Assembly: GCA_001595385.3 (NCBI GenBank)
Contig: LVEI03000001.1
Span: forward strand, 2,361,344-2,425,343
DNA from: Deltaproteobacteria bacterium GWC2_55_46
GTDB taxonomy: Bacteria; Desulfobacterota; GWC2-55-46
Reading direction: 5' to 3'
Length of the DNA: 64,000 nt
Both the position numbers and the translations under genes were made by a program. The notes beneath the pieces were generated by a model. That model saw nothing but the letters and a program-made list of their open reading frames with translations, was not told where the DNA came from and made no database searches. Positions 1 through 64,000 of this stretch are shown piece by piece; position 1 is the first letter of the stretch, and each line of letters opens with the position of its first letter.

Positions 1-261
1 GCCTATCGCCTTGAGGAAGATGAATGAGAGCGCGCCGGTCCCGGCTACGACGATGACGGCGGAGAGGGCTACTATGGCCAAGTCGCCTGTTACGAGCTTT
101 TTGTGCGACAGGGAAGAGAGTACGAGCGCCGGGATAGTCAGGTAAAGGAGCACCTCGATTATGGGCTCCAGGCTTATCTTTTTAAACCTCGCGAAGAGGT
201 ATCCCAGGCCGATTATGCAGAAGACCGGGAAGACGACTGAGAGTACTTTGATTATGGGCAT
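1..261 (-). CDS. AEC-family transporter, N-terminal part (cut by window edge)
   Basis: Reading leftwards from an ATG at 261 gives 87 residues that stay open to the window edge. The protein starts MPIIKVLSVVFPVF and is followed by GLGYLFARF, then two further hydrophobic stretches (about residues 34-50 and 58-82). The pattern of a first helix with a Pro-Val-Phe core and a G-x-G-x-x-F-x-R turn is that of the auxin efflux carrier (AEC) family of secondary transporters in the inner membrane. Substrate cannot be inferred. It lies downstream of pycB on the same strand but is separated from it by a strong terminator, so it is probably transcribed independently. Confidence 0.6.
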   Translation of the reverse strand, partial: MPIIKVLSVVFPVFCIIGLGYLFARFKKISLEPIIEVLLYLTIPALVLSSLSHKKLVTGDLAIVALSAVIVVAGTGALSFIFLKAIG

Positions 262-266
262 AGGTT

Positions 267-307
267 AAAAAAAAGCGGGCGGCGGTATAACCGCCCCCGC
301 CTTTTTT
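267..307 (-). terminator. Intrinsic terminator downstream of pycB
   Basis: A GC-only stem (GCGGGCGG near 275 pairing with CCGCCCCCGC ending at 300) is flanked by eight A on the left and six T on the right. Read on the minus strand it is a hairpin followed by a U-tract directly after the pycB stop. The symmetry means it could also stop plus-strand transcription. Confidence 0.8.
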
Positions 308-330
308 GCGTTAAGAGGACCTGCCCGGCC

Positions 331-2223
331 TTATTCCTTTTCTACCTCTATGAGAGTCTCATCCGGGTTTACCGAGTCACCTATCCTGACCAGTATCTTT
401 TTGACGGTGCCGCTTATTGGGGTGTGCACCTCGTTCTCCATCTTCATGGCCTCGACCGTAAGGACGGTGTCGCCCTCAGAGACCTTGCCCCCTACGCTAA
501 CCTTTATCGAGGTGACCTTGCCGGGGATGGGGGTCGTGACATCCCCTTCTTTCCTGGCCTTGGGCCTGATCGATTGCGTTATAGAGGGCCTTTCTATCTC
601 GCCGGCGGTGGTCGGTATGACCTCTGTGAGGGACTCTATCATCACCTCTTCGAGCTTGCCGTCTATGGAGATGAAAAACGGCCTCTTGCCTTCGACCTTA
701 TGTCCCGCTCCGGCGACCTTTATCTTGTAATTCTCCCCGTGCACAGTGACGTTGAACTCGCTTGGCGCGAGGTGAAGGGCCGTGTGCTCGGCGGGCGCCG
801 ACATCTCCTCCTCAAGCGGTTCCGGTTCGAGCCTGCCGGAGTCCCTCTGCTCGAAGAACTCGAGCGCGACTATGGGGAAGAGGGTATACGACAGCACGTC
901 ATCTATCGATTTCGCCTTGCCGTCTATGTCCCTCATCGCCTTGTCCAGCTCAGGCTCAAGGAGGTCGGCTGGCCTGCAGCTAATGGGCTTCTCGTCCCCG
1001 ACGGCGAGCTTCCTCGCGGTCTCGTCGATGGGGCCGGGGGGCTTGCCATAGAGCCCCTTGAAGTAGTTCCTCGTCTCGCTCGTTATGACCTTGTACCTCT
1101 CGCCCATGAGGACGTTAAGGGTCGCCTGCGTGCCGACGACCTGGCTCGTTGGCGTCACCAGGGGAGGGTAGCCCATGTCCTTCCTGACCTTTGGTATCTC
1201 GTCGAAGACCTCGTTCATCTTATCGAGGGCGTTCTGCTCTCTAAGCTGGTTGACGAGGTTCGATATCATGCCGCCGGGTATCTGCACCATGAGCGTTTTG
1301 GGGTTTATCGCGGTGTACTCGCTTTCAAACCTCTTGTACTTTTTCCTTATCTCCCTGAACCTGTCGGCTATCTCGGCGAGCAGGCCCAGGTCAAGCCCCG
1401 TTGAATAGGGCGAATCGTTGAGCGCCGCCACCATGGACTCTGTCGGGGGCTGGGAGGTGCCGGAGGCGAGGCTTGAAAGGGCGGTATCGACTATGTCCGC
1501 TCCGGCCTCAATGGCCTTCAAATAGCTCATCGCCGCCAGTCCCGAGGAGTCGTGCGAATGTATGTGTATGGGGAGCGCTATCTTCTCCCTGAGCTTTCCT
1601 ACCAGGTCAAAGGCCGCAAAAGGCGTCAAGAGGCCCGCCATGTCCTTTACGCATATGGTGTCAGCGCCCATCTTCACAAGCTTCTGGGCGAGCTCGACGA
1701 AGCCCTCATGCGTATGGACCGGGCTCGTGGTATAGCAGATGGTCGCCTCGACGATGGCCTTCGCCTCTTTGGCGGCCCTTACAGCCACCTCTATGTTCCT
1801 GAGATCGTTGAGGGCGTCGAATATCCTGAAGACGTCGACCCCGTTCCTGGCGGCCCTTTCGACGAATTTTTTCACAACGTCGTCTGAGTAGTGCCTGTAG
1901 CCGACCAGGTTCTGCCCGCGGAGCAGCATCTGGAGCCTTGTGTTCGGTATGGCCTTCCTCAAGACCTTGAGCCTCTCCCATGGGTCTTCCTTGAGGAACC
2001 TCAAGCAGGCGTCGAAGGTCGCGCCGCCCCAGACTTCGAGGGACCAGTAGCCCACCTTGTCGAGCATGGGGGCGATCCCGGTCATGTCGGCGGTCCTCAT
2101 CCTCGTGGCAAGCAGAGACTGGTGAGAGTCCCTGAGGACGGTATCCGTTATATAGGTCCTCTTGTCGCTCCTTGTCCTGAGTTTAAGGTCCGCCTTAGCA
2201 GGCTGAGCCGCCTTGTTCGTCAT
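331..2223 (-). CDS. pycB: Pyruvate carboxylase subunit B (carboxyltransferase + biotinyl domain)
   Basis: This 630-residue protein carries the carboxyltransferase and biotin-carrier parts of pyruvate carboxylase, which makes oxaloacetate from pyruvate for anaplerosis. The N-terminal TIM barrel begins with the motif ITDTVLRDSHQSLLATRMRT, and a metal-site segment IHIHSHDSSG lies near residue 220. The conserved carboxylase domain follows, and the C-terminal biotinyl domain has EAMKMEN with the biotin-accepting Lys at about 594. An oxaloacetate decarboxylase alpha subunit has the same architecture. The adjacent biotin carboxylase gene 18 bp upstream, and the absence of the membrane subunits, favour two-subunit pyruvate carboxylase. 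Last gene before the terminator at 267-307. Confidence 0.9.
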   Translation of the reverse strand: MTNKAAQPAKADLKLRTRSDKRTYITDTVLRDSHQSLLATRMRTADMTGIAPMLDKVGYWSLEVWGGATFDACLRFLKEDPWERLKVLRKAIPNTRLQMLLRGQNLVGYRHYSDDVVKKFVERAARNGVDVFRIFDALNDLRNIEVAVRAAKEAKAIVEATICYTTSPVHTHEGFVELAQKLVKMGADTICVKDMAGLLTPFAAFDLVGKLREKIALPIHIHSHDSSGLAAMSYLKAIEAGADIVDTALSSLASGTSQPPTESMVAALNDSPYSTGLDLGLLAEIADRFREIRKKYKRFESEYTAINPKTLMVQIPGGMISNLVNQLREQNALDKMNEVFDEIPKVRKDMGYPPLVTPTSQVVGTQATLNVLMGERYKVITSETRNYFKGLYGKPPGPIDETARKLAVGDEKPISCRPADLLEPELDKAMRDIDGKAKSIDDVLSYTLFPIVALEFFEQRDSGRLEPEPLEEEMSAPAEHTALHLAPSEFNVTVHGENYKIKVAGAGHKVEGKRPFFISIDGKLEEVMIESLTEVIPTTAGEIERPSITQSIRPKARKEGDVTTPIPGKVTSIKVSVGGKVSEGDTVLTVEAMKMENEVHTPISGTVKKILVRIGDSVNPDETLIEVEKE

Positions 2224-2241
2224 TATCCTGTCGCCTCCCTA

Positions 2242-3669
2242 TTATAACCCGTGGTGGGCCGCTATGGCCGCGGCAATGGCCGCGACCAGGTCCGTAGGCT
2301 CACCGTATTCGTCGTAGTCCATAAGCTCGGGCTTCCTGTCTATGAAGCCCGTGTCGAAATTGCCTGCTCTAAAGTCCTCGTTCTCCATTATCTTCCTGAG
2401 GAAGGGTATCGTAGTCTTTATGCCCCTTATAACGAACTCTTCAAGGCAGCGGTGGGTCCTCCTCACGGTCTCGTCCCATGTGGTGCCGCGCACCACGAGC
2501 TTCGCGACGAGCGAGTCGTAGCAGTTCGGGATCACGAAGTCCTTGTATATGGCCCCGTCTATCCGCACCCCTATGCCGCCGGGCGAGTAATATGCCGTGA
2601 CCTTGCCGAAGGACGGGAAGAAGTTGTTCTTGGGGTCCTCGGCGCAGACACGGCACTCTATGGCAAAGCCGTTTACCTTGACGTCCTCCTGGGTGAAGCC
2701 CAGGGGCATGCCGGAGGCTATCTCTATCTGCTTTTTGACGAGGTCGATCCCGGTGACCTCTTCTGTTATCGGGTGCTCGACCTGTATCCTCGTGTTCATC
2801 TCAAGGAAGTAGAAGTCCCTGTTGTTGTCGACCAGGAACTCCACCGTGCCGGCGTTCGTGTAGTTGGCGGCCTTCGCGGCCTTGATCGCCGCCTCTCCCA
2901 TGCGTTTGCGGAGGTCCGCGGTAAGGATAAGAGAAGGGGTTATCTCGACGAGCTTCTGGTGGCGCCTCTGAATAGAGCAGTCCCTCTCGCCCATGTGGAC
3001 GATATTGCCGTGGTTGTCGGCCAGTATCTGGAACTCTATATGGTGAGGCTTTTCTATGAATTTTTCAAGGAAGACCTCGGAGACGCCGAACGCGGCGGCC
3101 GATTCCTTCCTGGCGGTCGTGATGGAGTCGACGAGCTCTTTTTTGTTGCGCGCTACCCTTAAGCCCCTGCCGCCGCCCCCGCCAGAGGCCTTTACCATTA
3201 TGGGGTAGCCTATCTTCTCGGCTAAGGCTACGGCCTCGTCTACGTCCTTTATCGAGTCTTCCGTCCCGGGCAGTATCGGCACGCCCGCCTTCTGCATCAT
3301 CTTCCTCGCCATGACCTTGTCGCCCATGTCAGCGATGGTCCTGCTCGTGGGGCCTATGAAGGTAATGCCCTTCTTCTCGCAGAGCTGGGGGAACCGCGGG
3401 TTCTCGGAGAGGAAGCCGTAGCCGGGATGTATGGCGTCGACGCCGACCTTTGTGGCAAGGTCTACAAGCCTGTGAATGTTGAGATAGCCCTGTATGGGGC
3501 CGGGGCCGACCATGTAGGACTCGTCCGCCTTCTTGACGTAAAGAGAGGTGGCGTCCTCTTCCGAATAGATGGCCACTGTGGCGATCCCGAGCTCCTTGCA
3601 GGCCCGGATGACCCTCGTGGCGATCTCGCCCCTGTTGGCTATGAGCACTTTTTTGAAGAGACCTGACAT
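2242..3669 (-). CDS. pycA: Pyruvate carboxylase subunit A (biotin carboxylase)
   Basis: ATP-grasp biotin carboxylase, about 475 residues. It carboxylates the biotin on PycB using ATP and bicarbonate. It shows the N-terminal VLIANRGEIATRVIRAC motif, the glycine-rich ATP loop KASGGGGGRGLRV, and the catalytic region EMNTRIQVEHPITEEVTG. An ATG at 3696 is possible, but the ATG at 3669 (MSGLFKK) is preceded by GGAG at good spacing and matches the usual family N-terminus, so it is preferred. It could in principle be AccC of acetyl-CoA carboxylase. Pairing with pycB 18 bp downstream and the longer C-terminus (ending near residue 475) support PycA. Confidence 0.88.
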   Translation of the reverse strand: MSGLFKKVLIANRGEIATRVIRACKELGIATVAIYSEEDATSLYVKKADESYMVGPGPIQGYLNIHRLVDLATKVGVDAIHPGYGFLSENPRFPQLCEKKGITFIGPTSRTIADMGDKVMARKMMQKAGVPILPGTEDSIKDVDEAVALAEKIGYPIMVKASGGGGGRGLRVARNKKELVDSITTARKESAAAFGVSEVFLEKFIEKPHHIEFQILADNHGNIVHMGERDCSIQRRHQKLVEITPSLILTADLRKRMGEAAIKAAKAANYTNAGTVEFLVDNNRDFYFLEMNTRIQVEHPITEEVTGIDLVKKQIEIASGMPLGFTQEDVKVNGFAIECRVCAEDPKNNFFPSFGKVTAYYSPGGIGVRIDGAIYKDFVIPNCYDSLVAKLVVRGTTWDETVRRTHRCLEEFVIRGIKTTIPFLRKIMENEDFRAGNFDTGFIDRKPELMDYDEYGEPTDLVAAIAAAIAAHHGL

Positions 3670-3764
3670 TCCAAACTCCGCGTTTAACATGTGCAAACCG
3701 CAAACAAATATTTAGCCAAGAACGGCTGAATAAGTCAAGGAAATAAAAGCCTTAGAAAGGTATT

Positions 3765-5165
3765 CTAACCCTTCGCGGCCTTCATGTAGGTTATGGCGTC
3801 CGTAAGGCGCTTTAACGCCAGCTCCTTGCCCATGGCCGCGAGTGTCTCGAATATGCCGGGGCTTATGGTGCCGCCTGTCAGGGCCACTCTTACCGGCTGG
3901 GCGAGTTTCCCGAGTTTCAGCCCCTTTGCCTCGAGGAGCGAGTTGAACTCGGTTTCAAGGGACGTTTCATCGAACGAGGCAAGCCCGGACAGTTTTGTCA
4001 GCAGCTCTTCGAGGAGCGCGGCCGTATCGGCTGTAAAGAGCTTCTCAGCCGCCTTGGGGTCGTACTCGACCTTGTCGATGAAGTAAAAGAGCGAGTTTTC
4101 CGCCATCTCTTTGAGCGTCCTGGACCTTTCCTGCAACGTCCTGACTATCGGCATGAGCCTCTGGTCAGCCGAGGCGTCTACCCCGAGCCCCTTCCAGAAG
4201 GGGAGGAGAAGCGGGGCGAGCTCTTCAGGGGCGGCTGATTTTATGTAATGCTGGTTGAGCCACAGGAGCTTTTCAGGGTTAAATACCCCTGAGGACTTGC
4301 CGACGCTATCCAGGGAGAACTTTTCCACAAGCTCTTCCATCGAGAATATCTCCTGGTCGCCTGCGGACCAGCCGAGCCTCGCGAGGTAGTTGACGAGGGC
4401 ATGCGGCAGGTAGCCCATCTCTTTATAGGCCATGACGGATGTCGCGCCGTGGCGCTTGGAGAGCCTGGTCTTGTCCGACCCGAGTATCATGGGCAGGTGG
4501 GCGAAGACCGGGATATCGTAGCCGAGGGCCCTGTAAAGGAGTATCTGCTTTGGCGTGTTGTTTATGTGGTCGTCGCCCCTTATTACATGGGTTATCCCCA
4601 TGGTGGAGTCGTCCACCACGACGCAGAAGTTATAGGTCGGCGTGCCGTCGCTCCTTAAGATGATAAGGTCCTCTATCGCCGAGTTCTCGAACGATATTAC
4701 CCCTTTTATCTCGTCTTTGAAGGCTGTGGTCCCGGGCGGGACCCTGAACCTGAGCGCAGACGGGCCCTGCGGGGAGCCGGTCCTCTCCCTGCATCTGCCG
4801 TCGTACATGGGCGGGCGTCCGGCCTTCAAGGCCGCCTCCCTTCTGGCCTCAAGATCCTCCGGGGTGCAGTAGCAGCGGTAGACGAGCCCCTTTTCCAGCA
4901 GCGCCTCGGCGGACTTTCTGTACTCGTCGAACCTGTGGCTCTGGAAAAAAGGCCCCTCGTCCCAGTTGAGCCCGAGCCATTCCATGCCGTCGAGTATGGC
5001 CTGTATAGACTCTTTGGTGGAGCGGGCCACGTCGGTGTCTTCTATTCGCAGGATAAAGATCCCCTTGTTGCGCCTGGTGAAGAGCAGGTTAAAGAGGGCT
5101 GTCCTTGCCCCTCCGATATGGAGATAGCCCGTTGGAGATGGGGCGAACCGTGTCCTTACAGTCAA
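3765..5165 (-). CDS. gltX: Glutamyl-tRNA synthetase
   Basis: Class I aminoacyl-tRNA synthetase charging tRNA-Glu. The HIGH-type signature is [13 protein letters not shown] (HIGG at 16-19) and the KMSKS-type loop is [10 protein letters not shown] at about 232-241. Length (466 aa) is normal for bacterial GluRS, and the C-terminal helical anticodon-binding region is complete. Start is TTG at 5165, chosen because AGGAGG sits a few bases upstream. Cys98, Cys100 and Cys125 keep part of the zinc motif seen in some GluRS, but the fourth ligand position is Glu. Whether it is discriminating or also charges tRNA-Gln cannot be told from the window. It lies 34 bp downstream of the Memo-family gene. Confidence 0.95.
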
Positions 5166-5199
5166 AACTTCCTCCTATGGAAACAAGAATATGGGATGC

Positions 5200-6000
5200 T
5201 TATGTTATTATGACCCCGGCGTAACCGACGACCTGGCTTAGGTCTCCGTTCACGTCCCCGGAGGTGGCGTAGCTTACGAGCCTGGCCTTCTTCGCGCCAA
5301 GTTCCCTGGCGGCGAATATCGTTATGGCGGAAGGGACCACGCCGCACATCGTGATATCGTTTTCCGAGGCTGCTTTAAGAAGGCCCCTGGCGTCAAGGGC
5401 CAGCACCTTGTCTATCGCCAGTTTATCCTTGGCCCTTGTCAGACCGTCAGGCTCAAAGTGGTTCATGTCCGTGCTCGCCACGATGAGCGTTTGGCCGGCA
5501 AGCCCGGAGAGCGCGCCGGCTATGGCCCTGCCCATCTCCTCGCATTCCACGGCGCTGCCCTGCATAACGGTAATGGGCACTATCATTGCGTCAGGGTTCC
5601 GGACGTATATGAAAGGGAGCTGCACCTCGATCGAATGCTCCATCAAGTGCGCCTCCGTATCAGCCGAGAAAAGGGGCGTTGAGGCTAATACTGCCTCCGC
5701 CGCCCCGGTATCGACCTTGACCCTGCCCAGCGGTATCTCCCAGCACCCGGAGGCCATGACAGAGGCGCGCGGGCCGAGGCCGGTGTGGTTGGGGCCGATC
5801 AGGACGACCCTGTCGGGCACGCGCACCGAAGAGTATACCTGCCCCGCGATCGCCCCTGAGAAGACGTACCCGGCATGGGGGGCCAGTATCGCCCTCGCTT
5901 CCTCTACGGGAGAGTGGCTCAAAAGGGCGTTCAGGGCCTTGCTGAGCTCTGCCCTGGCGCCTGGGTAGAACCGCCCTGCGACTACTGCTTTCCTTATCAT
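5200..6000 (-). CDS. AmmeMemoRadiSam system protein B (Memo family)
   Basis: 266 residues of the Memo family, related to class III ring-opening dioxygenases. The N-terminal IRKAVVAGRFYPG and the following HAGYVFSGAIAGQVY are typical signatures; the latter supplies the conserved His, with further conserved His in GPNHTGLG, EHSIEVQLPF and STDMNHFEP. In many bacteria it occurs with an AMMECR1 protein and a radical SAM enzyme; neither partner is in this window. Its biochemical role remains undefined. It is first in a minus-strand run with gltX and divergent from the HAD phosphatase gene, so its promoter should lie within 6001-6172. Confidence 0.85.
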   Translation of the reverse strand: MIRKAVVAGRFYPGARAELSKALNALLSHSPVEEARAILAPHAGYVFSGAIAGQVYSSVRVPDRVVLIGPNHTGLGPRASVMASGCWEIPLGRVKVDTGAAEAVLASTPLFSADTEAHLMEHSIEVQLPFIYVRNPDAMIVPITVMQGSAVECEEMGRAIAGALSGLAGQTLIVASTDMNHFEPDGLTRAKDKLAIDKVLALDARGLLKAASENDITMCGVVPSAITIFAARELGAKKARLVSYATSGDVNGDLSQVVGYAGVIIT

Positions 6001-6141
6001 AAACAGGACTTTCTGGTATAAAAGGCAGTTGAGATATTAACAGATAGGCCATGGAAAGTAAAGGCGTAATGGCCCATCAGGGCTGGTGTTAAACCTGCCT
6101 TCGGCTTACGTCGGTTAAAGGCGTGCCGCTCTTATGAGTTA

Positions 6142-6150
6142 TGCTATACT
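6142..6150 (+). promoter_or_regulatory. Extended -10 promoter for the HAD phosphatase gene
   Basis: TGCTATACT is an extended -10 element (TG-N-TATACT) 23 bp upstream of the gene start; no good -35 box is seen at 17 bp. It lies in the 172-bp divergent gap between the Memo and HAD genes, which shows no other clear feature. Confidence 0.5.
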
Positions 6151-6172
6151 GCCGTGAGATTATGAAAGGAAA

Positions 6173-6841
6173 ATGGGAATGAAACGGACTGTAATAGACG
6201 CGGAGCTGCTGATATTCGACCTCGACGGGACCCTTATAGATTCAAGCCAGGACATAGCGTGGTCCGCCAATATGACGCTTTCCGCTATGGGCCATGAGAA
6301 AAAACAGATAGGCGAGATAGTCGGCCACATCGGCTGGGGCGTTAAGCCGCTCCTTGAGAAGCTCATGCCGGGAGAGACATCCGAGAGGATAGCCGAGGCG
6401 AGGCTTAAGTTCCTCGATTTCTACGGAGACCACCTTGTGGTTAAGACCAGCGTATACCCTGGAGTGGAGGATACTATAGGCCATTTCATGAAGGCCGGCA
6501 AGAAGCTCGCGGTAGTCACGAACAAGCCTTTCGGCCTGGCCGAAAGCATCCTTGAGATAGTAAGGCTCAAGGATTTTTTTAGCGTCATCCTCGGGGGAGA
6601 CTCTCTTCCCAACAAAAAGCCTCATTCAGAGCCGATAGAGAAGGCCATGAGCGACCTTTGCGCCCCTCCTGAAAAGACGGTCGTCGTGGGCGACAGCCCG
6701 GTAGACTGCGAGGCTGGCAAGGCCGCCGGAGCGTACACGGTAGGCGTCTCCTACGGCTTCAGGGGAAGGGGCGAGCTGGAGGCCGCCGGATGCGATATCA
6801 TAATCGACGATTTTACTTCGCTTAAGCGGATGATACGGTAA
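6173..6841 (+). CDS. gph: HAD-family phosphatase, phosphoglycolate phosphatase-like
   Basis: 222-residue haloacid dehalogenase superfamily hydrolase. Motif I is IFDLDGTLIDSSQDI, with nucleophile and acid Asp; motif II is VVTNKP; the motif III Lys lies in NKKPHSEP and motif IV is VVGDSPVDCEAG. The alpha-helical C1 cap between motifs I and II is typical of Gph/PGPase. Likely substrate is 2-phosphoglycolate, but related enzymes act on other small phosphates, so specificity is inferred. The Met three codons in (6179) has better spacing to AAAGGAAA and may be the true start. Confidence 0.8.
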   Translation: MGMKRTVIDAELLIFDLDGTLIDSSQDIAWSANMTLSAMGHEKKQIGEIVGHIGWGVKPLLEKLMPGETSERIAEARLKFLDFYGDHLVVKTSVYPGVEDTIGHFMKAGKKLAVVTNKPFGLAESILEIVRLKDFFSVILGGDSLPNKKPHSEPIEKAMSDLCAPPEKTVVVGDSPVDCEAGKAAGAYTVGVSYGFRGRGELEAAGCDIIIDDFTSLKRMIR

Positions 6842-6870
6842 CCCACCCACATCCCGCCACCGCCGGTATC

Positions 6871-6879
6871 TGCTATAAT
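6871..6879 (+). promoter_or_regulatory. Extended -10 promoter for the DUF362 gene
   Basis: TGCTATAAT, an exact -10 hexamer with a TG extension, lies 43 bp upstream of the DUF362 start and 30 bp after the preceding stop, so this gene is probably transcribed separately. Confidence 0.6.
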
Positions 6880-6921
6880 TAGCAAGCGGCTATGGAAAAC
6901 CATACCTCTATATAGCGGAAG

Positions 6922-7956
6922 ATGACCACAAGGCGCTCAATACTCAAGACTTTAGGCGCGTCCATCTTTTGCCTCCTTTGGGGTGGCACTCCAGCCATGG
7001 CACAGCTCTTCAGATCCCCCAGGACCAAAAAAAAGCCGAGGCTCAGGGAGAACCTGTTTACAGAAGGGAAGAGTCCGCTTGTCTCGGTGGCTACAGGCCG
7101 CAGCGCAGAAGAGATGGTGGAGGCGGCAGTAGGCCTCATCGGAGGCTTTGAAAGGCTATCCCTCAAGGGCAAGAGCGTGCTCGTCAAGCCTAACGTGGTC
7201 TCAGGCGAGAAGAACCCTGTCACGACAAACCCGGAGGTGGTAGCGGCTGTTGTGAGGCTTCTTTTGCGCCACGGCGCGAAGAAGGTCTATGTGGGGGACA
7301 TGTCCGCGCTCAGGACTATCTCGACCAGGCGCAACATGACCAGAAACGGCATACTCAGGGCGGCGGAAGACAATGGGGCCGAGCCGGTCATATTCGAGGA
7401 CTTCGAATGGTACGGCGTGCCACTCGATAAGACGAGATACCTGAAGGAAGCTTATGTTACCGAGTGGATATACAGGACGGACCTTATCGTGAACCTGCCG
7501 GTCATAAAGACCCACAGGTCGGCGAGCTATTCCATAACTCTAAAAAACTTCATCGGCTGCACCCACCTGAGGCAGCGCCCGTACCTGCTTGACCCGGCCC
7601 ACTGGGAGGAGCTGATAGCGGAATTCAACGCGGCATATACGCCGGATCTCAATATCGTGGACGGGACCGTCTCCATGATAGAGGGCGGCCCGTGGGAAGG
7701 AACTCCAGCCAGGACCGACGTCGTCATCGCGAGCGGCGACAGGGTAGCGGCCGATATAGCCGGTCTCGGCCTTATCAGGTCATTCGGGAAATGGGCGCCG
7801 GTTGCGTCCAGGCCGGTCTGGGAACAGAAGCAGATAAGGACGGCCCTTGAGCTCGGGTTGGGCAAGGGAAAAGAGGATATAAAACTCGTAGCCGGAGCTG
7901 GCAACGGCTCGTTCGAGCGTCTTGTGGCGGATATAAGGGCGCATACAGGCCTTTGA
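6922..7956 (+). CDS. Tat-exported DUF362 domain protein
   Basis: 344-residue DUF362 family protein. The N-terminus TTRRSILKTLGAS fits the twin-arginine signal consensus and is followed by a hydrophobic stretch and a PAMA cleavage region, so export folded to the periplasm is predicted. The DUF362 core includes VLVKPNVVSGE, a conserved NLPVIKTH, and a LKNFIGC segment. Many DUF362 proteins carry a ferredoxin domain; here no 4Cys ferredoxin motif is present. Function of the family is not established. It has its own extended -10 promoter and converges on the aconitase gene 45 bp beyond. Confidence 0.8.
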   Translation: MTTRRSILKTLGASIFCLLWGGTPAMAQLFRSPRTKKKPRLRENLFTEGKSPLVSVATGRSAEEMVEAAVGLIGGFERLSLKGKSVLVKPNVVSGEKNPVTTNPEVVAAVVRLLLRHGAKKVYVGDMSALRTISTRRNMTRNGILRAAEDNGAEPVIFEDFEWYGVPLDKTRYLKEAYVTEWIYRTDLIVNLPVIKTHRSASYSITLKNFIGCTHLRQRPYLLDPAHWEELIAEFNAAYTPDLNIVDGTVSMIEGGPWEGTPARTDVVIASGDRVAADIAGLGLIRSFGKWAPVASRPVWEQKQIRTALELGLGKGKEDIKLVAGAGNGSFERLVADIRAHTGL

Positions 7957-8001
7957 GCAGCCTGGGATATCTAAAAGGGGCATGGCAAGTACGGCAATTT
8001 A

Positions 8002-9975
8002 TTACTTTTTTGATGTCGGTACGATGGCTTCTGTGCCCTTATGCCCTTTCTCTTTCCTCAACCTGTTGATAAGGCCGCCTTCGAGGATGCAGGCTCGCTC
8101 CCTGGGGCTGAGATTCAATATGAACCTCAAGCCGCGCCCCTTTTCCTTGATGATCCCTATGACCTCGTCGGAGCTCTCTACCGCCTTCCGTATGTCGGCG
8201 AGCGATATCACGTCCCCCTGTTCAACGGCTGAGTATTCGGAAGGGTCGCTAAAGAGAAGCGGCAATATCCCGAAGTTAACGAGGTTCGCCCTGTGTATGC
8301 GCGCGAAGCTCTTCGCGGCCTTTATCCTTATGCCTAAATATCTGGGGACTATGGCCGCGTGCTCCCGTGATGAGCCCTGTCCATAGTTCTCTCCTCCAAC
8401 GATTATCCCGCCACCGCTATCCTTGCATCTCTGGCGGAACTGCCTGTCAAGCAGCTCGAAGGCGAACTCGCTTATCTTCGGGATATTCGACCTGAAGGGC
8501 AGCACCCGGTTCCCGGCCGGGAGTATATCGTCCGTGGAAACGTTGTCCCCGGTCTTCAATACCACCCGCCCTTCGTATGAGTCGGGCAATGCGTCAAAGT
8601 CCGGGAACGGGATTATGTTTGGCCCGCTTATGATCTCCACTTTTTTTCTTTCATCAGGCGGCATGGGCTTTATTATCACCGATTCGTTGTACAGATATCT
8701 TTTCGGCTCCACGACCCTTGGGTAAGCTCCGAGCTTCCTCGGGTCCGTGATAGAGCCGAATATGGCCGCTGCCACAGCCGTCTCAGGGCTCGACAGGTAC
8801 ACGTAGTCGTCATCCGTGCCGCTCCTCCCCTTGAAGTTCCTGGGAAAGGTCCTCACCGACGCGGCCTTTGTCGGAGGGGCCTGCCCCATGCCTATGCACC
8901 CGAGGCAGCCCGACTGATGGACCCTTGCGCCCGCATGGTTAAGCAATACCGTCCCGCCCGCGCGCTCTACATTTTCAAGCACCGACTTGCTCCCCGGGTT
9001 TATCTCGAAGCTTACGCCCGGGTGCGCGGTCCTGCCCTTCATCGCCTTGCAAACCACCATGAGGTCTTTGTACGAGAAGTTGACGGAGGAGCCGACGATG
9101 ACCTGGGCTACAGGCGTGCCCTCGACCTCGACCACCCTTTTGATGTTGTCCGGGGAGGACGGGCAGGCGATAAGCGGCTCGATGGCCGAAAGGTCTATCT
9201 CGTCCGTTTCGTCGTACTCGGCGTTGGGGTCGGCCTCAAGCGGCGTCCACTGGCTCACCCTTCCGTGGCGCTCAAGGAAGTCTCTTGTCATCTCATCCGA
9301 CGGGAATACGGTGGTCGTCGCCCCAAGCTCGGCCCCCATGTTCGCGATGGTAGCCCTGTCGGTAGCGGTAAGTGTCTTTACCCCCGGCCCCCAGTACTCG
9401 ATTATCTTCCCGACGCCGCCGTTGACGCTGTGCCGCCGGAGCATCTCGAGTATCACGTCCTTCGCGGCCACCCAGGGCTTGAGCTTCTTCGTAAGCTTAA
9501 CTCCCATGACCTTCGGGACCTTCATGTGAAAGGGCTCGCCCGCCATCGCGAGAGCGACATCAAGCCCTCCGGTCCCTATGGCTATCATCGCCAGCGCCCC
9601 TGCCGTCGAGGTATGGCTGTCCGCGCCGAGGAGCGTTTTCCCTGGCGCGCCGAAGCGTTCCATGTGGACCGGATGCGAGACCCCGTTGCCTGGAGGCGAG
9701 AAGTAAACGCCGTACCTCATCGCTGAAGTCATGAGGAACCTGTGGTCGTCGGCATTCTTGTAGTCCGTCTGCAGGAGGTTGTGGTCGACATAGCTGGCCG
9801 ATATCTCGGTCTGGACCGAGTCGAGCCCGAGCGCGGCGAACTCAAGAAAGGCGAGTGTGCCTGTCGCGTCCTGCGTAAGGGTCTGGTCGATTTTTACAGC
9901 GATCTCGCCCCCAGGCGCCCATTCACCGGAGAGCAGGTGAGATTCGATCAGCTTTCGCGTAAGGTTTTTTTTCAT
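8002..9975 (-). CDS. Aconitate hydratase, compact type
   Basis: About 657 residues, shorter than AcnA (about 890). It interconverts citrate and isocitrate through an iron-sulfur cluster. Seen in the sequence are DQTLTQDATGT near the start, the substrate motif GADSHTST at about 119-126, the cluster motif GCLGCIGMG (Cys359, Cys362) and the swivel domain with DNVSTDDILPAG and QGSSREHAAI. Where aconitases usually have GSCTN, supplying the third cluster Cys, this protein reads GSSVNFSYKDL, so Ser replaces Cys near residue 299. ATG at 9975 is preferred over an upstream TTG because AAGGGG lies 9 bp before it. Head of a minus-strand pair downstream of the GH15 gene. Confidence 0.85.
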   Translation of the reverse strand: MKKNLTRKLIESHLLSGEWAPGGEIAVKIDQTLTQDATGTLAFLEFAALGLDSVQTEISASYVDHNLLQTDYKNADDHRFLMTSAMRYGVYFSPPGNGVSHPVHMERFGAPGKTLLGADSHTSTAGALAMIAIGTGGLDVALAMAGEPFHMKVPKVMGVKLTKKLKPWVAAKDVILEMLRRHSVNGGVGKIIEYWGPGVKTLTATDRATIANMGAELGATTTVFPSDEMTRDFLERHGRVSQWTPLEADPNAEYDETDEIDLSAIEPLIACPSSPDNIKRVVEVEGTPVAQVIVGSSVNFSYKDLMVVCKAMKGRTAHPGVSFEINPGSKSVLENVERAGGTVLLNHAGARVHQSGCLGCIGMGQAPPTKAASVRTFPRNFKGRSGTDDDYVYLSSPETAVAAAIFGSITDPRKLGAYPRVVEPKRYLYNESVIIKPMPPDERKKVEIISGPNIIPFPDFDALPDSYEGRVVLKTGDNVSTDDILPAGNRVLPFRSNIPKISEFAFELLDRQFRQRCKDSGGGIIVGGENYGQGSSREHAAIVPRYLGIRIKAAKSFARIHRANLVNFGILPLLFSDPSEYSAVEQGDVISLADIRKAVESSDEVIGIIKEKGRGLRFILNLSPRERACILEGGLINRLRKEKGHKGTEAIVPTSKK

Positions 9976-10014
9976 GTTCAAGGCCCCTTAAAGGGTTTCG
10001 CATCCTGTAGTCTA

Positions 10015-12414
10015 TCAGTATATGCGTATCTCGTAGTCCTTGCCTTCCCATTCTCCCGTGTCATTGTAGTAGAAGGTAAAGAAGAGCCTTGTGCCGGGGG
10101 CGAACCTTTCGGGGCTGAAGTCTGTGCGCCAGATACGCAGGCCTGTCCCAGCCATAGGCTCCTCGGTCTTGGTCGCCCAGTTGTCGCTCGTCCATACGAG
10201 GTTCGCTTCCCTCAAGGATATTATACGCAATATCTCGCCGGAGCTGGCCGCGCTTACCGGCTGGCTTTTCTTCCACGCCGCCATCGGAAGCTTCGTAAGG
10301 CGGTCTATGTATCTTGCCTTGACCTCTTCTACGAGGTCGCACCCGGCGTTATCGCGCGCGCTCCTCAGAAGCTTTATGTACTCGGCGTGCGCCCATGAAA
10401 GCGGTGTCGCCGAACCTGTGCCGCGCCCTCTGTAAAGGCGCCTGGCCGGTATGCTCTCGCTGTCCCAGACCTGTTCAGGGAAAAGATGCCCCTCGTTCGC
10501 GAACTCTTCAAACGACCTTATGTACCCTTGAGCCTCCCCGCCGGCCATTATTTCATACAGGGCCCTTTCTCCGGTAAGGAGCGGCCATGGCCTGCCAACG
10601 CCAGAGCCGTCAAAGGGCGCGCCGTCTTCTTTTTCGCCGTAGCCGTCGCCGTTATATCTATGGAAGGCGACCCTGCCGTTGTGCTCGAATCTCAGGAACC
10701 GGTCAGCGACCTTGATAGAGCTTAGGATATGCGGGTCGCTTGGGCCTCTCACCCCGAACCTTACCAGGTCAAGGAAGCCGGTATCGACTATCTCGCCCTG
10801 ATGGTGGGGCCTGTCTTTTGGCCTGTTCCTGTTGAAGACGAGCGCGTGGCAGACCTGCTCTCCCGGGGCGATGGATTCAGGGACGCTCCTGACTATCCAC
10901 ATGTAATGGCCCGGTACGCCCTCTCCTATGCAGTCGCACTCGGCAAAGGTCCATTCCTCGATCCTTGTCTGCCAGTGGTCAGCGGTGGAGAAGAGGTATT
11001 CGGAGGCTGTTTCCTCGTTCATCTCGCGTGCCCAGTGCGCCGCCGTGACAAGGGCTGAGACTTCCGCGGCAAGCGTTGCCGGTGAAAGGCCCATGCCCTC
11101 TTCCCAACGCTCCTGCTCGGTTATGGGGCCGTTGGCGGCTATGAACGAGGCGGCTTTTTTGACCATCGGATAGAACTCGTCTCCGGCAAGCCCCATGCCC
11201 TTGAGCCTCCACGCGAGGATTATCGGCAGGGCGGTCTGGTCGAGCTGGACGTAGGGCCATCTGGCCTCTCCGTTTGTGTACATGTTCTGGGGCCAGTTCC
11301 CGGCCTCCGCCTGGGTGCGGCCGAGGTACCTGAGAATTGAAAGCGCGGTCGCGCCGTCGCCCATCGCCAGGAACGCGAAGGCCGATTTGCAGAGGTCCCT
11401 GGGCCATACAAGGTGATAGCCGAGGGCCTCCTCGTCGCCTTTGACCTCGCCCCATGGTATGGAGAGCGAGGCTACGAGAGCGCCTGGGGATGTCTTGTCC
11501 TCATGGGTCTTTAAGACGATCGCGCTTGTCCAGAACCTCCTGCCGCCGTCCGCGGAGCGCCTCCCGAGCGGCATAAGCCCGTTAAGGTATCTCCGCCAGC
11601 CTCGTATGTACTCTCTTTCGATGTCATGATACTCCCTCGAAAGGGTCCGTTCGGTATCGAGGACGGCCTCCGCCTCGTCCTTTCCGAAGCTCAAGGCAAG
11701 GACGATGTCGCTTCTCGGCTTAAGCTCGGCTATAAGGGCGATGTTGCCGTCCTCGGCCTTCTCAAAGGACCAGTCCATATCGAGGTTGTCCTTGAGGTCG
11801 TGCCAGCCGTCCGATACCCCCGAGTAACCGGCTGACATCCTGAGGAACGGCTGGTCGGCGGAAAGGGCCGCGGCGATATCCTCCCTCCATGCCAGGAGGT
11901 AGTTCCTCCTGCCGTAGGCGGCGTATTTTCCGGAGTTGCCGGCGCCCTTGTTCTTTATGTGGGGCGCGAGCAGTACGAAGAGGCGGAAATCCGCCGTAGT
12001 GCCGTGGAGGGCCTTGAAGTCCGTGTGGATTACGAGGGAGTTGGCCTGCGGGTCAGTGATGACGCGCTTTGTGATGGACCAGAGGCCTGATTTTGCGGTA
12101 TTCGTTATTATGTATCCGGGGGCTTTTTCGTGTATCTGGCCGAGGCTGGTTATTTCAGTGTCTGTGCCTTCCTCGTCAAAGAACGTCTTCGAGTCGGTTA
12201 CGAGAAACCTCAGGTCCTTTATATCGGCGGTGCCGGTATCGGGGTAATATACCTCTGTTATGATGCCGTCGGCGATCGTAAACCAGACCCTTGAGAAGGC
12301 GCTCAAGGCGGTGCCTACGCCCTGTTTTGAGGCTCTCGACCAGCGCGGGGAAAGGCCCGGCTTTCCAAACGCCTCTGCCGGGTGAGGGATTTCATGCTTG
12401 TAAGCGACGCTCAT
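10015..12414 (-). CDS. GH15 glucoamylase / glucodextranase-like glycosidase
   Basis: 799-residue glycoside hydrolase of family 15, predicted to release glucose from alpha-glucans such as glycogen or starch. An N-terminal beta-sandwich (about 1-270) precedes an (alpha/alpha)6 barrel with the conserved GYHLVWPRDL segment. The catalytic-base region PEQVWDSESIPA and SWAHAEYIKL lie near residue 650-690, and a small C-terminal domain ends the protein. No signal peptide is seen, so a cytoplasmic role in storage-glucan breakdown is inferred. The start at 12414 is supported by AAAGGAGGG 6 bp upstream; a longer reading from 12483 lacks this. The aconitase gene follows 39 bp downstream. Confidence 0.88.
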   Translation of the reverse strand: MSVAYKHEIPHPAEAFGKPGLSPRWSRASKQGVGTALSAFSRVWFTIADGIITEVYYPDTGTADIKDLRFLVTDSKTFFDEEGTDTEITSLGQIHEKAPGYIITNTAKSGLWSITKRVITDPQANSLVIHTDFKALHGTTADFRLFVLLAPHIKNKGAGNSGKYAAYGRRNYLLAWREDIAAALSADQPFLRMSAGYSGVSDGWHDLKDNLDMDWSFEKAEDGNIALIAELKPRSDIVLALSFGKDEAEAVLDTERTLSREYHDIEREYIRGWRRYLNGLMPLGRRSADGGRRFWTSAIVLKTHEDKTSPGALVASLSIPWGEVKGDEEALGYHLVWPRDLCKSAFAFLAMGDGATALSILRYLGRTQAEAGNWPQNMYTNGEARWPYVQLDQTALPIILAWRLKGMGLAGDEFYPMVKKAASFIAANGPITEQERWEEGMGLSPATLAAEVSALVTAAHWAREMNEETASEYLFSTADHWQTRIEEWTFAECDCIGEGVPGHYMWIVRSVPESIAPGEQVCHALVFNRNRPKDRPHHQGEIVDTGFLDLVRFGVRGPSDPHILSSIKVADRFLRFEHNGRVAFHRYNGDGYGEKEDGAPFDGSGVGRPWPLLTGERALYEIMAGGEAQGYIRSFEEFANEGHLFPEQVWDSESIPARRLYRGRGTGSATPLSWAHAEYIKLLRSARDNAGCDLVEEVKARYIDRLTKLPMAAWKKSQPVSAASSGEILRIISLREANLVWTSDNWATKTEEPMAGTGLRIWRTDFSPERFAPGTRLFFTFYYNDTGEWEGKDYEIRIY

Positions 12415-12553
12415 AAGACCCTCCTTTATTTCTTGATTGGAGGCGCCGCCCCGGTCAGGGACCAGGCAGCCGGAGGGTTTCATAGAGGCCTTGGGGCGAC
12501 CCTATATTCGAGTTAACCATTTCTCTGAATAATGTCAAGGCACGGGATGCGTC

Positions 12554-12634
12554 AGCAGGTGGCTTAAAAAGGCCGATCCGCGGCGTCGCTCTGTGGAGCC
12601 TGAATGCGATTTTGATTTTTCAGCAACCTGTTAG
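12554..12634. repeat. Dispersed palindromic element, copy 1 (short)
   Basis: Left end GCAGGTGGCTTAAAAAGGCC and right end ATTTTTCAGCAACCTGTTAG are the imperfect inverted ends of an element found repeatedly in this window. The interior (GATCCGCGGCGTCG) matches copies at 16487 and 26410. It sits in the 347-bp gap between the GH15 and ferritin genes, just before the ferritin promoter. Apart from these, the gap holds nothing I recognise. Confidence 0.75.
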
Positions 12635-12646
12635 ACTTGCAATGAC

Positions 12647-12675
12647 CTGACAACTTGATAAATATAAGATATAAT
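12647..12675 (+). promoter_or_regulatory. Sigma-70 promoter for the bacterioferritin-like gene
   Basis: CTGACA, 17-bp spacer, TATAAT. Both hexamers are near consensus. Expected transcript start is near 12683, about 80 nt upstream of the ATG. No obvious Fur box was recognised around it. Confidence 0.75.
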
Positions 12676-12761
12676 TGTCGTTAATCAATTCGGCCTGACA
12701 AGACAAAAAAGGCCATTTTGAGCGTTGCCGCGTAAAGCGAACCTATTTCATACGGAGGTGG

Positions 12762-13211
12762 ATGATGGGCCTGAAAATCAGTGAAGAGGCAAAGAAGAAG
12801 ATAATCGACGCGCTCAATTCGGCGAGGACCGCGGAACTAACGGCTATAATCCAGTACATGGGCCATCACTACGAGGGTGAGGGGCTTGAGAGCCCGGCTA
12901 TACTGGACCTCTTCAAAAAAATCGCCATGGAAGAGATGAAGCACGCCGAGACGATCGCCGAGAGGATAGTCTACCTGGGCGGGGTGCCGGTCCAGAAGCC
13001 CGGCCAGATACTGAGGGGAGGGGACCTGGTGACCATGCTCAAGGCCGACCTCGGCCTCGAGGACAAGGCCATCGAGGACTACAGGGCCATCGTAAAGCTC
13101 TGCGCCGATCTCGGCGACTCAACGACCAGGCTCATGTTCGAAACAATACTGCAGGATGAAGAGTCTCACGCCGACGCGTACGAGACCGCCCTTGGAAGGA
13201 AAGGAAAATAG
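12762..13211 (+). CDS. Bacterioferritin-like / DPS-like ferritin family protein
   Basis: 149-residue four-helix ferritin-like protein. The di-iron ligands expected for the family are visible: Glu in RTAELTAIIQY, then EEMKHAE (Glu and His) in helix B, Glu in helix C and EESHAD in helix D. The helix-B region AMEEMKHAETIAERIVYLGG closely resembles bacterioferritin, including the Met that ligates haem there. Likely role is iron storage or detoxification of peroxide. A strong RBS (GGAGGT) precedes tandem ATG codons. First gene of a plus-strand run rich in metal-binding proteins; it has its own promoter at 12647. Confidence 0.8.
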   Translation: MMGLKISEEAKKKIIDALNSARTAELTAIIQYMGHHYEGEGLESPAILDLFKKIAMEEMKHAETIAERIVYLGGVPVQKPGQILRGGDLVTMLKADLGLEDKAIEDYRAIVKLCADLGDSTTRLMFETILQDEESHADAYETALGRKGK

Positions 13212-13216
13212 TAGAT

Positions 13217-13333
13217 ATGAAGAGATGGAAGTGCGTAGAGTGCGGTTACACACATGAAGGAGAGCACCCGCCCGACGTATGCATTATGTGCCACGCGCCG
13301 AGCGAGGCCTTTATAGAGGTTGTAAATGCCTGA
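13217..13333 (+). CDS. 38-aa rubredoxin-like protein
   Basis: A very short frame from ATG 13217 to TGA 13333 encodes 38 residues with two knuckles, WKCVECGYTHEG and VCIMCHAPSEAF, spaced as in rubredoxin and in the C-terminal domain of rubrerythrin. Four Cys would bind one Fe (or Zn). It starts 5 bp after the ferritin-like gene and its last 8 bp overlap the next gene, so translation is likely coupled. It may be a stand-alone electron donor to the adjacent ferritin, equivalent to a split rubrerythrin; this is inference. Confidence 0.85.
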   Translation: MKRWKCVECGYTHEGEHPPDVCIMCHAPSEAFIEVVNA

Positions 13334-14507
13334 AGGACGGGAACGGGGAGGGGTGAATCCCTCCCCGGGTCTTGACGGTCTTTGCCTTGCTGAAGTGATA
13401 GCCTCTTTGATCCGGCGTGACGGTCCCATTACATTCGCGAAGTTCATGGAGATGGCCCTTTATTATCCGGGCAAGGGGTATTACACCTCAGGGAGGCGGA
13501 CCTGGGGCCCGGAAGGGGATTACATAACGAGCATCGACGTAAGCTCGGCCTTCGCGAGGACCATAGCCAAGGAGCTTGCAGGGATGTGGGAGGCCCTTGG
13601 CCGCCCTGTCCCTTTCGTGCTCGTGGAGGCCGGTGCCGGCAGGGGCTGGCTTACCAGGGGAATAATAGAAGCGCTTGAGTCTGTCTCGCCAGGCCTCTTG
13701 TCTGCCATAAGGGCATGCCTGGTCGAGAGGAACACGGCGCTCAAGGAGCCTTCAACCGAGCGTGCCGCCTGGTACGAGAGCCTTGAAGATGTCCCGCCTT
13801 TTGAGTCCGGCTGCATACTCTCCAATGAACTGATAGACAGCTTCCCTGTCCACAGGGTGCTCTTCGCCGAAGGCTCGCTTAAGGAGCTCTACGTGGGCCA
13901 TGACGGCTCTGCCTTTTTCGAGTTGCCCGGGGCGCTTTCTACCGTGGAGCTGGCCGAGTACTTAAGGGATATGTCCGTCGAGCCGTTCGAGGGTATGAGG
14001 ACCGAGGTGAACCTTGAGGGGCCGAGGTGGCTCAAAAGGGCCGCTGCCCTTATGGGCAGCGGCTTCATAATGACGATAGACTACGGCCTTCCCGCAAGGG
14101 AGCTTTACTCGCCGGAGAGGAAGGGGAGCCTCTTCTGCCACTTCAGGCATACGCTCAACGACAACCCCTTCCTGAACATAGGCGCGCAGGATATAACCAC
14201 CCACGTTGATTTCACGGCGCTCGCGCTATACGGCGGAAGTTACGGGCTCGGCCTTACCGGCTTTGCCACGCAGAAGAATTTTCTGCTGGGCCTCGGCATC
14301 CTTGAAGATTTGAAGGCCCCGCCTCCTGGCTCAGCCGGGGTCGAAGAGATTGGCTTCAACAGGGCCCTGGCAAGGCTTATAGCGCCCGGGGGCATGGGCG
14401 ATACCTTCAAGGTGCTCATCCAGCATAAGGGGGTCGCAAAACCGACTCTTCTCGGTTTTTCCTTCAAGGACAGCTCAAAGAGCCTGGGCCTCCCAAGCAT
14501 GTTGTAA
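13326..14507 (+). CDS. MidA/NDUFAF7-family SAM-dependent methyltransferase
   Basis: 393 residues of the MidA (DUF185) family. The SAM-binding motif is LVEAGAGRGWL near residue 100, preceded by FMEMALYYPGKGYYTSGR and GDYITSIDVSSAF, both characteristic of the family; SNELIDSFPVHRV and TIDYGLPARE follow. The eukaryotic homologue NDUFAF7 methylates an Arg of a complex I subunit; the bacterial substrate is unknown. The chosen ATG overlaps the end of the rubredoxin-like gene by 8 bp and has no clear RBS of its own, which points to translational coupling. Confidence 0.85.
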   Translation: MPEGRERGGVNPSPGLDGLCLAEVIASLIRRDGPITFAKFMEMALYYPGKGYYTSGRRTWGPEGDYITSIDVSSAFARTIAKELAGMWEALGRPVPFVLVEAGAGRGWLTRGIIEALESVSPGLLSAIRACLVERNTALKEPSTERAAWYESLEDVPPFESGCILSNELIDSFPVHRVLFAEGSLKELYVGHDGSAFFELPGALSTVELAEYLRDMSVEPFEGMRTEVNLEGPRWLKRAAALMGSGFIMTIDYGLPARELYSPERKGSLFCHFRHTLNDNPFLNIGAQDITTHVDFTALALYGGSYGLGLTGFATQKNFLLGLGILEDLKAPPPGSAGVEEIGFNRALARLIAPGGMGDTFKVLIQHKGVAKPTLLGFSFKDSSKSLGLPSML

Positions 14508-14570
14508 CGGCACGGATAATATGTTAATTATAACACTTCGACAGATACTTTTTATGGGGGTGTAGAGATA

Positions 14571-14735
14571 ATGCCTGAGAAGGATACCAAGGAAAAAAAG
14601 CACGTCTGTTCCATCTGCGGCAGGCCGTCGGAGGCCACCATATGCCATGCCTGCGAGGACAAGATTAGGGGCGAGGCGCTGGAGAAAAAGCACGATATAG
14701 ACAAGGCCGGCAGGACGGATACTGGCAGAAGGTAA
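14571..14735 (+). CDS. 54-aa zinc-ribbon-like protein
   Basis: Short frame, ATG 14571 to TAA 14735. The core KHVCSICGRPSEATICHACE has two Cys-x-x-Cys pairs nine residues apart, as in zinc ribbons, followed by a charged helix and a basic tail ending RTDTGRR. The RBS is weak (GGGGTG). It lies between the MidA-like gene and a second ferritin-like gene on the same strand, 32 bp before the latter. No function can be assigned. Metal binding is inferred from the Cys spacing alone. Confidence 0.7.
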   Translation: MPEKDTKEKKHVCSICGRPSEATICHACEDKIRGEALEKKHDIDKAGRTDTGRR

Positions 14736-14767
14736 GCAGGCCAGGTCTTTAAAAAATGGAGGGGTCA

Positions 14768-15298
14768 ATGGCCCAGGACAGGATTCTCGAAGATCTTGGC
14801 ACTGCCTACAATACCGAGATAGCCGGATTTCATTTCTACACGACGGCGGCCTCCGTTGTCGAGGACCCGAAGGGTAGAAGTGTGTTCGCCAACCTCGCCA
14901 AGGAAGAGCTCGCCCACATCGTGGTCGTCGGCAAGATAGCGGAGTCGATAAGGAGCGGGCTCGGCTGGTTGAGCTATGAGCAGGCCCTTGCCGAAGGCTT
15001 CGCTCTTACGCAGAGCATACCCTATCCGGAGGAGAACGAGCTTATAAAGAGGCTCAACTCCAATCAGACAGACCTGAACGCCGTCCAGATAGCTATTGAG
15101 AATGAGGAGGCGGCGGTTGATTTTTACTCGAAGCTTTTGAAGGGGGCTTCAAAGCCGGTTGAAAAGGTTGTCCTCACCAGGCTCCTTGAGATGGAGAAGG
15201 GGCACTTGAAGGTCTTGAGGTGGGAGCACGAGTCTCTTAACAAGACCGGGTTCTGGTGCGGTGAGATGGAGTTCAGCGTGGAAAAGGAGACCGAGTAG
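14768..15298 (+). CDS. Rubrerythrin/ferritin-like di-iron protein
   Basis: 176 residues with ferritin-like ligands: NTEIAGFHFYTTAA, then KEELAHIVVVGK in the first half, and ENEEAAVDFYSKLL and EMEKGHLKVLRWEHE in the second, which is the rubrerythrin-type E-x-x-H repeat. There is no rubredoxin domain in this protein; one is encoded separately at 13217. Probable role is peroxide reduction or iron handling. The ATG at 14768 is chosen because GGAGGG precedes it by 4 bp; an ATG 12 bp upstream overlaps the RBS. The flavoprotein reductase gene starts 3 bp downstream. Confidence 0.8.
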   Translation: MAQDRILEDLGTAYNTEIAGFHFYTTAASVVEDPKGRSVFANLAKEELAHIVVVGKIAESIRSGLGWLSYEQALAEGFALTQSIPYPEENELIKRLNSNQTDLNAVQIAIENEEAAVDFYSKLLKGASKPVEKVVLTRLLEMEKGHLKVLRWEHESLNKTGFWCGEMEFSVEKETE

Positions 15299-15301
15299 GC
15301 G

Positions 15302-16474
15302 ATGTACGACGCTATAGTGGCCGGCCTTGGGCCCGCTGGGTCTACCGTAGCTTACCATCTGGCCTCCAGGGGGCTCAAGGTACTCGGCGTAGATAAGGAG
15401 AGGTTCCCGAGGTACAAGTCCTGCGGTGGCTGCATCTCGACCAAGATAAAAGGCCTTGTCGATTTCGACATCTCCCCTGCCATAGAAGAGACGGTCCTCG
15501 GCGCGACCTTCACCTACAAGTCGGCAAGGGCCATGGACGTCATGTCAGATAGTCCACTTGGCTACAACGTCATGCGGGAGACCTTTGACGACCTCTTTTT
15601 CAGGAAGGCAAGAGAGGCCGGCGCCCTTCTGATAGACGGCATAAGGGTCATCTCGGCTGAAGATACCGGGGGCTCTGTCAAGGTGAGCCTCGCTGACGGA
15701 AGGTCCTTCGAGGGCAAGGTCCTGGTCGGCGCTGACGGCTCTTCCGGCTTTACCGGCCGCGAGCTTTTCGGCCTCAAGCCCAGGGAATCAGCCGTGTCCA
15801 TCACCGCCGAGGTCCCCTGCAAGAGGGCAGAGAGGGACTATGACGGAAAGCTTTTCATAGACTTCGGCTCAGTCCCTTACGGGTACGCGTGGATATTCCC
15901 GAAGAAAAATTACCTTTCGGTGGGCATCGCCGGGGACACGTCAAAGGTCAAGGGCAGGATAAAGGAGTACTTCAACGCCTTCGTCACAACGCACGAGGCG
16001 CTCAAGGGGCTCGATGTAAGCGACAGGAAGGGCTGGACGGTCCCGCTTTATTACGAGGGCCTTCCGTCATCCGTAAAAGGCAGGGTGCTCCTTGTGGGCG
16101 ACACAGGGCACCTTGTAGACCCTTTCCTTGGCGAGGGCATATATTTTGCCATCCGCACAGCCAAGGCTGCTTCCTCTGCTATAATAGACTATATTGAAGG
16201 CACAGGCAGCCTGGATGTGTACCAGGGCTGGCTGGAGCGGGAGATAGTCCCGGAGTTCAGGTCAGCCGGCAAGCTCGCCGACCTCATTTATAACCATCCG
16301 AGGCTCTGGTACAGCATGCTCGAGAAAGACCCTGATATAATGCTTAAGTATTATGACGTCATCAGGGGAGAGGAAGAGTGCGCTCGGTTCTATCGCTGGG
16401 TCCTCGACAAGGTAAAATCAAAGCCCTGGAAGGTGCTCCGCGGCTGGATAGAGAGCAGGTTTCTTCCGGGTTAG
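15302..16474 (+). CDS. Geranylgeranyl reductase-family FAD oxidoreductase
   Basis: 390-residue flavoprotein. N-terminal dinucleotide fold VAGLGPAGSTVAYHLASRG, the family motif RYKSCGGCIS with two Cys, the middle signature VGADGSSG, and the FAD-ribityl motif VGDTGHLVDPFLGEGIYFA are all in order. The family reduces isoprenoid double bonds or acts on other unsaturated lipids. In bacteria the substrate may be a quinone side chain or a lipid; not determined here. It follows the second ferritin-like gene by 3 bp, so the two are probably co-transcribed. Confidence 0.82.
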   Translation: MYDAIVAGLGPAGSTVAYHLASRGLKVLGVDKERFPRYKSCGGCISTKIKGLVDFDISPAIEETVLGATFTYKSARAMDVMSDSPLGYNVMRETFDDLFFRKAREAGALLIDGIRVISAEDTGGSVKVSLADGRSFEGKVLVGADGSSGFTGRELFGLKPRESAVSITAEVPCKRAERDYDGKLFIDFGSVPYGYAWIFPKKNYLSVGIAGDTSKVKGRIKEYFNAFVTTHEALKGLDVSDRKGWTVPLYYEGLPSSVKGRVLLVGDTGHLVDPFLGEGIYFAIRTAKAASSAIIDYIEGTGSLDVYQGWLEREIVPEFRSAGKLADLIYNHPRLWYSMLEKDPDIMLKYYDVIRGEEECARFYRWVLDKVKSKPWKVLRGWIESRFLPG

Positions 16475-16486
16475 CCACCTTGTTTT

Positions 16487-16610
16487 AACAGGCTGCTGAA
16501 AGGGCCGATCTCTGGCGCCGTCTTTGTCGCGTCAAAAGCGGCGTACCAGATAAGTATGCCTCACACCTCATTTAGCCTGAATGTGATCTTGCGTTTTTCA
16601 GCGACATCTT
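16487..16610. repeat. Dispersed palindromic element, copy 2
   Basis: Left end AACAGGCTGCTGAAAGGGCC and right end GCGTTTTTCAGCGACATC. The interior has GCGGCGTACCAGATAAGTAT and GCCTCA, shared with copies at 27912 and 44498. It occupies most of the 224-bp gap before the PDZ gene. Confidence 0.75.
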
Positions 16611-16698
16611 AAAACAGATTCTGTATCCGCAAAAGCATATCAAACGAAAGGGCTTTGTACGCGCCGTATCCCTTGAACAAACCTTTAAGGAGGTAGGC

Positions 16699-17664
16699 AT
16701 GGGACACAAAACGCTGTTGGCAGGCCTGATTCTCGCATTTTCCTTCCTTTTTACCATCCCTGTTTACGCAGAGTACGACATACAGGCGGCGGTTGATGAG
16801 CAGGCGATACAGAATCGCCCCTGGCTAGGGATAACCATTCAGGAGGTAAACGAAGAGGCCGCAAGGTCGATGGGGCTCGCCGAGGCACAGGGTGTCATGG
16901 TCTCGGATGTGGTCAAAGGCGGGCCTGCTGACATGGCCGGGGTACAGATGGGCGATGTTATCGTTGAGCTCAATGGCGAGGACGTAACAGGGGCGGACGA
17001 TTTCATCTCAAGGGTGCGCTCTACGGACGTGGGCTCCACGGTTGCCCTTGAGGTAAACAGGGGCGGCACGACCGAGAATATAAACGTTCAGCTCGCCAAG
17101 ATGCCAGGCGATGCGATGGGCGGCATGACGGGCGGCGGGGGAATGGGTGGCATGATGGGCGACCGCCAGAGTGGCATGGGCGCAATGGGACAGTGCCCGC
17201 CATGCCCCATGATGGGTGGTAAGGGCATGAAGGGCGGCCATGCGAGAGGTGACGGCATGATGGCCCCCATTTTCGGCCACATGTATGGTAAAATGATGAA
17301 GGCGGTAAAGGGGCTCAATCTCAGCGCCGACCAGAGGGCCAGCGCGCGAGAGATACATATGAATTTCAAGAAACAGGCGATAAGGACAGGCGCTGAGATA
17401 AAGATAGCCGGGATAGAGCTCCACGAACTTCTCATGAGTGACCCTGTCAACATGGACAAGGTCAAGGGCAAGATAGGCGAGATACTATCGAAGAAGGCTG
17501 ATCTCATGATGGCCGGTATCAAAAGCGTAGAGGACTTTAAAAAGCTCCTTACCACGGAGCAGAAGGGCAAGCTAAAAGATATGCTTTCGATGGATACCGG
17601 CATGGACGAAGAGATGGGCTCCGCCGGTGAGATGGCGAGCCAGGAAGATATGGAGATGGAGTAG
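16699..17664 (+). CDS. Secreted PDZ domain + Spy/CpxP-like metal-responsive protein
   Basis: 321 residues. A signal peptide ends near VYAE (about residue 25). A PDZ domain (about 45-135) contains RPWLGITIQEV and GVQMGDVIVELNGEDV. Next is a Met/Gly-rich linker (about 140-195) with a CPPCP motif and several His. The C-terminal helical part contains LNLSADQRASAREIH and an LTTEQKGKL box like the LTxxQ motifs of Spy, CpxP and ZraP. A periplasmic chaperone or metal sensor is inferred. A GGAGG RBS lies 7 bp before the ATG. The hairpin AGGCTG...CAGCCT at 17707-17727 lies 43 bp downstream and may end the transcript. Confidence 0.7.
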   Translation: MGHKTLLAGLILAFSFLFTIPVYAEYDIQAAVDEQAIQNRPWLGITIQEVNEEAARSMGLAEAQGVMVSDVVKGGPADMAGVQMGDVIVELNGEDVTGADDFISRVRSTDVGSTVALEVNRGGTTENINVQLAKMPGDAMGGMTGGGGMGGMMGDRQSGMGAMGQCPPCPMMGGKGMKGGHARGDGMMAPIFGHMYGKMMKAVKGLNLSADQRASAREIHMNFKKQAIRTGAEIKIAGIELHELLMSDPVNMDKVKGKIGEILSKKADLMMAGIKSVEDFKKLLTTEQKGKLKDMLSMDTGMDEEMGSAGEMASQEDMEME

Positions 17665-17861
17665 AAGGGCCGAAGGTCTTTGGGCGGTTCTTTCGCTTAC
17701 CAGGTAAGGCTGTTCAAAAAGCAGCCTGTCAGTCCACGAGAAAGGGGTGATGAAGATGACAAGGTACGCTCTCCCCAGGGTTGCCCATTGCAGTGAGGGG
17801 TGCCCAGGATGGTCCCGGGCATGACCCTTAAACTGCCCGCTTCTTTATTCCCCTTTCCATG

Positions 17862-17900
17862 GCAGGTGGCTTAAAAAGGCCCTCTGCGCCGCCGTCGCGG
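17862..17900. repeat. Dispersed palindromic element, left half only
   Basis: The 20 bases GCAGGTGGCTTAAAAAGGCC are identical to the left end of the copy at 12554, and the following GCCGCCGTCGCGG resembles its interior. No right end is found. The surrounding gap 17665-17976 (312 bp) otherwise holds only the hairpin at 17707-17727 and a doubtful 22-codon frame. Confidence 0.6.
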
Positions 17901-17976
17901 TCCCTTCCTATTTTTATCTTCCTCTTTACCTGATTTTTTAATAAAATAGATATATTTCGTAAGAGGGTATTCGTGT

Positions 17977-18390
17977 ATGGGCATTGAGTGGAGCAGGAAC
18001 CTTTCCACAGGGCTTGACTGGCAGGACAGGCATCACAAGGAGCTTTTCAAGCGCATAAACCGCCTGCTTGACGCCATGGCGGTCGGCTACGGAAAGGATG
18101 AGGTGAGGACTATCTTCGATTTTCTCGATGAGTACTTCGTTACCCATTTTGAGGCCGAAGAGCAGGCCATGGATAAATATCATTACCCGGGCATGGTGGC
18201 GCATCTTGCCGAGCATACGGGTTTCATAGACGAGATCGCCCGGCTTAGAAAAGAGTTCGAATCCGGCCCTTCTTCGGCGCTTGTAATAAAGGTCCAGCGC
18301 GAGGTCGTCGACTGGCTTATAAACCACATCGGAGAATTGGATAAGAGCCTCGGCTGTTTCCTTAAGGCTGCCGGGAGTGTTAAAAACTGA
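17977..18390 (+). CDS. Bacteriohemerythrin
   Basis: 137-residue single-domain hemerythrin with the full di-iron ligand set: WQDRHHKELF (His19 or His20), HFEAEE (His57, Glu61), HLAEH (His76, His80) and HIGELD (His117, Asp122). It should bind O2 reversibly in the cytoplasm, for delivery, storage or sensing. It stands alone and converges with an EamA transporter gene six bases downstream. A second hemerythrin-domain protein is encoded at 27205. Confidence 0.9.
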   Translation: MGIEWSRNLSTGLDWQDRHHKELFKRINRLLDAMAVGYGKDEVRTIFDFLDEYFVTHFEAEEQAMDKYHYPGMVAHLAEHTGFIDEIARLRKEFESGPSSALVIKVQREVVDWLINHIGELDKSLGCFLKAAGSVKN

Positions 18391-18396
18391 CAGGCG

Positions 18397-19278
18397 TCAT
18401 GTACGCCCCTTGCCGGACTTGTCGAAGGAAATGGCAAGCACCCCCGCTATAACAAGCCCCATACCCGCTAACTGCACCAAGTCCATCTCTTCCCCCAGGA
18501 TGAGCCAGGCAAGAACGGCTGTAGATACAGGGCCGATGAAGCTTACGAGCGCCGCTTTCGACGCGCCTATCCTTTTTATCCCGAGGGCAAGCGTAAGCAC
18601 GGGGATGAAGGTCGAGACCAATGCCAGCGCGGCGAGCAGGACCCATGCCCCCGGCTCTTCAGGCACGTACCTCCCGCGCCATTGGGCAAGGAAGGCGAAG
18701 GTGGCCGCGGTGGTGCCGTAAGCGGCTATCTTTACGCCTGATACACGCCTTGAGATAACTTCCGTAAGTATGTAACTTAGCGAATAAATTATGGCTGAGA
18801 AAAGGACCAGGCCGGCCCCGATGGCATAGGCCTCTCCTATGCCGCTCGTAACCTTGAGCGCAAGAGCCAGGCCTGCGTATGTAAGCAGGATCGAGACGGT
18901 TTTTTTGCCTGTGATCCGTTCCTTGAAAAATATGGCCGCCAGGATGGTGACTATGGCCGGATATGTGTACAGTATGACGCGTTCAAGGGAGGCGTCTATG
19001 TAGAGAAGCCCCCAGAAATCAGAGAGCGCAGCGGCGTAAAGCCCCAGGAGCCCGCTCAGCACGAGGTAAAGGAAGTCCCTCCAGGAGACCCTGGGCGAGG
19101 GGAACAAGAGTACCGCGCCCCAGAAAAAGGGCATGGCTATGGCGAACCTTAAGGCCAGGAGCGTGACCGGGTCTATTCCGTAGCCGTAGATGAGCTTTGC
19201 GAAGATGCCCTTGGCGGAGAACGCCAGGCTTGAGGCCGCTACGAGGATGTAGCCGGCCAGCAGGTCTTTTCTTTCCAT
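18397..19278 (-). CDS. EamA/DMT-superfamily transporter
   Basis: 293 residues with ten predicted hydrophobic helices in two similar EamA halves. The first ends near YAGLALALKV and the second contains FIGPVSTAVLAWLILGEEM, a typical end-of-domain signature. This is an inner-membrane drug/metabolite transporter, often an amino-acid or metabolite exporter; the substrate is unknown. It is convergent with the hemerythrin gene and divergent from the NlpC/P60 gene (155 bp apart). Confidence 0.85.
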   Translation of the reverse strand: MERKDLLAGYILVAASSLAFSAKGIFAKLIYGYGIDPVTLLALRFAIAMPFFWGAVLLFPSPRVSWRDFLYLVLSGLLGLYAAALSDFWGLLYIDASLERVILYTYPAIVTILAAIFFKERITGKKTVSILLTYAGLALALKVTSGIGEAYAIGAGLVLFSAIIYSLSYILTEVISRRVSGVKIAAYGTTAATFAFLAQWRGRYVPEEPGAWVLLAALALVSTFIPVLTLALGIKRIGASKAALVSFIGPVSTAVLAWLILGEEMDLVQLAGMGLVIAGVLAISFDKSGKGRT

Positions 19279-19433
19279 CGAAACAACAAGGTCTGGACCT
19301 TAAGTCACAGCCTTCCCATTGCCTTTATTATACAGTGTTAATCGGCGGCTATGATAGTAGATTAGAGCCTATTGAGAGTCAAGGGTAAAGAGGAACGCCA
19401 AGCCTGCCGATATTAGTTAAAAAAAAGAAGAAG

Positions 19434-20849
19434 ATGAAACAGGTAAGCGCCGTGAAGTCGTCGGACCGTGAAGTAAAATATCTGAGCCTCGAAGTGCCCA
19501 GGAAGATACTCTTAGCCTTTCTTTTCCTCCTTCTTTTCCTGATACCGGCGCTTTCATACGCCGGTGACGGACTCCGTAAGGCAAATAGCCCTGATTATTG
19601 GATCGGGAAGCTTAAAAACCCGGATAAGCTTGTGCTTACCCCGGAAGAGATAGCTATTTTCAACCGCATTACGATAGAGAACATCGATCAGATGGCGGAG
19701 TTAAGCTCCATGCCAGAGGTCATCTCCGGTGAAAGGGTCTTTGAATGGCTCTGGGATATCCTCGGCTATCCGGCTGCCTTGTACGATTCCGCCGGGCAGA
19801 AGGTCCAGGAGGGCTTCTTCAACGACCTGGCCTGGAACATGTACCTCGACGGCATCGCAAAAGAGATCGAGGTGAGGTTTGGCGTCATAGTCGAGAGGGC
19901 CGACGTAAGGGGCCTTCCAACGGAGGAGTCGCTGCGCACCGGGAGCGGCCGGGGCTTCGATACCTTGCAGTACTCGAGCATATATCCACCTGAGAAGGTC
20001 GCGCTCCTGCATACGAGCAGGGACGGGCGATGGGGCTTTTTCCAGACCAGGGACTTGAGGGGATGGATAAGGATGGACAAGGTGGCCTTCGGTGAAAGGG
20101 ATGACGTGTTGGATGAGCCAGGCGATTTTCTCGTCGTGACCGGAAGCAAGGTCAAGGTCTATGGCGATTACGGGCTTAAAGAGGAGGCCGGGGAGGTCGC
20201 CATGAGCGGCGTGCTCGCGCTCGCCGGGGCAAGGAAGGGTAGATCTCCATGGGCCGTCAAATTCCCTGTGAGGGGGGAGGACGGGGCCCTTGTCTGGACC
20301 GAGGCTTACATATCTCCGAGGGCGGGCGTCCACCGTGGTTATCTTCCCTATACGAGGAGGAACATAATAAGACAGGCCTTCAAGATGCTCGGCGAGGAGT
20401 ACGGCTGGGGAGGAAGGGAAGGGCTCAGGGACTGTTCGCTTTTCATACAGGACCTTTTCGCCACGGTGGGGCTAAGGCTGCCAAGGAACTCAAGGCAGCA
20501 GGGATCAATAGGCGATGTCAGGGCCCATCTTGACGAGTACGGCACGAGAGAAGATATAGCCATGGCTTTGAGGGAGGCGGACCCGGGTGTGACCCTTTTG
20601 ACACTTAACGGCCACGTGATGCTCCATATAGGGATATCCAAGGGGAAGCCCTTTGTAATACACCAGATATTCGCTTACGCCGACAGGGGAGGGGTCAAGC
20701 GCATCGGCAGGGTCGCGGTAACGGGCCTTGAGCTGGGAGGGCGCTCTCCTTTAGGGCCCATGAAAAAAAGGCTCCGGAGCGTAAACCGCGTTACCATACC
20801 CGCACATTACGGCGCGAGGGCTGGTATTGACAAAGAAGAAGTAATCTGA
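19434..20849 (+). CDS. SH3-domain NlpC/P60 peptidoglycan hydrolase
   Basis: 471 residues. A long N-terminus with one hydrophobic segment (about 24-43) acts as signal or anchor. An N-terminal stabilising domain follows (about 50-165), then SH3-like segments (about 180-290, with GWIRMDKVAF), and a C-terminal NlpC/P60 peptidase. The catalytic Cys is C334 in RDCSLFIQDLF, and His lies in LNGHVMLHIGI (393 or 397), with a third polar residue at VIHQ (410). It should cleave peptide stems of peptidoglycan in the periplasm. A promoter for the following small gene overlaps its last codons. Confidence 0.85.
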   Translation: MKQVSAVKSSDREVKYLSLEVPRKILLAFLFLLLFLIPALSYAGDGLRKANSPDYWIGKLKNPDKLVLTPEEIAIFNRITIENIDQMAELSSMPEVISGERVFEWLWDILGYPAALYDSAGQKVQEGFFNDLAWNMYLDGIAKEIEVRFGVIVERADVRGLPTEESLRTGSGRGFDTLQYSSIYPPEKVALLHTSRDGRWGFFQTRDLRGWIRMDKVAFGERDDVLDEPGDFLVVTGSKVKVYGDYGLKEEAGEVAMSGVLALAGARKGRSPWAVKFPVRGEDGALVWTEAYISPRAGVHRGYLPYTRRNIIRQAFKMLGEEYGWGGREGLRDCSLFIQDLFATVGLRLPRNSRQQGSIGDVRAHLDEYGTREDIAMALREADPGVTLLTLNGHVMLHIGISKGKPFVIHQIFAYADRGGVKRIGRVAVTGLELGGRSPLGPMKKRLRSVNRVTIPAHYGARAGIDKEEVI

Positions 20850-20855
20850 TAGAAT
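20827..20855 (+). promoter_or_regulatory. Strong sigma-70 promoter for a small membrane peptide gene
   Basis: TTGACA, 17-bp spacer, TAGAAT. The -35 is perfect and lies inside the last codons of the NlpC/P60 gene. Predicted transcript starts near 20862, giving a leader of about 115 nt before the ATG at 20976. Confidence 0.75.
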
Positions 20856-20975
20856 CAGCACAACTGTCACTCAATAGCCTCCGGGTTTGTCCTTCTGCTC
20901 TAATGCCTCTTTAATAATCAGTACGCGATACTGGGGCGGCAATCAAGGGTATAAACCAAAAAAGGAGGCAGGGCC

Positions 20976-21062
20976 ATGAGGACAGACAAACTGAATGTAG
21001 GGGAGTTCATAGCGTTGCTCGCCGTGATAATCACTATAGCGGCAGGGGTGGCACTATCTTGA
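20976..21062 (+). CDS. 28-aa single-helix membrane peptide
   Basis: ATG 20976 to TGA 21062. The protein begins MRTDKLNVGEF and continues as one hydrophobic helix, IALLAVIITIAAGVAL. It is preceded by AAGGAGG at ideal spacing, by a near-consensus promoter at 20827 and followed by a textbook terminator at 21083, so it is a complete one-gene transcription unit. I do not recognise the family. It lies just upstream of a membrane histidine kinase gene and might be a regulatory peptide for a membrane partner; that is a guess. The rest of the 338-bp gap is its leader and terminator. Confidence 0.7.
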   Translation: MRTDKLNVGEFIALLAVIITIAAGVALS

Positions 21063-21082
21063 CGGGCTGTCAAACTTAGACG

Positions 21083-21119
21083 GGGAAGGATGCTCAAAGG
21101 CTCCTTCCCTCTTTTTTTT
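21083..21119 (+). terminator. Intrinsic terminator of the small peptide gene
   Basis: Perfect 8-bp stem GGGAAGGA / TCCTTCCC with an 11-nt loop, followed by TCTTTTTTTT. Confidence 0.9.
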
Positions 21120-21235
21120 GCCTCAACGCCTTCCTTGACTTCGCCTCTGGTTTATACTATTCTGGCTGTTGTAACCACTCATATTGATTGATTTTTTTGA
21201 GCCGCCCTCAAGCGGCTACCGGTGATGTCCGCGCG

Positions 21236-23494
21236 ATGAACATAGGCAGCAAACTGATACTCTCATTCCTTCTGGCCACGCTGCTGCCGACCGTATTCCT
21301 GGCATTCCTTACCACCAACCTCATAAGCTCAAGCAAAAAAGAAGACGCCCAGGAGACTATCAACAACAACCTGAAGGCCGCATGGATGCAATATTACGCG
21401 CGCGCCTACCAGATGCAGTACGGCATGCTTCAGGCCTCTACCGAGCGCGCCATCAAGGACGCCATCAGGAGAAAGGACTCCAGCCTCCTGAGGGCGCAGA
21501 TAATCGAATGGAAAAGGTACAGGCCCTATGTCGACCTCTGGGCCTTTGTCGACCCAAAAGCCTATACGATAGCCTCCTACAACACCCAGGCTACAGGCTA
21601 CAGGCTCTCATTCAAAGGCCTTGTTGAGAAGTCCATCAGCCTGAAGAGCTCCTTCATCTCTACCGAGATAGTCCCGCGCGATATCCTCACCCTGGAACGC
21701 ATCGACGCCAGGGCGCGGATAGAGTCAGAGACGGGGGTGGCGGAGAGCGCGGTCAAGGACGGGATGATGCTCGTCGTCATAACGCCGGTGATGGACGGCT
21801 CCGGAGCGGTGTTGGGCGCCATCATCACGGGCGACCTCATAAACAACGACTCATTCGTGCCTGATACTCTGGCCGAGTCCATCCCGGGCTCCCTTGTCAC
21901 CATAGCGATGGGGCAGGTCCAGGTGTCGACCAACGTGACGGATAAGAACGGCAGGAGGACCGTAGGCCATCTTATCCCCGGTCAGGTCCTTGGCGAGATA
22001 AACAGGAGCCTTGGCTACAGGGGGGAGACCGAGATAGCTCAGAAGGCTTATGTCGCCGCCTTTGACCCGATAATAAACTACGAGGCCAGGATCATAGGCT
22101 CGCTTTTCGTGGGTGTGCCAAAGGAGAAGTTCGTAGAGCTCCAGTACAGGAACATCAAGGCCGTAACTACAATCGCGCTTCTCGGCTTCTTCATGGCCAC
22201 CGGCGTGGCCTCTTTCCTGACCTATGTCATCACCAGGCCTATACTCTCCCTCAAGAAAAAGGCGCAGATGGTCTCTTCCGGCGACTTGAACGTCAGGATA
22301 GGCTCTGCGACCCAGGGCAAGGACGAGATAGCGGACCTGGCCCGCACTTTCGAGCTGATGCTGCAGAGCCTTCGCGACAAGGAACATAGCATCAAGGCCG
22401 GCCAGGAGAAGGTCGCAACGCAGAAAAAGCTCATCGAGTCGATAATAAACAGCCTGCCGTACTGCCTCTACGTCCTTGAGAGGAGCAAGGCCATAGTGGT
22501 CTGGAACCGGCACGCCTCTGAAGCATGCCCGATATGCAGGTGCGACAGCCCCGGCGAGGACTGCCATAACGAGAACTTCATGGCCCATACCCCTGACGGC
22601 CTCAGGGGAGAGCTGGAAAAGATCGTGGACAGCGTCTTTGAGACCGGGCGCGCGAGAAGCATCGAATACAAGCTCTCGGGCCCGGACGGCGCCGAGATGG
22701 TCATCTTTACCAGCATATTCCCAGTCCTTACCGGCGTACAGGGGCCTGCTGAGTACGTCGTATGGATGTCGGAGGACGTTACCAAGAAAAAGGAGATGGA
22801 GAGCAATATCATATCGAGCGAGAAGCTTGCCGCCGTGGGACAGCTCGCCGCGGGGATAGCGCACGAGGTCAACAACCCCCTTGGCGGGATCCTTAACTGC
22901 CTCTACAACTTCAAGAACTGCAGCCTTACCGACGAGCGCAAGGCCGAGTACCTGGATTTCATGGAGGACGGGATAAGGCGGGTGCAGAAGATAGTAAGGC
23001 AGCTTCTGGAGTTTTCGCAGCAGCACGCCCCTGAGCTTACGCTTACGGACCTGAACGCCATGATACAGGGCATAATCCCGCTCTTCGTCCACTCGGTCAA
23101 GGGCAAGGACGTGAGCCTCGTGGTGAACCTCGGCCAGGGGCTGCCGCCAATACTCGTCGACAAGCACCAGATCGAGCAGATACTCGTGAACCTCATCTTA
23201 AACGCGGTCCAGTCGGTCTCTGGCGCCGGGCGCATAGAGGTGAGCACAAAGTACGAGGGGCGCTGGTTCTGCATACAGGTCGCCGACAACGGCTGCGGCA
23301 TACCCCAGGATAACCTCAAAAGGATTTTCGACCCGTTCTTCACGACCAAGGGCGTCGGCAAGGGCACGGGGTTGGGCCTGTCGGTGAGCCGTGGTATAAT
23401 AGAACGGCATAAGGGCAGGATTGAGGTCGAAAGCCAGCCGGGCAAGGGCAGCACCTTCAAGGTGCTGCTGCCTATAAACCCGGGACAGGCGTAA
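21236..23494 (+). CDS. Membrane sensor histidine kinase (Cache-HAMP-PAS-HisKA)
   Basis: About 752 residues from ATG 21236; an in-frame TTG at 21188 has no RBS. TM1 is about 5-30, then a large periplasmic Cache-like sensor (about 35-305), TM2 about 311-333, HAMP 334-385 and PAS about 398-520. HisKA follows, with the phospho-accepting His543 in GIAHEVNNPLGG, then an HATPase domain with DNGCGIP and GTGLGLSVSRGI. The PAS domain has a compact Cys cluster, CPICRC then Cys seven residues later (431, 434, 436, 443). The NtrC-type regulator gene starts 10 bp downstream and is its obvious partner. The ligand is unknown. Confidence 0.88.
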   Translation: MNIGSKLILSFLLATLLPTVFLAFLTTNLISSSKKEDAQETINNNLKAAWMQYYARAYQMQYGMLQASTERAIKDAIRRKDSSLLRAQIIEWKRYRPYVDLWAFVDPKAYTIASYNTQATGYRLSFKGLVEKSISLKSSFISTEIVPRDILTLERIDARARIESETGVAESAVKDGMMLVVITPVMDGSGAVLGAIITGDLINNDSFVPDTLAESIPGSLVTIAMGQVQVSTNVTDKNGRRTVGHLIPGQVLGEINRSLGYRGETEIAQKAYVAAFDPIINYEARIIGSLFVGVPKEKFVELQYRNIKAVTTIALLGFFMATGVASFLTYVITRPILSLKKKAQMVSSGDLNVRIGSATQGKDEIADLARTFELMLQSLRDKEHSIKAGQEKVATQKKLIESIINSLPYCLYVLERSKAIVVWNRHASEACPICRCDSPGEDCHNENFMAHTPDGLRGELEKIVDSVFETGRARSIEYKLSGPDGAEMVIFTSIFPVLTGVQGPAEYVVWMSEDVTKKKEMESNIISSEKLAAVGQLAAGIAHEVNNPLGGILNCLYNFKNCSLTDERKAEYLDFMEDGIRRVQKIVRQLLEFSQQHAPELTLTDLNAMIQGIIPLFVHSVKGKDVSLVVNLGQGLPPILVDKHQIEQILVNLILNAVQSVSGAGRIEVSTKYEGRWFCIQVADNGCGIPQDNLKRIFDPFFTTKGVGKGTGLGLSVSRGIIERHKGRIEVESQPGKGSTFKVLLPINPGQA

Positions 23495-23504
23495 GGAGGG
23501 GGCT

Positions 23505-24890
23505 TTGGCAAGGGAATCGAGGATACTCATAATAGACGACGAGCCGCTGATGCGCATCTCCATAAGCGACGCCTTGAAAGGGGACGGCTGCCAGGTCTTT
23601 GAGACCGCCTCCGGCAGGGAAGGGATAGCCCTTGCGAAGGACGGCGGCTTCGACATAGTGATAACCGACCTGAGGCTGCCTGACGTGGACGGTATAGAGG
23701 TCCTGAAATCCTGCAAGAGGCTCTCCCCTGATACCTTCGTAATCCTGATAACGGCTTACGGGGCGGTAGAGACGGCGGTAGAGGCCATGAAGTACGGTGC
23801 CTATGATTACATAACAAAGCCGTTCTCCATGGACGAGCTCCTTCTCATGATAAAGAGGATATTGAGGGTCAAGGACCTCGAGCGCGAGAACATCATGCTC
23901 AAGGAGCAGGTGGAGGGCAGGTACAACTTCAGCGGCATAATCGGCGGAAGTGAGAAGATGAACGAGATATTCGAGATGATAAAGGTCATCTCGCAGACCG
24001 ATTCCACCGTGCTTATCCTGGGCGAGAGCGGCACAGGGAAAGAGCTTGTCGCCAACGCCGTCCATACGACGAGTCCCAGGAGGGACGAGCCTTATATAAA
24101 GGTGAGCTGCGCGGCTATCCCAGAGACCCTCCTTGAGGCCGAGCTCTTCGGCTACGAGAAAGGCGCGTACACGGGGGCGGTAAAGCAGAAGAAGGGGAGG
24201 TTCGAGCTCGCGAACAAGGGGACGATCTTCCTGGACGAGATAGGCGAGCTTACTCCCGCGATACAGGTGAAGCTTCTACGTGTCCTCCAGGAGAAGGAGT
24301 TCGACAGGCTCGGCGGGACCGAGACCATAAGCGTGGACGTGAGGATAATCTGCGCAACGCAACGGGACCTTAAAAAAGAGGTGCACAAGGGCACATTCAG
24401 GGAAGACCTCTACTACAGGCTTAACGTGGTCCCGGTCACGCTTCCTCCCCTCAGGGAGAGGAAGGGCGACATAGTGATGCTTGCCAATCACTTCCTGGGC
24501 TACTATTCCAGCCTTTACAAGAAGAACGTCAAGTCGTTTTCCGCTGACGCCCTTGAGCTGCTCCTCAAGCACCCATTCCCTGGGAACGTGAGAGAGCTTG
24601 AGCACGCGGTGGAAAGGGCGGTGGTGATGGGCAAGAGCGATGAGGTCCAGCCCTGGGACTTACCCGACGAGATAAGCGGCGCGAATTTGAGCGACTGCCT
24701 CAAGGCCTTCCATAACGGTAATAGCTACGAGCACCTTACAAAGGCCATGAAGGACTTTGAGAGGCGCTATATCGCGAAGGTGCTCGAAGAGACGAAGGGG
24801 AATAAGACTATGGCGGCCAAGCTCCTGGGGGTGTCAAGGAAGACCCTGTGGGAAAAGTGCAAGCTGCTGGATATGGCAAGTGGAGATTAG
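23505..24890 (+). CDS. NtrC-family sigma-54-dependent response regulator
   Basis: 461 residues in the order receiver, AAA+ and Fis-type HTH. The phospho-acceptor is Asp55 in VITDLRLPD. Walker A is GESGTGKE (about 173-180), and the sigma-54 contact loop is GAYTGA (220-225), a normal variant of GAFTGA. Walker B is IFLDEIGEL. The C-terminal helix-turn-helix is KTMAAKLLGVSRKTLWEK. It activates sigma-54 promoters when phosphorylated by the adjacent kinase. Start is TTG at 23505 with AAGGAGGGG directly upstream. Target genes cannot be read from the window. Confidence 0.93.
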   Translation: MARESRILIIDDEPLMRISISDALKGDGCQVFETASGREGIALAKDGGFDIVITDLRLPDVDGIEVLKSCKRLSPDTFVILITAYGAVETAVEAMKYGAYDYITKPFSMDELLLMIKRILRVKDLERENIMLKEQVEGRYNFSGIIGGSEKMNEIFEMIKVISQTDSTVLILGESGTGKELVANAVHTTSPRRDEPYIKVSCAAIPETLLEAELFGYEKGAYTGAVKQKKGRFELANKGTIFLDEIGELTPAIQVKLLRVLQEKEFDRLGGTETISVDVRIICATQRDLKKEVHKGTFREDLYYRLNVVPVTLPPLRERKGDIVMLANHFLGYYSSLYKKNVKSFSADALELLLKHPFPGNVRELEHAVERAVVMGKSDEVQPWDLPDEISGANLSDCLKAFHNGNSYEHLTKAMKDFERRYIAKVLEETKGNKTMAAKLLGVSRKTLWEKCKLLDMASGD

Positions 24891-24908
24891 CAGTAGCCTT
24901 TAAGGCTT

Positions 24909-25787
24909 TCATGCCTTTGACCTGGCCTTAAATATCCTTTCTATCTTACCGTAATCATTGATTATTTTGATATTGTCGTAAGCGCCTGTGGCCTCTGCCT
25001 CAGCCATTACGTCCTTTGATTGGCCGTAGCCTATCTCGATAGCCAGCCAGCCTCCGGGGGCAAGCCATGCTGGGGCCTCCCGCAATATCCTTCTTATGAA
25101 CCTGAGCCCGTCAGCGCCTCCGGCAAGGGCGCCCCTGGGCTCAAAATCCTTTACCTCCGGGTCGAGCGTTTCTATCTCCATATCCGCTATATAGGGCGGG
25201 TTGGATAAGAGCATCTGAGCCCTGCCTCGAAGCTCCCGTGGCAGCGCGCCAAAGAGGTCTCCTTCGAGGAATACTACCCTCTCAGCGACACCGGCCCTTT
25301 GGGCGTTCTCGCTTGCCACTTTAAGGGCGTTGGCGGAGATATCCGAGGCATAGACGATAGCGCCGGGGATCTCTTTGGCGGTCGAGACCGCAATGCACCC
25401 GCTGCCCGTGCAGAGGTCGATTATAGTAAGGCGCTCTTTTGTCTGCCCTATCGTCTTTATCGCCTCTTCGACCAGTAGCTCTGTCTCAGGCCTCGGTATG
25501 AGGACGTCCCTGGTGACCTTGAGGACGAGCCCCCTGAACTCCGCCTCGCCGAAGATGTACTGCGAAGGCTCCCTGTTGAGCCTTCTTTTTACCGCGTCCC
25601 TGATGGCGTTCTCATCCCTTTCGCCGATTTTTTTCCCAGCGTTAAGCAGCAGCTCGTGCCTTTTCGCGCCAAGGATGTGCATGAGGATGAACTCTGATTC
25701 GCTCCGTGCGTCCGGAACGCCGCCTTTGGACAGCTCATTATACGCCCATATAAGCGCCGTGCCTGTCGTGAGGCCTGTATCTTTCAT
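24909..25787 (-). CDS. prmC: Release factor glutamine methyltransferase PrmC (HemK)
   Basis: About 292 residues. It methylates the GGQ glutamine of release factors RF1/RF2. It has the N-terminal helical domain, then RDVLIPRPETELLVEEAI, the SAM motif IDLCTGSGCIAVS and the catalytic NPPY in LLSNPPYIADME. In many genomes it follows prfA; here prfA is not adjacent. A start at 25799 is possible four codons upstream; the ATG at 25787 has a weak GGGA before it. It converges with the NtrC-family gene. Confidence 0.92.
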   Translation of the reverse strand: MKDTGLTTGTALIWAYNELSKGGVPDARSESEFILMHILGAKRHELLLNAGKKIGERDENAIRDAVKRRLNREPSQYIFGEAEFRGLVLKVTRDVLIPRPETELLVEEAIKTIGQTKERLTIIDLCTGSGCIAVSTAKEIPGAIVYASDISANALKVASENAQRAGVAERVVFLEGDLFGALPRELRGRAQMLLSNPPYIADMEIETLDPEVKDFEPRGALAGGADGLRFIRRILREAPAWLAPGGWLAIEIGYGQSKDVMAEAEATGAYDNIKIINDYGKIERIFKARSKA

Positions 25788-25918
25788 GTGAGATCCCATA
25801 AACCAAAAAAATAATTTAAATCTCAGGGATTGTCAAAGGATTCCGGTAAGGGGCTGGAATATAATATGGCTGAGGTCTTGAGGGTGGGCTCAAGACCTCT
25901 CTGGATGCATGATACGGC

Positions 25919-26386
25919 TCAGGGCTCTTCTCCGAACTCGGCGACCCTCGGTTTTACGATCTCCTCAAAATCCTTGTACCTCATCTCCACCGCCTCGTAA
26001 TGGGTGCCCGCGTTGAAGTAGATATTCTCGTCCTCTGTAAGAGACCTGTCGACGACCGTCTCTATGTTGTAAAGGTTGCCGAAAGGCGGCTCCGCGCCGG
26101 TCTCGCAATCGGAGAAGACGCCGCGGAACTCATCTTCGCTCGCCAGTTTTACGGCTTTTTCTCCGAGCGCCTCCCTGAGCTTTTTAAAGTCCACCTTGCA
26201 ATGGGCCGGCAGGACCGCCATCACGAGATCTCCGTTTGCCCGGACTATTACGGATTTGGCGAGTTCTTTGCCCTTTACGTGCAGCGTGGCGGCTATCTCC
26301 TGCGCGGTGTAAGCCTCCGGGTGGACGAGTGACTTGAACCATACGTGCTTTTCGTTCAGAAGGTTTTCAAGCCTTTTGGGTATCAT
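25919..26386 (-). CDS. YbaK/ProX-type aminoacyl-tRNA deacylase domain protein
   Basis: 155 residues of the YbaK/EbsC editing-domain superfamily, which hydrolyses mischarged aminoacyl-tRNAs. Family features include AYTAQEIAATLHVKGKELAK, the Lys in KSVIVRANGDLV and the GAEPPFGNLYNI segment that shapes the pocket. Which amino acid it edits is unclear. The start at 26386 is chosen because AAAGGAGGG lies 6 bp upstream; longer readings overlap that RBS. A dispersed repeat copy begins 24 bp before its start. Confidence 0.85.
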   Translation of the reverse strand: MIPKRLENLLNEKHVWFKSLVHPEAYTAQEIAATLHVKGKELAKSVIVRANGDLVMAVLPAHCKVDFKKLREALGEKAVKLASEDEFRGVFSDCETGAEPPFGNLYNIETVVDRSLTEDENIYFNAGTHYEAVEMRYKDFEEIVKPRVAEFGEEP

Positions 26387-26409
26387 GCTCATCCCTCCTT
26401 TCATGTTGG

Positions 26410-26561
26410 CAGGCTGCTGAAAAAAGGCCAATCCGCGGTGTCGTCCTCAAAATCCGTTTGAGGCGTACCCAGGTACGCCTCATTCTTCCTGTTTCGACTC
26501 CTTGCGTCTTGACCTCATTTGAAGCCTGGGCCTGGTTTTGAGTTTTTCAGCAACCTGTTAG
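26410..26561. repeat. Dispersed palindromic element, copy 3 (long type)
   Basis: Left end CAGGCTGCTGAAAAAAGGCC and right end AGTTTTTCAGCAACCTGTTA form imperfect inverted ends. Inside is a perfect palindrome AGGCGTACC-CA-GGTACGCCT. A 40-bp stretch (CCTGTTTCGACTCCTTGC onward) is nearly identical to the copy at 27912. It fills most of the gap upstream of the archaemetzincin gene. Confidence 0.85.
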
Positions 26562-26637
26562 ATTATATACCCGTTAGCGGCTGACGGGCAAAACCGGGGG
26601 CTATAATCAGAATGTGGCTTTTTTTGAGGAGGGTCGG

Positions 26638-27174
26638 ATGGACATACTGATACTGCCATTTGGCCGGGTGGACAAAAGGATAGTAGAAGAGCTTTGCCTT
26701 GACCTCGCAAAGCTCTTCGGGTAAAAGGTCTTCGCTGGAAAGGCTCTGCAGAGGCCTGCCTTCGCCTATGACCCCGAAAGGGGGCAGTACAGCTCGACCT
26801 CGATAATATATTCGATCATGGATATGCCTGATATGCGCCATGAAAGGGTGCTCGGCATAGTGGCCCAGGACCTTTTCGCCTCAGGGCTCAACTTCGTCTT
26901 CGGCGAGGCCGGGTCAAAGGCGGCCGTGATATCGATTTTAAGGCTCTGCGAGGGTTTCTATGACAGGCCTGAGGACAGGACGCTTCTCCGGAGAAGGACC
27001 CTTACCGAGGCCGCCCACGAGCTTGGCCATACCTGCGGCCTTGGCCACTGCCAGGACGCGGACTGCGTCATGTTCTTTTCCAATACGCTTGCCGACACAG
27101 ACAGGAAAGGGCCTTATTTCAAAGGGAGATGTCTGGAGAGGCTGGTCGAGACAGGAGCTCTCAAGCAGAAGTAG
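26638..27174 (+). pseudogene. amzA: Archaemetzincin-family metalloprotease interrupted by an in-frame TAA
   Basis: From ATG 26638 the frame reads MDILILPFGRVDKRI and so on for 28 codons, meets TAA at 26722-26724, then continues in the same frame to the true stop at 27174. The joined protein (about 178 aa) matches archaemetzincin from end to end. The zinc motif HELGHTCGLGHCQDADCVM is intact. In the usual C-terminal FCxxC pair the first Cys is Lys here (FKGRC). RBS (GAGGAGGG) and a TATAAT box at 26602 are intact. An internal Met at 26818 would give a 118-residue fragment that keeps the zinc site. Nonsense mutation, sequencing error and read-through are all possible; the missing Cys favours decay. 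Confidence 0.75.
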
Positions 27175-27194
27175 CCCCGGCAAGCCGGGGCTAC
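27171..27194. terminator. Hairpin between convergent genes
   Basis: Perfect 10-bp stem GTAGCCCCGG / CCGGGGCTAC with a 4-nt loop, overlapping the archaemetzincin stop codon. It has no real T-tract on either side, so factor-independent termination is only moderately likely. It may serve both converging transcripts. Confidence 0.5.
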
Positions 27195-27204
27195 TTCAAC
27201 CACA

Positions 27205-27882
27205 TTACGCGGCCTGAGCTTTTTTTATTACCATCGCACGCTCGGCATCAGAGAGGAAGGAGTCCGATTCCGGGTAGAGTATATGCTCCTCTTTCATGTT
27301 GTGGTCCAGGAGGACGCCTGTAAGCGAGCTTGAGCCGTTTTTGACCCCTGCCGCGTCATGGCCGTCGGTCGAGGAGAGTATGGAGTCGAGCAGGGCCTGT
27401 ATATCTTTGTGCTCCATCCTCATGACGAAGGTAGGGCCTGCGTCCCGCATGCCGGTCTTCTCCTCGAATACGGGGAAGAGGATATCCTCCTCTATCCTTA
27501 TATGCCTTTTGAGGCCGAGGCTGAACTCTCTAAAGTCCGTGGAAGCGTCATCCCAACGCCCCTCCCTTACGGCCGAATGGAACCTTTCGAATATTTCGTC
27601 GAGCCTCCTGTGGTCGGTTTGAAGGTAGTCGGTTATGGTCCTGTTCACGGACGGGGCCGCCAGTTTTACAATGCTCACCCTCCAGGCCTGCGGCCCCTGC
27701 TCGAGCGGCCACCAGTCGAACTCGCCATCGTGCTCGACCTGGAACTGGTACAGGAGAGGCTTTGGCTCGTGGTCGTTTACGAGTATGAAAGACTCTCCCG
27801 GCTTTAGGTTGTTGTAGGTCTCGAATATCCTTGAATGCCGGTCCCTTGGCACCATCTGCCTGACGTCCAATATATTCCCCAT
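27205..27882 (-). CDS. DUF2249 + hemerythrin HHE domain protein
   Basis: 225 residues. The N-terminal DUF2249 domain (about 1-70) contains LDVRQMVPRDRHSRIFETY and WWPLEQGPQAW. The C-terminal hemerythrin/HHE domain (about 80-220) shows ligand motifs TDHRRLDEIFERF, HIRIEEDILFP, EHKDIQALLD and HNMKEEHILYP. Proteins of this kind are linked to NO or O2 stress and iron-sulfur repair, by analogy with RIC/YtfE; the precise role here is not shown. AGGAGG lies a few bases before the ATG. It is the second hemerythrin-type protein in the window. Confidence 0.85.
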   Translation of the reverse strand: MGNILDVRQMVPRDRHSRIFETYNNLKPGESFILVNDHEPKPLLYQFQVEHDGEFDWWPLEQGPQAWRVSIVKLAAPSVNRTITDYLQTDHRRLDEIFERFHSAVREGRWDDASTDFREFSLGLKRHIRIEEDILFPVFEEKTGMRDAGPTFVMRMEHKDIQALLDSILSSTDGHDAAGVKNGSSSLTGVLLDHNMKEEHILYPESDSFLSDAERAMVIKKAQAA

Positions 27883-27911
27883 TCTGTCCCTCCTATTTCT
27901 TTTTTCCTTAT

Positions 27912-28036
27912 AGGCTGCTGAAAAAGGCCAATCTGCGGCGTACCATCCAAGTATTGCCTCATTCCTCCTGTTTCGACTCCTTGCATCTTGACCTCATTTG
28001 AAGCCTGAACCTGTGTTTGAATTTTTCAGTAACCTG
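27912..28036. repeat. Dispersed palindromic element, copy 4 (long type)
   Basis: AGGCTGCTGAAAAAGGCC at the left and ATTTTTCAGTAACCTG at the right. The interior CCTCCTGTTTCGACTCCTTG and following bases match copy 3 almost exactly. It lies in the 292-bp gap between the DUF2249 and M48 genes. The rest of that gap (28037-28174) shows nothing I recognise. Confidence 0.85.
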
Positions 28037-28174
28037 CAAATTGTATTTTGCAACAATCACAGGAGAATAATAATGACAAAAATCAATATGGACTGACTTC
28101 TGAAAAACCGGGCCGGGACGGTGTAATGGAGGAACAAAGGACGGGAAGCTGAGCTATCCCGCTTTTTTAGAGGG

Positions 28175-28948
28175 CTACCTACCCGAAGCTTTAGCGTAAT
28201 AGGTCATCGCCTCAGGCAGAAAACCCTTTAGCGCCTCTATCCTATGGCGGTCGCTTGGGTGGGTGGAGAGGAACTGCGGGGGCTTTGTCCCTTTGTCCCT
28301 GGCGAGCATCCTTTCCCAGAAGTCTATGGCGGCCTGAGGGTTGTATCCAGCTTTTGCCATGAGTATAAGGCCTATCCTGTCGGCCTCAAGCTCGTGTTTT
28401 CTGCTGTAGGGGAGAAGGAGGCCCACCTTCGCGCCTATCCCGTAGGCCTGCATCACCCCTTCCCGCACCACGGGGCTCCTGCCGGAGAGGGCCGCCAAAA
28501 GGGCGCTCTGCCCGATGGAGAGCGCCTGCTGCTGCGACATCCTCTCAGCGCCGTGCCTGGCGATGACGTGGGCGACCTCGTGCCCCATAACGGCAGCGAT
28601 GCCGGAGGAGTCCTGTGTGACGGGCATAATGCCGGTATAGAAGGCCACCTTGCCCCCAGGCAGGGCAAAGGCGTTCACCTCAGGGCTGTCGATAACGACG
28701 AATTCCCATTTGAACTCCGGCTTGTCGGCAGCCGCGGCTATCCTTGACCCAACCTCCCGCACCAGTGAATTGTAGCGTTGGTCATCGCTCAGGGCGGATT
28801 CCTTCTTGACCTGCCGGAAAAGGGTCTCACCGACGGCCTCCTCCTGCTCCTCCGAGACCATCATGAACTGCTCGCGTTCCGTGTAGGGAACCCTGGCGCA
28901 AGCCGCTGCCAGGAAAAGGATGAGGGCTGAAAGCAGGAATTTCTTCAT
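28175..28948 (-). CDS. M48-family metalloprotease lipoprotein
   Basis: 257 residues. The N-terminus MKKFLLSALILFLAAAC is a lipoprotein signal with a lipobox ending in Cys17, so periplasmic membrane anchoring is expected. The zinc motif is HEVAHVIARHGAER, followed by the third ligand Glu in HELEADRIGLILMAKAGY and the late STHPSDRHRIEAL, all typical of M48 (BepA/LoiP/Oma1-like). Likely role is envelope protein quality control. A longer reading to 28996 lacks an RBS; AGGATGG precedes ATG 28948. Upstream 28949-29179 contains a TTGACA but no convincing -10 at proper spacing. Confidence 0.88.
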   Translation of the reverse strand: MKKFLLSALILFLAAACARVPYTEREQFMMVSEEQEEAVGETLFRQVKKESALSDDQRYNSLVREVGSRIAAAADKPEFKWEFVVIDSPEVNAFALPGGKVAFYTGIMPVTQDSSGIAAVMGHEVAHVIARHGAERMSQQQALSIGQSALLAALSGRSPVVREGVMQAYGIGAKVGLLLPYSRKHELEADRIGLILMAKAGYNPQAAIDFWERMLARDKGTKPPQFLSTHPSDRHRIEALKGFLPEAMTYYAKASGR

Positions 28949-29179
28949 TTTATATCCATCCTGACCTGTTTTTTTTAATATTTCTGATTCTACCAATTTT
29001 TGGAAGATTTACATACCCGCTTTAAGTGAGGAAAGGGGGAACGCGGCAGCAAAAAAAAGCCTGTTTCATGGTTTTTCTTTAGCAATTACAGTAACTTGAC
29101 AAGCCATTAAAAAGCTCTAAAGTTATATTAGGAGAACAACTTCCAGATATGAAATCCCTTGAAGGAAGGAGGGGAATAT

Positions 29180-29383
29180 ATGGCACGCAAGATATGTCAC
29201 ATCAACAGCGCGAATGTTGATGACTTCAAAAAAAACGTAGGTATCAGCGTTAACGAGGCGAAAAGACTGGTAGATTACAGGAGCGAGCACGGGCCTTTCA
29301 GGAGTCTGGACGACCTCATGAGCATCCCGGGGTTTGGGCCCAGCACCGTCGATAAGATAAAAAGCGAGTGCGACCTTGATTAA
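29180..29383 (+). CDS. Small helix-hairpin-helix (ComEA-like) protein
   Basis: 67 residues, from ATG 29180 with AAGGAGGGG upstream. Two HhH units are seen: INSANVDDFKKNVGISVNEA and FRSLDDLMSIPGFGPSTVDK, the second with the canonical hairpin PGFG. This is the DNA-binding fold of ComEA, but there is no signal peptide or membrane segment, so it is predicted to be cytoplasmic. Role in DNA uptake is therefore unlikely; a nucleic-acid-binding accessory role is inferred. A strong terminator follows at 29403, so it forms its own transcription unit. Confidence 0.8.
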   Translation: MARKICHINSANVDDFKKNVGISVNEAKRLVDYRSEHGPFRSLDDLMSIPGFGPSTVDKIKSECDLD

Positions 29384-29402
29384 GCTGGTGCCTACCGCTT
29401 GG

Positions 29403-29434
29403 ACCGGACAGGTTAAGGCCTGTCCGGTTTTTTT
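29403..29434 (+). terminator. Intrinsic terminator of the HhH gene
   Basis: Perfect 10-bp stem ACCGGACAGG / CCTGTCCGGT with a 6-nt loop and a T7 tail. Confidence 0.92.
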
Positions 29435-29440
29435 GTGCGA

Positions 29441-29520
29441 CAGGCCGCTGAAAAAGTAAGCCTCATTCATCAAACGGCGAGAATAGCCTCGCATATGGAC
29501 CTTTTTGAGCAACCTGCTAA
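29441..29520. repeat. Dispersed palindromic element, copy 5 (short type)
   Basis: CAGGCCGCTGAAAAAG at the left and CTTTTTGAGCAACCTGCTAA at the right. The interior CATCAAACGGCGAGAAT followed by GCCTCGCATATGG is shared with the copy at 44498 but not with copies 3 and 4, which defines a second interior type. Its right end lies 5 bp before the RBS of the next gene. Confidence 0.8.
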
Positions 29521-29537
29521 TAAACAAGGAGGCGATC

Positions 29538-29795
29538 ATGAGCGAAAGCGAATCCCGGATCTGTAATCTTCTCAGGGACCTCAAGATGAGGTCAGGCTAT
29601 GAGTCTGTTCCGGATTGGTTTAAATCCAACGTGGATGAGGCCATGTTCCTATTTGAGATAGGTAAGACCCCGAACACGGAGTTCCTTAAAAGGATAGCTC
29701 AGTACCTTGAGTTTGAGGCGGGCCAGGACCTCAGGAACTCGATGCTCCTTGAGCTTTTGAGGGATTATATCCGGACCTTGCGCCACTTCCGCTAA
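29538..29795 (+). CDS. Hypothetical 85-aa protein
   Basis: 85 residues from ATG 29538, chosen because AAGGAGG lies 5 bp upstream. The protein is acidic at the start (MSESESRICNLLRDLKMR), mostly helical in appearance, with a Trp-Phe (PDWFKSNVDEAMFLFEIG) and a basic C-terminus RTLRHFR. No signal peptide, membrane segment or Cys motif; one Cys only. I do not recognise the family. A dispersed repeat copy abuts its RBS. It precedes the chemosensory operon by 220 bp but is probably a separate unit. Confidence 0.55.
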   Translation: MSESESRICNLLRDLKMRSGYESVPDWFKSNVDEAMFLFEIGKTPNTEFLKRIAQYLEFEAGQDLRNSMLLELLRDYIRTLRHFR

Positions 29796-29958
29796 CCGGA
29801 CAAACCTTCCAGAGGGCCTGTTTCGTTTGTATTTACAGGTGTTTTAAAGGGGATCTGCAGGACGTTATCTTACTCAATCCTTTTCCCATACTTCCATCCA
29901 CCCTTTGTACTACTCGTAATTCAATCCTTTTCAGACCAAGAATGAGCCTCCAATCCTA

Positions 29959-29985
29959 TACAGGGGAATAAGCCCGTTCCGATAA
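29959..29985 (+). promoter_or_regulatory. Possible sigma-28-like promoter for the chemosensory operon
   Basis: TACAGGGG, 11-bp spacer, TCCGATAA, compared with the FliA consensus TAAAGTTT-N11-GCCGATAA. The -10 half matches 7 of 8 bases; the -35 half is poor. It lies 30 bp upstream of the first gene of the operon. Confidence 0.3.
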
Positions 29986-30015
29986 TAAATAAAGAGGACG
30001 AGTATCAGGAGATAT

Positions 30016-31308
30016 ATGCATAAGAGCTCCGTTTCTGTGCTTGACGAATTCATGATTTCCAGCTCTGGCGGCAAGTGGAAGCCCGTTGCCGCCGGTCTTG
30101 CGCTTGTTGCCTTCGCTATCGCGTTCAGGTTTTATTCTGGCTCCAGCCTTGAAAGCGCCATGGTCTCAGGTGTTTTCACGGCCCTGGCCGTGCTCGTTAC
30201 CGTGATCTCGTGCAGGCGCCCTGGCGTAAAGCTCTTTGAGCTTGGGGATGAAGAGCTTATAAGGGAACTGGCCGAAGGGACGGAGCACTATACCGCCAGG
30301 AGGCAGCGGCTTCAGAGGTTTTTCAGCTCCCAGCGTGACCTCAACATCCTGACCAGCGGCCACCTTGACGAAGTGATAAGGCATACCGAACAGGCGGCAG
30401 GCCGGATAATAAACAAGTCGCGGGAAATAGACGCCTCGATGTGCATGATGCAGAAGACCATAGAGGACCTCCAGGGGCAGAGCGAGTCGCTGGCGGCCGC
30501 TTCCAGCGAGACGATAAGGCGTAACGAGACCAACATGGCAAGCCTCAAGGGATACATAGAAAAGCGCAGGGCTGACATAGATGATGACTACAAGACGGTG
30601 CTGGCGCTCGCCCAGGAGGCCAGGTCGATGACCGGCCTTGTCGACCTCCTGAAGGAGATAAGCGACCAGACCAACCTCCTGGCCCTGAACGCGGCCATCG
30701 AGGCGGCCAGGGCCGGCGAGCACGGCAGGGGCTTTGCCATAGTGGCGGACGAGGTGAGAAAGCTCTCAAAGCATTCTGATGAGGCCGCCGGCAAGATAGG
30801 CAAGGCCATGGTAAAGATGGCCGACGAGATAGAGCACAAGTTCGCTGTGAAGCTCAACCAGGGCAGGAACAACGATGAGTCCAGCCAGCTTGTCGAGCTT
30901 CAGTCCCAGCTCTCCAGGCTCGGGGAGGGTTACCGTAAGCTCGACAGCCTCAACATGCAGATACTCCAGCAGGTGAGCGAGAGCGGAGCCCAGGTGGCCG
31001 GAGAGGTGCTCGAACTTATCTCCGGGGTCCAGTTCCAGGACATAGTCCGCCAGCAGATTGAGCTTGTCATAAAGACCATAACCGAAGGCGGCGAGCATAT
31101 GAAGGCATTGGAGGGCTGCCTTGAGGACAAGTGCCTGTGCAATACCGGGGTCTGCAGGATAAGCGAGTTCGGCATAGAGGACGTGCACAAGCATTATGTG
31201 ATGGAGAACCAGAGGTTCACGCACGATTCAGTGGCCGATTCGACAGGCGGGGGCGCCCGGCCCCAGGCTGTAAGGCCGGCGGCGCAAAGCGACGTAACGT
31301 TCTTTTAA
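30016..31308 (+). CDS. Methyl-accepting chemotaxis protein-like signalling protein without sensor domain
   Basis: 430 residues. Two close hydrophobic helices (about 22-40 and 46-66) leave almost no periplasmic part, so sensing must be cytoplasmic or intramembrane. The signalling hairpin tip [20 protein letters not shown] (about 214-233) and [15 protein letters not shown] are canonical. Beyond it, [16 protein letters not shown] (336-351) resembles a segment seen in atypical receptors and in CheZ. A Cys cluster follows: Cys368, 373, 375 and 380 in [13 protein letters not shown]. First gene of the operon, 15 bp before cheY. Redox or metal sensing through the Cys cluster is speculation. Confidence 0.8.
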
Positions 31309-31323
31309 GCTGGGAGGAGAGAA

Positions 31324-31692
31324 ATGGCTAAGACTGTAATGGTTGTTGATGACTCGGTTTCAATAAGGCAGGTGATGAACCTGACCCTTAAAAGGGCCGG
31401 GTACGATGTCGTAGAGGCGTGCGACGGATCGGACGCGCTCGGGAAGCTCGATGGCCAGAGGGTAAGCCTCATCGTATGCGACGTGAACATGCCTAACATG
31501 GACGGCATCTCGTTCCTTAAATCTCTGAAGGAAAGGCAGAGCCACAGGTTCACTCCCGTGATAATGCTCACCACCGAGTCGCAGGAATCCAAAAAGCAGG
31601 AAGGCAAGGCCGCCGGGGCAAAGGCATGGGTCGTGAAGCCCTTCAAGCCGGAGCAGATGCTCGAAGCCGTAGCCAAACTGATACTGCCCTGA
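31324..31692 (+). CDS. cheY: CheY-type single-domain response regulator
   Basis: 122-residue receiver domain. The acid pocket is VVDDS (Asp9, Asp10), the phospho-acceptor is Asp53 in VCDVNMPNMDG, the switch Thr lies in IMLTTES and Lys in VVKPFKP. Phosphorylated by the CheA encoded in the same operon, it would act on the motor or other output. RBS GGAGGAG precedes the ATG. Located between the MCP-like and STAS genes. Confidence 0.93.
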   Translation: MAKTVMVVDDSVSIRQVMNLTLKRAGYDVVEACDGSDALGKLDGQRVSLIVCDVNMPNMDGISFLKSLKERQSHRFTPVIMLTTESQESKKQEGKAAGAKAWVVKPFKPEQMLEAVAKLILP

Positions 31693-31701
31693 GGAGGCGA
31701 T

Positions 31702-32013
31702 ATGCCGCTGTACGTTAGAACATCCGGTGAAGCATGCCGCGTGAGGATAGATGGCGAGATGAACATCTATAACGCGGGCGAGATAAAAGAAGGGCTTATC
31801 AAGGCGGTCGCGGACGCGCGCGATATAGCGCTCGACCTTTCTGGTGTTTCCGAGATCGATACCGCGGGCCTTCAGGTGCTGCTGCTGGCGCGCAGGGAAG
31901 CGCAAAGGTGCGAGAAACCGTTCAGGATGGCCCTGGCAAGCCCCCAGGTCGAGGCTGTCATAGGCCTTTTCGACCTCAGGGACTTCTTCGGAGCGGAAAG
32001 GGAGAGCGCATAG
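31702..32013 (+). CDS. STAS-domain protein
   Basis: 103-residue STAS fold like anti-sigma-factor antagonists. The usual phosphorylation loop reads SEIDTAGLQVLLLARREA, with Thr rather than Ser in the D-S/T-x-G motif. STAS genes directly before cheA are common in environmental chemosensory operons, but their role there is poorly defined. Its stop codon is immediately followed by the cheA ATG (no gap), which suggests coupled translation. Confidence 0.85.
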   Translation: MPLYVRTSGEACRVRIDGEMNIYNAGEIKEGLIKAVADARDIALDLSGVSEIDTAGLQVLLLARREAQRCEKPFRMALASPQVEAVIGLFDLRDFFGAERESA

Positions 32014-34173
32014 ATGGAACTCGATCTCGGACAGGTAAGGAATACCTTCATAGCCGAAAGCCAGGACCTCCTTCGTGAGATGGAGAGCGCTCTGCTTGAG
32101 CTGGAAAGCGACCCTGCCGACCAGAACGCCCTGAACGCGCTATTCAGGGCGGCTCATACGATAAAGGGCTCGTCCGGGGTGCTTGGCATCGGGACAGTTG
32201 AGAGGTTCACGCACCTTGCCGAGAACCTTCTGGATAAGATGAGGGCAGGGGAGATAAAGGCGTCACCTGGCAACGTTGAGCTCCTCCTGCAGTGCAGGGA
32301 CCACATCGCCACGCTGATAGACCGCGCCTCCGGCGATACGGAAGAGCTCCCCGCGGAAGTGCTCAGGCAGGATAGCGAACTTTCGGAAAGGCTCAACGCC
32401 TGCCTTGGGGCAGGGGATTCGGGGCATCAGGCGGCGGCCCAGGAACAGGTGAGCGAAGCGGGACACGGGCCCAGCTCCAATACCGACGCGTGGCATATCT
32501 CGATAAGGTTCGGGAAAGACGTGCTGAGAGGCGGCATGGACCCGATATCGTTCATCTCGTATCTGGCGAAGATGGGCGAGATCACGAGCATCACTACACT
32601 TTTATGCTCGATGCCGGCGCCGGCTGAGATGGACCATGAGAGTTGCTACCTTGGCTTCGAGATAGACATTAAAAGCGACTTCGACAAACAGTCGCTTTAC
32701 GACGTCTTCGAGTTTGTGCGCGAGGACAGTTTCATACATATACTTCCCCCCTGCAGCAGGATAGCCTCGTATATAGAGCTCATAAACAATCAGCCTGAGA
32801 ATACGCTCCTTCTGGGCGAGATACTCGTTAAAGGCGGCGCGCTCACGAGAGAAGAGCTCGACTCGGCCCTCAAAATGCAGAACGAAAGGCCGGGATCGAC
32901 GGACAGGCCCCGCATAGGCGAGATACTCGTAAACGAGGGCTCCACTTACCACGAGATAATAGACGCGGCTCTTGAGAAGCAGAAGAGGAACAAGGTGGTG
33001 AGCGCGAGGGAGGCCGCAACCATCAGGATAGACGCCGCCAAGCTCGATTCCCTGATGAACCTCGTAGGCGAGCTCGTCATCGCCGGCGCCAGCATAGACC
33101 AGCACGCGCAGAGGATAGCCGATACGTCCATGCAGGAGTCGGCCTCCATGATGCTCCGCCTTGTCGAGGAGATCAGGGGGAGCGCCATGAAGGTCAGGAT
33201 GGTGCCAATAGGCGATACATTCAGCCGCTTCAGAAGGGTCGTGAGGGACATAAGCCGCGACCTCGGCAAGGAGATAGAACTTGTGATATCCGGCGCGGAC
33301 ACGGAGCTCGACAAGAACGTGATCGAGAAGATAAGCGACCCGCTAATGCACCTGGTAAGGAACGCCGCGGACCACGGCATTGAAACGCCTCAGGAAAGAG
33401 GGGAGCGTGGCAAGAAGCCGTCCGGGACAATATGCCTTAACGCGTGTCATGACGCCGGGAGCATAGTAATAGAGGTCATCGATGACGGAAAGGGGTTCGA
33501 TAGGGAGAAGATAGCCGCCAAGGCCGCCTCCCTCGGGCTCATCACCCCCGGCCAGCAGCTCACAGATTCCGAGGTATATAAGCTCATATTCGAGCCAGGC
33601 TTCTCGACCGCCGCCGAGGTCACGAAGTTCTCCGGCAGGGGGGTCGGCATGGACGTCGTAAGGAAGAACATAGAGGCCCTCCGTGGCACTATAGACATGG
33701 AGAGCAGCCTGGACGCAGGGACTACTGTCAGGATCCGCCTCCCGCTTACAATGGCGATAATAGACGGCTTCATGGTCGGCATCGGGGATTCCCCTTACAT
33801 AATCCCGCTCGACATGGTCGTCGAGTGCATGGAGCTTTCGGAAGAGGACAGAAAGGCAGCTGGAAAGAGGAACTACATAAACCTCCGTGGCGAGGTTCTG
33901 CCATTCGTAAGGCTACGCGAGTTTTTTAACCAGTCCGGGGATTCGGCGAAGTACGAGAATATCGTCATAGTGCAGTACTCAGGGCACAAGATCGGGCTTG
34001 TGGTCGATGAGCTTTTTGGCGAGGTGCAAACGGTCATCAAGTCCCTTGGCAGGGCCTACAGGGAAGTCAAAGGCATCTCCGGGGCGACGATACTCGGCAA
34101 CGGCAGGGTGGCGCTCATACTCGATGTGCCAAGGCTGATCCAATCCATAGAGGCGCTGCGGCTTTCAGCCTGA
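32014..34173 (+). CDS. cheA: Chemotaxis histidine kinase CheA with MshEN-like insert
   Basis: 719 residues. The Hpt domain has phospho-accepting His48 in AAHTIKGSS. A region at about 158-255 (WHISIRFGKDVLRGG) resembles the P2-like domain of many CheA proteins. Residues 266-289 and 300-323 are two 24-residue copies, LLGEILVKGGALTREELD... and RIGEILVNEGSTYHEIID..., each ending in Gln; this is the spacing and pattern of the MshEN c-di-GMP-binding motif. The dimerisation, HATPase (LVRNAADHGIETP, DDGKGFD, GRGVGMDVVR) and CheW-like regulatory domains follow. It should phosphorylate CheY and CheB of this operon. Confidence 0.92.
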   Translation: MELDLGQVRNTFIAESQDLLREMESALLELESDPADQNALNALFRAAHTIKGSSGVLGIGTVERFTHLAENLLDKMRAGEIKASPGNVELLLQCRDHIATLIDRASGDTEELPAEVLRQDSELSERLNACLGAGDSGHQAAAQEQVSEAGHGPSSNTDAWHISIRFGKDVLRGGMDPISFISYLAKMGEITSITTLLCSMPAPAEMDHESCYLGFEIDIKSDFDKQSLYDVFEFVREDSFIHILPPCSRIASYIELINNQPENTLLLGEILVKGGALTREELDSALKMQNERPGSTDRPRIGEILVNEGSTYHEIIDAALEKQKRNKVVSAREAATIRIDAAKLDSLMNLVGELVIAGASIDQHAQRIADTSMQESASMMLRLVEEIRGSAMKVRMVPIGDTFSRFRRVVRDISRDLGKEIELVISGADTELDKNVIEKISDPLMHLVRNAADHGIETPQERGERGKKPSGTICLNACHDAGSIVIEVIDDGKGFDREKIAAKAASLGLITPGQQLTDSEVYKLIFEPGFSTAAEVTKFSGRGVGMDVVRKNIEALRGTIDMESSLDAGTTVRIRLPLTMAIIDGFMVGIGDSPYIIPLDMVVECMELSEEDRKAAGKRNYINLRGEVLPFVRLREFFNQSGDSAKYENIVIVQYSGHKIGLVVDELFGEVQTVIKSLGRAYREVKGISGATILGNGRVALILDVPRLIQSIEALRLSA

Positions 34174-34274
34174 CCCGGCGAGCCGTATGGGTCCTGAGAG
34201 AGCTGTTTGATTGTTTTTTAATATGGCTGTGGAACGATAACAAGTCTGGTTAACAAAAAAGTGGGGGTTTTCCA

Positions 34275-35948
34275 ATGGGGTTTTTCAGGGATATGAAAAC
34301 TAAGTCGAAGCTCTTCGTGAGCTTTGCGGTAGTGGTGGTCATTATCGTGGGATTTGGGGCGCTTAGCGTGAACCGCATCACCGATACCAGGGACAGCATG
34401 CATTCCATGTATGCCAACAGGCTCGTCCCGGCCATCGACCTGGGTGAGATAGGTCGGAACCTGTACGGCATAGCCAGGACGGCGCTGCGTATCTCGATGG
34501 AAAAGGACCAGGGCAAGAGGCAGGAATTCTTCAACAACACTGAGAGCAGCAAAAAAGAGATAGAGAGGCTTATTGAGAAGATATCAGCCGTGGAGATGGC
34601 CCCTGAGGAGAGGCAGGTCCTGGATGAGTTCAGGGGCGCGTGGCAGCAGTATATCGCTGTTACTATGGATACGTATAACTTCGCGGTACAGGGCAAGCTT
34701 GAGGAGGCTAAAAACAACGCCTTTGTCGTAGTGCCGCCCAAGTTCAAGGTCACAGACGAAAAGCTCAGGATGCTTATAGAGATTCAGGACAAGGTCGGCC
34801 AGGAGCTTTACAATAAGGCAAGCAGCAACGCTGTTTTTACGAGGAACACGGTGATCGCCGCTGCCGTGCTGGCCATAGCCGTCGCCGTAACCTTTGTCTT
34901 TTTGCTTACCGGTATCATAGCCAGGCCTATCGTAGAGGTGACCTCTCTTGCCAACAGGCTCTCCCAGGGCGATCTTACGGTTGACGTGCACGTCAGGGGC
35001 AGAGACGAGATAGGCCAGCTTACGGAAGCCTTCAGGAATATGGTCGTGAAGCTCCGCGAGGTTGTCACCAACGTAAGGGCGGTCTCTGATAACGTTGCCT
35101 CCGGCGCGCAGGAGCTCTCAGGCGGCGCCCACCAGATATCCCAGGGCGCAACCGAGCAGGCGGCATCTATCGAAGAGACTTCTTCTTCCATGGAGCAGAT
35201 GACCGCGAACATAAGGCAGAACTCTGATAATGCCCAGCAGACCGAGAAGATAGCCCATAAGTCCGCCGCTGACGCGAAGGAGAGCGGTCAGGCGGTGACC
35301 GAGACGGTTAGCGCGATGAAGGAGATAGCCTCGAAGATATCGATAATCGAGGAGATAGCCAGGCAGACGAACCTTTTGGCCTTGAACGCCGCTATCGAGG
35401 CCGCCAGGGCCGGCGAGCACGGCAAGGGCTTCGCGGTCGTTGCCTCCGAGGTGAGAAAGCTCGCCGAGAGGAGCCAGACAGCCGCCGGGGAGATCAGTAA
35501 CCTTTCCGCGTCGAGCGTTGGGATAGCTGAAAAGGCCGGCGAGATGCTCGCCAAGCTTGTGCCGGACATACAGAAGACCTCTGAGCTGGTGCAGGAGATA
35601 ACGGCCGCGAGCGCCGAGCAGAACTCAGGCGCGGAGCAGATAAACAAGGCGTTGCAGCAGCTCGACCAGGTCATCCAGCAGAACGCGAGCGGCGCCGAGG
35701 AGCTTGCGTCTACCTCGGAGGAGCTCTCCTCGCAGTCCGAGCAGCTCCAGACGACGATAGCGTTTTTCAAGATAGCCGAATCGGAAGGCGCGAGGAAGGT
35801 AGTGCCGATGGTGAAGGCGAGGCCCCAGGCCAGGGTGAGGGCCCATCAGGCGCACGCCAGGCCGGTGAAGGCTGTGGCCAACGGCGGCGTCAAGATAGAC
35901 CTCGGCGCTGGCAGGGACGACGAAGACGGCGAGTTCGTCAAATACTGA
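34275..35948 (+). CDS. Methyl-accepting chemotaxis protein
   Basis: 557 residues. TM1 about 13-33, a four-helix-bundle-type periplasmic sensor (about 34-190), TM2 about 193-217, HAMP, and a long cytoplasmic coiled coil. The hairpin tip is [20 protein letters not shown] and the flank [18 protein letters not shown]. The C-terminus is basic and lacks an NWETF-type CheR/CheB tether. The ligand is unknown. About 100 bp separate it from cheA; a secondary promoter there is possible. cheW follows after 15 bp. Confidence 0.92.
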
Positions 35949-35963
35949 GCGGGAGGCATGAGT

Positions 35964-36452
35964 ATGGCTGAAGTATCCGAGAGCATGCAGTACCTCACGT
36001 TCAGGTTGGACGACGAGGTCTTCGCAACCGACATAACGCAGGTAAGGGAGGTCCTTGATTTTACCGCGGTGACCAGGGTTCCGAGGACGCCTGATTTCAT
36101 GCGTGGGGTTATAAACCTTCGGGGCAGCGTGGTGCCTGTGGTGGACATGCGCCTCAAGTTCGGGATGAGCAGGACCGAGCAGACTGTTAACACATGCATC
36201 GTCATAGTTGAGATAAAGGTAGACGGCGAGGCACTGGTGCTTGGCGCGCTGGCCGACTCTGTCCAGGAGGTCATAGAGCTTGAGCCTTCCCAGATAGAGC
36301 CTGCGCCGAGGATAGGGACAAGGCTCGATACCGGGTTCATAAAGGGCATGGGCAGGAAGGACGAGCAGTTCATAATCATCCTGGATATCGACAGGATATT
36401 CTCGGCGGATGAGCTGGCAGACTTTGGCGGCACGACCGCCCAGAGCGCGTAA
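35964..36452 (+). CDS. cheW: Chemotaxis coupling protein CheW
   Basis: 162 residues. The CheW fold is recognisable by YLTFRLDDEVFATDITQVREV, the conserved FMRGVINLRGSVVPVVDMR and FIKGMGRKDEQFIIILDIDR. It links CheA to receptors. The ATG at 35964 is chosen because GGGAGG lies 7 bp upstream; an ATG two codons earlier is too close to that RBS. Confidence 0.93.
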   Translation: MAEVSESMQYLTFRLDDEVFATDITQVREVLDFTAVTRVPRTPDFMRGVINLRGSVVPVVDMRLKFGMSRTEQTVNTCIVIVEIKVDGEALVLGALADSVQEVIELEPSQIEPAPRIGTRLDTGFIKGMGRKDEQFIIILDIDRIFSADELADFGGTTAQSA

Positions 36453-36463
36453 CGGAATAACTT

Positions 36464-37342
36464 ATGGAATGCGCGGCAGACCTTCATGGTCATGAACTCT
36501 TTCAGGCTCCGGGCCTCAAAAGGCTCTCTGACGATGATTTCCAGCGCTTAAGCTCTTTTATCCATAAAGAGCTCGGTATAAAGATGCCGCCGGCGAAAAA
36601 GGCGCTCCTGGAATCGAGGCTTCAGAAGCGCCTGCGCGCCCTCGGGCTAAAGGGCTTTACAGAGTACTGCGACCTGCTTTTCAGCCCTGAGGGGCTCTCT
36701 CGCGAGCTGGTCCAGATGCTCGACCTGGTCACCACCAACAAGACCGATTTTTTCAGGGAGTCGCATCATTTTGATTTTCTCTCCCGCACCGTCCTGCCGG
36801 TGATCATCTCCGAGACGGGCCCTTTCGTCTCGGTCTGGAGCGCGGGGTGCTCAACAGGCGAGGAACCCTATACCATATCGATGGTCATGAGCGATTTCGC
36901 CTCAAGCCAACCTTCGATCGGCCTCGATTTCTCGGTCCTGGCTACCGATATTTCCACGAGGGTCCTTGAATATGCCTGCAAAGGCGTCTACAAGGAGGAG
37001 CGGATAGCGCCTGTGCCTGAGGCCGTGAAAAGGCGGTATTTCCTGAGGAGCAAAGACAGCTCCAGAGAGCTTGTGAGGGTCTGTCCTGAGATAAGGGGGA
37101 AGGCCAGGTTCACGAGGCTCAATCTGATGGACGAGACCTTTCCCATCGAGGGAAGGCTCGACATCATTTTCTGCAGGAACGTTATAATCTATTTCAACAA
37201 GGAGACGCAGGAGCGGCTCTTCAGCAAATTCTGTGAATACCTAAGGCCCGGAGGCTATCTTTTTCTGGGCCATTCAGAGACGCTCTCAGGGCTTGGGCTG
37301 CCGCTCAAGAAGGTGGCGGCGTCCGTTTACGTAAGATACTGA
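36464..37342 (+). CDS. cheR: Chemotaxis protein methyltransferase CheR
   Basis: 292 residues. N-terminal helical domain (FIHKELGIKMPPAKKALLESR), then the SAM-dependent methyltransferase domain with SAGCSTGEEPYTI, LATDISTRVLE and the FCRNVIIYF motif. It methylates glutamates of receptors for adaptation, opposed by the CheB encoded at 38726. No C-terminal TPR extension. Confidence 0.93.
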   Translation: MECAADLHGHELFQAPGLKRLSDDDFQRLSSFIHKELGIKMPPAKKALLESRLQKRLRALGLKGFTEYCDLLFSPEGLSRELVQMLDLVTTNKTDFFRESHHFDFLSRTVLPVIISETGPFVSVWSAGCSTGEEPYTISMVMSDFASSQPSIGLDFSVLATDISTRVLEYACKGVYKEERIAPVPEAVKRRYFLRSKDSSRELVRVCPEIRGKARFTRLNLMDETFPIEGRLDIIFCRNVIIYFNKETQERLFSKFCEYLRPGGYLFLGHSETLSGLGLPLKKVAASVYVRY

Positions 37343-37357
37343 TTCAAGGAGGAATAG

Positions 37358-38254
37358 ATGGAAAACCTCTCGGATAAGGAGCTTCTGGAGGTAATAAGGC
37401 AGAGGCTCGAGGCCAAGGACAGGGCCTATGAGGAACTAAGGGATTTGACCGGCAAGCTCGAGGATCTCAACACCAAGCTGGTTGAATCCGAGAGGGTCAA
37501 GTCGAGCTTCCTTTCGAATATCAGAAACGAGATCAACAACCCGCTCACCTCTGTGCTTGCCATCTCTGAGCTTATTATCTCCGGTGATGACGAGCCCGAC
37601 TACGCGACAGTCAGGTCCATAATAGGGCTTATACACAAAGAGGCGTTCAACCTGAACTTCCAGCTGAGGAACATCTTCGCCGCGGCCGAGCTCGAGGCCG
37701 GCGAGGCTGTCCCGGGTTTTTCCGGCGTGGACGTCGAATCTATCCTGAACGACGTTGCCGCCACCTTTGCGCATAGGGCTTCTGAGAGGAAGGTCGCCGT
37801 AAGGGTCATGCCGGGCGAGCTCTCCGGGGGTGTTTTCAGGACCGACGCGGAGATGCTGCACAGGGCTGTCTCAAACCTTCTTTCCAACGCCATCGAGTAC
37901 AGTCCTGAGGGCGGCGCGGTGGTGATAGATGTGGCGAGAGAAGAGGGTTGCCTCAGTATCTCGGTAGCCGACCAGGGGCCCGGGATAGAGCGCTCCAAGC
38001 ACAGCTCTATTTTTTCGAGGTTCAAACAGCTTGACAGCGGCTCGACCAAGCGCCACTGCGGACACGGCCTGGGCTTGAGCATCGTAAAGGCCACGGCAGA
38101 TCTCCTCGGTGGTTCCATCGAGGTCGAAAGCGACATCGGAGAAGGCGCGCGTTTTGTCTTAAGGGTGCCTGAGGCGGACGCTGACATGTCAGCCGGGGCG
38201 ATATCGATGGACGGGGCCGAGTTCTTTATCCCAGCCGAGGCCGAAAGGTTCTGA
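37358..38254 (+). CDS. Histidine-kinase-like protein with Asn in place of the phospho-accepting His
   Basis: 298 residues, cytoplasmic. An N-terminal coiled coil (about 10-48) leads into a HisKA-type dimerisation helix. In its H-box, where kinases have SHE-x-x-x-P-L, this protein reads SNIRNEINNPLTSV, so Asn57 replaces His. The HATPase domain is complete: N-box SNLLSNAIEYSPEG, DQGPGIE and GHGLGLSIVKATADLLGG. It may be an ATP-binding regulator rather than a phosphodonor, or it may phosphorylate another residue. It sits between cheR and cheD in the operon, with AAGGAGG before its ATG, and is 2 bp from cheD. Confidence 0.85.
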   Translation: MENLSDKELLEVIRQRLEAKDRAYEELRDLTGKLEDLNTKLVESERVKSSFLSNIRNEINNPLTSVLAISELIISGDDEPDYATVRSIIGLIHKEAFNLNFQLRNIFAAAELEAGEAVPGFSGVDVESILNDVAATFAHRASERKVAVRVMPGELSGGVFRTDAEMLHRAVSNLLSNAIEYSPEGGAVVIDVAREEGCLSISVADQGPGIERSKHSSIFSRFKQLDSGSTKRHCGHGLGLSIVKATADLLGGSIEVESDIGEGARFVLRVPEADADMSAGAISMDGAEFFIPAEAERF

Positions 38255-38256
38255 CA

Positions 38257-38742
38257 TTGCTTCAGGCAGCCACCATACAGCCGAATTATTACCTTTATCC
38301 AGGCATGCTCTTTGCCGAGCCAGGGAGCCACAGCGTCACCACCGTCCTCGGCTCCTGCGTCTCGGTCTGCGTCTGGGACCCGTGTGTATGCATGGGGGGG
38401 ATCAACCATTATCTCCTGCCGTTCTGGAACGGAGACGGCCTCAAGGTGCCGAGGTACGGCAATATCGCCATCCCGATGCTTATAGAAAGGCTCCTTGATC
38501 TCGGGTGCCGCAAGGCCCGGATGAAGGCGAAGGTCTTCGGGGGAGGGAAGGTGCTTGAGAACTCCGGCGTAATGAACATCGGCGAGAAAAATATCCTGTT
38601 CGCGCAGAACGCCCTTCAGGAAGCCGGCATACCGATAATAGGCATGGACGTAGGAGGCACCCAGGGCAGGAAGATAACCTTCCTTACCGCCACCGGAGAG
38701 GTCTACGTCAGGAAGATAGGCAGGAATGACGACAAACGGTAA
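38257..38742 (+). CDS. cheD: Chemoreceptor glutamine deamidase CheD
   Basis: 161 residues. The CheD signature is clear: [13 protein letters not shown] with the catalytic Cys, then [11 protein letters not shown] with the catalytic His, and the late [10 protein letters not shown] and [10 protein letters not shown]. It deamidates receptor glutamines and can modulate CheC-type phosphatases. The best start is TTG at 38257, just after the previous stop. Its end overlaps cheB by 17 bp. Confidence 0.92.
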
Positions 38743-39799
38743 GATAAAGGTCCTCGTAGTCGACGATTCAGCGGTAGTGCGCAAGGTGCTCGCGAAGATA
38801 ATATCAGCCGAGCCTGACCTCGAGGTCATAGGCACGGCCGCCGACCCGTATCTGGCCGCTGAGAAGATCGCCCATGAGCTTCCGGACGTAATGACCCTCG
38901 ACGTCGAGATGCCTCGCATGGACGGGATCACTTTTTTGCAGAGGATAATGGAGCAGCACCCTATAGCCTCGGTCGTGATATCGAGCCTCGCTGAAAGCGG
39001 CTCGGAGACCGCGCACAAGGCCTTGGAGTGCGGGGCCGTAGAGATAATCCAGAAGCCGCAGCTCGGCACAAGGGAGTACCTCGAGGAATCTGGCATCATC
39101 ATATGCGACGCGATAAGGGCGGCGGCCATGGCAAAGCTCAGGAAAGCGCACGCGCCGCTGCAGATAACACGCAAGCTCAACGCTGACGCCGTGCTCGCGA
39201 AGACGAAGCCGACGAAGGCGATGCTCCGCACGACAGAGAAGGTCATCGTGCTCGGCGCTTCGACCGGCGGGACTGAAGCTATAAGCGAGTTTCTCATGTC
39301 CATGCCCCTTGATTCGCCTGGTATCGTCATCGTCCAGCACATGCCAGAGCAGTTCACCGCCTCTTTCGCGAAAAGGCTCAATGACCAATGCGCCATCACC
39401 GTAAAAGAGGCGCAGGACGACGACACCGTCATAAGGGGCAGGGCGCTTATCGCGCCGGGGAACAGGCACATGCTCCTTAAAAGGAGCGGCGCGCGCTATT
39501 ATGTCGAGATAAAAGACGGCCCGCTTGTCTCCAGGCACAGGCCTTCTGTAGACGTCCTTTTCCGCTCCGCGGCCATGTACGCCGGGAAGAACGCCGTCGG
39601 CGTGATACTTACCGGCATGGGCGACGATGGGGCCAAAGGCATGCTCGAGATGAAGGACGCCGGCGCATTCAACATAGCGCAGGACGAGCAGACCTCTGTG
39701 GTCTACGGCATGCCGAAAGAGGCTGTAAAGGCCGGGGCCGTTGACTGCGTGCTTCCGCTCGGTGAGATAGCCGCGCGGGCCCTCAGGGAATGCGCTTGA
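38726..39799 (+). CDS. cheB: Chemotaxis protein-glutamate methylesterase CheB
   Basis: 357 residues. The receiver domain has phospho-acceptor Asp59 in [13 protein letters not shown] linker leads into the methylesterase domain with the catalytic Ser in [10 protein letters not shown], His in [10 protein letters not shown] and Asp in LTGMGDDGA. It demethylates receptors when phosphorylated by CheA. Last gene of the operon. The region after it (39800-39860) shows no clear terminator. Confidence 0.93.
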
Positions 39800-39860
39800 A
39801 GGCCCTTTGAATATTTCCACGTCCTATCGGTCCGTCCTCTCCTCTATCCTGCTTTAGTAT

Positions 39861-39889
39861 TTGCTTGGGAAAAAGAAATCCTATATATT
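39861..39889 (+). promoter_or_regulatory. Sigma-70 promoter for the cytochrome-dsbA-like genes
   Basis: TTGCTT, 17-bp spacer, TATATT, in a very AT-rich stretch (CCTATATATTTATATATTGG) that contrasts with the surrounding GC-rich DNA. The expected start is near 39897, 44 nt before the gene. Confidence 0.6.
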
Positions 39890-39940
39890 TATATATTGGT
39901 CAAAGTGCTTCATTGCTTTCACAATGTCCAAGGAGCCCTA

Positions 39941-41095
39941 TTGCTCAGGATATTTGTTTTTACGCTCGCTATCGCCTTGCTGCCTCTTAAGGCACAGGCG
40001 CAGGAGAGCCTTCAGATCCTCTATACCGGCGCCATAAAGGGAGAGCTTGAGCCGTGCGGCTGTTCCCCGGAGACCCAATCCGGCGGGCTGGCAAGGCTTT
40101 CCGGCTTTCTCATGGAAGAAGGCGGCAGTCTAAAGCCCTTTATACTTATAGACGCGGGAAACTCGCTCGCTGAGGATACCGCCCAGGGGAGGCTCAAATC
40201 AGAGGCCCTCTTAAGGTCTTTCGCGGTAATGGGTTATGACGCTCTGGCCTTCTTTAAAAGCGCCGCCGTGCCGCCTGCTTCCCTCAATGTGCGTCCAGGC
40301 AAGAACGCTATCACCGATATCCCTGGGCAGCGCAGGTCTATTGAGACCAGGCGCGGTGAGATCAGGGTAAATATAAGCGCAGACCCAAAGGGGCTTAAAA
40401 AGGGGCCGCTGAACGTCCTTTTAACGGAGAAGCCTGTAACCGGGTTAAAGAACGTAAGTGGTTGGGACGTAGTGATCACCTCTTCCGGCGAGCTCCTGGA
40501 CGAGCCTGTAAGGATAGAAGGATCTATTATCATCTCAGGCTATCCCAAGGGCGAGAAGCTCGGGGTGCTTAAGCTTTCTCTCGACAGCCATGGAAAGGTA
40601 TCCGGCTTTAGCCACAGGTGGCAGCCCCTCGGCAAAGAGGTGAAAGAAGACGCGCGCGTGCGCGCCATACTCAAGGAATACGATACAAAGGTGGCAGCGC
40701 TTCTGGTTGAAAAAGAAAAAGAGGCCGCAAGCCTTGGGCCGTATCTCGGGGAGGCGGCGTGCGTTGAATGCCACGAGCCATTTTCCGAGAGCTGGAAGGC
40801 TACCAGGCACGCCAGGGCCTTCGAGACCCTGGAGAGGGTAGGCAAGTCAAAAGACCCCGAGTGCGTAGTATGTCATACTACCGGTTTCGGTGAGGCAGGC
40901 GGCTTCTACAGCAAGAAGGCCACGCCCGGGCTTGCCGATGTGCAGTGCGAGGTATGCCATGGCCCCGGAAAAGATCATGTCCGGGAGGGGAAGGCAACGA
41001 TGGCTGTCGACAGATCATTATGCCTCAGGTGCCATACCGCGGCCACCAGCCCTTTTTTTGACTATGAAAGCTATCGTGAGAGGATAAAACATTGA
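39941..41095 (+). CDS. Secreted tetrahaem c-type cytochrome with UshA-like N-terminal motif
   Basis: 384 residues from TTG 39941, chosen for AAGGAG 5 bp upstream; the start then fits a clean signal peptide ending AQAQ. The N-terminal part has GELEPCGCSPETQSGGLARL, a motif seen in 5'-nucleotidase/UshA-like periplasmic proteins and cytochromes. Four CxxCH haem sites follow, all in the last third: CVECH, CVVCH, CEVCH and CLRCH, in a cytochrome c554-like arrangement. Periplasmic electron transfer is inferred. The DsbA-like gene follows within 11 bp, which fits a need for thiol control during haem attachment. Confidence 0.85.
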   Translation: MLRIFVFTLAIALLPLKAQAQESLQILYTGAIKGELEPCGCSPETQSGGLARLSGFLMEEGGSLKPFILIDAGNSLAEDTAQGRLKSEALLRSFAVMGYDALAFFKSAAVPPASLNVRPGKNAITDIPGQRRSIETRRGEIRVNISADPKGLKKGPLNVLLTEKPVTGLKNVSGWDVVITSSGELLDEPVRIEGSIIISGYPKGEKLGVLKLSLDSHGKVSGFSHRWQPLGKEVKEDARVRAILKEYDTKVAALLVEKEKEAASLGPYLGEAACVECHEPFSESWKATRHARAFETLERVGKSKDPECVVCHTTGFGEAGGFYSKKATPGLADVQCEVCHGPGKDHVREGKATMAVDRSLCLRCHTAATSPFFDYESYRERIKH

Positions 41096-41106
41096 GGAGA
41101 ACGCAT

Positions 41107-41736
41107 ATGGCCAAAAAAATATTTCTGTTGCTTGTGGCAATCGCCCTGTTCCTGCCCGTTGCCTCTTTTGCCGCTGAAGAACCTGCTTTAAAGGGGGCCT
41201 TTACGCGCGTTCATGGTAAGGCGTTCAAGTTTGACGGGAAGACGGTAGAGGTCATGGAGTTCATGAGTTTTTTTTGCGGCGGCTGCTATAAATTCGAGAG
41301 CTCTGTCCCGGTGATAAAGGGTAACTTCCCTAAAAAGATAAAATGGAAGATAGTCCCGGTCAATTGGGGCGATTCTTCGCCAAAACCCGCCGAGGCTTTC
41401 TTTCTCGCTGAAGAGGCCGGGAAAGGGGAGGAGATGAAGAAGGCCCTCTTTAACGCCTACTTTGTCCAGAGGAGGGATATAGGCTCTTTCGAGGTGCTCG
41501 AATCGTTAGCCGCCGAGCTGGGGCTCGGATTTGACTTCAGCCGCAAATTGAGGGGCGGAGAGAAATCCGCTGAGGCCAGGAAGGCGTTGGAGATGGCAAG
41601 GGAATACAGGGTGGAAGGGACCCCCACCATTGTAATAGCCGGCAATCTGATGACAAACCCGCATGAGACGGGAGATAACCTTGACGCGTTCAGGAAAAAC
41701 GCTATTACCATCATAAAGAGCATCCTGGAGAAATAA
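41107..41736 (+). CDS. DsbA-family periplasmic thiol:disulfide oxidoreductase
   Basis: 209 residues. Signal peptide MAKKIFLLLVAIALFLPVAS... ends near SFAA. The thioredoxin-fold active site is FFCGGCYKF (CxxC, Gly-Gly between the Cys, unlike the CPHC of E. coli DsbA), and the cis-Pro loop is VEGTPTIVIAG. It probably oxidises or isomerises Cys pairs of exported proteins, perhaps the adjacent tetrahaem cytochrome. Start is at 41107 with GAGGAG 8 bp upstream. Confidence 0.88.
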   Translation: MAKKIFLLLVAIALFLPVASFAAEEPALKGAFTRVHGKAFKFDGKTVEVMEFMSFFCGGCYKFESSVPVIKGNFPKKIKWKIVPVNWGDSSPKPAEAFFLAEEAGKGEEMKKALFNAYFVQRRDIGSFEVLESLAAELGLGFDFSRKLRGGEKSAEARKALEMAREYRVEGTPTIVIAGNLMTNPHETGDNLDAFRKNAITIIKSILEK

Positions 41737-41815
41737 GCCGAAGAAGGCGCCGGTAGCGTATTAAAGGGCTGCAAAGCCTGAGGATCAAGGAACGTATCAA
41801 ACGAAGGTGAAAAAA

Positions 41816-42448
41816 ATGGCGGACTGCTGCGATGACAAGGCCTGTGAGATAGAGGCTTTAAGGGGTAGGCAGGGCTCGGTGCTAAAGGCGGTGCTGGCCA
41901 TCAATGTGGTCATGTTCCTGGCCGAATCGGCGGCAGGGCTGATCGCTGCTTCTACCGCCCTTCTGGCCGACTCCCTCGACATGCTTGGCGACTCGCTCGT
42001 ATACGGGTTCAGCCTCTATGTTATCGGCAGGGGCGCCAGGTGGCAGGGCGTGTCGGCTTTGCTCAAAGGCGCCATTATGGCGGGTTTCGGTCTTTTTGTC
42101 CTTGGGGAGGCGGCCTACAAGGCGCTTTACCCCGTCCTGCCATCAGCCGTCATCATAGGCTGGGTCGGCGCGTTAGCGCTATTCGCCAATACCGTCTGCC
42201 TGGGCCTGCTGTGGAGGCACCGCTCCGATGATATCAATATGCATTCGGTCTGGCTCTGCTCACGGAACGACATCATCGCCAATGTATCTGTCATCGCGAC
42301 GGCCCCAGCCGTGTGGCTCTCAGGGTCGCGCTGGCCGGATATTATCGTAGGGGTTTTGATAGCTTTTATCTTCCTCCGTTCATCCATTTTTGTGACCTTC
42401 AGGGCCGTAAGACATCTCAATGATAAGTCCGTGAAGCATGAAGGCTGA
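41816..42448 (+). CDS. Cation diffusion facilitator-type transporter, short form
   Basis: 210 residues with about six hydrophobic helices. It has the CDF metal-site pattern ALLADSLDMLGDSLVYG in helix 2 and SRNDIIANVSVI in helix 5. The cytoplasmic C-terminal metal-binding domain of full-length CDF proteins is absent. A Cys-rich start, MADCCDDKACEIEALRGRQ, may bind metal instead. Predicted inner-membrane efflux of a divalent metal such as Zn, Cd or Co. Start at 41816 follows AAGGTG; the previous GTG is less likely. ABC-F gene begins 8 bp downstream. Confidence 0.82.
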   Translation: MADCCDDKACEIEALRGRQGSVLKAVLAINVVMFLAESAAGLIAASTALLADSLDMLGDSLVYGFSLYVIGRGARWQGVSALLKGAIMAGFGLFVLGEAAYKALYPVLPSAVIIGWVGALALFANTVCLGLLWRHRSDDINMHSVWLCSRNDIIANVSVIATAPAVWLSGSRWPDIIVGVLIAFIFLRSSIFVTFRAVRHLNDKSVKHEG

Positions 42449-42456
42449 CCTTTTAC

Positions 42457-44337
42457 ATGGCTTTGCTCAACCTTAAAAAAGTGACCATGGGCTTCGGAAG
42501 CCCGTTGCTCATCGACGGGGCCGACCTGCAGGTCGAAAGCGGCGAGCGGCTCTGCCTCGTCGGGCGGAACGGCTCTGGTAAATCGACCCTTATGAAGCTC
42601 ATAAGCGGGGTTCTTTTGCCAGACGGAGGCGATATCACGCGCGCCCCTGGGCTTAAGGTCACGATGCTGCCGCAGGAGGTCCCCGGCGAGCTTAACGGGA
42701 GCGTTTTCGATTGCGTAACCGGCGGGCTCGGCGATGTCCATAGGCTCGTCGCAAGGTATCATTCGGCTGTGAAGGCGCTGGAAGGCGGCGGGGAGAAGGC
42801 GATAGCCGAGCTGGAGCGGGTACATCATGAGCTGGAGAGCAAAGGCGGCTGGCATGCCAACCAGCGGGTCGAAGGCGTATTATCAAGGCTCAAGCTCCCG
42901 GCTGACGCGGAGTTCTCACAGCTGTCCGGCGGATACAAAAGAAGGGCTCTCCTCGGCAGGGCGCTCGTGGCTGAACCTGACCTCCTTCTCCTGGATGAGC
43001 CGACAAACCACCTCGATATCGAATCTATAAACTGGCTCGAGGAGTTCCTTCTCGGGTACTGGGGGACTATTTTATTCATCACGCACGACAGGATGCTCGC
43101 TAAAAAGCTCGCTACCAGGATAATCGAGCTCGACAGGGGCAGGCTCATGAACTGGCAGTGCGGCTACGCCGATTACCTTGAGCGAAAAGAGTCGCTGCTG
43201 CATTCAGAGGCAAGGCAGAACGCCCTTTTCGACAAGAAGCTTGCCGAGGAAGAGGCTTGGGTGCGCCAGGGTATCAAGGCCCGCAGGACCCGGAACGAAG
43301 GCCGGGTCAGGGCGCTTGAGGAGATGCGCAGGCTACGCGTTGAGCGTAGAGAGCTTGAGGGCACGGCAAGGATAAGGTCGCAGGAGGCCGAGTTTTCAGG
43401 AAAGCTCGTAATAGAGGCCAAGGGGATAGGCTTTTCATACGAAGGCAGCGCCGCCGGTCCGGCTATAAAAGACTTTTCAACGCTCATTATGAGGGGTGAC
43501 AAGATCGGCATCATAGGCCCGAACGGCTCTGGCAAGACGACTCTTTTAAAGCTCCTTCTGGGAAAGCTTGCCCCGGCTTCAGGGAGCGTCCGCCTTGGCA
43601 CCCGCCTTGAGGTAGCCTATTTTGACCAGCACAGGTCGGTCCTCGACGAGGAAAGGACGGTCCAGGAGAATATAGGGGATGGCAACAGCCAGATAATGAT
43701 AGACGGCGAGGCGCGCCATGTCATAGGTTATCTACAGGATTTTCTCTTCTCGCCTGACAGGGCTCGGACCCCGGTCAAGGCGCTCTCAGGCGGGGAGAGG
43801 AACAGGCTTATGCTCGCGAAACTTTTCGCCAGGCCATCAAACCTCCTTGTAATGGACGAGCCAACGAACGACCTCGACGTCGAAACCCTCGACCTTCTCG
43901 AAGACCTCCTTGTGGAATATCAGGGGACGGTCCTCCTTGTAAGCCATGACAGGACGTTTTTGAATAACGTGGTAACGAGCACGATAGTATTCGAAAGAGG
44001 CGATTTGAACGAATATATAGGCGGATATGACGACTGGCTTCGCCAGAGGCCGGCGGAGTCGGACGCAGGCGGCGTAAAGAACGTCAAAAAGGAAAAGCCT
44101 AAGAAGGAACGGGGCGCTAAGCTGAGTTTTAAGGAAGAGAGGGAACTAAGCGAGCTGCCTGAGAGGATAGAGGCCATCGAGGCCGAGGAGCAGGCCCTTT
44201 ACAAAGAGATGTCCGATCCTGCCTTCTACAGGCAGGGCGTCCAAACACAGGCCTCTGCCAAGGTGCGCATGGAAGAGATAGAGGAGCTCCTTAAGGCCTT
44301 ATATCTGAGATGGGAGGAGCTTGAGGCCGTAAAATAA
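42457..44337 (+). CDS. ABC-F family ATPase (Uup-like)
   Basis: 626 residues, with no membrane segment. Two ABC cassettes: Walker A GRNGSGKSTLMKL and GPNGSGKTTLLKL, signatures LSGGYKRRALLGRAL and LSGGERNRLMLAKLF, Walker B LLLLDEPTNHLD and LLVMDEPTNDLD. The ABC-F linker lies between them, and a charged C-terminal coiled coil (about 545-626) is typical of Uup. ABC-F proteins act on ribosomes or, for Uup, also on DNA intermediates. Location next to a UvrD-like helicase gene is suggestive but they are separated by a repeat-bearing gap. Confidence 0.9.
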   Translation: MALLNLKKVTMGFGSPLLIDGADLQVESGERLCLVGRNGSGKSTLMKLISGVLLPDGGDITRAPGLKVTMLPQEVPGELNGSVFDCVTGGLGDVHRLVARYHSAVKALEGGGEKAIAELERVHHELESKGGWHANQRVEGVLSRLKLPADAEFSQLSGGYKRRALLGRALVAEPDLLLLDEPTNHLDIESINWLEEFLLGYWGTILFITHDRMLAKKLATRIIELDRGRLMNWQCGYADYLERKESLLHSEARQNALFDKKLAEEEAWVRQGIKARRTRNEGRVRALEEMRRLRVERRELEGTARIRSQEAEFSGKLVIEAKGIGFSYEGSAAGPAIKDFSTLIMRGDKIGIIGPNGSGKTTLLKLLLGKLAPASGSVRLGTRLEVAYFDQHRSVLDEERTVQENIGDGNSQIMIDGEARHVIGYLQDFLFSPDRARTPVKALSGGERNRLMLAKLFARPSNLLVMDEPTNDLDVETLDLLEDLLVEYQGTVLLVSHDRTFLNNVVTSTIVFERGDLNEYIGGYDDWLRQRPAESDAGGVKNVKKEKPKKERGAKLSFKEERELSELPERIEAIEAEEQALYKEMSDPAFYRQGVQTQASAKVRMEEIEELLKALYLRWEELEAVK

Positions 44338-44497
44338 TGACCGGTGGCCCATCTCTGGCGTATCTATAAATGAAAGATGTAAAAACAAGCACAAGCCTTT
44401 AACCGCTAAAGCCTGCCAAACCTTCCTGCCAATCCTCTTTTTCAACATAATCTGTATTCACCTTTGCCATCGCCATATGGTATTATCTCATGCTTTT

Positions 44498-44654
44498 AAC
44501 AGGCATGAAATAAGTCCATCTGCTTCGTTGTCATCGTCGCGGCAGAAGCGGCGTACCAAAGAAGTACGCCTCATTCATCAAACGGCGAGAATCGCCTCGC
44601 ATATGGTTTTTAGAGCAGCCTGAACAAAATCTGTGTTTTTTAACAACCCGTTAA
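44498..44654. repeat. Dispersed palindromic element, copy 6
   Basis: Left end AACAGGCATGAAATAAG and right end GTTTTTTAACAACCCGTTAA are diverged forms of the family ends. The interior GGCGTAC-CAAAGAA-GTACGCC palindrome and CATCAAACGGCGAGAATCGC are shared with copies 2 and 5. It takes up about half of the 336-bp gap 44338-44673; the other part has no recognised feature. Confidence 0.75.
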
Positions 44655-44673
44655 ATCCTGAAAGGCGAAATAG

Positions 44674-46656
44674 ATGTACCTCAAGACACTCAACCAGCTG
44701 CAGCTCAAGGCGGCTACCTTCGGCAACGGCCCCCTGCTAATACTCGCCGGGGCAGGCTCCGGAAAGACAAAGGTCCTTACCTCGAGGATAGCTCATCTGG
44801 TACTCAACAAAAAAGTGCCGGCAGGCTCTATCCTCGCAGTCACCTTCACGAACAAGGCCGCGCGTGAGATAAAAGAGCGCATCGAGAAGCTTATAGGTGA
44901 AAGGACGGAGGATATCTGGGCCGGGACCTTCCATACGATAGGGCTTAGGATAATAAGGGAAGAGGTGAAGCTCCTGGGCCTTGATGCGAATTTTACAATC
45001 TATGACGAGGAAGAGCAGACGCTTCTCGTGAACTACGTGATGTCGGAGCTATCCATCAGCAACAAGGACCTGCCGTACAAGAGTGTCGTCTGGGAGATAA
45101 ACCTCGCGAAGAACAACTGCCTTACCCCTGACGAGTATGCCAGGCGTGGGGAATCTGACCTGAGGGATGTGGTCGTCCCCGTCTACAGGGCCTACGAGAA
45201 GAAGCTGAAATCGATGAACGCCGTCGACTTCGGGGACCTTATCTGCAAGCCGATCCAGCTTCTGCAGTCCGACCCCGAGGTCCTCAAAAAATACCAGTCA
45301 AAGTTCGCCCACATACTCGTCGACGAATATCAGGACACCAATAAGTCCCAGTACATACTTACAAAACTCCTCGCGTCAGGGCAGATGAACCTTTGCGCCG
45401 TGGGCGACCCGGACCAGTCCATCTACGGGTGGAGGGGGGCGAGCATCGAGAACATCCTCAAGTTCAGGGAGGACTACCCGCACTCGGCCACGATAAAGCT
45501 GGAGCAGAACTACCGTTCGACAGGCAACATCCTCGGGGCGGCAAACTCGGTGATAACGAACAACGAGGACAGGATAGAAAAAAACCTCTGGACCGATAAC
45601 CACGATGGGGAGCCGGTCTTCTTCGAGGAGTGCCTGAACGAATACGAGGAGGCCCGCTTTGCGGTCAGGCAGATAGCGAAGGCCATATCCGCGGACCCGA
45701 AGGTCAAGTACAAGGACTTTACCGTCCTTTACAGGACAAATACGCAGTCGAGGACATTCGAGGAATTGTTCTTCGAGGAAGGCATCCCTTATACGGTGGT
45801 CGGCGGTTTCAGGTTCTTTGACAGGAGGGAGATAAAGGACACGCTCGCCTACTTGAAGGCCATCGTCAACCCGGATGACTCCCTCAACTTCCTTCGCATC
45901 GTGAACGTGCCGCCGAGGGGCATCGGCAAGGCCACCATCGAGAAGGCTCACCGGCTGAGCGCAGCCCAGGACCTCTCGCTCTACGAGGCCTTCAGGAAAG
46001 GGAGGCGTGACGGTATCTTCTCCGAGAGCGTAAACGATTTTATCGGGACGTTCGAGATACTCCGTCAGGAGGCCTCTGAGATGCCTCTATATGAGTTCGC
46101 GTCAAGGGTCCTTGACCTCACCGGCTATACGGACTTCTGGGCGAGCAAAAAGACCGAAGAGGCCGATATCCGCGTAAAGAACCTTGATAGCCTTATAGCG
46201 GCGATAAAGAAATACGAGACAGGCCACCCGAAGGCGGTTCTTGCGGACTACCTGAACCTTGTCTCGCTCATGAGCGACGCCGACCAGTTCGAGGACAAGC
46301 ACAACAGGGTCACCATGATGACGATACATTGCGCCAAGGGGCTTGAGTTCCCGGTCGTGTTCATGGCTGGCATGGAAGAGGGGCTCTTCCCCCATAAAAG
46401 GAGCATCGACGAGGAGACGGTCGAGGAGGAGAGGAGGCTCTGCTACGTCGGGATGACGCGCGCCAGAAAGCGCCTATTCCTGCTTTCCGCAAAGAATCGG
46501 AGCTCTGGCAAGGAGACCTCGCTGCAGCTCCCGTCGAGGTTTATCTCCGAGATAGACCCGCTCTTCATTAAAAAGAAGGAATTCGCCCCTGCCGGGACAG
46601 CGAGGGACCATATAGAGAGCATAAGAAGGCTCCTGAACCCGGCGGAAGGGTCGTGA
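44674..46656 (+). CDS. UvrD/PcrA/Rep-type DNA helicase
   Basis: 660-residue superfamily 1A helicase. Motif I is LAGAGSGKTKVLTSR, followed by AVTFTNKAAREIKERI, motif II LVDEYQDTN, motif III GDPDQSIYGWRGA, the QNYRST box, VTMMTIHCAKGLEFPVVFM and motif VI EERRLCYVGMTRARKRL. It unwinds DNA 3' to 5' in repair or replication restart. Shorter than UvrD (about 720), mainly at the C-terminus. Closest to PcrA/Rep; the paralogue cannot be settled. Confidence 0.93.
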   Translation: MYLKTLNQLQLKAATFGNGPLLILAGAGSGKTKVLTSRIAHLVLNKKVPAGSILAVTFTNKAAREIKERIEKLIGERTEDIWAGTFHTIGLRIIREEVKLLGLDANFTIYDEEEQTLLVNYVMSELSISNKDLPYKSVVWEINLAKNNCLTPDEYARRGESDLRDVVVPVYRAYEKKLKSMNAVDFGDLICKPIQLLQSDPEVLKKYQSKFAHILVDEYQDTNKSQYILTKLLASGQMNLCAVGDPDQSIYGWRGASIENILKFREDYPHSATIKLEQNYRSTGNILGAANSVITNNEDRIEKNLWTDNHDGEPVFFEECLNEYEEARFAVRQIAKAISADPKVKYKDFTVLYRTNTQSRTFEELFFEEGIPYTVVGGFRFFDRREIKDTLAYLKAIVNPDDSLNFLRIVNVPPRGIGKATIEKAHRLSAAQDLSLYEAFRKGRRDGIFSESVNDFIGTFEILRQEASEMPLYEFASRVLDLTGYTDFWASKKTEEADIRVKNLDSLIAAIKKYETGHPKAVLADYLNLVSLMSDADQFEDKHNRVTMMTIHCAKGLEFPVVFMAGMEEGLFPHKRSIDEETVEEERRLCYVGMTRARKRLFLLSAKNRSSGKETSLQLPSRFISEIDPLFIKKKEFAPAGTARDHIESIRRLLNPAEGS

Positions 46657-46749
46657 AGGGCCTTAAGGCGCACTACGTCTGGAAGGCGTGACAACGTACT
46701 CTTTTTCTGAGATAATAATCTTTTTGGCACTCCGGAGCATTATCCCGCC

Positions 46750-46825
46750 GCCTGGCTTTTGAAGCCAGGCGAGCGATACAAATAGAAAAGTACTTCGAGG
46801 TGAAGCCCCCCGCCCGGGGTGCTTC
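46750..46825. other. Two stem-loops between the helicase and HemQ-family genes
   Basis: Stem 1 (46750-46770) is a perfect 9-bp GCCTGGCTT / AAGCCAGGC with a 3-nt loop. Stem 2 (46802-46825) pairs GAAGC...CCCC with GGGG...GCTTC. Neither has a T-tract. They lie in the leader of the downstream gene, 20 bp before its RBS, and might terminate the helicase transcript or control the next gene. Confidence 0.5.
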
Positions 46826-46858
46826 AAGTCACCGTATGTGAACGAAGGAGGAAAGAAA

Positions 46859-47584
46859 GTGCCGGTAAATATTGTTATGGAAGGTATTACCGATCTAAGG
46901 GAAAAAGGCGCGGTCAAGGACGGCGAGCGCCAGGCGCTGGACAGGAGGCTCTTCATGCAGCTTCAGGTCTTCAGCGGATGCCGCGATACATCGGCTGTAG
47001 CAAAGACCCTGCGGGGGAGCGGGATCGATTCCGTGCTCTATGAGGACATCAACGACCCTCAGGGGGTAGCGCTCCTTACCATGAGCGAGGACCCCGATTT
47101 CTTTGTAACAACGCTCCGCCAGTTCCTCAACGGCAGGGAGTTCGCCGCTTTAGGGCTTAACTATGAGTACGCCATGCTCGGACGGACCTACGCCCTCGGC
47201 CATGAAGAGAACCTTGAGGACTGGCTTGTGCACCGTTCGAAGAGGGTGGTGACCAACCCGGCCTGGAAGTGGGCTGTCTGGTATCCGCTTCGCAGGAGCG
47301 GTGAGTTCGCCCTTCTCTCGCCTAAGGAGCAGGGGGAGATACTGATGGAGCACGGCATGATAGGGCGCGCTTTCGGGAAGGCCGACCTCGGCCACGACAT
47401 CCGCCTTTCGTGCTTCGGCCTCGACAGGAACGACAACGACTTCGTCATAGGGCTCATAGGCAAGGAGCTTCATCCGTTGTCCGCCCTTGTCCAGGCCATG
47501 CGCAAGACCAGGCAGACCTCGACATATATACAGGAGATGGGGCCGTTCTTCGCTGGAAAGGCTGTCTGGCAGACCGGGGGTTGA
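46859..47584 (+). CDS. Chlorite dismutase/HemQ-family haem protein
   Basis: 241 residues from GTG 46859, chosen because AAGGAGG lies 7 bp upstream. The C-terminal half matches the chlorite dismutase/coproheme decarboxylase fold: WAVWYPLRRSGEF with the Tyr of the YPM motif, ILMEHGMIGRAFGK with the proximal His, CFGLDRNDNDFVIGL, and the end QEMGPFFAGK. The N-terminal half is less conserved, as in the family. Either coproporphyrin-dependent haem synthesis (HemQ) or a detoxifying role is possible; no haem-biosynthesis gene is adjacent. A strong terminator at 47615 closes this single-gene unit. Confidence 0.72.
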   Translation: MPVNIVMEGITDLREKGAVKDGERQALDRRLFMQLQVFSGCRDTSAVAKTLRGSGIDSVLYEDINDPQGVALLTMSEDPDFFVTTLRQFLNGREFAALGLNYEYAMLGRTYALGHEENLEDWLVHRSKRVVTNPAWKWAVWYPLRRSGEFALLSPKEQGEILMEHGMIGRAFGKADLGHDIRLSCFGLDRNDNDFVIGLIGKELHPLSALVQAMRKTRQTSTYIQEMGPFFAGKAVWQTGG

Positions 47585-47614
47585 TCCCCTTTTCCGGTAT
47601 TTCATGGATTGACA

Positions 47615-47649
47615 ATAAAAAAGGGCCGGAAAAACCGGCCCTTTTTTAT
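47615..47649. terminator. Bidirectional intrinsic terminator
   Basis: A perfect 15-bp stem ATAAAAAAGGGCCGG / CCGGCCCTTTTTTAT with a 5-nt A loop serves the HemQ-family gene on the plus strand and the M1 peptidase gene on the minus strand. Confidence 0.92.
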
Positions 47650-47669
47650 TATATGTTTTTATTCAGGCG

Positions 47670-50363
47670 TTATTTTTTTCCCCTGAGGTATATCTCGGCC
47701 TGGCCGTGGATGGTGGCGCATGCCTCTTTGGAGATAAGGCGGACGATCCTTTCCAGCGCCGATGTGACCTCCTCGCGGAGATGCGGCTTCAAGCTCTTTA
47801 CATGCTGGAAGGTGTTCAGGAGGCGGCTGGCGGTCGTCGCGTTTACAGGCGCGAGGCTTACTACGGTATCCGCCGCCCATTTTATCCCCCTGTCGGTCCA
47901 GACCATCTTGTTGTTGGCGGCCATGGAGAGGAAGAGCGCCCGGCACCAGGTCGGCTGATTGACATCAAAGCTGCCGCGCCGCCTCTCGACCTCGATCATC
48001 TCAAATACATCCTCCCTTGTGCCGCTTGAGACCACCCGAAGGTAGTTGGCGTACCCGCTTAAATGCTTGTGCCAGCCCTTGTAGACTTCTTCAAGCACGC
48101 CCCTGCGTGAAGGCTCGGAGGAGCGGTTGAGGGCCGTCAGAGCGGCGACACGTTCGCTCGCGGTGGAGGCTGTATGGAAATAATCGAGTATAAGGCTGTG
48201 GCTCTCCCTGGAATCGTCTATCGTGATTAGCTCAAGGAGGACGTTCTTGAGCATGCGGTCCTCTATCCCGACTTTTGGCCCGTCCTTCTGTGAACTGCCT
48301 GTCGGAGCCTTCGCGTGTAGCCTCCTGAATTCAAGGAGCATTTCATCCCTGTATCTCGCGTTTACCGCTGACATGAGCCGTTCCCGGGCTGCTACCAGCT
48401 CCTGGTACCACGCGGAAAAGCTCCGGTCGACGGGCTGTTCTTCAACACGCAGGAAATATGCCTTCAATGAGGTCGGCAGGCTTCTGTCCCTCAGGAACTC
48501 ACCGAATACGGCCAGCCATTCTTCGCTTATGGTCGAATCCGGGGTCTTAAGGAGTCTCACGCGTTCCAGGTCGGTAAGTTTTCTCATCGCGTCGACCCGG
48601 TTATAGGCGTTGGGGTCGTATCTTGCCTGCATCGACAATGTCGCTGTATCGGCGTTCGTATGCTGGAATGTCCCGTAAAAAGAGGAGTCGCGGTTCATTG
48701 AGGCGAAGGCAGGAGGCGCTGGAAGCTCTTCATAGACGATCTCCTCTTCTTCCTCCTTCATGGTGAAGATTTTTTTGGTTCCTGCCATGTCGCGCCCCTT
48801 TTTGTCGACCAGCGCGAGGCTCAAGGGCAGGCAGAAAGGCTCCATTCCCTGGGGCAGCTCCTGGCGTAGCTTTACGCGGAAACGTCTTCCGTCAGCCTCT
48901 GTCCTGGCAGAGAGCTTCGGGTAACCTATCCTGTATAGCCATCCGCTCTTGAACTGCCTTAAAGATACCCCTGAGACCTCCTCAAAGCACGCGAAGAACT
49001 CTTCCGTATTGGCGTTGCCACCCCGATAGCGTTCGAAATAAAGGCTCTTGCCGGCCTTGAAGGCCGCTTCCCCGATAATGAGGCGGAGCATCCTTATGAC
49101 CTCCGCGGCCTTGACGTAGGTGACCCCGTCTATCAATTCCTCAGGGTCGTTGAAGCCGTCCCTCACGATGCGGCCGAAGTGGCCAGCGTCCTCGATGGCC
49201 AGCGGGCCGAGCAGAGGAGCCCTGATGGAATCCACCTGAAAGAGCCTCGCGAATGACGGGTCGAAGACCTCGGCCATGAACTGCCTCTCCACATCCACCG
49301 TATAGGCCTCGTTCAGCCAGACGTCAAAGGGTGTTTCCATGGTCGTATCGCTGCCGCACTGGTTGTGCTCGAATTCATGTACTATCACTGCATGCGCGTA
49401 GAGAAGGGTCGTATCGAGCGTGTGCTCGGTTATAAGGGCGGCGTCGGTCACGATGGTGGTGTTGCCGAGGTTCTCCATGCCGCCGAAGTTGGATTTTGTC
49501 ATGCAGATCGTGCGGTAGGTGTCAAAAGGATATTCATAGCCCTGTTTCTTTTCGATCCAGAGCACCGATTCTTTGAGTATCTCCATCGGTATGCGGGCGT
49601 ACTCGGTTGAGCCGGGCGGGACAAGGTATTCGAGACGGACCGTGCGCCCTGATGGATAGGTGACACTGTCGGCAAGGCTATCCCATGTGCCGGCGCACAC
49701 AAAGAAGAGATACGGGGCCATCGGCACAGGGTTTCTATATGTGATGACCTGGCGCGCGGGGTCTGCCGGCTTAACCACTGGCTTCCCGTCCGGGTTTGAG
49801 GCGCGGTCCACGTTGCCGTTGCTTATGAGGTGGGTGTAGCGGCTGTCCGCTTCGATGGTAGTCGTCATGGTGCATTTGGCGCGGCAATCGTCGAAGATAG
49901 GCATGATGCGCTGAAAGCCCCACTGCTGGCACTGGGATATATACTGCTGAGGCGCGCCCTGGGGGGTCGTATCTTTGTATATGCCCTCAAGGATGTGCTC
50001 GGATGGGACGCACCTTGTAACCGTCCTTACGAAAAATCTCTGTCCGGAAGCTACCCTGCGGGGGAGCTTTATGGCGAGCTTGTTATTCTCGCGCGTGTAT
50101 TCAAAGGCGAGAGGTTCTCCCTTTTTTTCCTCCGGCCCTTTGAGCCATTCGACGCTTTTGATCTCAAGGTCGCTGGCGTCGAGCTCTATCCTGTCGAGCC
50201 CTTCCACGGCCGTCATCTGAAGGCAGTTCGCGGCTTCGACCTCTTCCCCCAGAAAGTTTATGTAAATAGTAAGGTGCTCAAGCCTTACCGGAAGCTCCCC
50301 GAAGTCCTCTCTGGCGTATTTGAACTCTCTGGCAGATGTCTTGTCACTGGTCTCTGTTTTCAC
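47670..50363 (-). CDS. M1-family aminopeptidase, PepN-like
   Basis: About 897 residues. M1 hallmarks: substrate motif FGGMENLGNTTIV, zinc motif HEFEHNQ with the third ligand in NEAYTVDVE 18 residues on, and an N-terminal beta domain with MPIFDDCRAKCTMTTTIEA. The C-terminal half matches the long helical domain of alanyl aminopeptidase. No signal peptide, so cytoplasmic peptide turnover is expected. Start is GTG 50363, supported by AAGGAAGG 9 bp upstream; a longer reading to 50441 has no RBS. Divergent from the Wzi-like gene. Confidence 0.9.
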   Translation of the reverse strand: MKTETSDKTSAREFKYAREDFGELPVRLEHLTIYINFLGEEVEAANCLQMTAVEGLDRIELDASDLEIKSVEWLKGPEEKKGEPLAFEYTRENNKLAIKLPRRVASGQRFFVRTVTRCVPSEHILEGIYKDTTPQGAPQQYISQCQQWGFQRIMPIFDDCRAKCTMTTTIEADSRYTHLISNGNVDRASNPDGKPVVKPADPARQVITYRNPVPMAPYLFFVCAGTWDSLADSVTYPSGRTVRLEYLVPPGSTEYARIPMEILKESVLWIEKKQGYEYPFDTYRTICMTKSNFGGMENLGNTTIVTDAALITEHTLDTTLLYAHAVIVHEFEHNQCGSDTTMETPFDVWLNEAYTVDVERQFMAEVFDPSFARLFQVDSIRAPLLGPLAIEDAGHFGRIVRDGFNDPEELIDGVTYVKAAEVIRMLRLIIGEAAFKAGKSLYFERYRGGNANTEEFFACFEEVSGVSLRQFKSGWLYRIGYPKLSARTEADGRRFRVKLRQELPQGMEPFCLPLSLALVDKKGRDMAGTKKIFTMKEEEEEIVYEELPAPPAFASMNRDSSFYGTFQHTNADTATLSMQARYDPNAYNRVDAMRKLTDLERVRLLKTPDSTISEEWLAVFGEFLRDRSLPTSLKAYFLRVEEQPVDRSFSAWYQELVAARERLMSAVNARYRDEMLLEFRRLHAKAPTGSSQKDGPKVGIEDRMLKNVLLELITIDDSRESHSLILDYFHTASTASERVAALTALNRSSEPSRRGVLEEVYKGWHKHLSGYANYLRVVSSGTREDVFEMIEVERRRGSFDVNQPTWCRALFLSMAANNKMVWTDRGIKWAADTVVSLAPVNATTASRLLNTFQHVKSLKPHLREEVTSALERIVRLISKEACATIHGQAEIYLRGKK

Positions 50364-50514
50364 GGTCTCATGCCTTCCTTTTACAAGATGAGGTGATGTC
50401 GTTCGATGGGGCTTATTGCCGCGCACCATAATTATAACCATATTTAGAGAAAAGGGGAGGGGTTTTAAAGCAGTTATATTAAGCCTGTATGTCTAAAAAC
50501 AGAGATAGCGCCAT

Positions 50515-50542
50515 TTGTATAAAATCCGGATTCAATTATACT
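50515..50542 (+). promoter_or_regulatory. Sigma-70 promoter for the Wzi-like gene
   Basis: TTGTAT, 16-bp spacer, TATACT, ending 49 bp before the TTG start at 50592. Confidence 0.55.
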
Positions 50543-50591
50543 TATTCAAGAATCTCCTTCCGTTAGAGGATAAAAAGGAGCAGGTATAAGA

Positions 50592-52085
50592 TTGAAAAAA
50601 CCAGGGCAGTTCCTCTTCGCCCTTGCCATCGTTACCTCCTTCGCGTCGAGCGCGTTCGCCGGGTTTCCCGCCTCGTCCCATGTCCCTGTCGGAAGCTGGG
50701 TATATCCCGCGCTCGAAAGGCTCGAGGCAGAGGGCTTCATAAAGAGCGCTCTGCTCTCCAGTAGGCCGCTTACAAGGTCGGAGGCCTCGCGTCTTGTCGC
50801 CGAGGCCGAGGAGAACATGAGGGATGCCGATCCCGGCGTGCGCTCGCTCATCCTGAGGCTAAGGGCCTTTCTCGGCGGTGAAATGGAGGAGGAGAAGACG
50901 ACCTATGTAAGGCCGCTCGCCTCGGCAAGGGGTTCTTACGCCTATGCCTCCGGCGCGCCGCATACACTCAACTACAACAACAGGGGCAAGGATATCGAGA
51001 GCGGCTCAAACTTCACAGCCGGGTTCGAATTAGACGGCAGGATAGCGCGCAATTATTCCTTCTACCTTAGCCCCCAGCTCCGGCACCCGGATGCCGGAAG
51101 CCCCGGAGAAGAGACAACAGCAGAGCTGCTTGAGGGTTATTTCTCTTTGACCTTCAGCAATATCGAGCTGACCATCGGGAGGGAGAGCATGTGGTGGGGC
51201 CCGGGCGACCACGGGGCGCTTCTTATCAGCTCCAACGCCAAGCCCTTCGACATGTTAAGGCTTGCAAACACAGAGCCTGTTAAATTGCCATGGATACTGG
51301 GAAGGCTTGGCCCCTTCAGGGGCACCCTCTTCCTTACACGGCTCGAGAAGGCGAGGGACCTTGCCAACCCATATCTCGCAGGGCTGAGATTCGATTTCAA
51401 GCCCTTCCCGTCGCTTTCTGTCGGCCTATCCAGGGTAGCCATGTTCGGCGGGGGTGGGCGAGCGGTGGACCTCGGAACGGTCAAGGACGCCTTTTTCAAC
51501 CCCAACGAGGATTCGGTCTCTGACCCGAACAACCAGCTTGCCGCTGTTGATCTGAAGCTCATCGTCCCATGGAGTTTTCAGCCGTTCGTTGTATACGGGG
51601 AGGTAGGCGGGGAGGACGAGGCAGGTTATCTGCCTACAGACCTGGGATACATCGCTGGCATCTATCTACCGCGCCTGGCCGGGATTGCGTGGCTGGCGCT
51701 CCGAGGAGAGTACGCGGACAACTATATCAATGACAGCCCTGGCGTCTGGTATTCACACGGCGTCTACACGGACGGATACAGGTACAAGGGGGAGATAATA
51801 GGCCACCACATGGGCTCTGACGCGCGGGACCTGTACATAGAGGCCTCGTTGGACGCGGGGCGCGCCGGCGCCTTCACCCTCGCCGTTGATTCCGAGACAG
51901 CCGGGGCCGCCGGAGAGGTAAAGAGAAGGAACGGCTCTGCGATCCTCGCGTGGGAAAAGCCCTTCGCGGCAGGCCCCGCCATCTCCGCCGGTTACGCCTT
52001 CGACAGAAGGGAGAACGTGGACGGCGTCGATGGGAGCGACAGCGAGTCGCATCTGCTATGGGCCGCCTTTGAGCACAGGTTCTGA
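50592..52085 (+). CDS. Wzi-like capsule assembly outer-membrane protein
   Basis: 497 residues. Start is TTG with AAGGAG upstream. Signal peptide ends near SAFA (about 22). The mature part has an N-terminal helical bundle (SHVPVGSWVYPALERLEAEG) followed by repeated amphipathic strands with aromatic ends, ESMWWGPGDHGALLISSN and a C-terminal AFEHRF ending in Phe, as in outer-membrane barrels. This is the capsule assembly protein Wzi family, which attaches capsular polysaccharide to the cell surface in E. coli. It fits the following SLBB export gene and nonulosonic-acid genes. Confidence 0.8.
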   Translation: MKKPGQFLFALAIVTSFASSAFAGFPASSHVPVGSWVYPALERLEAEGFIKSALLSSRPLTRSEASRLVAEAEENMRDADPGVRSLILRLRAFLGGEMEEEKTTYVRPLASARGSYAYASGAPHTLNYNNRGKDIESGSNFTAGFELDGRIARNYSFYLSPQLRHPDAGSPGEETTAELLEGYFSLTFSNIELTIGRESMWWGPGDHGALLISSNAKPFDMLRLANTEPVKLPWILGRLGPFRGTLFLTRLEKARDLANPYLAGLRFDFKPFPSLSVGLSRVAMFGGGGRAVDLGTVKDAFFNPNEDSVSDPNNQLAAVDLKLIVPWSFQPFVVYGEVGGEDEAGYLPTDLGYIAGIYLPRLAGIAWLALRGEYADNYINDSPGVWYSHGVYTDGYRYKGEIIGHHMGSDARDLYIEASLDAGRAGAFTLAVDSETAGAAGEVKRRNGSAILAWEKPFAAGPAISAGYAFDRRENVDGVDGSDSESHLLWAAFEHRF

Positions 52086-52253
52086 GGCTCAGCCTCTCTT
52101 TGGCATCACAGTATTTTTTCCCTCCCGTACCCCGCTCACCATGCGTATTCAGAAAAAACTTGCATTTCAAAATACGATGTTGTATGTTTGACATGTATCG
52201 TGGTAAGTAGAAATTAGAATAGTGCTTCATCCAGAGATATTCCAGCGGACCTA

Positions 52254-52357
52254 CTTTCTCATCCTGCTTTCTCATCCTGCGTATTCATCCTGCTACATCC
52301 TCATTCTTCTTCCATCTTCATCCTGCTGCATCCTGCTACATCCTCATTCTTCTTCCA
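52254..52357. repeat. Imperfect tandem CATCCTGC repeats
   Basis: A pyrimidine-rich plus strand with at least seven TCATCCTGC or CATCCTGC units. A 27-bp block starting TCCTGCTACATCC occurs at 52288 and again, unchanged, at 52331. It lies in the 552-bp gap 52086-52637, together with the hairpin leader at 52430. Not a CRISPR: units are short and adjacent. Confidence 0.75.
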
Positions 52358-52429
52358 GACCACGACGCATGAATCCTATTTGAGCAATTGGCTTTTAGGA
52401 TAACACCGGAAAAAAACATTGCCGAAATA

Positions 52430-52549
52430 TTCAGGCCCAGACAGGCCTGAACGACCAAGCTGGACTAAAGTCCAGGGTATTCGGGAGCCGGGTTATGTAA
52501 GGGCTCCCACCGGGCGGGCGATTTTTCACCCAGTGCATAGAGCGCTGGG
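52430..52549 (+). promoter_or_regulatory. Structured leader with four hairpins upstream of the export operon
   Basis: H1 52430-52451 is a perfect 8-bp stem TTCAGGCC / GGCCTGAA. H2 52460-52475 is CTGGAC / GTCCAG with a 4-nt loop. H3 52483-52508 is GGGAGCC / GGCTCCC. H4 52529-52549 is CCCAGTGC / GCGCTGGG with one G-T pair. AGCCGG at 52486 could also pair with CCGGCT at 52558. The group resembles a structured 5' UTR, but it does not match the GEMM c-di-GMP riboswitch core or another class I can name. Confidence 0.5.
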
Positions 52550-52618
52550 TCATCCGACCGGCTGGATAACTTCTACGTCTGAGCAGAGGAAGGTTTAAGT
52601 ATATGCCTTCGATTTGTT

Positions 52619-52642
52619 TTAGGGGTTGAGTTAGGGGTTGAG
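52619..52642. repeat. 12-bp tandem duplication over the export gene start
   Basis: TTAGGGGTTGAG occurs twice head to tail and duplicates both the G-rich RBS and a TTG start codon of the SLBB gene. Confidence 0.8.
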
Positions 52643-55487
52643 GTTGGCAAGACTCACAAAATCAGTTCTATTCCTGTTTTTCGCTCTCCTTTTGAGTTTC
52701 GAATGCCTCGCGGATGATATGGGCGGCCTCGCCGGTGGCGCGGCCGCGCCGGACGGGCTTACCCCGGAAGGCGTCGAGGCCATCAGGAACGACCCGCAGT
52801 TCAAGGATATAAAGCCTGAAGAGGTGGGGGAAGGCAAGGCGCTCCTCAAGTCCAAAGAGGTCAAGGCGCCCGAGCCCGGCAAGCCGCAGGCCGCGCCCGG
52901 GGCACCTGAGGCGGCCAAGCCAGCTTCACTCTTCGAAAGATACCTCTCTGATTCGTCTGCCCTCGATGTATCAACGGCGCTCAAGCCTTTCGGTTATGAG
53001 CTCTTCCAGAACACTCAAGTAAACTCAGCCAATGACCTTCCGGTGGCCTCCGATTACGTCGTCGGCCCCGGCGACGAGGTCAATGTGCTGGTCTGGGGAA
53101 GGATTAACGGCCAGTATAGCCTGACTGTCAGCAGGGAAGGCGCCATCCAGTTTCCGAACATAGGCCCCATAAAAGTTAGCGGACTTACGTTCGAGGAGAT
53201 GAAGAAGGTCATCTCCAGGCGGGTCAAGAACATCATAGGCACCGAGTTAAGCATCACCATGGGGAGCCTGAGGAGCATACAGGTCTTTGTCCTTGGCGAG
53301 GTGGCTCGTCCCGGGGCCTATTCCGTAAACGCCATGTCAACGCTTACGGGCGCGCTCATGGTCTCAGGCGGTCCTACGGGGATCGGCTCATTAAGGAAGG
53401 CCGAGCTCAAGCGGGCCGGCAAGACCGTCGCGAAAATGGACTTGTACGACCTCCTGATGAACGGTGACAAATCAGGGGACTTGAGGCTCCATAACGGCGA
53501 CGTCGTATTCGTTCCCACTGTCGGCCCGCTTGTAGGAGTAGCCGGAAATGTGAAGAGGCCGGCGGTCTACGAGCTTAATGGACCATCCAACCTTGCTGGC
53601 GTACTCGCCCTCGCGGGGGGTATAACCCCGGCGGCATACACTCAGAGGATAGAGGTAGAAAGGCTGGAGGGGAACAGGAAACGGATAGTCGTCGACATAA
53701 ACGCCAATGACACCGGGGCCGCGCTCGCCTTCAGGCTGCAGGACGGCGACCTCGTCAAGATAACCGCGATAAACGAGAAGGATGTAAACGCCATCTTCCT
53801 CAGGGGAAACGTGAAGAGGCCGGGCAAGTACGAGCTTAAAAAGGGGATGAGGCTCAGCGATATCCTCAGGGGGACAAACGACCTCGCCGCCGAGACCCAC
53901 CTCGAGTACGGGTTCATAAAGAGGCTCAGGCCACCCACGATGGAGCCTGAGCTGATACCCTTCAGCCTGACCGGGCTATTTTCAGGCACCGGCGAAAACC
54001 CGGCGCTCGAGCCGCTCGATTCCATATATGTCTTCTCTAAGTGGTTCTTCAAGGAAAAGCCCAGGGTCACGATAGAAGGAGAGGTCAGGTGCAGTACCGA
54101 CAACGGGCTTGTGCCGGTTTCCTCCGGCGCCGCTCCGGAAAAGAAAGGCAAGACGGACGGGAAAACATACAGCTCCTGCAGCTTCGAGCTGCAGGAGAAC
54201 CTCACCGTCAAGGATCTCGTCCTCCTGGCTGGCGGTGTGACTCGCGAGGCCTCTTTCAGGGAGTTCGAGCTGTACAGGACCGACCCCGTGACCAGAGAGG
54301 TGAAGGTAATCATGCTCGACCTTGGCAAGGCGCTCGGGGCCGATGGCACGAACAACGTAAGACTCATGGAGCAGGACCGAATTGTGGTCCACTCGGTGCG
54401 GGAGAAATCCCCGAGGCAGTTCATCAGCATAAAGGGGGACGTAAACAGGCCGGGAGAGTACGAATACGCCTCTAACTGGAGGGTGAACGACCTGGTCTTC
54501 GCAGCCGGCAACCTGCTCGAGTCGGCCTATCTCGATGAGGCCGAGCTTTCCTCGGGCGTGGTCGACGGCGGCAAGAGCTATGAAATAAAGTACCGCAGGA
54601 TAAACCTGGGAAAGGCGATGGAGGGAGACCCGGCGCACAACGTACAGCTCAAGCCGCACGACACCCTCTTCGTGAAGCGCATACCCGACTGGAAAAGCGA
54701 GATGTACGTGACCCTGTCGGGAGAGGTGGCGTTCCCTGGGCAGTACGTCATCAGGAAGGGCGAGACCCTTAGCTCACTCATCCAGAGGGCTGGCGGGCTC
54801 ACCGGAAACGCCTATCTCAACGGCGCTGTCTTTACCAGGGAATCGGTAAGGGAGCTCCAGCAGAAGAACATAGACGAGGCCATAAACCGGTTCGAGCAGA
54901 AGCTGTTGGTAGAGTCGGCGAATTCAGTCAAGACCGCACTTACGCCGGAGGAGGCGAAGCAGGTGGAAAGCACGGCCCAGCAGAGGACGGCGCTCATCGC
55001 GAACCTCAGGACCGCGAAGGCGTCCGGCAGGATAAGCATCAAGTTCGACTCCGCTGAAAGGCTCAGAGGGTCGGTTTACGACATCGCGCTCGAAGGCGGG
55101 GACAGGCTCCATGTCCCGGACAGGCCTGAGCAGGTGCAGGTGATAGGCTCCGTCCACAACCAGACGGCCTTCGTATACGACCCCGAGGCTAGCGTGTCAT
55201 CGTACATAAGGAAGACCGGTGGAATGACGGCCGACGCCGACAAGAAGGGCGTCTATATCCTTCAGGTGGACGGCACCGCGGTGAGCGGTAGTTCCGGGCT
55301 AAGGTGGGACAGCGCCACCAGGAGCTGGACGACAAACGCCCTGATGGCCAGGAAGCTGGACCCGGGAGACACGGTAGTCGTCCCCGAGAAGCTCGACAGG
55401 ATAGCCTGGCTCAGGGAGACGAAGGACTTGACCCAGATACTGTATCAGATAGCGGTCACGGCAGGGGTCTTGTTGTTGGCGTTCTGA
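52638..55487 (+). CDS. SLBB-domain polysaccharide export protein, multi-domain Wza-like
   Basis: 949 residues. A signal peptide ends near CLAD (about 27). A Poly_export domain (about 130-215) has YVVGPGDEVNVLVWGRING. At least six, probably seven, SLBB beta-grasp units follow, recognisable by V-x-G-x-V-x-R-P-G-x-Y starts (VFVLGEVARPGAY, IFLRGNVKRPGKYEL, ISIKGDVNRPGEY, VTLSGEVAFPGQYV). A C-terminal hydrophobic helix (QIAVTAGVLLLAF) ends the protein. Wza-type proteins form the outer-membrane exit for capsule. Start codon is uncertain: TTG at 52638 or 52644, within a 12-bp tandem duplication. Confidence 0.85.
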   Translation: MRLARLTKSVLFLFFALLLSFECLADDMGGLAGGAAAPDGLTPEGVEAIRNDPQFKDIKPEEVGEGKALLKSKEVKAPEPGKPQAAPGAPEAAKPASLFERYLSDSSALDVSTALKPFGYELFQNTQVNSANDLPVASDYVVGPGDEVNVLVWGRINGQYSLTVSREGAIQFPNIGPIKVSGLTFEEMKKVISRRVKNIIGTELSITMGSLRSIQVFVLGEVARPGAYSVNAMSTLTGALMVSGGPTGIGSLRKAELKRAGKTVAKMDLYDLLMNGDKSGDLRLHNGDVVFVPTVGPLVGVAGNVKRPAVYELNGPSNLAGVLALAGGITPAAYTQRIEVERLEGNRKRIVVDINANDTGAALAFRLQDGDLVKITAINEKDVNAIFLRGNVKRPGKYELKKGMRLSDILRGTNDLAAETHLEYGFIKRLRPPTMEPELIPFSLTGLFSGTGENPALEPLDSIYVFSKWFFKEKPRVTIEGEVRCSTDNGLVPVSSGAAPEKKGKTDGKTYSSCSFELQENLTVKDLVLLAGGVTREASFREFELYRTDPVTREVKVIMLDLGKALGADGTNNVRLMEQDRIVVHSVREKSPRQFISIKGDVNRPGEYEYASNWRVNDLVFAAGNLLESAYLDEAELSSGVVDGGKSYEIKYRRINLGKAMEGDPAHNVQLKPHDTLFVKRIPDWKSEMYVTLSGEVAFPGQYVIRKGETLSSLIQRAGGLTGNAYLNGAVFTRESVRELQQKNIDEAINRFEQKLLVESANSVKTALTPEEAKQVESTAQQRTALIANLRTAKASGRISIKFDSAERLRGSVYDIALEGGDRLHVPDRPEQVQVIGSVHNQTAFVYDPEASVSSYIRKTGGMTADADKKGVYILQVDGTAVSGSSGLRWDSATRSWTTNALMARKLDPGDTVVVPEKLDRIAWLRETKDLTQILYQIAVTAGVLLLAF

Positions 55488-55502
55488 TAAAAGGGTTCTC
55501 AG

Positions 55503-56501
55503 ATGGAACTATCGAAGAAAAAGGCGCTTGTGACCGGGGCATGCGGCTTCATAGGAAGCCACCTGGTCGAAAGGCTCATCGAGGAAGGCTCCGAGGTAAG
55601 GGCGTTCGTCTGCTATAACTCCTTCAACTCATGGGGCTGGCTCGACTCTCTGCCTGAGAAGCTCGTTAAGGATGTCGATGTCTTCGCAGGCGATATAAGG
55701 GACCCCAATGGGGTGAGGAAGGCCGTGGAAGGTTCGGACGTGGTATTCCACCTCGCGGCGCTCATAGGCATACCGTTCAGCTATCATTCCCCTGACAGCT
55801 ACATAGACACCAACATCAAGGGCACCCTGAATGTGCTCCAGGCAGCCAGGCATTGCTCGGTTGAAAAGGTCCTCGTGACATCCACCTCCGAGGTTTACGG
55901 CACTGCCCGCTACACTCCTATCGACGAATCCCACCCAAGGCAGGGGCAGTCTCCTTATTCGGCTACGAAGATAGCCGCCGATTTTCTCGCCGAGTCATTC
56001 GTGAGGAGCTTCGGCCAGGAGATTGTCATAGTAAGACCTTTCAATACATACGGCCCGAGGCAGTCGGCCCGCGCGGTAATACCCACCATCATCACCCAGC
56101 TGCTTTCAGGTGAAAAGGAGATAAAGCTCGGCTCTCTTTGCCCTACAAGGGACTTTGTTTATGTAAAGGACACGGTCGAGGGCTTTTTGAGGATCGCAGG
56201 GGCTGACGTGCATCCTGGCGAGGAAATAAACATCGCGACACAGAATGAGATTTCCATCGGCGCTCTTGTGGCCCTTCTGATAGAGCTCACCGATTCAAAG
56301 GCCGCCGTAGTTTCGGACGCCGAGAGGCTGAGGCCGGCTGAGAGCGAGGTCGAAAGGCTCCTGGGCAGCAATGAAAAGCTCAGGAGGCTTACCGGATGGG
56401 CCCCTGGGGTCTCACTTCGAGATGGACTCAGCGAGACCATAGAGTGGTTCTCTGACGCCAGGAACCGGAGAGGCTACAAGCATGGGATATACAATATCTA
56501 A
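55503..56501 (+). CDS. legB: NDP-sugar 4,6-dehydratase of the legionaminic pathway
   Basis: 332-residue extended SDR. NAD-binding motif GACGFIGSHLVERL, catalytic triad region TSTSEVYG and SPYSATKIAADFL (Y-x-x-x-K), and RPFNTYGPRQSARAVIP. By comparison with Campylobacter LegB it should make GDP-4-keto-6-deoxy-GlcNAc from GDP-GlcNAc. First sugar gene after the export gene, 15 bp downstream, and overlaps legC by 20 bp. A general dehydratase for another nucleotide sugar is possible, but the gene set supports the Leg route. Confidence 0.85.
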   Translation: MELSKKKALVTGACGFIGSHLVERLIEEGSEVRAFVCYNSFNSWGWLDSLPEKLVKDVDVFAGDIRDPNGVRKAVEGSDVVFHLAALIGIPFSYHSPDSYIDTNIKGTLNVLQAARHCSVEKVLVTSTSEVYGTARYTPIDESHPRQGQSPYSATKIAADFLAESFVRSFGQEIVIVRPFNTYGPRQSARAVIPTIITQLLSGEKEIKLGSLCPTRDFVYVKDTVEGFLRIAGADVHPGEEINIATQNEISIGALVALLIELTDSKAAVVSDAERLRPAESEVERLLGSNEKLRRLTGWAPGVSLRDGLSETIEWFSDARNRRGYKHGIYNI

Positions 56502-57657
56502 CCAACCCGTGGAAAAGGCCATTCCCCTTTCGGAGCCGGAGATCTCAGGCAACGAATGGAAGTATGTAAGGGAATGCCTGGATACGGGCTGGGTCTCCTC
56601 GTCGGGGGGTTACGTTACGCGCTTCGAGGAGATGGTGGCAGGGTACGTAGGGGGTGTGGCGGTTGCAACCGTCAACGGCACTGCGGCGCTCCATGTCAGC
56701 ATGACCGCCCTGGGGGTTTGTAACGGCGACGAAGTCATAGTGCCGGCCCTTACTTTCATAGCGCCTGTAAACGCGGTGAGGTACTGCGGCGCGTCCCCCG
56801 TCTTTATGGACTGCGACCCCGATACCCTGTGCATGGACACAGCGAAGCTGGCCGAATTCCTGCATGAGGAGTGCTGCCAGGCTCATGATGGTCTCACTTA
56901 CAACAGGTCTACCAACAGGCGCGTCAAGGCCGTTGTCGCTGTGCACGTCTGCGGCCACCCGGCCAGGATGGATGAGATAGCGAGCCTCTGCGCCGCCGGC
57001 AACATACATATCATCGAGGACGCAACCGAGAGCCTCGGGTCGGAATTCATAGGCAGCAAGACAGGGTCGTTCGGCTCTGTCGGGTGCTTCTCCTTCAACG
57101 GCAACAAGATATTAACCTGTGGCGGCGGTGGGATGGTGGTAACAGCTGACCGGCTCTTCGCCGGGCGGATAAGGCACCTTACCACCCAGGCGAAGAGCGA
57201 CCCTTTTGAGTACGAGCACGACGAGGTCGGATACAACTACAGGCTTACAAACGTCCAGGCCGCCATCGGCGTGGCACAGATGGAGAGGATCGACGAGTTC
57301 GTCGCGACAAAACGGGCCAACGCATATCTTTACAGGGATGCGCTATCCGGCCTGGACCAGGTCCGATTACTCTGGGAGGGGCCGGGGGTCAGGAGCAATT
57401 TCTGGTTCTACACACTGAAGACGGCGAAGCTCCACAAGGCGGGCCTCATAAGCCACCTTCTGTCAGAGGGCATACAGGTAAGGCCGCTCTGGAAGCCGGT
57501 GAATTCACTTGGGATGTACACGGAGTTCCAATCGTACCGGGTTGAGCGCGCAGTCGAGGCCTACGAGAGCTGCCTGAACCTGCCCTGCAGCTTAAGCCTC
57601 ACGCCAGAGGATATCTACCGCGTAACAGGGGCGATAAAGGATTACTTCAAAGGATGA
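56482..57657 (+). CDS. legC: PLP-dependent aminotransferase LegC (DegT/DnrJ family)
   Basis: 391 residues. The DegT/DnrJ/EryC1 fold is marked by GWVSSSGGYVTRFE, ATVNGTAALHVSM, EDATESLGSEFIG and the PLP-Lys motif GCFSFNGNKILTCGGGGMV. Expected to transaminate C4 of the keto sugar made by LegB, giving the 4-amino intermediate. It overlaps legB by 20 bp, so expression is coupled. The free 4-amino group is the site that the next enzyme should acylate. Confidence 0.88.
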   Translation: MGYTISNQPVEKAIPLSEPEISGNEWKYVRECLDTGWVSSSGGYVTRFEEMVAGYVGGVAVATVNGTAALHVSMTALGVCNGDEVIVPALTFIAPVNAVRYCGASPVFMDCDPDTLCMDTAKLAEFLHEECCQAHDGLTYNRSTNRRVKAVVAVHVCGHPARMDEIASLCAAGNIHIIEDATESLGSEFIGSKTGSFGSVGCFSFNGNKILTCGGGGMVVTADRLFAGRIRHLTTQAKSDPFEYEHDEVGYNYRLTNVQAAIGVAQMERIDEFVATKRANAYLYRDALSGLDQVRLLWEGPGVRSNFWFYTLKTAKLHKAGLISHLLSEGIQVRPLWKPVNSLGMYTEFQSYRVERAVEAYESCLNLPCSLSLTPEDIYRVTGAIKDYFKG

Positions 57658-57667
57658 CCGTATCGAT

Positions 57668-58321
57668 ATGAATTTTCTTTTTCTTGCCAAGAACAGGCCC
57701 TTTGCAGGTGAAGCCGCAGAGCTTTTGAGGCTCAATTCGCCAGGCTCGGAGATAGTTTTCGGCGAAAGGGGGGAGGAGTTCCCTGCACGCCTCCTCGACA
57801 TGGGGTTTGACTATACGTTCTCGTACATCTCTCCATGGGTCGTACCCGAAGCAGTACTCAGGAACACCAGGGCCGCGGCACTGAACTTCCACCCTGGCCC
57901 CCCTGAGTACCCGGGGACCGGCTGCACCAATTTCGCCATCTACAATTGTGAGAGGGAATACGGGATAACCGTGCACCACATGGAAAAGAGCGTGGATACA
58001 GGCGGGATAGTCCATGTGGAGCGTTTTCCAATATTCAAGGCCGACACCGTCCACTCGGTGACACAGAGGGCATACGCCCATCTGTACACCGCCTTCATCA
58101 GGATATCGGGGAGGATCCTCTCTGGACAGCCTTTGCCGGAAAGCGGCGAGAGGTGGAAGAGGAAACCCTACACGAGGAAGGAGCTCGAGGAGCTTTGCCG
58201 TATTACCAGGGATATGCCTGACGATGAGATAAAAAGAAGGATAAAGGCGACCAGCTATCCGGGGATGCCAGGGGCGTACATGGAGCTTGGCGGTGTTGCC
58301 TGCCAGCTGAAGGTCACATGA
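57668..58321 (+). CDS. Formyltransferase-family enzyme (sugar N-formyltransferase)
   Basis: 217 residues. The folate-dependent formyltransferase core is visible: ALNFHPGPPEYPGTGCTNF with the catalytic Asn and His, and EKSVDTGGIVHVE with the catalytic Asp. This is the family of methionyl-tRNA formyltransferase and of sugar N-formyltransferases. It is too short for tRNA-fMet formylation and sits between legC and legI, where Campylobacter-type pathways need the N-acetyltransferase LegH. Best inference: it puts a formyl group on the 4-amino sugar. It overlaps the next gene by 4 bp. Confidence 0.8.
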   Translation: MNFLFLAKNRPFAGEAAELLRLNSPGSEIVFGERGEEFPARLLDMGFDYTFSYISPWVVPEAVLRNTRAAALNFHPGPPEYPGTGCTNFAIYNCEREYGITVHHMEKSVDTGGIVHVERFPIFKADTVHSVTQRAYAHLYTAFIRISGRILSGQPLPESGERWKRKPYTRKELEELCRITRDMPDDEIKRRIKATSYPGMPGAYMELGGVACQLKVT

Positions 58322-59349
58322 TGGCCGTGGTTGCGTATAAGACGTTCATAATAGCCGAGGCCGGGGTCAACCACAACGGCAGCGTCGAGACGGCGCTTGA
58401 GCTTGTGGACGCCGCAGCCAGGGCAGGGGCCGACGCGGTCAAGTTCCAGACGTTCAGGGCCGCGGAGCTCGCCTCTCCTTCCGCTAAGAAGGCTGACTAC
58501 CAGAGAAGGAATACCGGGGCGGGGGGGCAGTTGGAGATGCTAAGAAGGCTCGAGCTGGACAGGAAGGCGCATCTGAAGATCATGAGACGATGCGGCAGGA
58601 AGGGCATAAAATTCCTTTCGACGCCCTTTGACCTCGATAGCATAGACCTCCTCGCAGGCCTCGGCCTCGATATTTTCAAGGTCCCGTCCGGGGAGATAAC
58701 GAACCTGCCGTACCTGAGAAAGATCGCTTCACTCGGCAGGCCAGTGTTTCTTTCAACAGGTATGGCCTCGCTCGGCGAGATAGAGGCGGCCATGGGCGTG
58801 CTGACGCGCGCCATCCCGAAGGAGAATATAACGGTCCTCCATTGCAACACAGGCTATCCAACGCCATTTGAGGACGTGAACTTGAGGGCCATGCTGACGA
58901 TCAGGGAGGCCTTTCAGGTGAGGGTAGGCTATTCAGACCATACGCCAGGCACTGAAGCCGCCATAGCCGCCGTGGCGCTTGGCGCGGAGGTCATAGAGAA
59001 GCACCTGACCCTCGACAGGTCGATGGAAGGACCTGATCACATGGCCTCCATCGAGCCAGGCGAGTTCGGCTCGATGGTGCGGGCCATAAGGAATATCGAG
59101 AAGGCGATGGGGAGCCCGGTGAAGGGCCCTACACCTTCAGAGAAGGAGAACATCAACGCCGCGCGCAAGGGCATAGTCGCCTCCAGGCGGATAAGCGCCG
59201 GCGAGATATTTTCCGAGGCCAATCTCGCCGTTAAAAGGCCGCAAACGGGCTTAAGCCCGATGCTATGGGACCTCGTGGTGGGCAAACGCGCCAACAGGGG
59301 CTTTGAAAAGGACGAGCCGGTGGAGCTTCCGGGACTGGTGAGAAGATGA
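58318..59349 (+). CDS. legI: N-acetylneuraminate synthase-family nonulosonic acid synthase
   Basis: 343 residues. NeuB-type TIM barrel with IAEAGVNHNGSVETAL, DAVKFQTFRA, FLSTPFDLDSIDLL, VPSGEITNLPYL and LHCNTGYPTPFEDVNL, plus a C-terminal SAF/antifreeze domain (about 285-343) with RRISAGEIFSEANLAVKRP. It condenses a 6-deoxy diamino hexose with phosphoenolpyruvate to form the nine-carbon acid. NeuB, LegI and PseI are hard to separate by eye; legB, legC and ptm neighbours favour the legionaminic type. It overlaps neuC-like legG by 4 bp. Confidence 0.88.
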   Translation: MMAVVAYKTFIIAEAGVNHNGSVETALELVDAAARAGADAVKFQTFRAAELASPSAKKADYQRRNTGAGGQLEMLRRLELDRKAHLKIMRRCGRKGIKFLSTPFDLDSIDLLAGLGLDIFKVPSGEITNLPYLRKIASLGRPVFLSTGMASLGEIEAAMGVLTRAIPKENITVLHCNTGYPTPFEDVNLRAMLTIREAFQVRVGYSDHTPGTEAAIAAVALGAEVIEKHLTLDRSMEGPDHMASIEPGEFGSMVRAIRNIEKAMGSPVKGPTPSEKENINAARKGIVASRRISAGEIFSEANLAVKRPQTGLSPMLWDLVVGKRANRGFEKDEPVELPGLVRR

Positions 59350-60521
59350 GGAAGATAGCAGTCATCACTGGGACCAGGGCCGATTATGGACTCCTTTACT
59401 GGATGATCAGGGGAATACAGGAGGATGACGACCTTGAGCTTCAGCTCATAGTAACGGGTATGCACCTGTCCCCGGAGTTCGGCCTTACGGTAAGGGAAAT
59501 AGAGGGCGACGGCTTCCCGGTGGCCGAGAGGGTAGAGATGCTGCTCTCCTCTGACACCGAATATGCCATCTCAGCTTCAATGGCAATTGGCATGGCGGGC
59601 TTCGCGAAGGCGTACGACAGGCTCAGGCCTGACATAATAGTCATCCTTGGCGACAGGTTCGAATCGCTTTCGGCGGCAGCGGCTGCCGTGCCCTTCAGGA
59701 TACCTGTAGCCCACATACACGGCGGAGAGTCGACAGAGGGGGCGATGGACGAGCAGATCCGCCACGCCATAACAAAGCTGAGCCATGTCCACTTTACATC
59801 GACGGAGAAGTACAGGATGAGGGTAGTACAGATGGGAGAGGCCGGCAACAGGGTCTTTAATTTTGGCGCTCCCGGTCTCGAAAATATCCGGAGGCTCCGC
59901 CTGCTCGATAAGGACGAGCTCGCCTCCGATCTCGGCCTTCCCGCAAACAGGCGACTGGGCATCGTCACCTTCCACCCTGCAACCCTTGACCCTCACTCAG
60001 CTGGTAAGCAGGTAAGCGAACTGCTAAGCGCCCTTATACGGTTCGACTCGGTATTCTGGGTCCTGACCATGCCTAACGCTGACACCGGCGGAAGGGTAAT
60101 AATGGACATGTTCCGCGAGTTCGAGGCCGAAAACCCTGGCTTTGCCAGATGCTTCAGCTCGCTTGGGCGGCTTAAATACCTCTCTGCCATGAGGCACGCC
60201 TCCGTGATGGCCGGCAATTCCTCAAGCGCTCTCATAGAGGCGCCGAGCTTTGAGCTTCCGGCGGTCAATATCGGCGACAGGCAGGCCGGGAGGATAAGGG
60301 GGGCTAACGTGATAGAGGCGGAGCCATCGGCGCCCTCTATCAGCGGCGCCATAGAGAGGGCGCTCTCGACCGGCTTCAGGCTCTCGCTCAAGGGCTCCCT
60401 CAACCCTTACGGGGCCGGTGAGGCGAGCGAAAAGATCCTTGAAGTCCTCAAGGGCGTTCCCCTGGAGGGGCTTGTGAGGAAGAGCTTCAACGATATCTCC
60501 CAGCAGTGGAGCGCGGTGTAG
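59346..60521 (+). CDS. legG: NDP-sugar hydrolysing 2-epimerase (NeuC/LegG)
   Basis: 391 residues of the UDP-GlcNAc 2-epimerase fold (NeuC type). Family motifs: VITGTRADYGLLYWMI, VILGDRFESLSAA, HIHGGESTEGAMDEQIRHA, VTFHPATLD and the late VMAGNSSSALIEAPSF. It should hydrolyse the nucleotide and invert C2, releasing the free 6-deoxy sugar for LegI. In the Leg route the leaving group is GDP; specificity cannot be read from sequence by eye. Confidence 0.88.
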   Translation: MRKIAVITGTRADYGLLYWMIRGIQEDDDLELQLIVTGMHLSPEFGLTVREIEGDGFPVAERVEMLLSSDTEYAISASMAIGMAGFAKAYDRLRPDIIVILGDRFESLSAAAAAVPFRIPVAHIHGGESTEGAMDEQIRHAITKLSHVHFTSTEKYRMRVVQMGEAGNRVFNFGAPGLENIRRLRLLDKDELASDLGLPANRRLGIVTFHPATLDPHSAGKQVSELLSALIRFDSVFWVLTMPNADTGGRVIMDMFREFEAENPGFARCFSSLGRLKYLSAMRHASVMAGNSSSALIEAPSFELPAVNIGDRQAGRIRGANVIEAEPSAPSISGAIERALSTGFRLSLKGSLNPYGAGEASEKILEVLKGVPLEGLVRKSFNDISQQWSAV

Positions 60522-60539
60522 AAAAGGGGTTTTAAGACC

Positions 60540-61634
60540 ATGAAAAAAACAAGGCTCAAGTCCCTTCTCGCCGGCCCTGGCGAGACGGTAAAGCAGGCCA
60601 TGCAGAGGATGACCGAGGCTGGCGAGAAGATAATCTTCGTCGTGGACAGGGCAGGCGCGCTCCTCGGCACGGTAACGGACGGGGACATCAGAAGGAGCAT
60701 CATAAACGGCCTGGACATCTCGGCCCCTGTAAGCGGGGTGATGAAAGCGGCTTTCATCTCAATAGACGACGGCACACCATGCCTCAGGAAGAAGGCAAAG
60801 GAGCTGATGAAGAAGCACTTCATCGAATATGTTCCCGTGCTCGACGGCAAGCGCAGGGTGGTGGATATGGTCTCCTGGATAGAGTTCTTCAACGGCAACG
60901 GGAACGGAAACGGAAATGGGTGCGATAGGCAGGACACCCCAATAGTAATAATGGCCGGGGGCAAGGGCACGAGGCTCGACCCTTTCACCAGGATACTGCC
61001 AAAGCCACTCATCCCGCTTGGCGACAAGCCCATAATAGAGCACATCATGGACAGGTTCCACGAGAAGGGCTTCTACAGGTTCATGCTCGTCCTCAACTAC
61101 AAGAAGGAGATGATAAGGATGTACTTCGGGGAGAACAGGCATCCTTATGAAATAGACTTCATAGACGAAGACGAGTTCTGCGGCACCGCCGGCGGATTGC
61201 ACCTGTTGAGGGACAGGCTCCAGGGCACGTTCATAGTCACCAACTGCGACACCATACTTGAGGCCGACTACAGGGAGTTTTTCAGATGGCACAGGGACAA
61301 ATGCAACCTCATGACCATAATCGGCTCCCACAGGGAGGTCGTCATACCGTACGGCGTCCTGCAGATGAGCAAAGGCTTGTTCGTGGACATACGGGAGAAG
61401 CCGAAGTTCGACCTTTTCATCAACACAGGCACCTACGTGGTGGAACCGGAGATACTGGGGCTTCTCAAGGGCGGCGCGTTCATCAATATGGACGAGCTTA
61501 TCTCTTTGGCGAAGGACAGGTATTCTGACAGGGTAAGCGTTTTTCCCCACTGGGGAGGATGGTTCGACATAGGGCAGTGGGACGAGTACAGGCTAAGCGT
61601 TAAGCACCTCGAAGGCAGGGAGGGCGATGTATAA
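60540..61634 (+). CDS. ptmE: CBS-domain sugar-1-phosphate guanylyltransferase (PtmE-like)
   Basis: 364 residues. Two CBS motifs (about 10-115; VDRAGALLGTVTDGDIRR and YVPVLDGKRRVVDMVSWIE) precede a nucleotidyltransferase domain with VIMAGGKGTRLDPFTRILPK and the metal-binding NCDTI. The domains are joined by a five-fold Asn-Gly repeat (118-127). This fusion is the layout of Campylobacter PtmE, which makes GDP-glucosamine for legionaminic acid. Overlaps ptmA by 8 bp. Confidence 0.85.
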   Translation: MKKTRLKSLLAGPGETVKQAMQRMTEAGEKIIFVVDRAGALLGTVTDGDIRRSIINGLDISAPVSGVMKAAFISIDDGTPCLRKKAKELMKKHFIEYVPVLDGKRRVVDMVSWIEFFNGNGNGNGNGCDRQDTPIVIMAGGKGTRLDPFTRILPKPLIPLGDKPIIEHIMDRFHEKGFYRFMLVLNYKKEMIRMYFGENRHPYEIDFIDEDEFCGTAGGLHLLRDRLQGTFIVTNCDTILEADYREFFRWHRDKCNLMTIIGSHREVVIPYGVLQMSKGLFVDIREKPKFDLFINTGTYVVEPEILGLLKGGAFINMDELISLAKDRYSDRVSVFPHWGGWFDIGQWDEYRLSVKHLEGREGDV

Positions 61635-62376
61635 GGGGCTTTTCTCATGCGAGGGGAAGGTCGCGCTCATAACTGGCGGTAACGGCCTCATAGGAAGAGA
61701 GCTGGCGAGGGGGCTCGCCGAGCACGGGGCCAGGGTGGTTGTCGGCGACCTCGAAAGGCGCAGGCAAAGCGCTGCCGGGTTCGTAAGACTCGACATAGGC
61801 TCCGAGCGCTCGGTCGCCTCGGCGCTTGCCAGGGTGGCCGGGAAGTACGGCGCGGTCGATATCCTCGTGAACTGCGCCTACCCGAGGACGCGGGATTGGG
61901 GCGCGAAGTTAGAGGATATCCCCTTCTCATCGTGGAAGGAGAACGTTAATGACCATCTTGGCGGATATTTCCTCACATGCAGGCTGGCGGCAGAGCTCAT
62001 GCGCAGGCGCGGCGGGGGCAGCATCATAAACCTGGGCTCCATATACGGGGTCGCGGCCCCGGATTTCTCGATATACGAGGGCACAGGGATGACCATGCCG
62101 GCCGCGTACTCCGCGATAAAGGCAGGGCTCTTAGGGCTCACAAGGTACATGGCTTCGTACTATGGCAGTTTTAACGTCAGGGCGAACTGCGTCTCCCCGG
62201 GCGGCGTCTTGGACGGCCAGCCCCGGAGGTTCGTAAAAAAATACTGCTCCAAGGTGCCGCAGGGCAGGATGGCCTCGCCGGGAGATATCGTAGGGGCGGT
62301 GGTATTCCTGGCCTCAGAAGCATCGTCATACGTGACGGGGCAGAACATAGTGGTCGACGGAGGGTTTACGATCTGA
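61627..62376 (+). CDS. ptmA: Short-chain dehydrogenase/reductase (PtmA-like)
   Basis: 249-residue classical SDR. Cofactor motif ITGGNGLIGRELARGLAEHG, structural NCAYPR (in place of NNAG), and catalytic YSAIKAGLLGLTRYMA with Ser in INLGSIYG. In Campylobacter PtmA is needed for legionaminic acid and is thought to help form the glucosamine phosphate precursor; this role is transferred by gene context. It overlaps the next gene as ATGA/TGA by 3 bp. Confidence 0.82.
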   Translation: MYKGLFSCEGKVALITGGNGLIGRELARGLAEHGARVVVGDLERRRQSAAGFVRLDIGSERSVASALARVAGKYGAVDILVNCAYPRTRDWGAKLEDIPFSSWKENVNDHLGGYFLTCRLAAELMRRRGGGSIINLGSIYGVAAPDFSIYEGTGMTMPAAYSAIKAGLLGLTRYMASYYGSFNVRANCVSPGGVLDGQPRRFVKKYCSKVPQGRMASPGDIVGAVVFLASEASSYVTGQNIVVDGGFTI

Positions 62377-63344
62377 TGCTCAACGCGCTCGTGGTCGGAT
62401 ACGGCTCAGCCGGCAAGAGGCACCTGCGAAACCTGCTCAGGCTGGAGTGCATAGGAGGGGTGGCGGTCTGCACCGGCATGCCAGGCGCTGAGAGCGACCC
62501 GAGGGTGAGGTTCATAAGCTCGCTTGGTGAGGCGGAATCCAGGGGTTCGATTGAAAATGGGTTTGACTTCGCCATCGTCGCCAATGAGACGGGCAGGCAC
62601 ATGGAGACCGCGATAGAGCTTGCTGGAAGGGGCATCGATCTCCTGATAGAGAAGCCGCTGTCTAATAGCCTCGATGGGGTCGAAGTCCTCGAGGACGCGG
62701 TCAGGCAGAGGGGGCTTAAGGTGGGAGTCGCGTACAACTTCAGATTTCTGGGAGCGCTCGGCAGGGTAAAGGAGGAGCTTCGAAAGAAGACTATCGGCGA
62801 GGCGCTCTTCGCGAGGATAGAGGCCGGCCAGTACCTCCCTGCGTGGAGACCGGGACGAGACTACAGGCGCTCCTACAGCGCGAGCAGGGCAAGGGGCGGA
62901 GGGGTGACGCTGGATCTCTCCCATGAGATCGATTACATGCGCTATCTCTTCGGGGAGCCGGTCGAGTGGAAGGTCATCAGGTCAAAGGCTGGCTCCCTCG
63001 ACATTGACTCCGAGGACGTCTTCGAGGGCGTTTACAGGTTCACGAACGGCTTTGTCTGCAGCGTCCATCTCGACTACCTCCGCAGCGAGAAGAGGAGGAT
63101 GATAAGCATAACAGGGAGTAACGGAGCGATCGAGTGCGACCTGGCTGGCGCGCGTCTGAGAGCTGTGAGGGAGGGCCGGAGCGAGGATATGGGCACGCCG
63201 GCGATCTTTGACCTTGAGCAGTCCTACATGGACGAGCTCGTCCATTTCATCGGTTCCGTTGACAACGGCAGGAACCCAGGGCCGGGCCTCGAGGACGGCA
63301 TAGCCGCGCTCAGGCTCATTGAGGACTCTCATGTACATGGCTAA
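62376..63344 (+). CDS. ptmF: Gfo/Idh/MocA-family oxidoreductase (PtmF-like)
   Basis: 322 residues. Rossmann motif VVGYGSAGKRHLRNLL, the catalytic EKPLSNSLDG, and the Gfo/Idh/MocA C-terminal domain with LDLSHEIDYMRYLFGEPVEW supplying the His of the active site. By position next to ptmA and the cytidylyltransferase it corresponds to Campylobacter PtmF. Substrate is not settled. It begins on the stop codon of ptmA and overlaps the next gene by 14 bp. Confidence 0.78.
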   Translation: MLNALVVGYGSAGKRHLRNLLRLECIGGVAVCTGMPGAESDPRVRFISSLGEAESRGSIENGFDFAIVANETGRHMETAIELAGRGIDLLIEKPLSNSLDGVEVLEDAVRQRGLKVGVAYNFRFLGALGRVKEELRKKTIGEALFARIEAGQYLPAWRPGRDYRRSYSASRARGGGVTLDLSHEIDYMRYLFGEPVEWKVIRSKAGSLDIDSEDVFEGVYRFTNGFVCSVHLDYLRSEKRRMISITGSNGAIECDLAGARLRAVREGRSEDMGTPAIFDLEQSYMDELVHFIGSVDNGRNPGPGLEDGIAALRLIEDSHVHG

Positions 63345-64000
63345 AAAGGTGCTTTGCGTAATACCGGCCAGGAGCGGCTCGAAGGGGCTTCCGGGGAAGA
63401 ATATAAAAGAGCTTATGGGCAAGCCCCTGCTGGCCTACTCGATAGAGCACGCGAAGGCCTCGAAGTACATAGACAGGATCGTCGTCTCTACAGACGGCCT
63501 GGAGATAGCCGGGGTGGCCTTGAGGCACGGGGCCGAGGTGCCTTTCTTGCGCCCCAATGAACTCGCCGGAGACCAGAGCAGCACGATAGACGCGCTACTT
63601 CATGCGGTAGAAGAGGTCGAGGGGAGCGGATACGGCTTTGACTACCTGGTGCTACTGCACGTTACGACACCGCTCCGAAGCGCTGAGGACGTGGACGCCT
63701 GCATAGAGCTCCTCGCCGGGACCAACGCCGAGAGCGTTTTCTCAGTGACCGAGGCGCACAGGAACCCCTACTTCAACATGGTCGAGGTAAGTGACGGGAG
63801 GGTCAGCCTGGTAAAACCCGGTAACTTCGTCTCAAGGCAGACTGCTCCGCGGGTATTCGACATGAACTCTTCCATATACGTCTGGAAGAAGGACGCGCTC
63901 AAGGAGAAGAAGGCCGTGATCCTTGACAAGACCGCCATCTACATGATGCCGAGGGAGAGGTCTATAGACATCGACGACGGACTGGACTTCAGGATCGCCG
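63331..64000 (+). CDS. legF: CMP-legionaminic acid synthase (cut by window edge)
   Basis: 223 residues before the edge, so about ten are missing at the C-terminus. It has the cytidylyltransferase signature VIPARSGSKGLPGKNIKEL, then VVSTDGLEIA, LLHVTTPLRSAEDVD and RSIDIDDGLDF near the end. It activates the nonulosonic acid with CTP for transfer to a glycan. The start at 63331 has GAGG 6 bp upstream; ATG at 63337 is an alternative. KdsB and NeuA are relatives; context favours LegF (PtmB). Confidence 0.85.
   Translation, partial: MYMAKKVLCVIPARSGSKGLPGKNIKELMGKPLLAYSIEHAKASKYIDRIVVSTDGLEIAGVALRHGAEVPFLRPNELAGDQSSTIDALLHAVEEVEGSGYGFDYLVLLHVTTPLRSAEDVDACIELLAGTNAESVFSVTEAHRNPYFNMVEVSDGRVSLVKPGNFVSRQTAPRVFDMNSSIYVWKKDALKEKKAVILDKTAIYMMPRERSIDIDDGLDFRIA

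Follow-up and report, generated by a model that had tools for sequence, protein, structure and literature searches.

A predicted c-di-GMP-binding MshEN_N domain next to the dimerisation domain of a chemosensory CheA kinase

A CheA with an extra domain in a che operon

The window, that is, the whole stretch of 64,000 nucleotides that was analysed, carries a che operon with the gene order MCP, CheY, STAS, CheA, MCP, CheW, CheR, histidine kinase, CheD and CheB:

30016..31308, + strand: chemoreceptor (MCP), upstream of cheA (PF00015)
31324..31692, + strand: CheY-like receiver (PF00072)
31702..32013, + strand: single STAS-domain protein (PF01740)
32014..34173, + strand: cheA, 719 aa (open reading frame and Pfam)
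34275..35948, + strand: chemoreceptor with a 4HB sensor and HAMP
35958..36452, + strand: CheW (PF01584)
36464..37342, + strand: CheR (PF01739)
37358..38254, + strand: small histidine kinase (HisKA-HATPase)
38257..38742, + strand: CheD (PF03975)
38726..39799, + strand: CheB (PF01339)

The cheA product has the Hpt, P3, HATPase and CheW-like domains of a CheA, in that order and within a che operon. Its complete layout is Hpt, P2-like region, extra helix, MshEN_N, P3, P4 and P5, and the corresponding features are the following:

32035..32307, + strand: Hpt (P1), residues 8-98 (PF01627, E 4.8e-18)
32482..32742, + strand: P2-like region, about residues 157-243, between P1 and the insert (conserved in orthologues)
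32755..32787, + strand: extra helix, residues 248-258, S[RK]xxxYxELI (alignment, AlphaFold helix)
32809..32880, + strand: MshEN motif I, residues 266-289, LLGEILVKGGALTREELDSALKMQ (sequence, NF053729)
32881..32910, + strand: spacer between the motifs, residues 290-299, NERPGSTDRP, 10 residues
32911..32982, + strand: MshEN motif II, residues 300-323, RIGEILVNEGSTYHEIIDAALEKQ (sequence, NF053729)
32950..33018, + strand: long final helix of MshEN, residues 313-335, extending via the linker to the P3 start (AlphaFold model)
33016..33195, + strand: H-kinase_dim (P3), residues 335-394 (PF02895, E 2.4e-13)
33337..33750, + strand: HATPase_c (P4), residues 442-579 (PF02518)
33766..34149, + strand: CheW-like P5, residues 585-712 (PF01584)

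The P2-like region has no Pfam match, and its label denotes position only. In the alignment of this CheA lineage, the extra helix is seen only together with the MshEN insert. The same genome encodes 12 GGDEF, 12 PilZ and 7 PF05157 matches, and by this gene content the host is able to make and read c-di-GMP; the GGDEF search of the genome gave no match inside the che operon. The flagellar protein FliG is encoded far from the operon.

Assignment of the insert to MshEN_N

An earlier note, made from the sequence alone, had pointed to two 24-residue motifs in this CheA, 10 residues apart. Their positions, lengths and coordinates are those listed above. The pattern given with them named the right residues but spaced them wrongly: written as x9-(L/I)-x3-(A)-L it sums to 28 positions, the real spacing being G10-x6-(L/I)17-x2-A20-L21-x2-Q24, plus G3. 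Position 1 is L266 in motif I and R300 in motif II, and position 3 is G268 and G302, as expected of motifs that begin with R, K or L and carry this glycine. Position 2 is the usual leucine in motif I (L267) and isoleucine in motif II (I301), as in 26 of 58 CheA domains compared. Positions 17, 21 and 24 are L282, L286 and Q289 in motif I and I316, L320 and Q323 in motif II. The tandem pair is unique within the six frames of the window; the segment is conserved across the orthologues that have it and cleanly absent from the others.

The proposal that these are MshE-type repeats was borne out by a significant profile match and by an MshEN-like predicted fold. The profile NF053729 (the NCBIfam c-di-GMP_motif, MshE-related, 53 positions, cut-off 38 bits) finds both halves and matches the whole CheA with an E-value of 1.1e-8 and 34.7 bits in hmmscan, a score that lies below the cut-off because the 10-residue spacer splits the match in two; a CheA fragment scores 40.2 bits, and the two stretches summed in a genome search reach 42.8 bits. 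Searched against PDB sequences, profiles of the CheA insert retrieved PilF (E 2.5e-27), PilB (1e-11) and MshE (5htl, 4.8e-8). PF05157 (MshEN, 90 positions) matches neither the window CheA nor any of 15 diverse CheA fusions, and the insert is therefore not filed under that family. In ATPases of the same genome, the PF05157 match adjoins the NF053729 match and does not cover the NF053729 stretch; CheA has the N-terminal half of MshEN only.

Elsewhere, an 827-residue open frame of genome G000 (C1:1541201-1541356) passes the NF053729 cut-off and is not among the PF05157 matches. Two proteins of about 375 residues (L063 and L064) carry six MshEN motifs in a row without an ATPase and end in a different C-terminal part.

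Structure prediction with AlphaFold, compared with known structures by Foldseek and VIA, gave a segment of four helices in MshEN order. With a first, short model (pLDDT 70), the best eight Foldseek matches were all GSPII/MshEN structures, with probabilities of 0.77-1.00 and modest E-values of 0.3-1.5. In a second model, built from a more diverse alignment, the MshEN part reached a pLDDT of 83-90, and VIA superposed it on 8pfa and 5htl with Z scores of 8.8-8.9 and a distance of 1.4 Å over 57-58 residues, this distance being to the c-di-GMP-bound MshE and PilF structures. The ends of the structurally aligned ranges pair Leu266 with Arg9 of MshE and Gln323 with Gln61. Taken alone, a Z near 9 for a helical bundle would be weak evidence; unrelated bundles come to a Z of 8.7 when compared with the P3 portion of the longer model. 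Foldseek with the longer model returned CheA P3 first and no MshEN structure among the first 50, so that the fold match rests on Foldseek with the short model together with VIA. From sequence profiles and these models, the CheA insert (about residues 264-326) is an MshEN_N domain, the half of MshEN that is of the c-di-GMP-binding type.

Conservation of the ligand-contacting residues

In MshE and PilF (PMC5013675, PMC11731258), the ligand is contacted by the backbone amides of positions 2-4 and by Gln24 of both motifs, and is also stacked by position 1 and by Leu clusters. MshEN_N alone is reported in PMC5013675 to bind c-di-GMP with a KD of 0.35 μM, and MshEN_C, which CheA lacks, is therefore dispensable for binding. 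Conservation was assessed on 58 CheA domains less than 70% identical to one another. The glycine at position 3 is present in 58/58 for both motifs, and Gln24 in all 58 for motif II and in 51 for motif I; the majority of the exposed positions, by contrast, are free to vary. In smaller alignments of 15 and 34 sequences, which are without the sequences that deviate at the motif I glutamine, the two glycines and two glutamines are among the few invariant MshEN columns.

Two reservations raised in the earlier note, the leucine at position 1 of motif I and the length of the spacer, lost force. The extended consensus (R/K/L)LG admits leucine at position 1 (PMC11731258), and the K167L substitution in PilF GSPII-B tightened binding from 6 to 2 nM (PMC11731258); Leu266 is for these reasons no defect. 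As to the spacer, its length ranges from 1 to 21 residues in those homologous CheA domains in which the residues that contact the ligand are mostly or fully retained. The extremes are a single residue in L112, L114-L121 and L123, and 21 residues in L018. At the two cluster positions examined in PilF GSPII-A (17 and 21 of motif II), the cost of isoleucine instead of leucine was only 2.4-fold (PMC12002112). Two departures from the consensus remain in motif II of the window CheA and speak against binding: Ile301 at position 2, and Ser310/Thr311 at positions 11 and 12 of the core.

Distribution and evolution of the fusion

A survey of CheA proteins for the same insert, proposed in the earlier note, revealed a recurrent fusion. 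A search of genome contigs with the single protein yielded 21 orthologues. Orthologues with the domain occur in relatives of the window genome, Nitrospira, Sulfuricella, Thauera, Pseudothauera and Vibrio hannami; beta- and gammaproteobacteria are represented, and two plasmids carry the fusion as well. These plasmids, p1 of Aeromonas sp. BC14 (L069) and one of Pseudomonas sp. HR96 (L070), carry nearly the same operon, with STAS and MshEN-CheA. Because the operon can be plasmid-borne, the complete system may be transferred in one piece. A match on a megaplasmid of Deferribacter desulfuricans (H3, L071) was rejected as a fusion: it is a P3-only match to a CheA without MshEN. That protein has an apparent C-terminal receiver domain, and its record names it CheW.

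Prevalence was counted within the host's own phylum with a model that extends from motif I to the P3 end, at a threshold of E 1e-20 or better. This MshEN-P3 model matched in 137 of the 297 sampled genomes and in 100 of the 198 genera, nearly all matches being full-length; any CheA at all, judged by a P3 match, was found in 219 of these genomes. Upon inspection, 35 of 36 lower-ranked matches had both motifs, some with altered contact residues, and one was degenerate; four CheA proteins without a model match had no motifs. Within the CheA proteins compared, the domain is always the last element before P3, the end of motif II lying 14 to 36 residues from the P3 signature.

In a kinase-core tree, 55 of 56 fusions fall into one well-supported group of 66 rows; this group also contains nine CheA proteins that lack the domain and two that have half a domain. 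L062 is the one fusion outside. At least five changes are needed on this tree. Four CheA orthologues (L016, L019, L021 and L026) lack both the extra helix and MshEN; in front of P3 they keep a short stub with KQ at its end, which looks like the tail of motif II, as though the domain had been excised. The alignment gives the impression that, in Nitrospirota CheA, this KQ stub sits where motif II would end, and domain losses are likely there on such sequence grounds. The half domains are those of L048 (G037), with motif II only, and L045 (G024), with motif I only. Since these six proteins lost all or half of it, the domain is dispensable in places.

A predicted c-di-GMP switch and its alternatives

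The reading that I consider reasonably probable, on sequence and modelling, is that the insert is an MshEN_N domain that binds c-di-GMP and thereby controls the CheA kinase, be it upwards or downwards. The two copies of the MshE/PilF motif would form a four-helix bundle placed in the P2-P3 linker, most likely with one c-di-GMP bound between them. Leu266 and Arg300 would stack on the guanines, the backbone of Gly268 and Gly302 would hold the Hoogsteen edges, and Gln289 and Gln323 the ribose-phosphate. In the second model (a monomer without ligand), the bundle's final helix reaches the P3 start, and it would continue into the P3 dimerisation helices. Loading or emptying of the site would then alter the P2-P3 linker and with it either how readily P1 reaches P4 or how the kinase is coupled to the receptor array, such that the cellular c-di-GMP level would set the gain of the chemosensory pathway at a point before CheY and CheB. 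A ligand-dependent rearrangement has been reported for helix 1 of PilF GSPII-B (Neissner et al.); since the last helix of the modelled CheA bundle reaches P3, a rearrangement of this kind could, by analogy, pass to the P2-P3 linker.

That the motifs might be a chance resemblance within a helical linker draws on the commonness of short leucine-rich motifs and on the missing PF05157 match. This explanation is refuted: among 200,000 shuffled versions of the CheA, 43 contained a single motif and none the tandem, the profile E-values range from 1e-8 to 1e-27, and the fusion recurs across genomes. The domain could instead have kept the MshEN fold without binding a nucleotide and act as a stiff linker or as a site where other proteins dock. 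PilF GSPII-A (PMC12002112) and XpsE (PMC5013675) keep the fold without binding c-di-GMP; the window CheA has polar residues (Ser310/Thr311) at core positions 11-12 of motif II; and the Foldseek matches include the Xanthomonas PilB-PilZ complex, in which the MshEN-like N-terminus of PilB docks PilZ. However, in GSPII-A the two glutamines are replaced by His and Arg and one glycine by Ala (PMC12002112), and XpsE carries G11V, G40L and Q61V (PMC5013675), whereas the residues lost in these known non-binders are those that the CheA domains retain, the glycines and the motif II glutamine being invariant and the motif I glutamine present in 51 of 58. A non-binding role of this kind is unlikely.

The identity and the role of the ligand could also differ from those proposed. 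Some deltaproteobacteria, such as Geobacter, which are relatives of the host, make cGAMP, and the domain might sense another dinucleotide, for example 3',3'-cGAMP. MshEN does bind cGAMP, but weakly, with a KD of 330 μM given in a review, and Wang et al. (PMC5013675) likewise describe VcMshEN as binding cGAMP weakly and c-di-AMP not at all; as the contact residues of CheA are moreover the c-di-GMP set, I regard a different dinucleotide as very improbable. Somewhat less improbable, yet still doubtful, is that c-di-GMP is a constitutive structural cofactor, the kinase being unaffected by physiological changes in its level. Very tight binding is to be expected from a leucine at position 1, and Neissner et al. 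raise constitutive binding for PilF GSPII-B. Against this, position 1 varies among the CheA domains (R, K, P or L), which suggests tuned affinities.

Relation to known systems and implications

The MshEN_N domain of Vibrio cholerae MshE (5htl; PMC5013675) resembles the CheA insert in its two 24-residue motifs, its four-helix bundle and its contact residues. It differs in a spacer of 5 residues versus 10 in CheA; motif I starts with Arg there and with Leu in CheA; and MshE has MshEN_C and an ATPase, whereas CheA has neither. Also close are GSPII-B and GSPII-C of Thermus thermophilus PilF (8pdk, 8pe0, 6f8l; PMC11731258, PMC12002112); by sequence, the third GSPII domain of PilF gives the best match. 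The leucine of GSPII-B K167L occupies the same place as Leu266 of CheA, and LGE is common to both, but PilF is a traffic ATPase and its GSPII domains are full ones with a C-terminal subdomain.

Wang et al. 2016 list the chemotaxis kinase CheA in one phrase among MshEN-associated proteins (PMC5013675), so this kind of fusion was already known; the portion of their main text at hand describes no CheA survey and no binding or kinase test of CheA. No binding or kinase data for any MshEN-type CheA were found in the openly accessible literature searched. New here are the count of how widespread the fusion is, the finding that CheA proteins conserve the binding residues, and the failure of Pfam to see the domain: all 15 CheA fusions tested lack it in Pfam annotation, while NF053729 of NCBIfam detects it in every one.

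Whether a bacterium moves or settles is governed by chemotaxis-type signalling as well as by c-di-GMP, and the connections known between the two lie at motors, CheY-like proteins and adaptor proteins. The Cle proteins (PMC5677366) are a case where c-di-GMP meets chemotaxis on CheY-like proteins and not on the kinase; with MapZ it acts on a PilZ adaptor protein, again not inside the kinase. The fusion occurs in close to half of the genomes sampled from the phylum, which suggests, on sequence grounds, that c-di-GMP acts directly on the kinase. Whether a large class of CheA proteins, found in nearly half of these sampled genomes and with the operon in other phyla, are direct c-di-GMP receptors, acting through a P3-coupled bundle and forming a node missed by Pfam, is a proposal that I hold to be about evenly balanced. 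If it is true, annotation would change too, and the two networks would be directly linked at CheA itself, in many bacteria.
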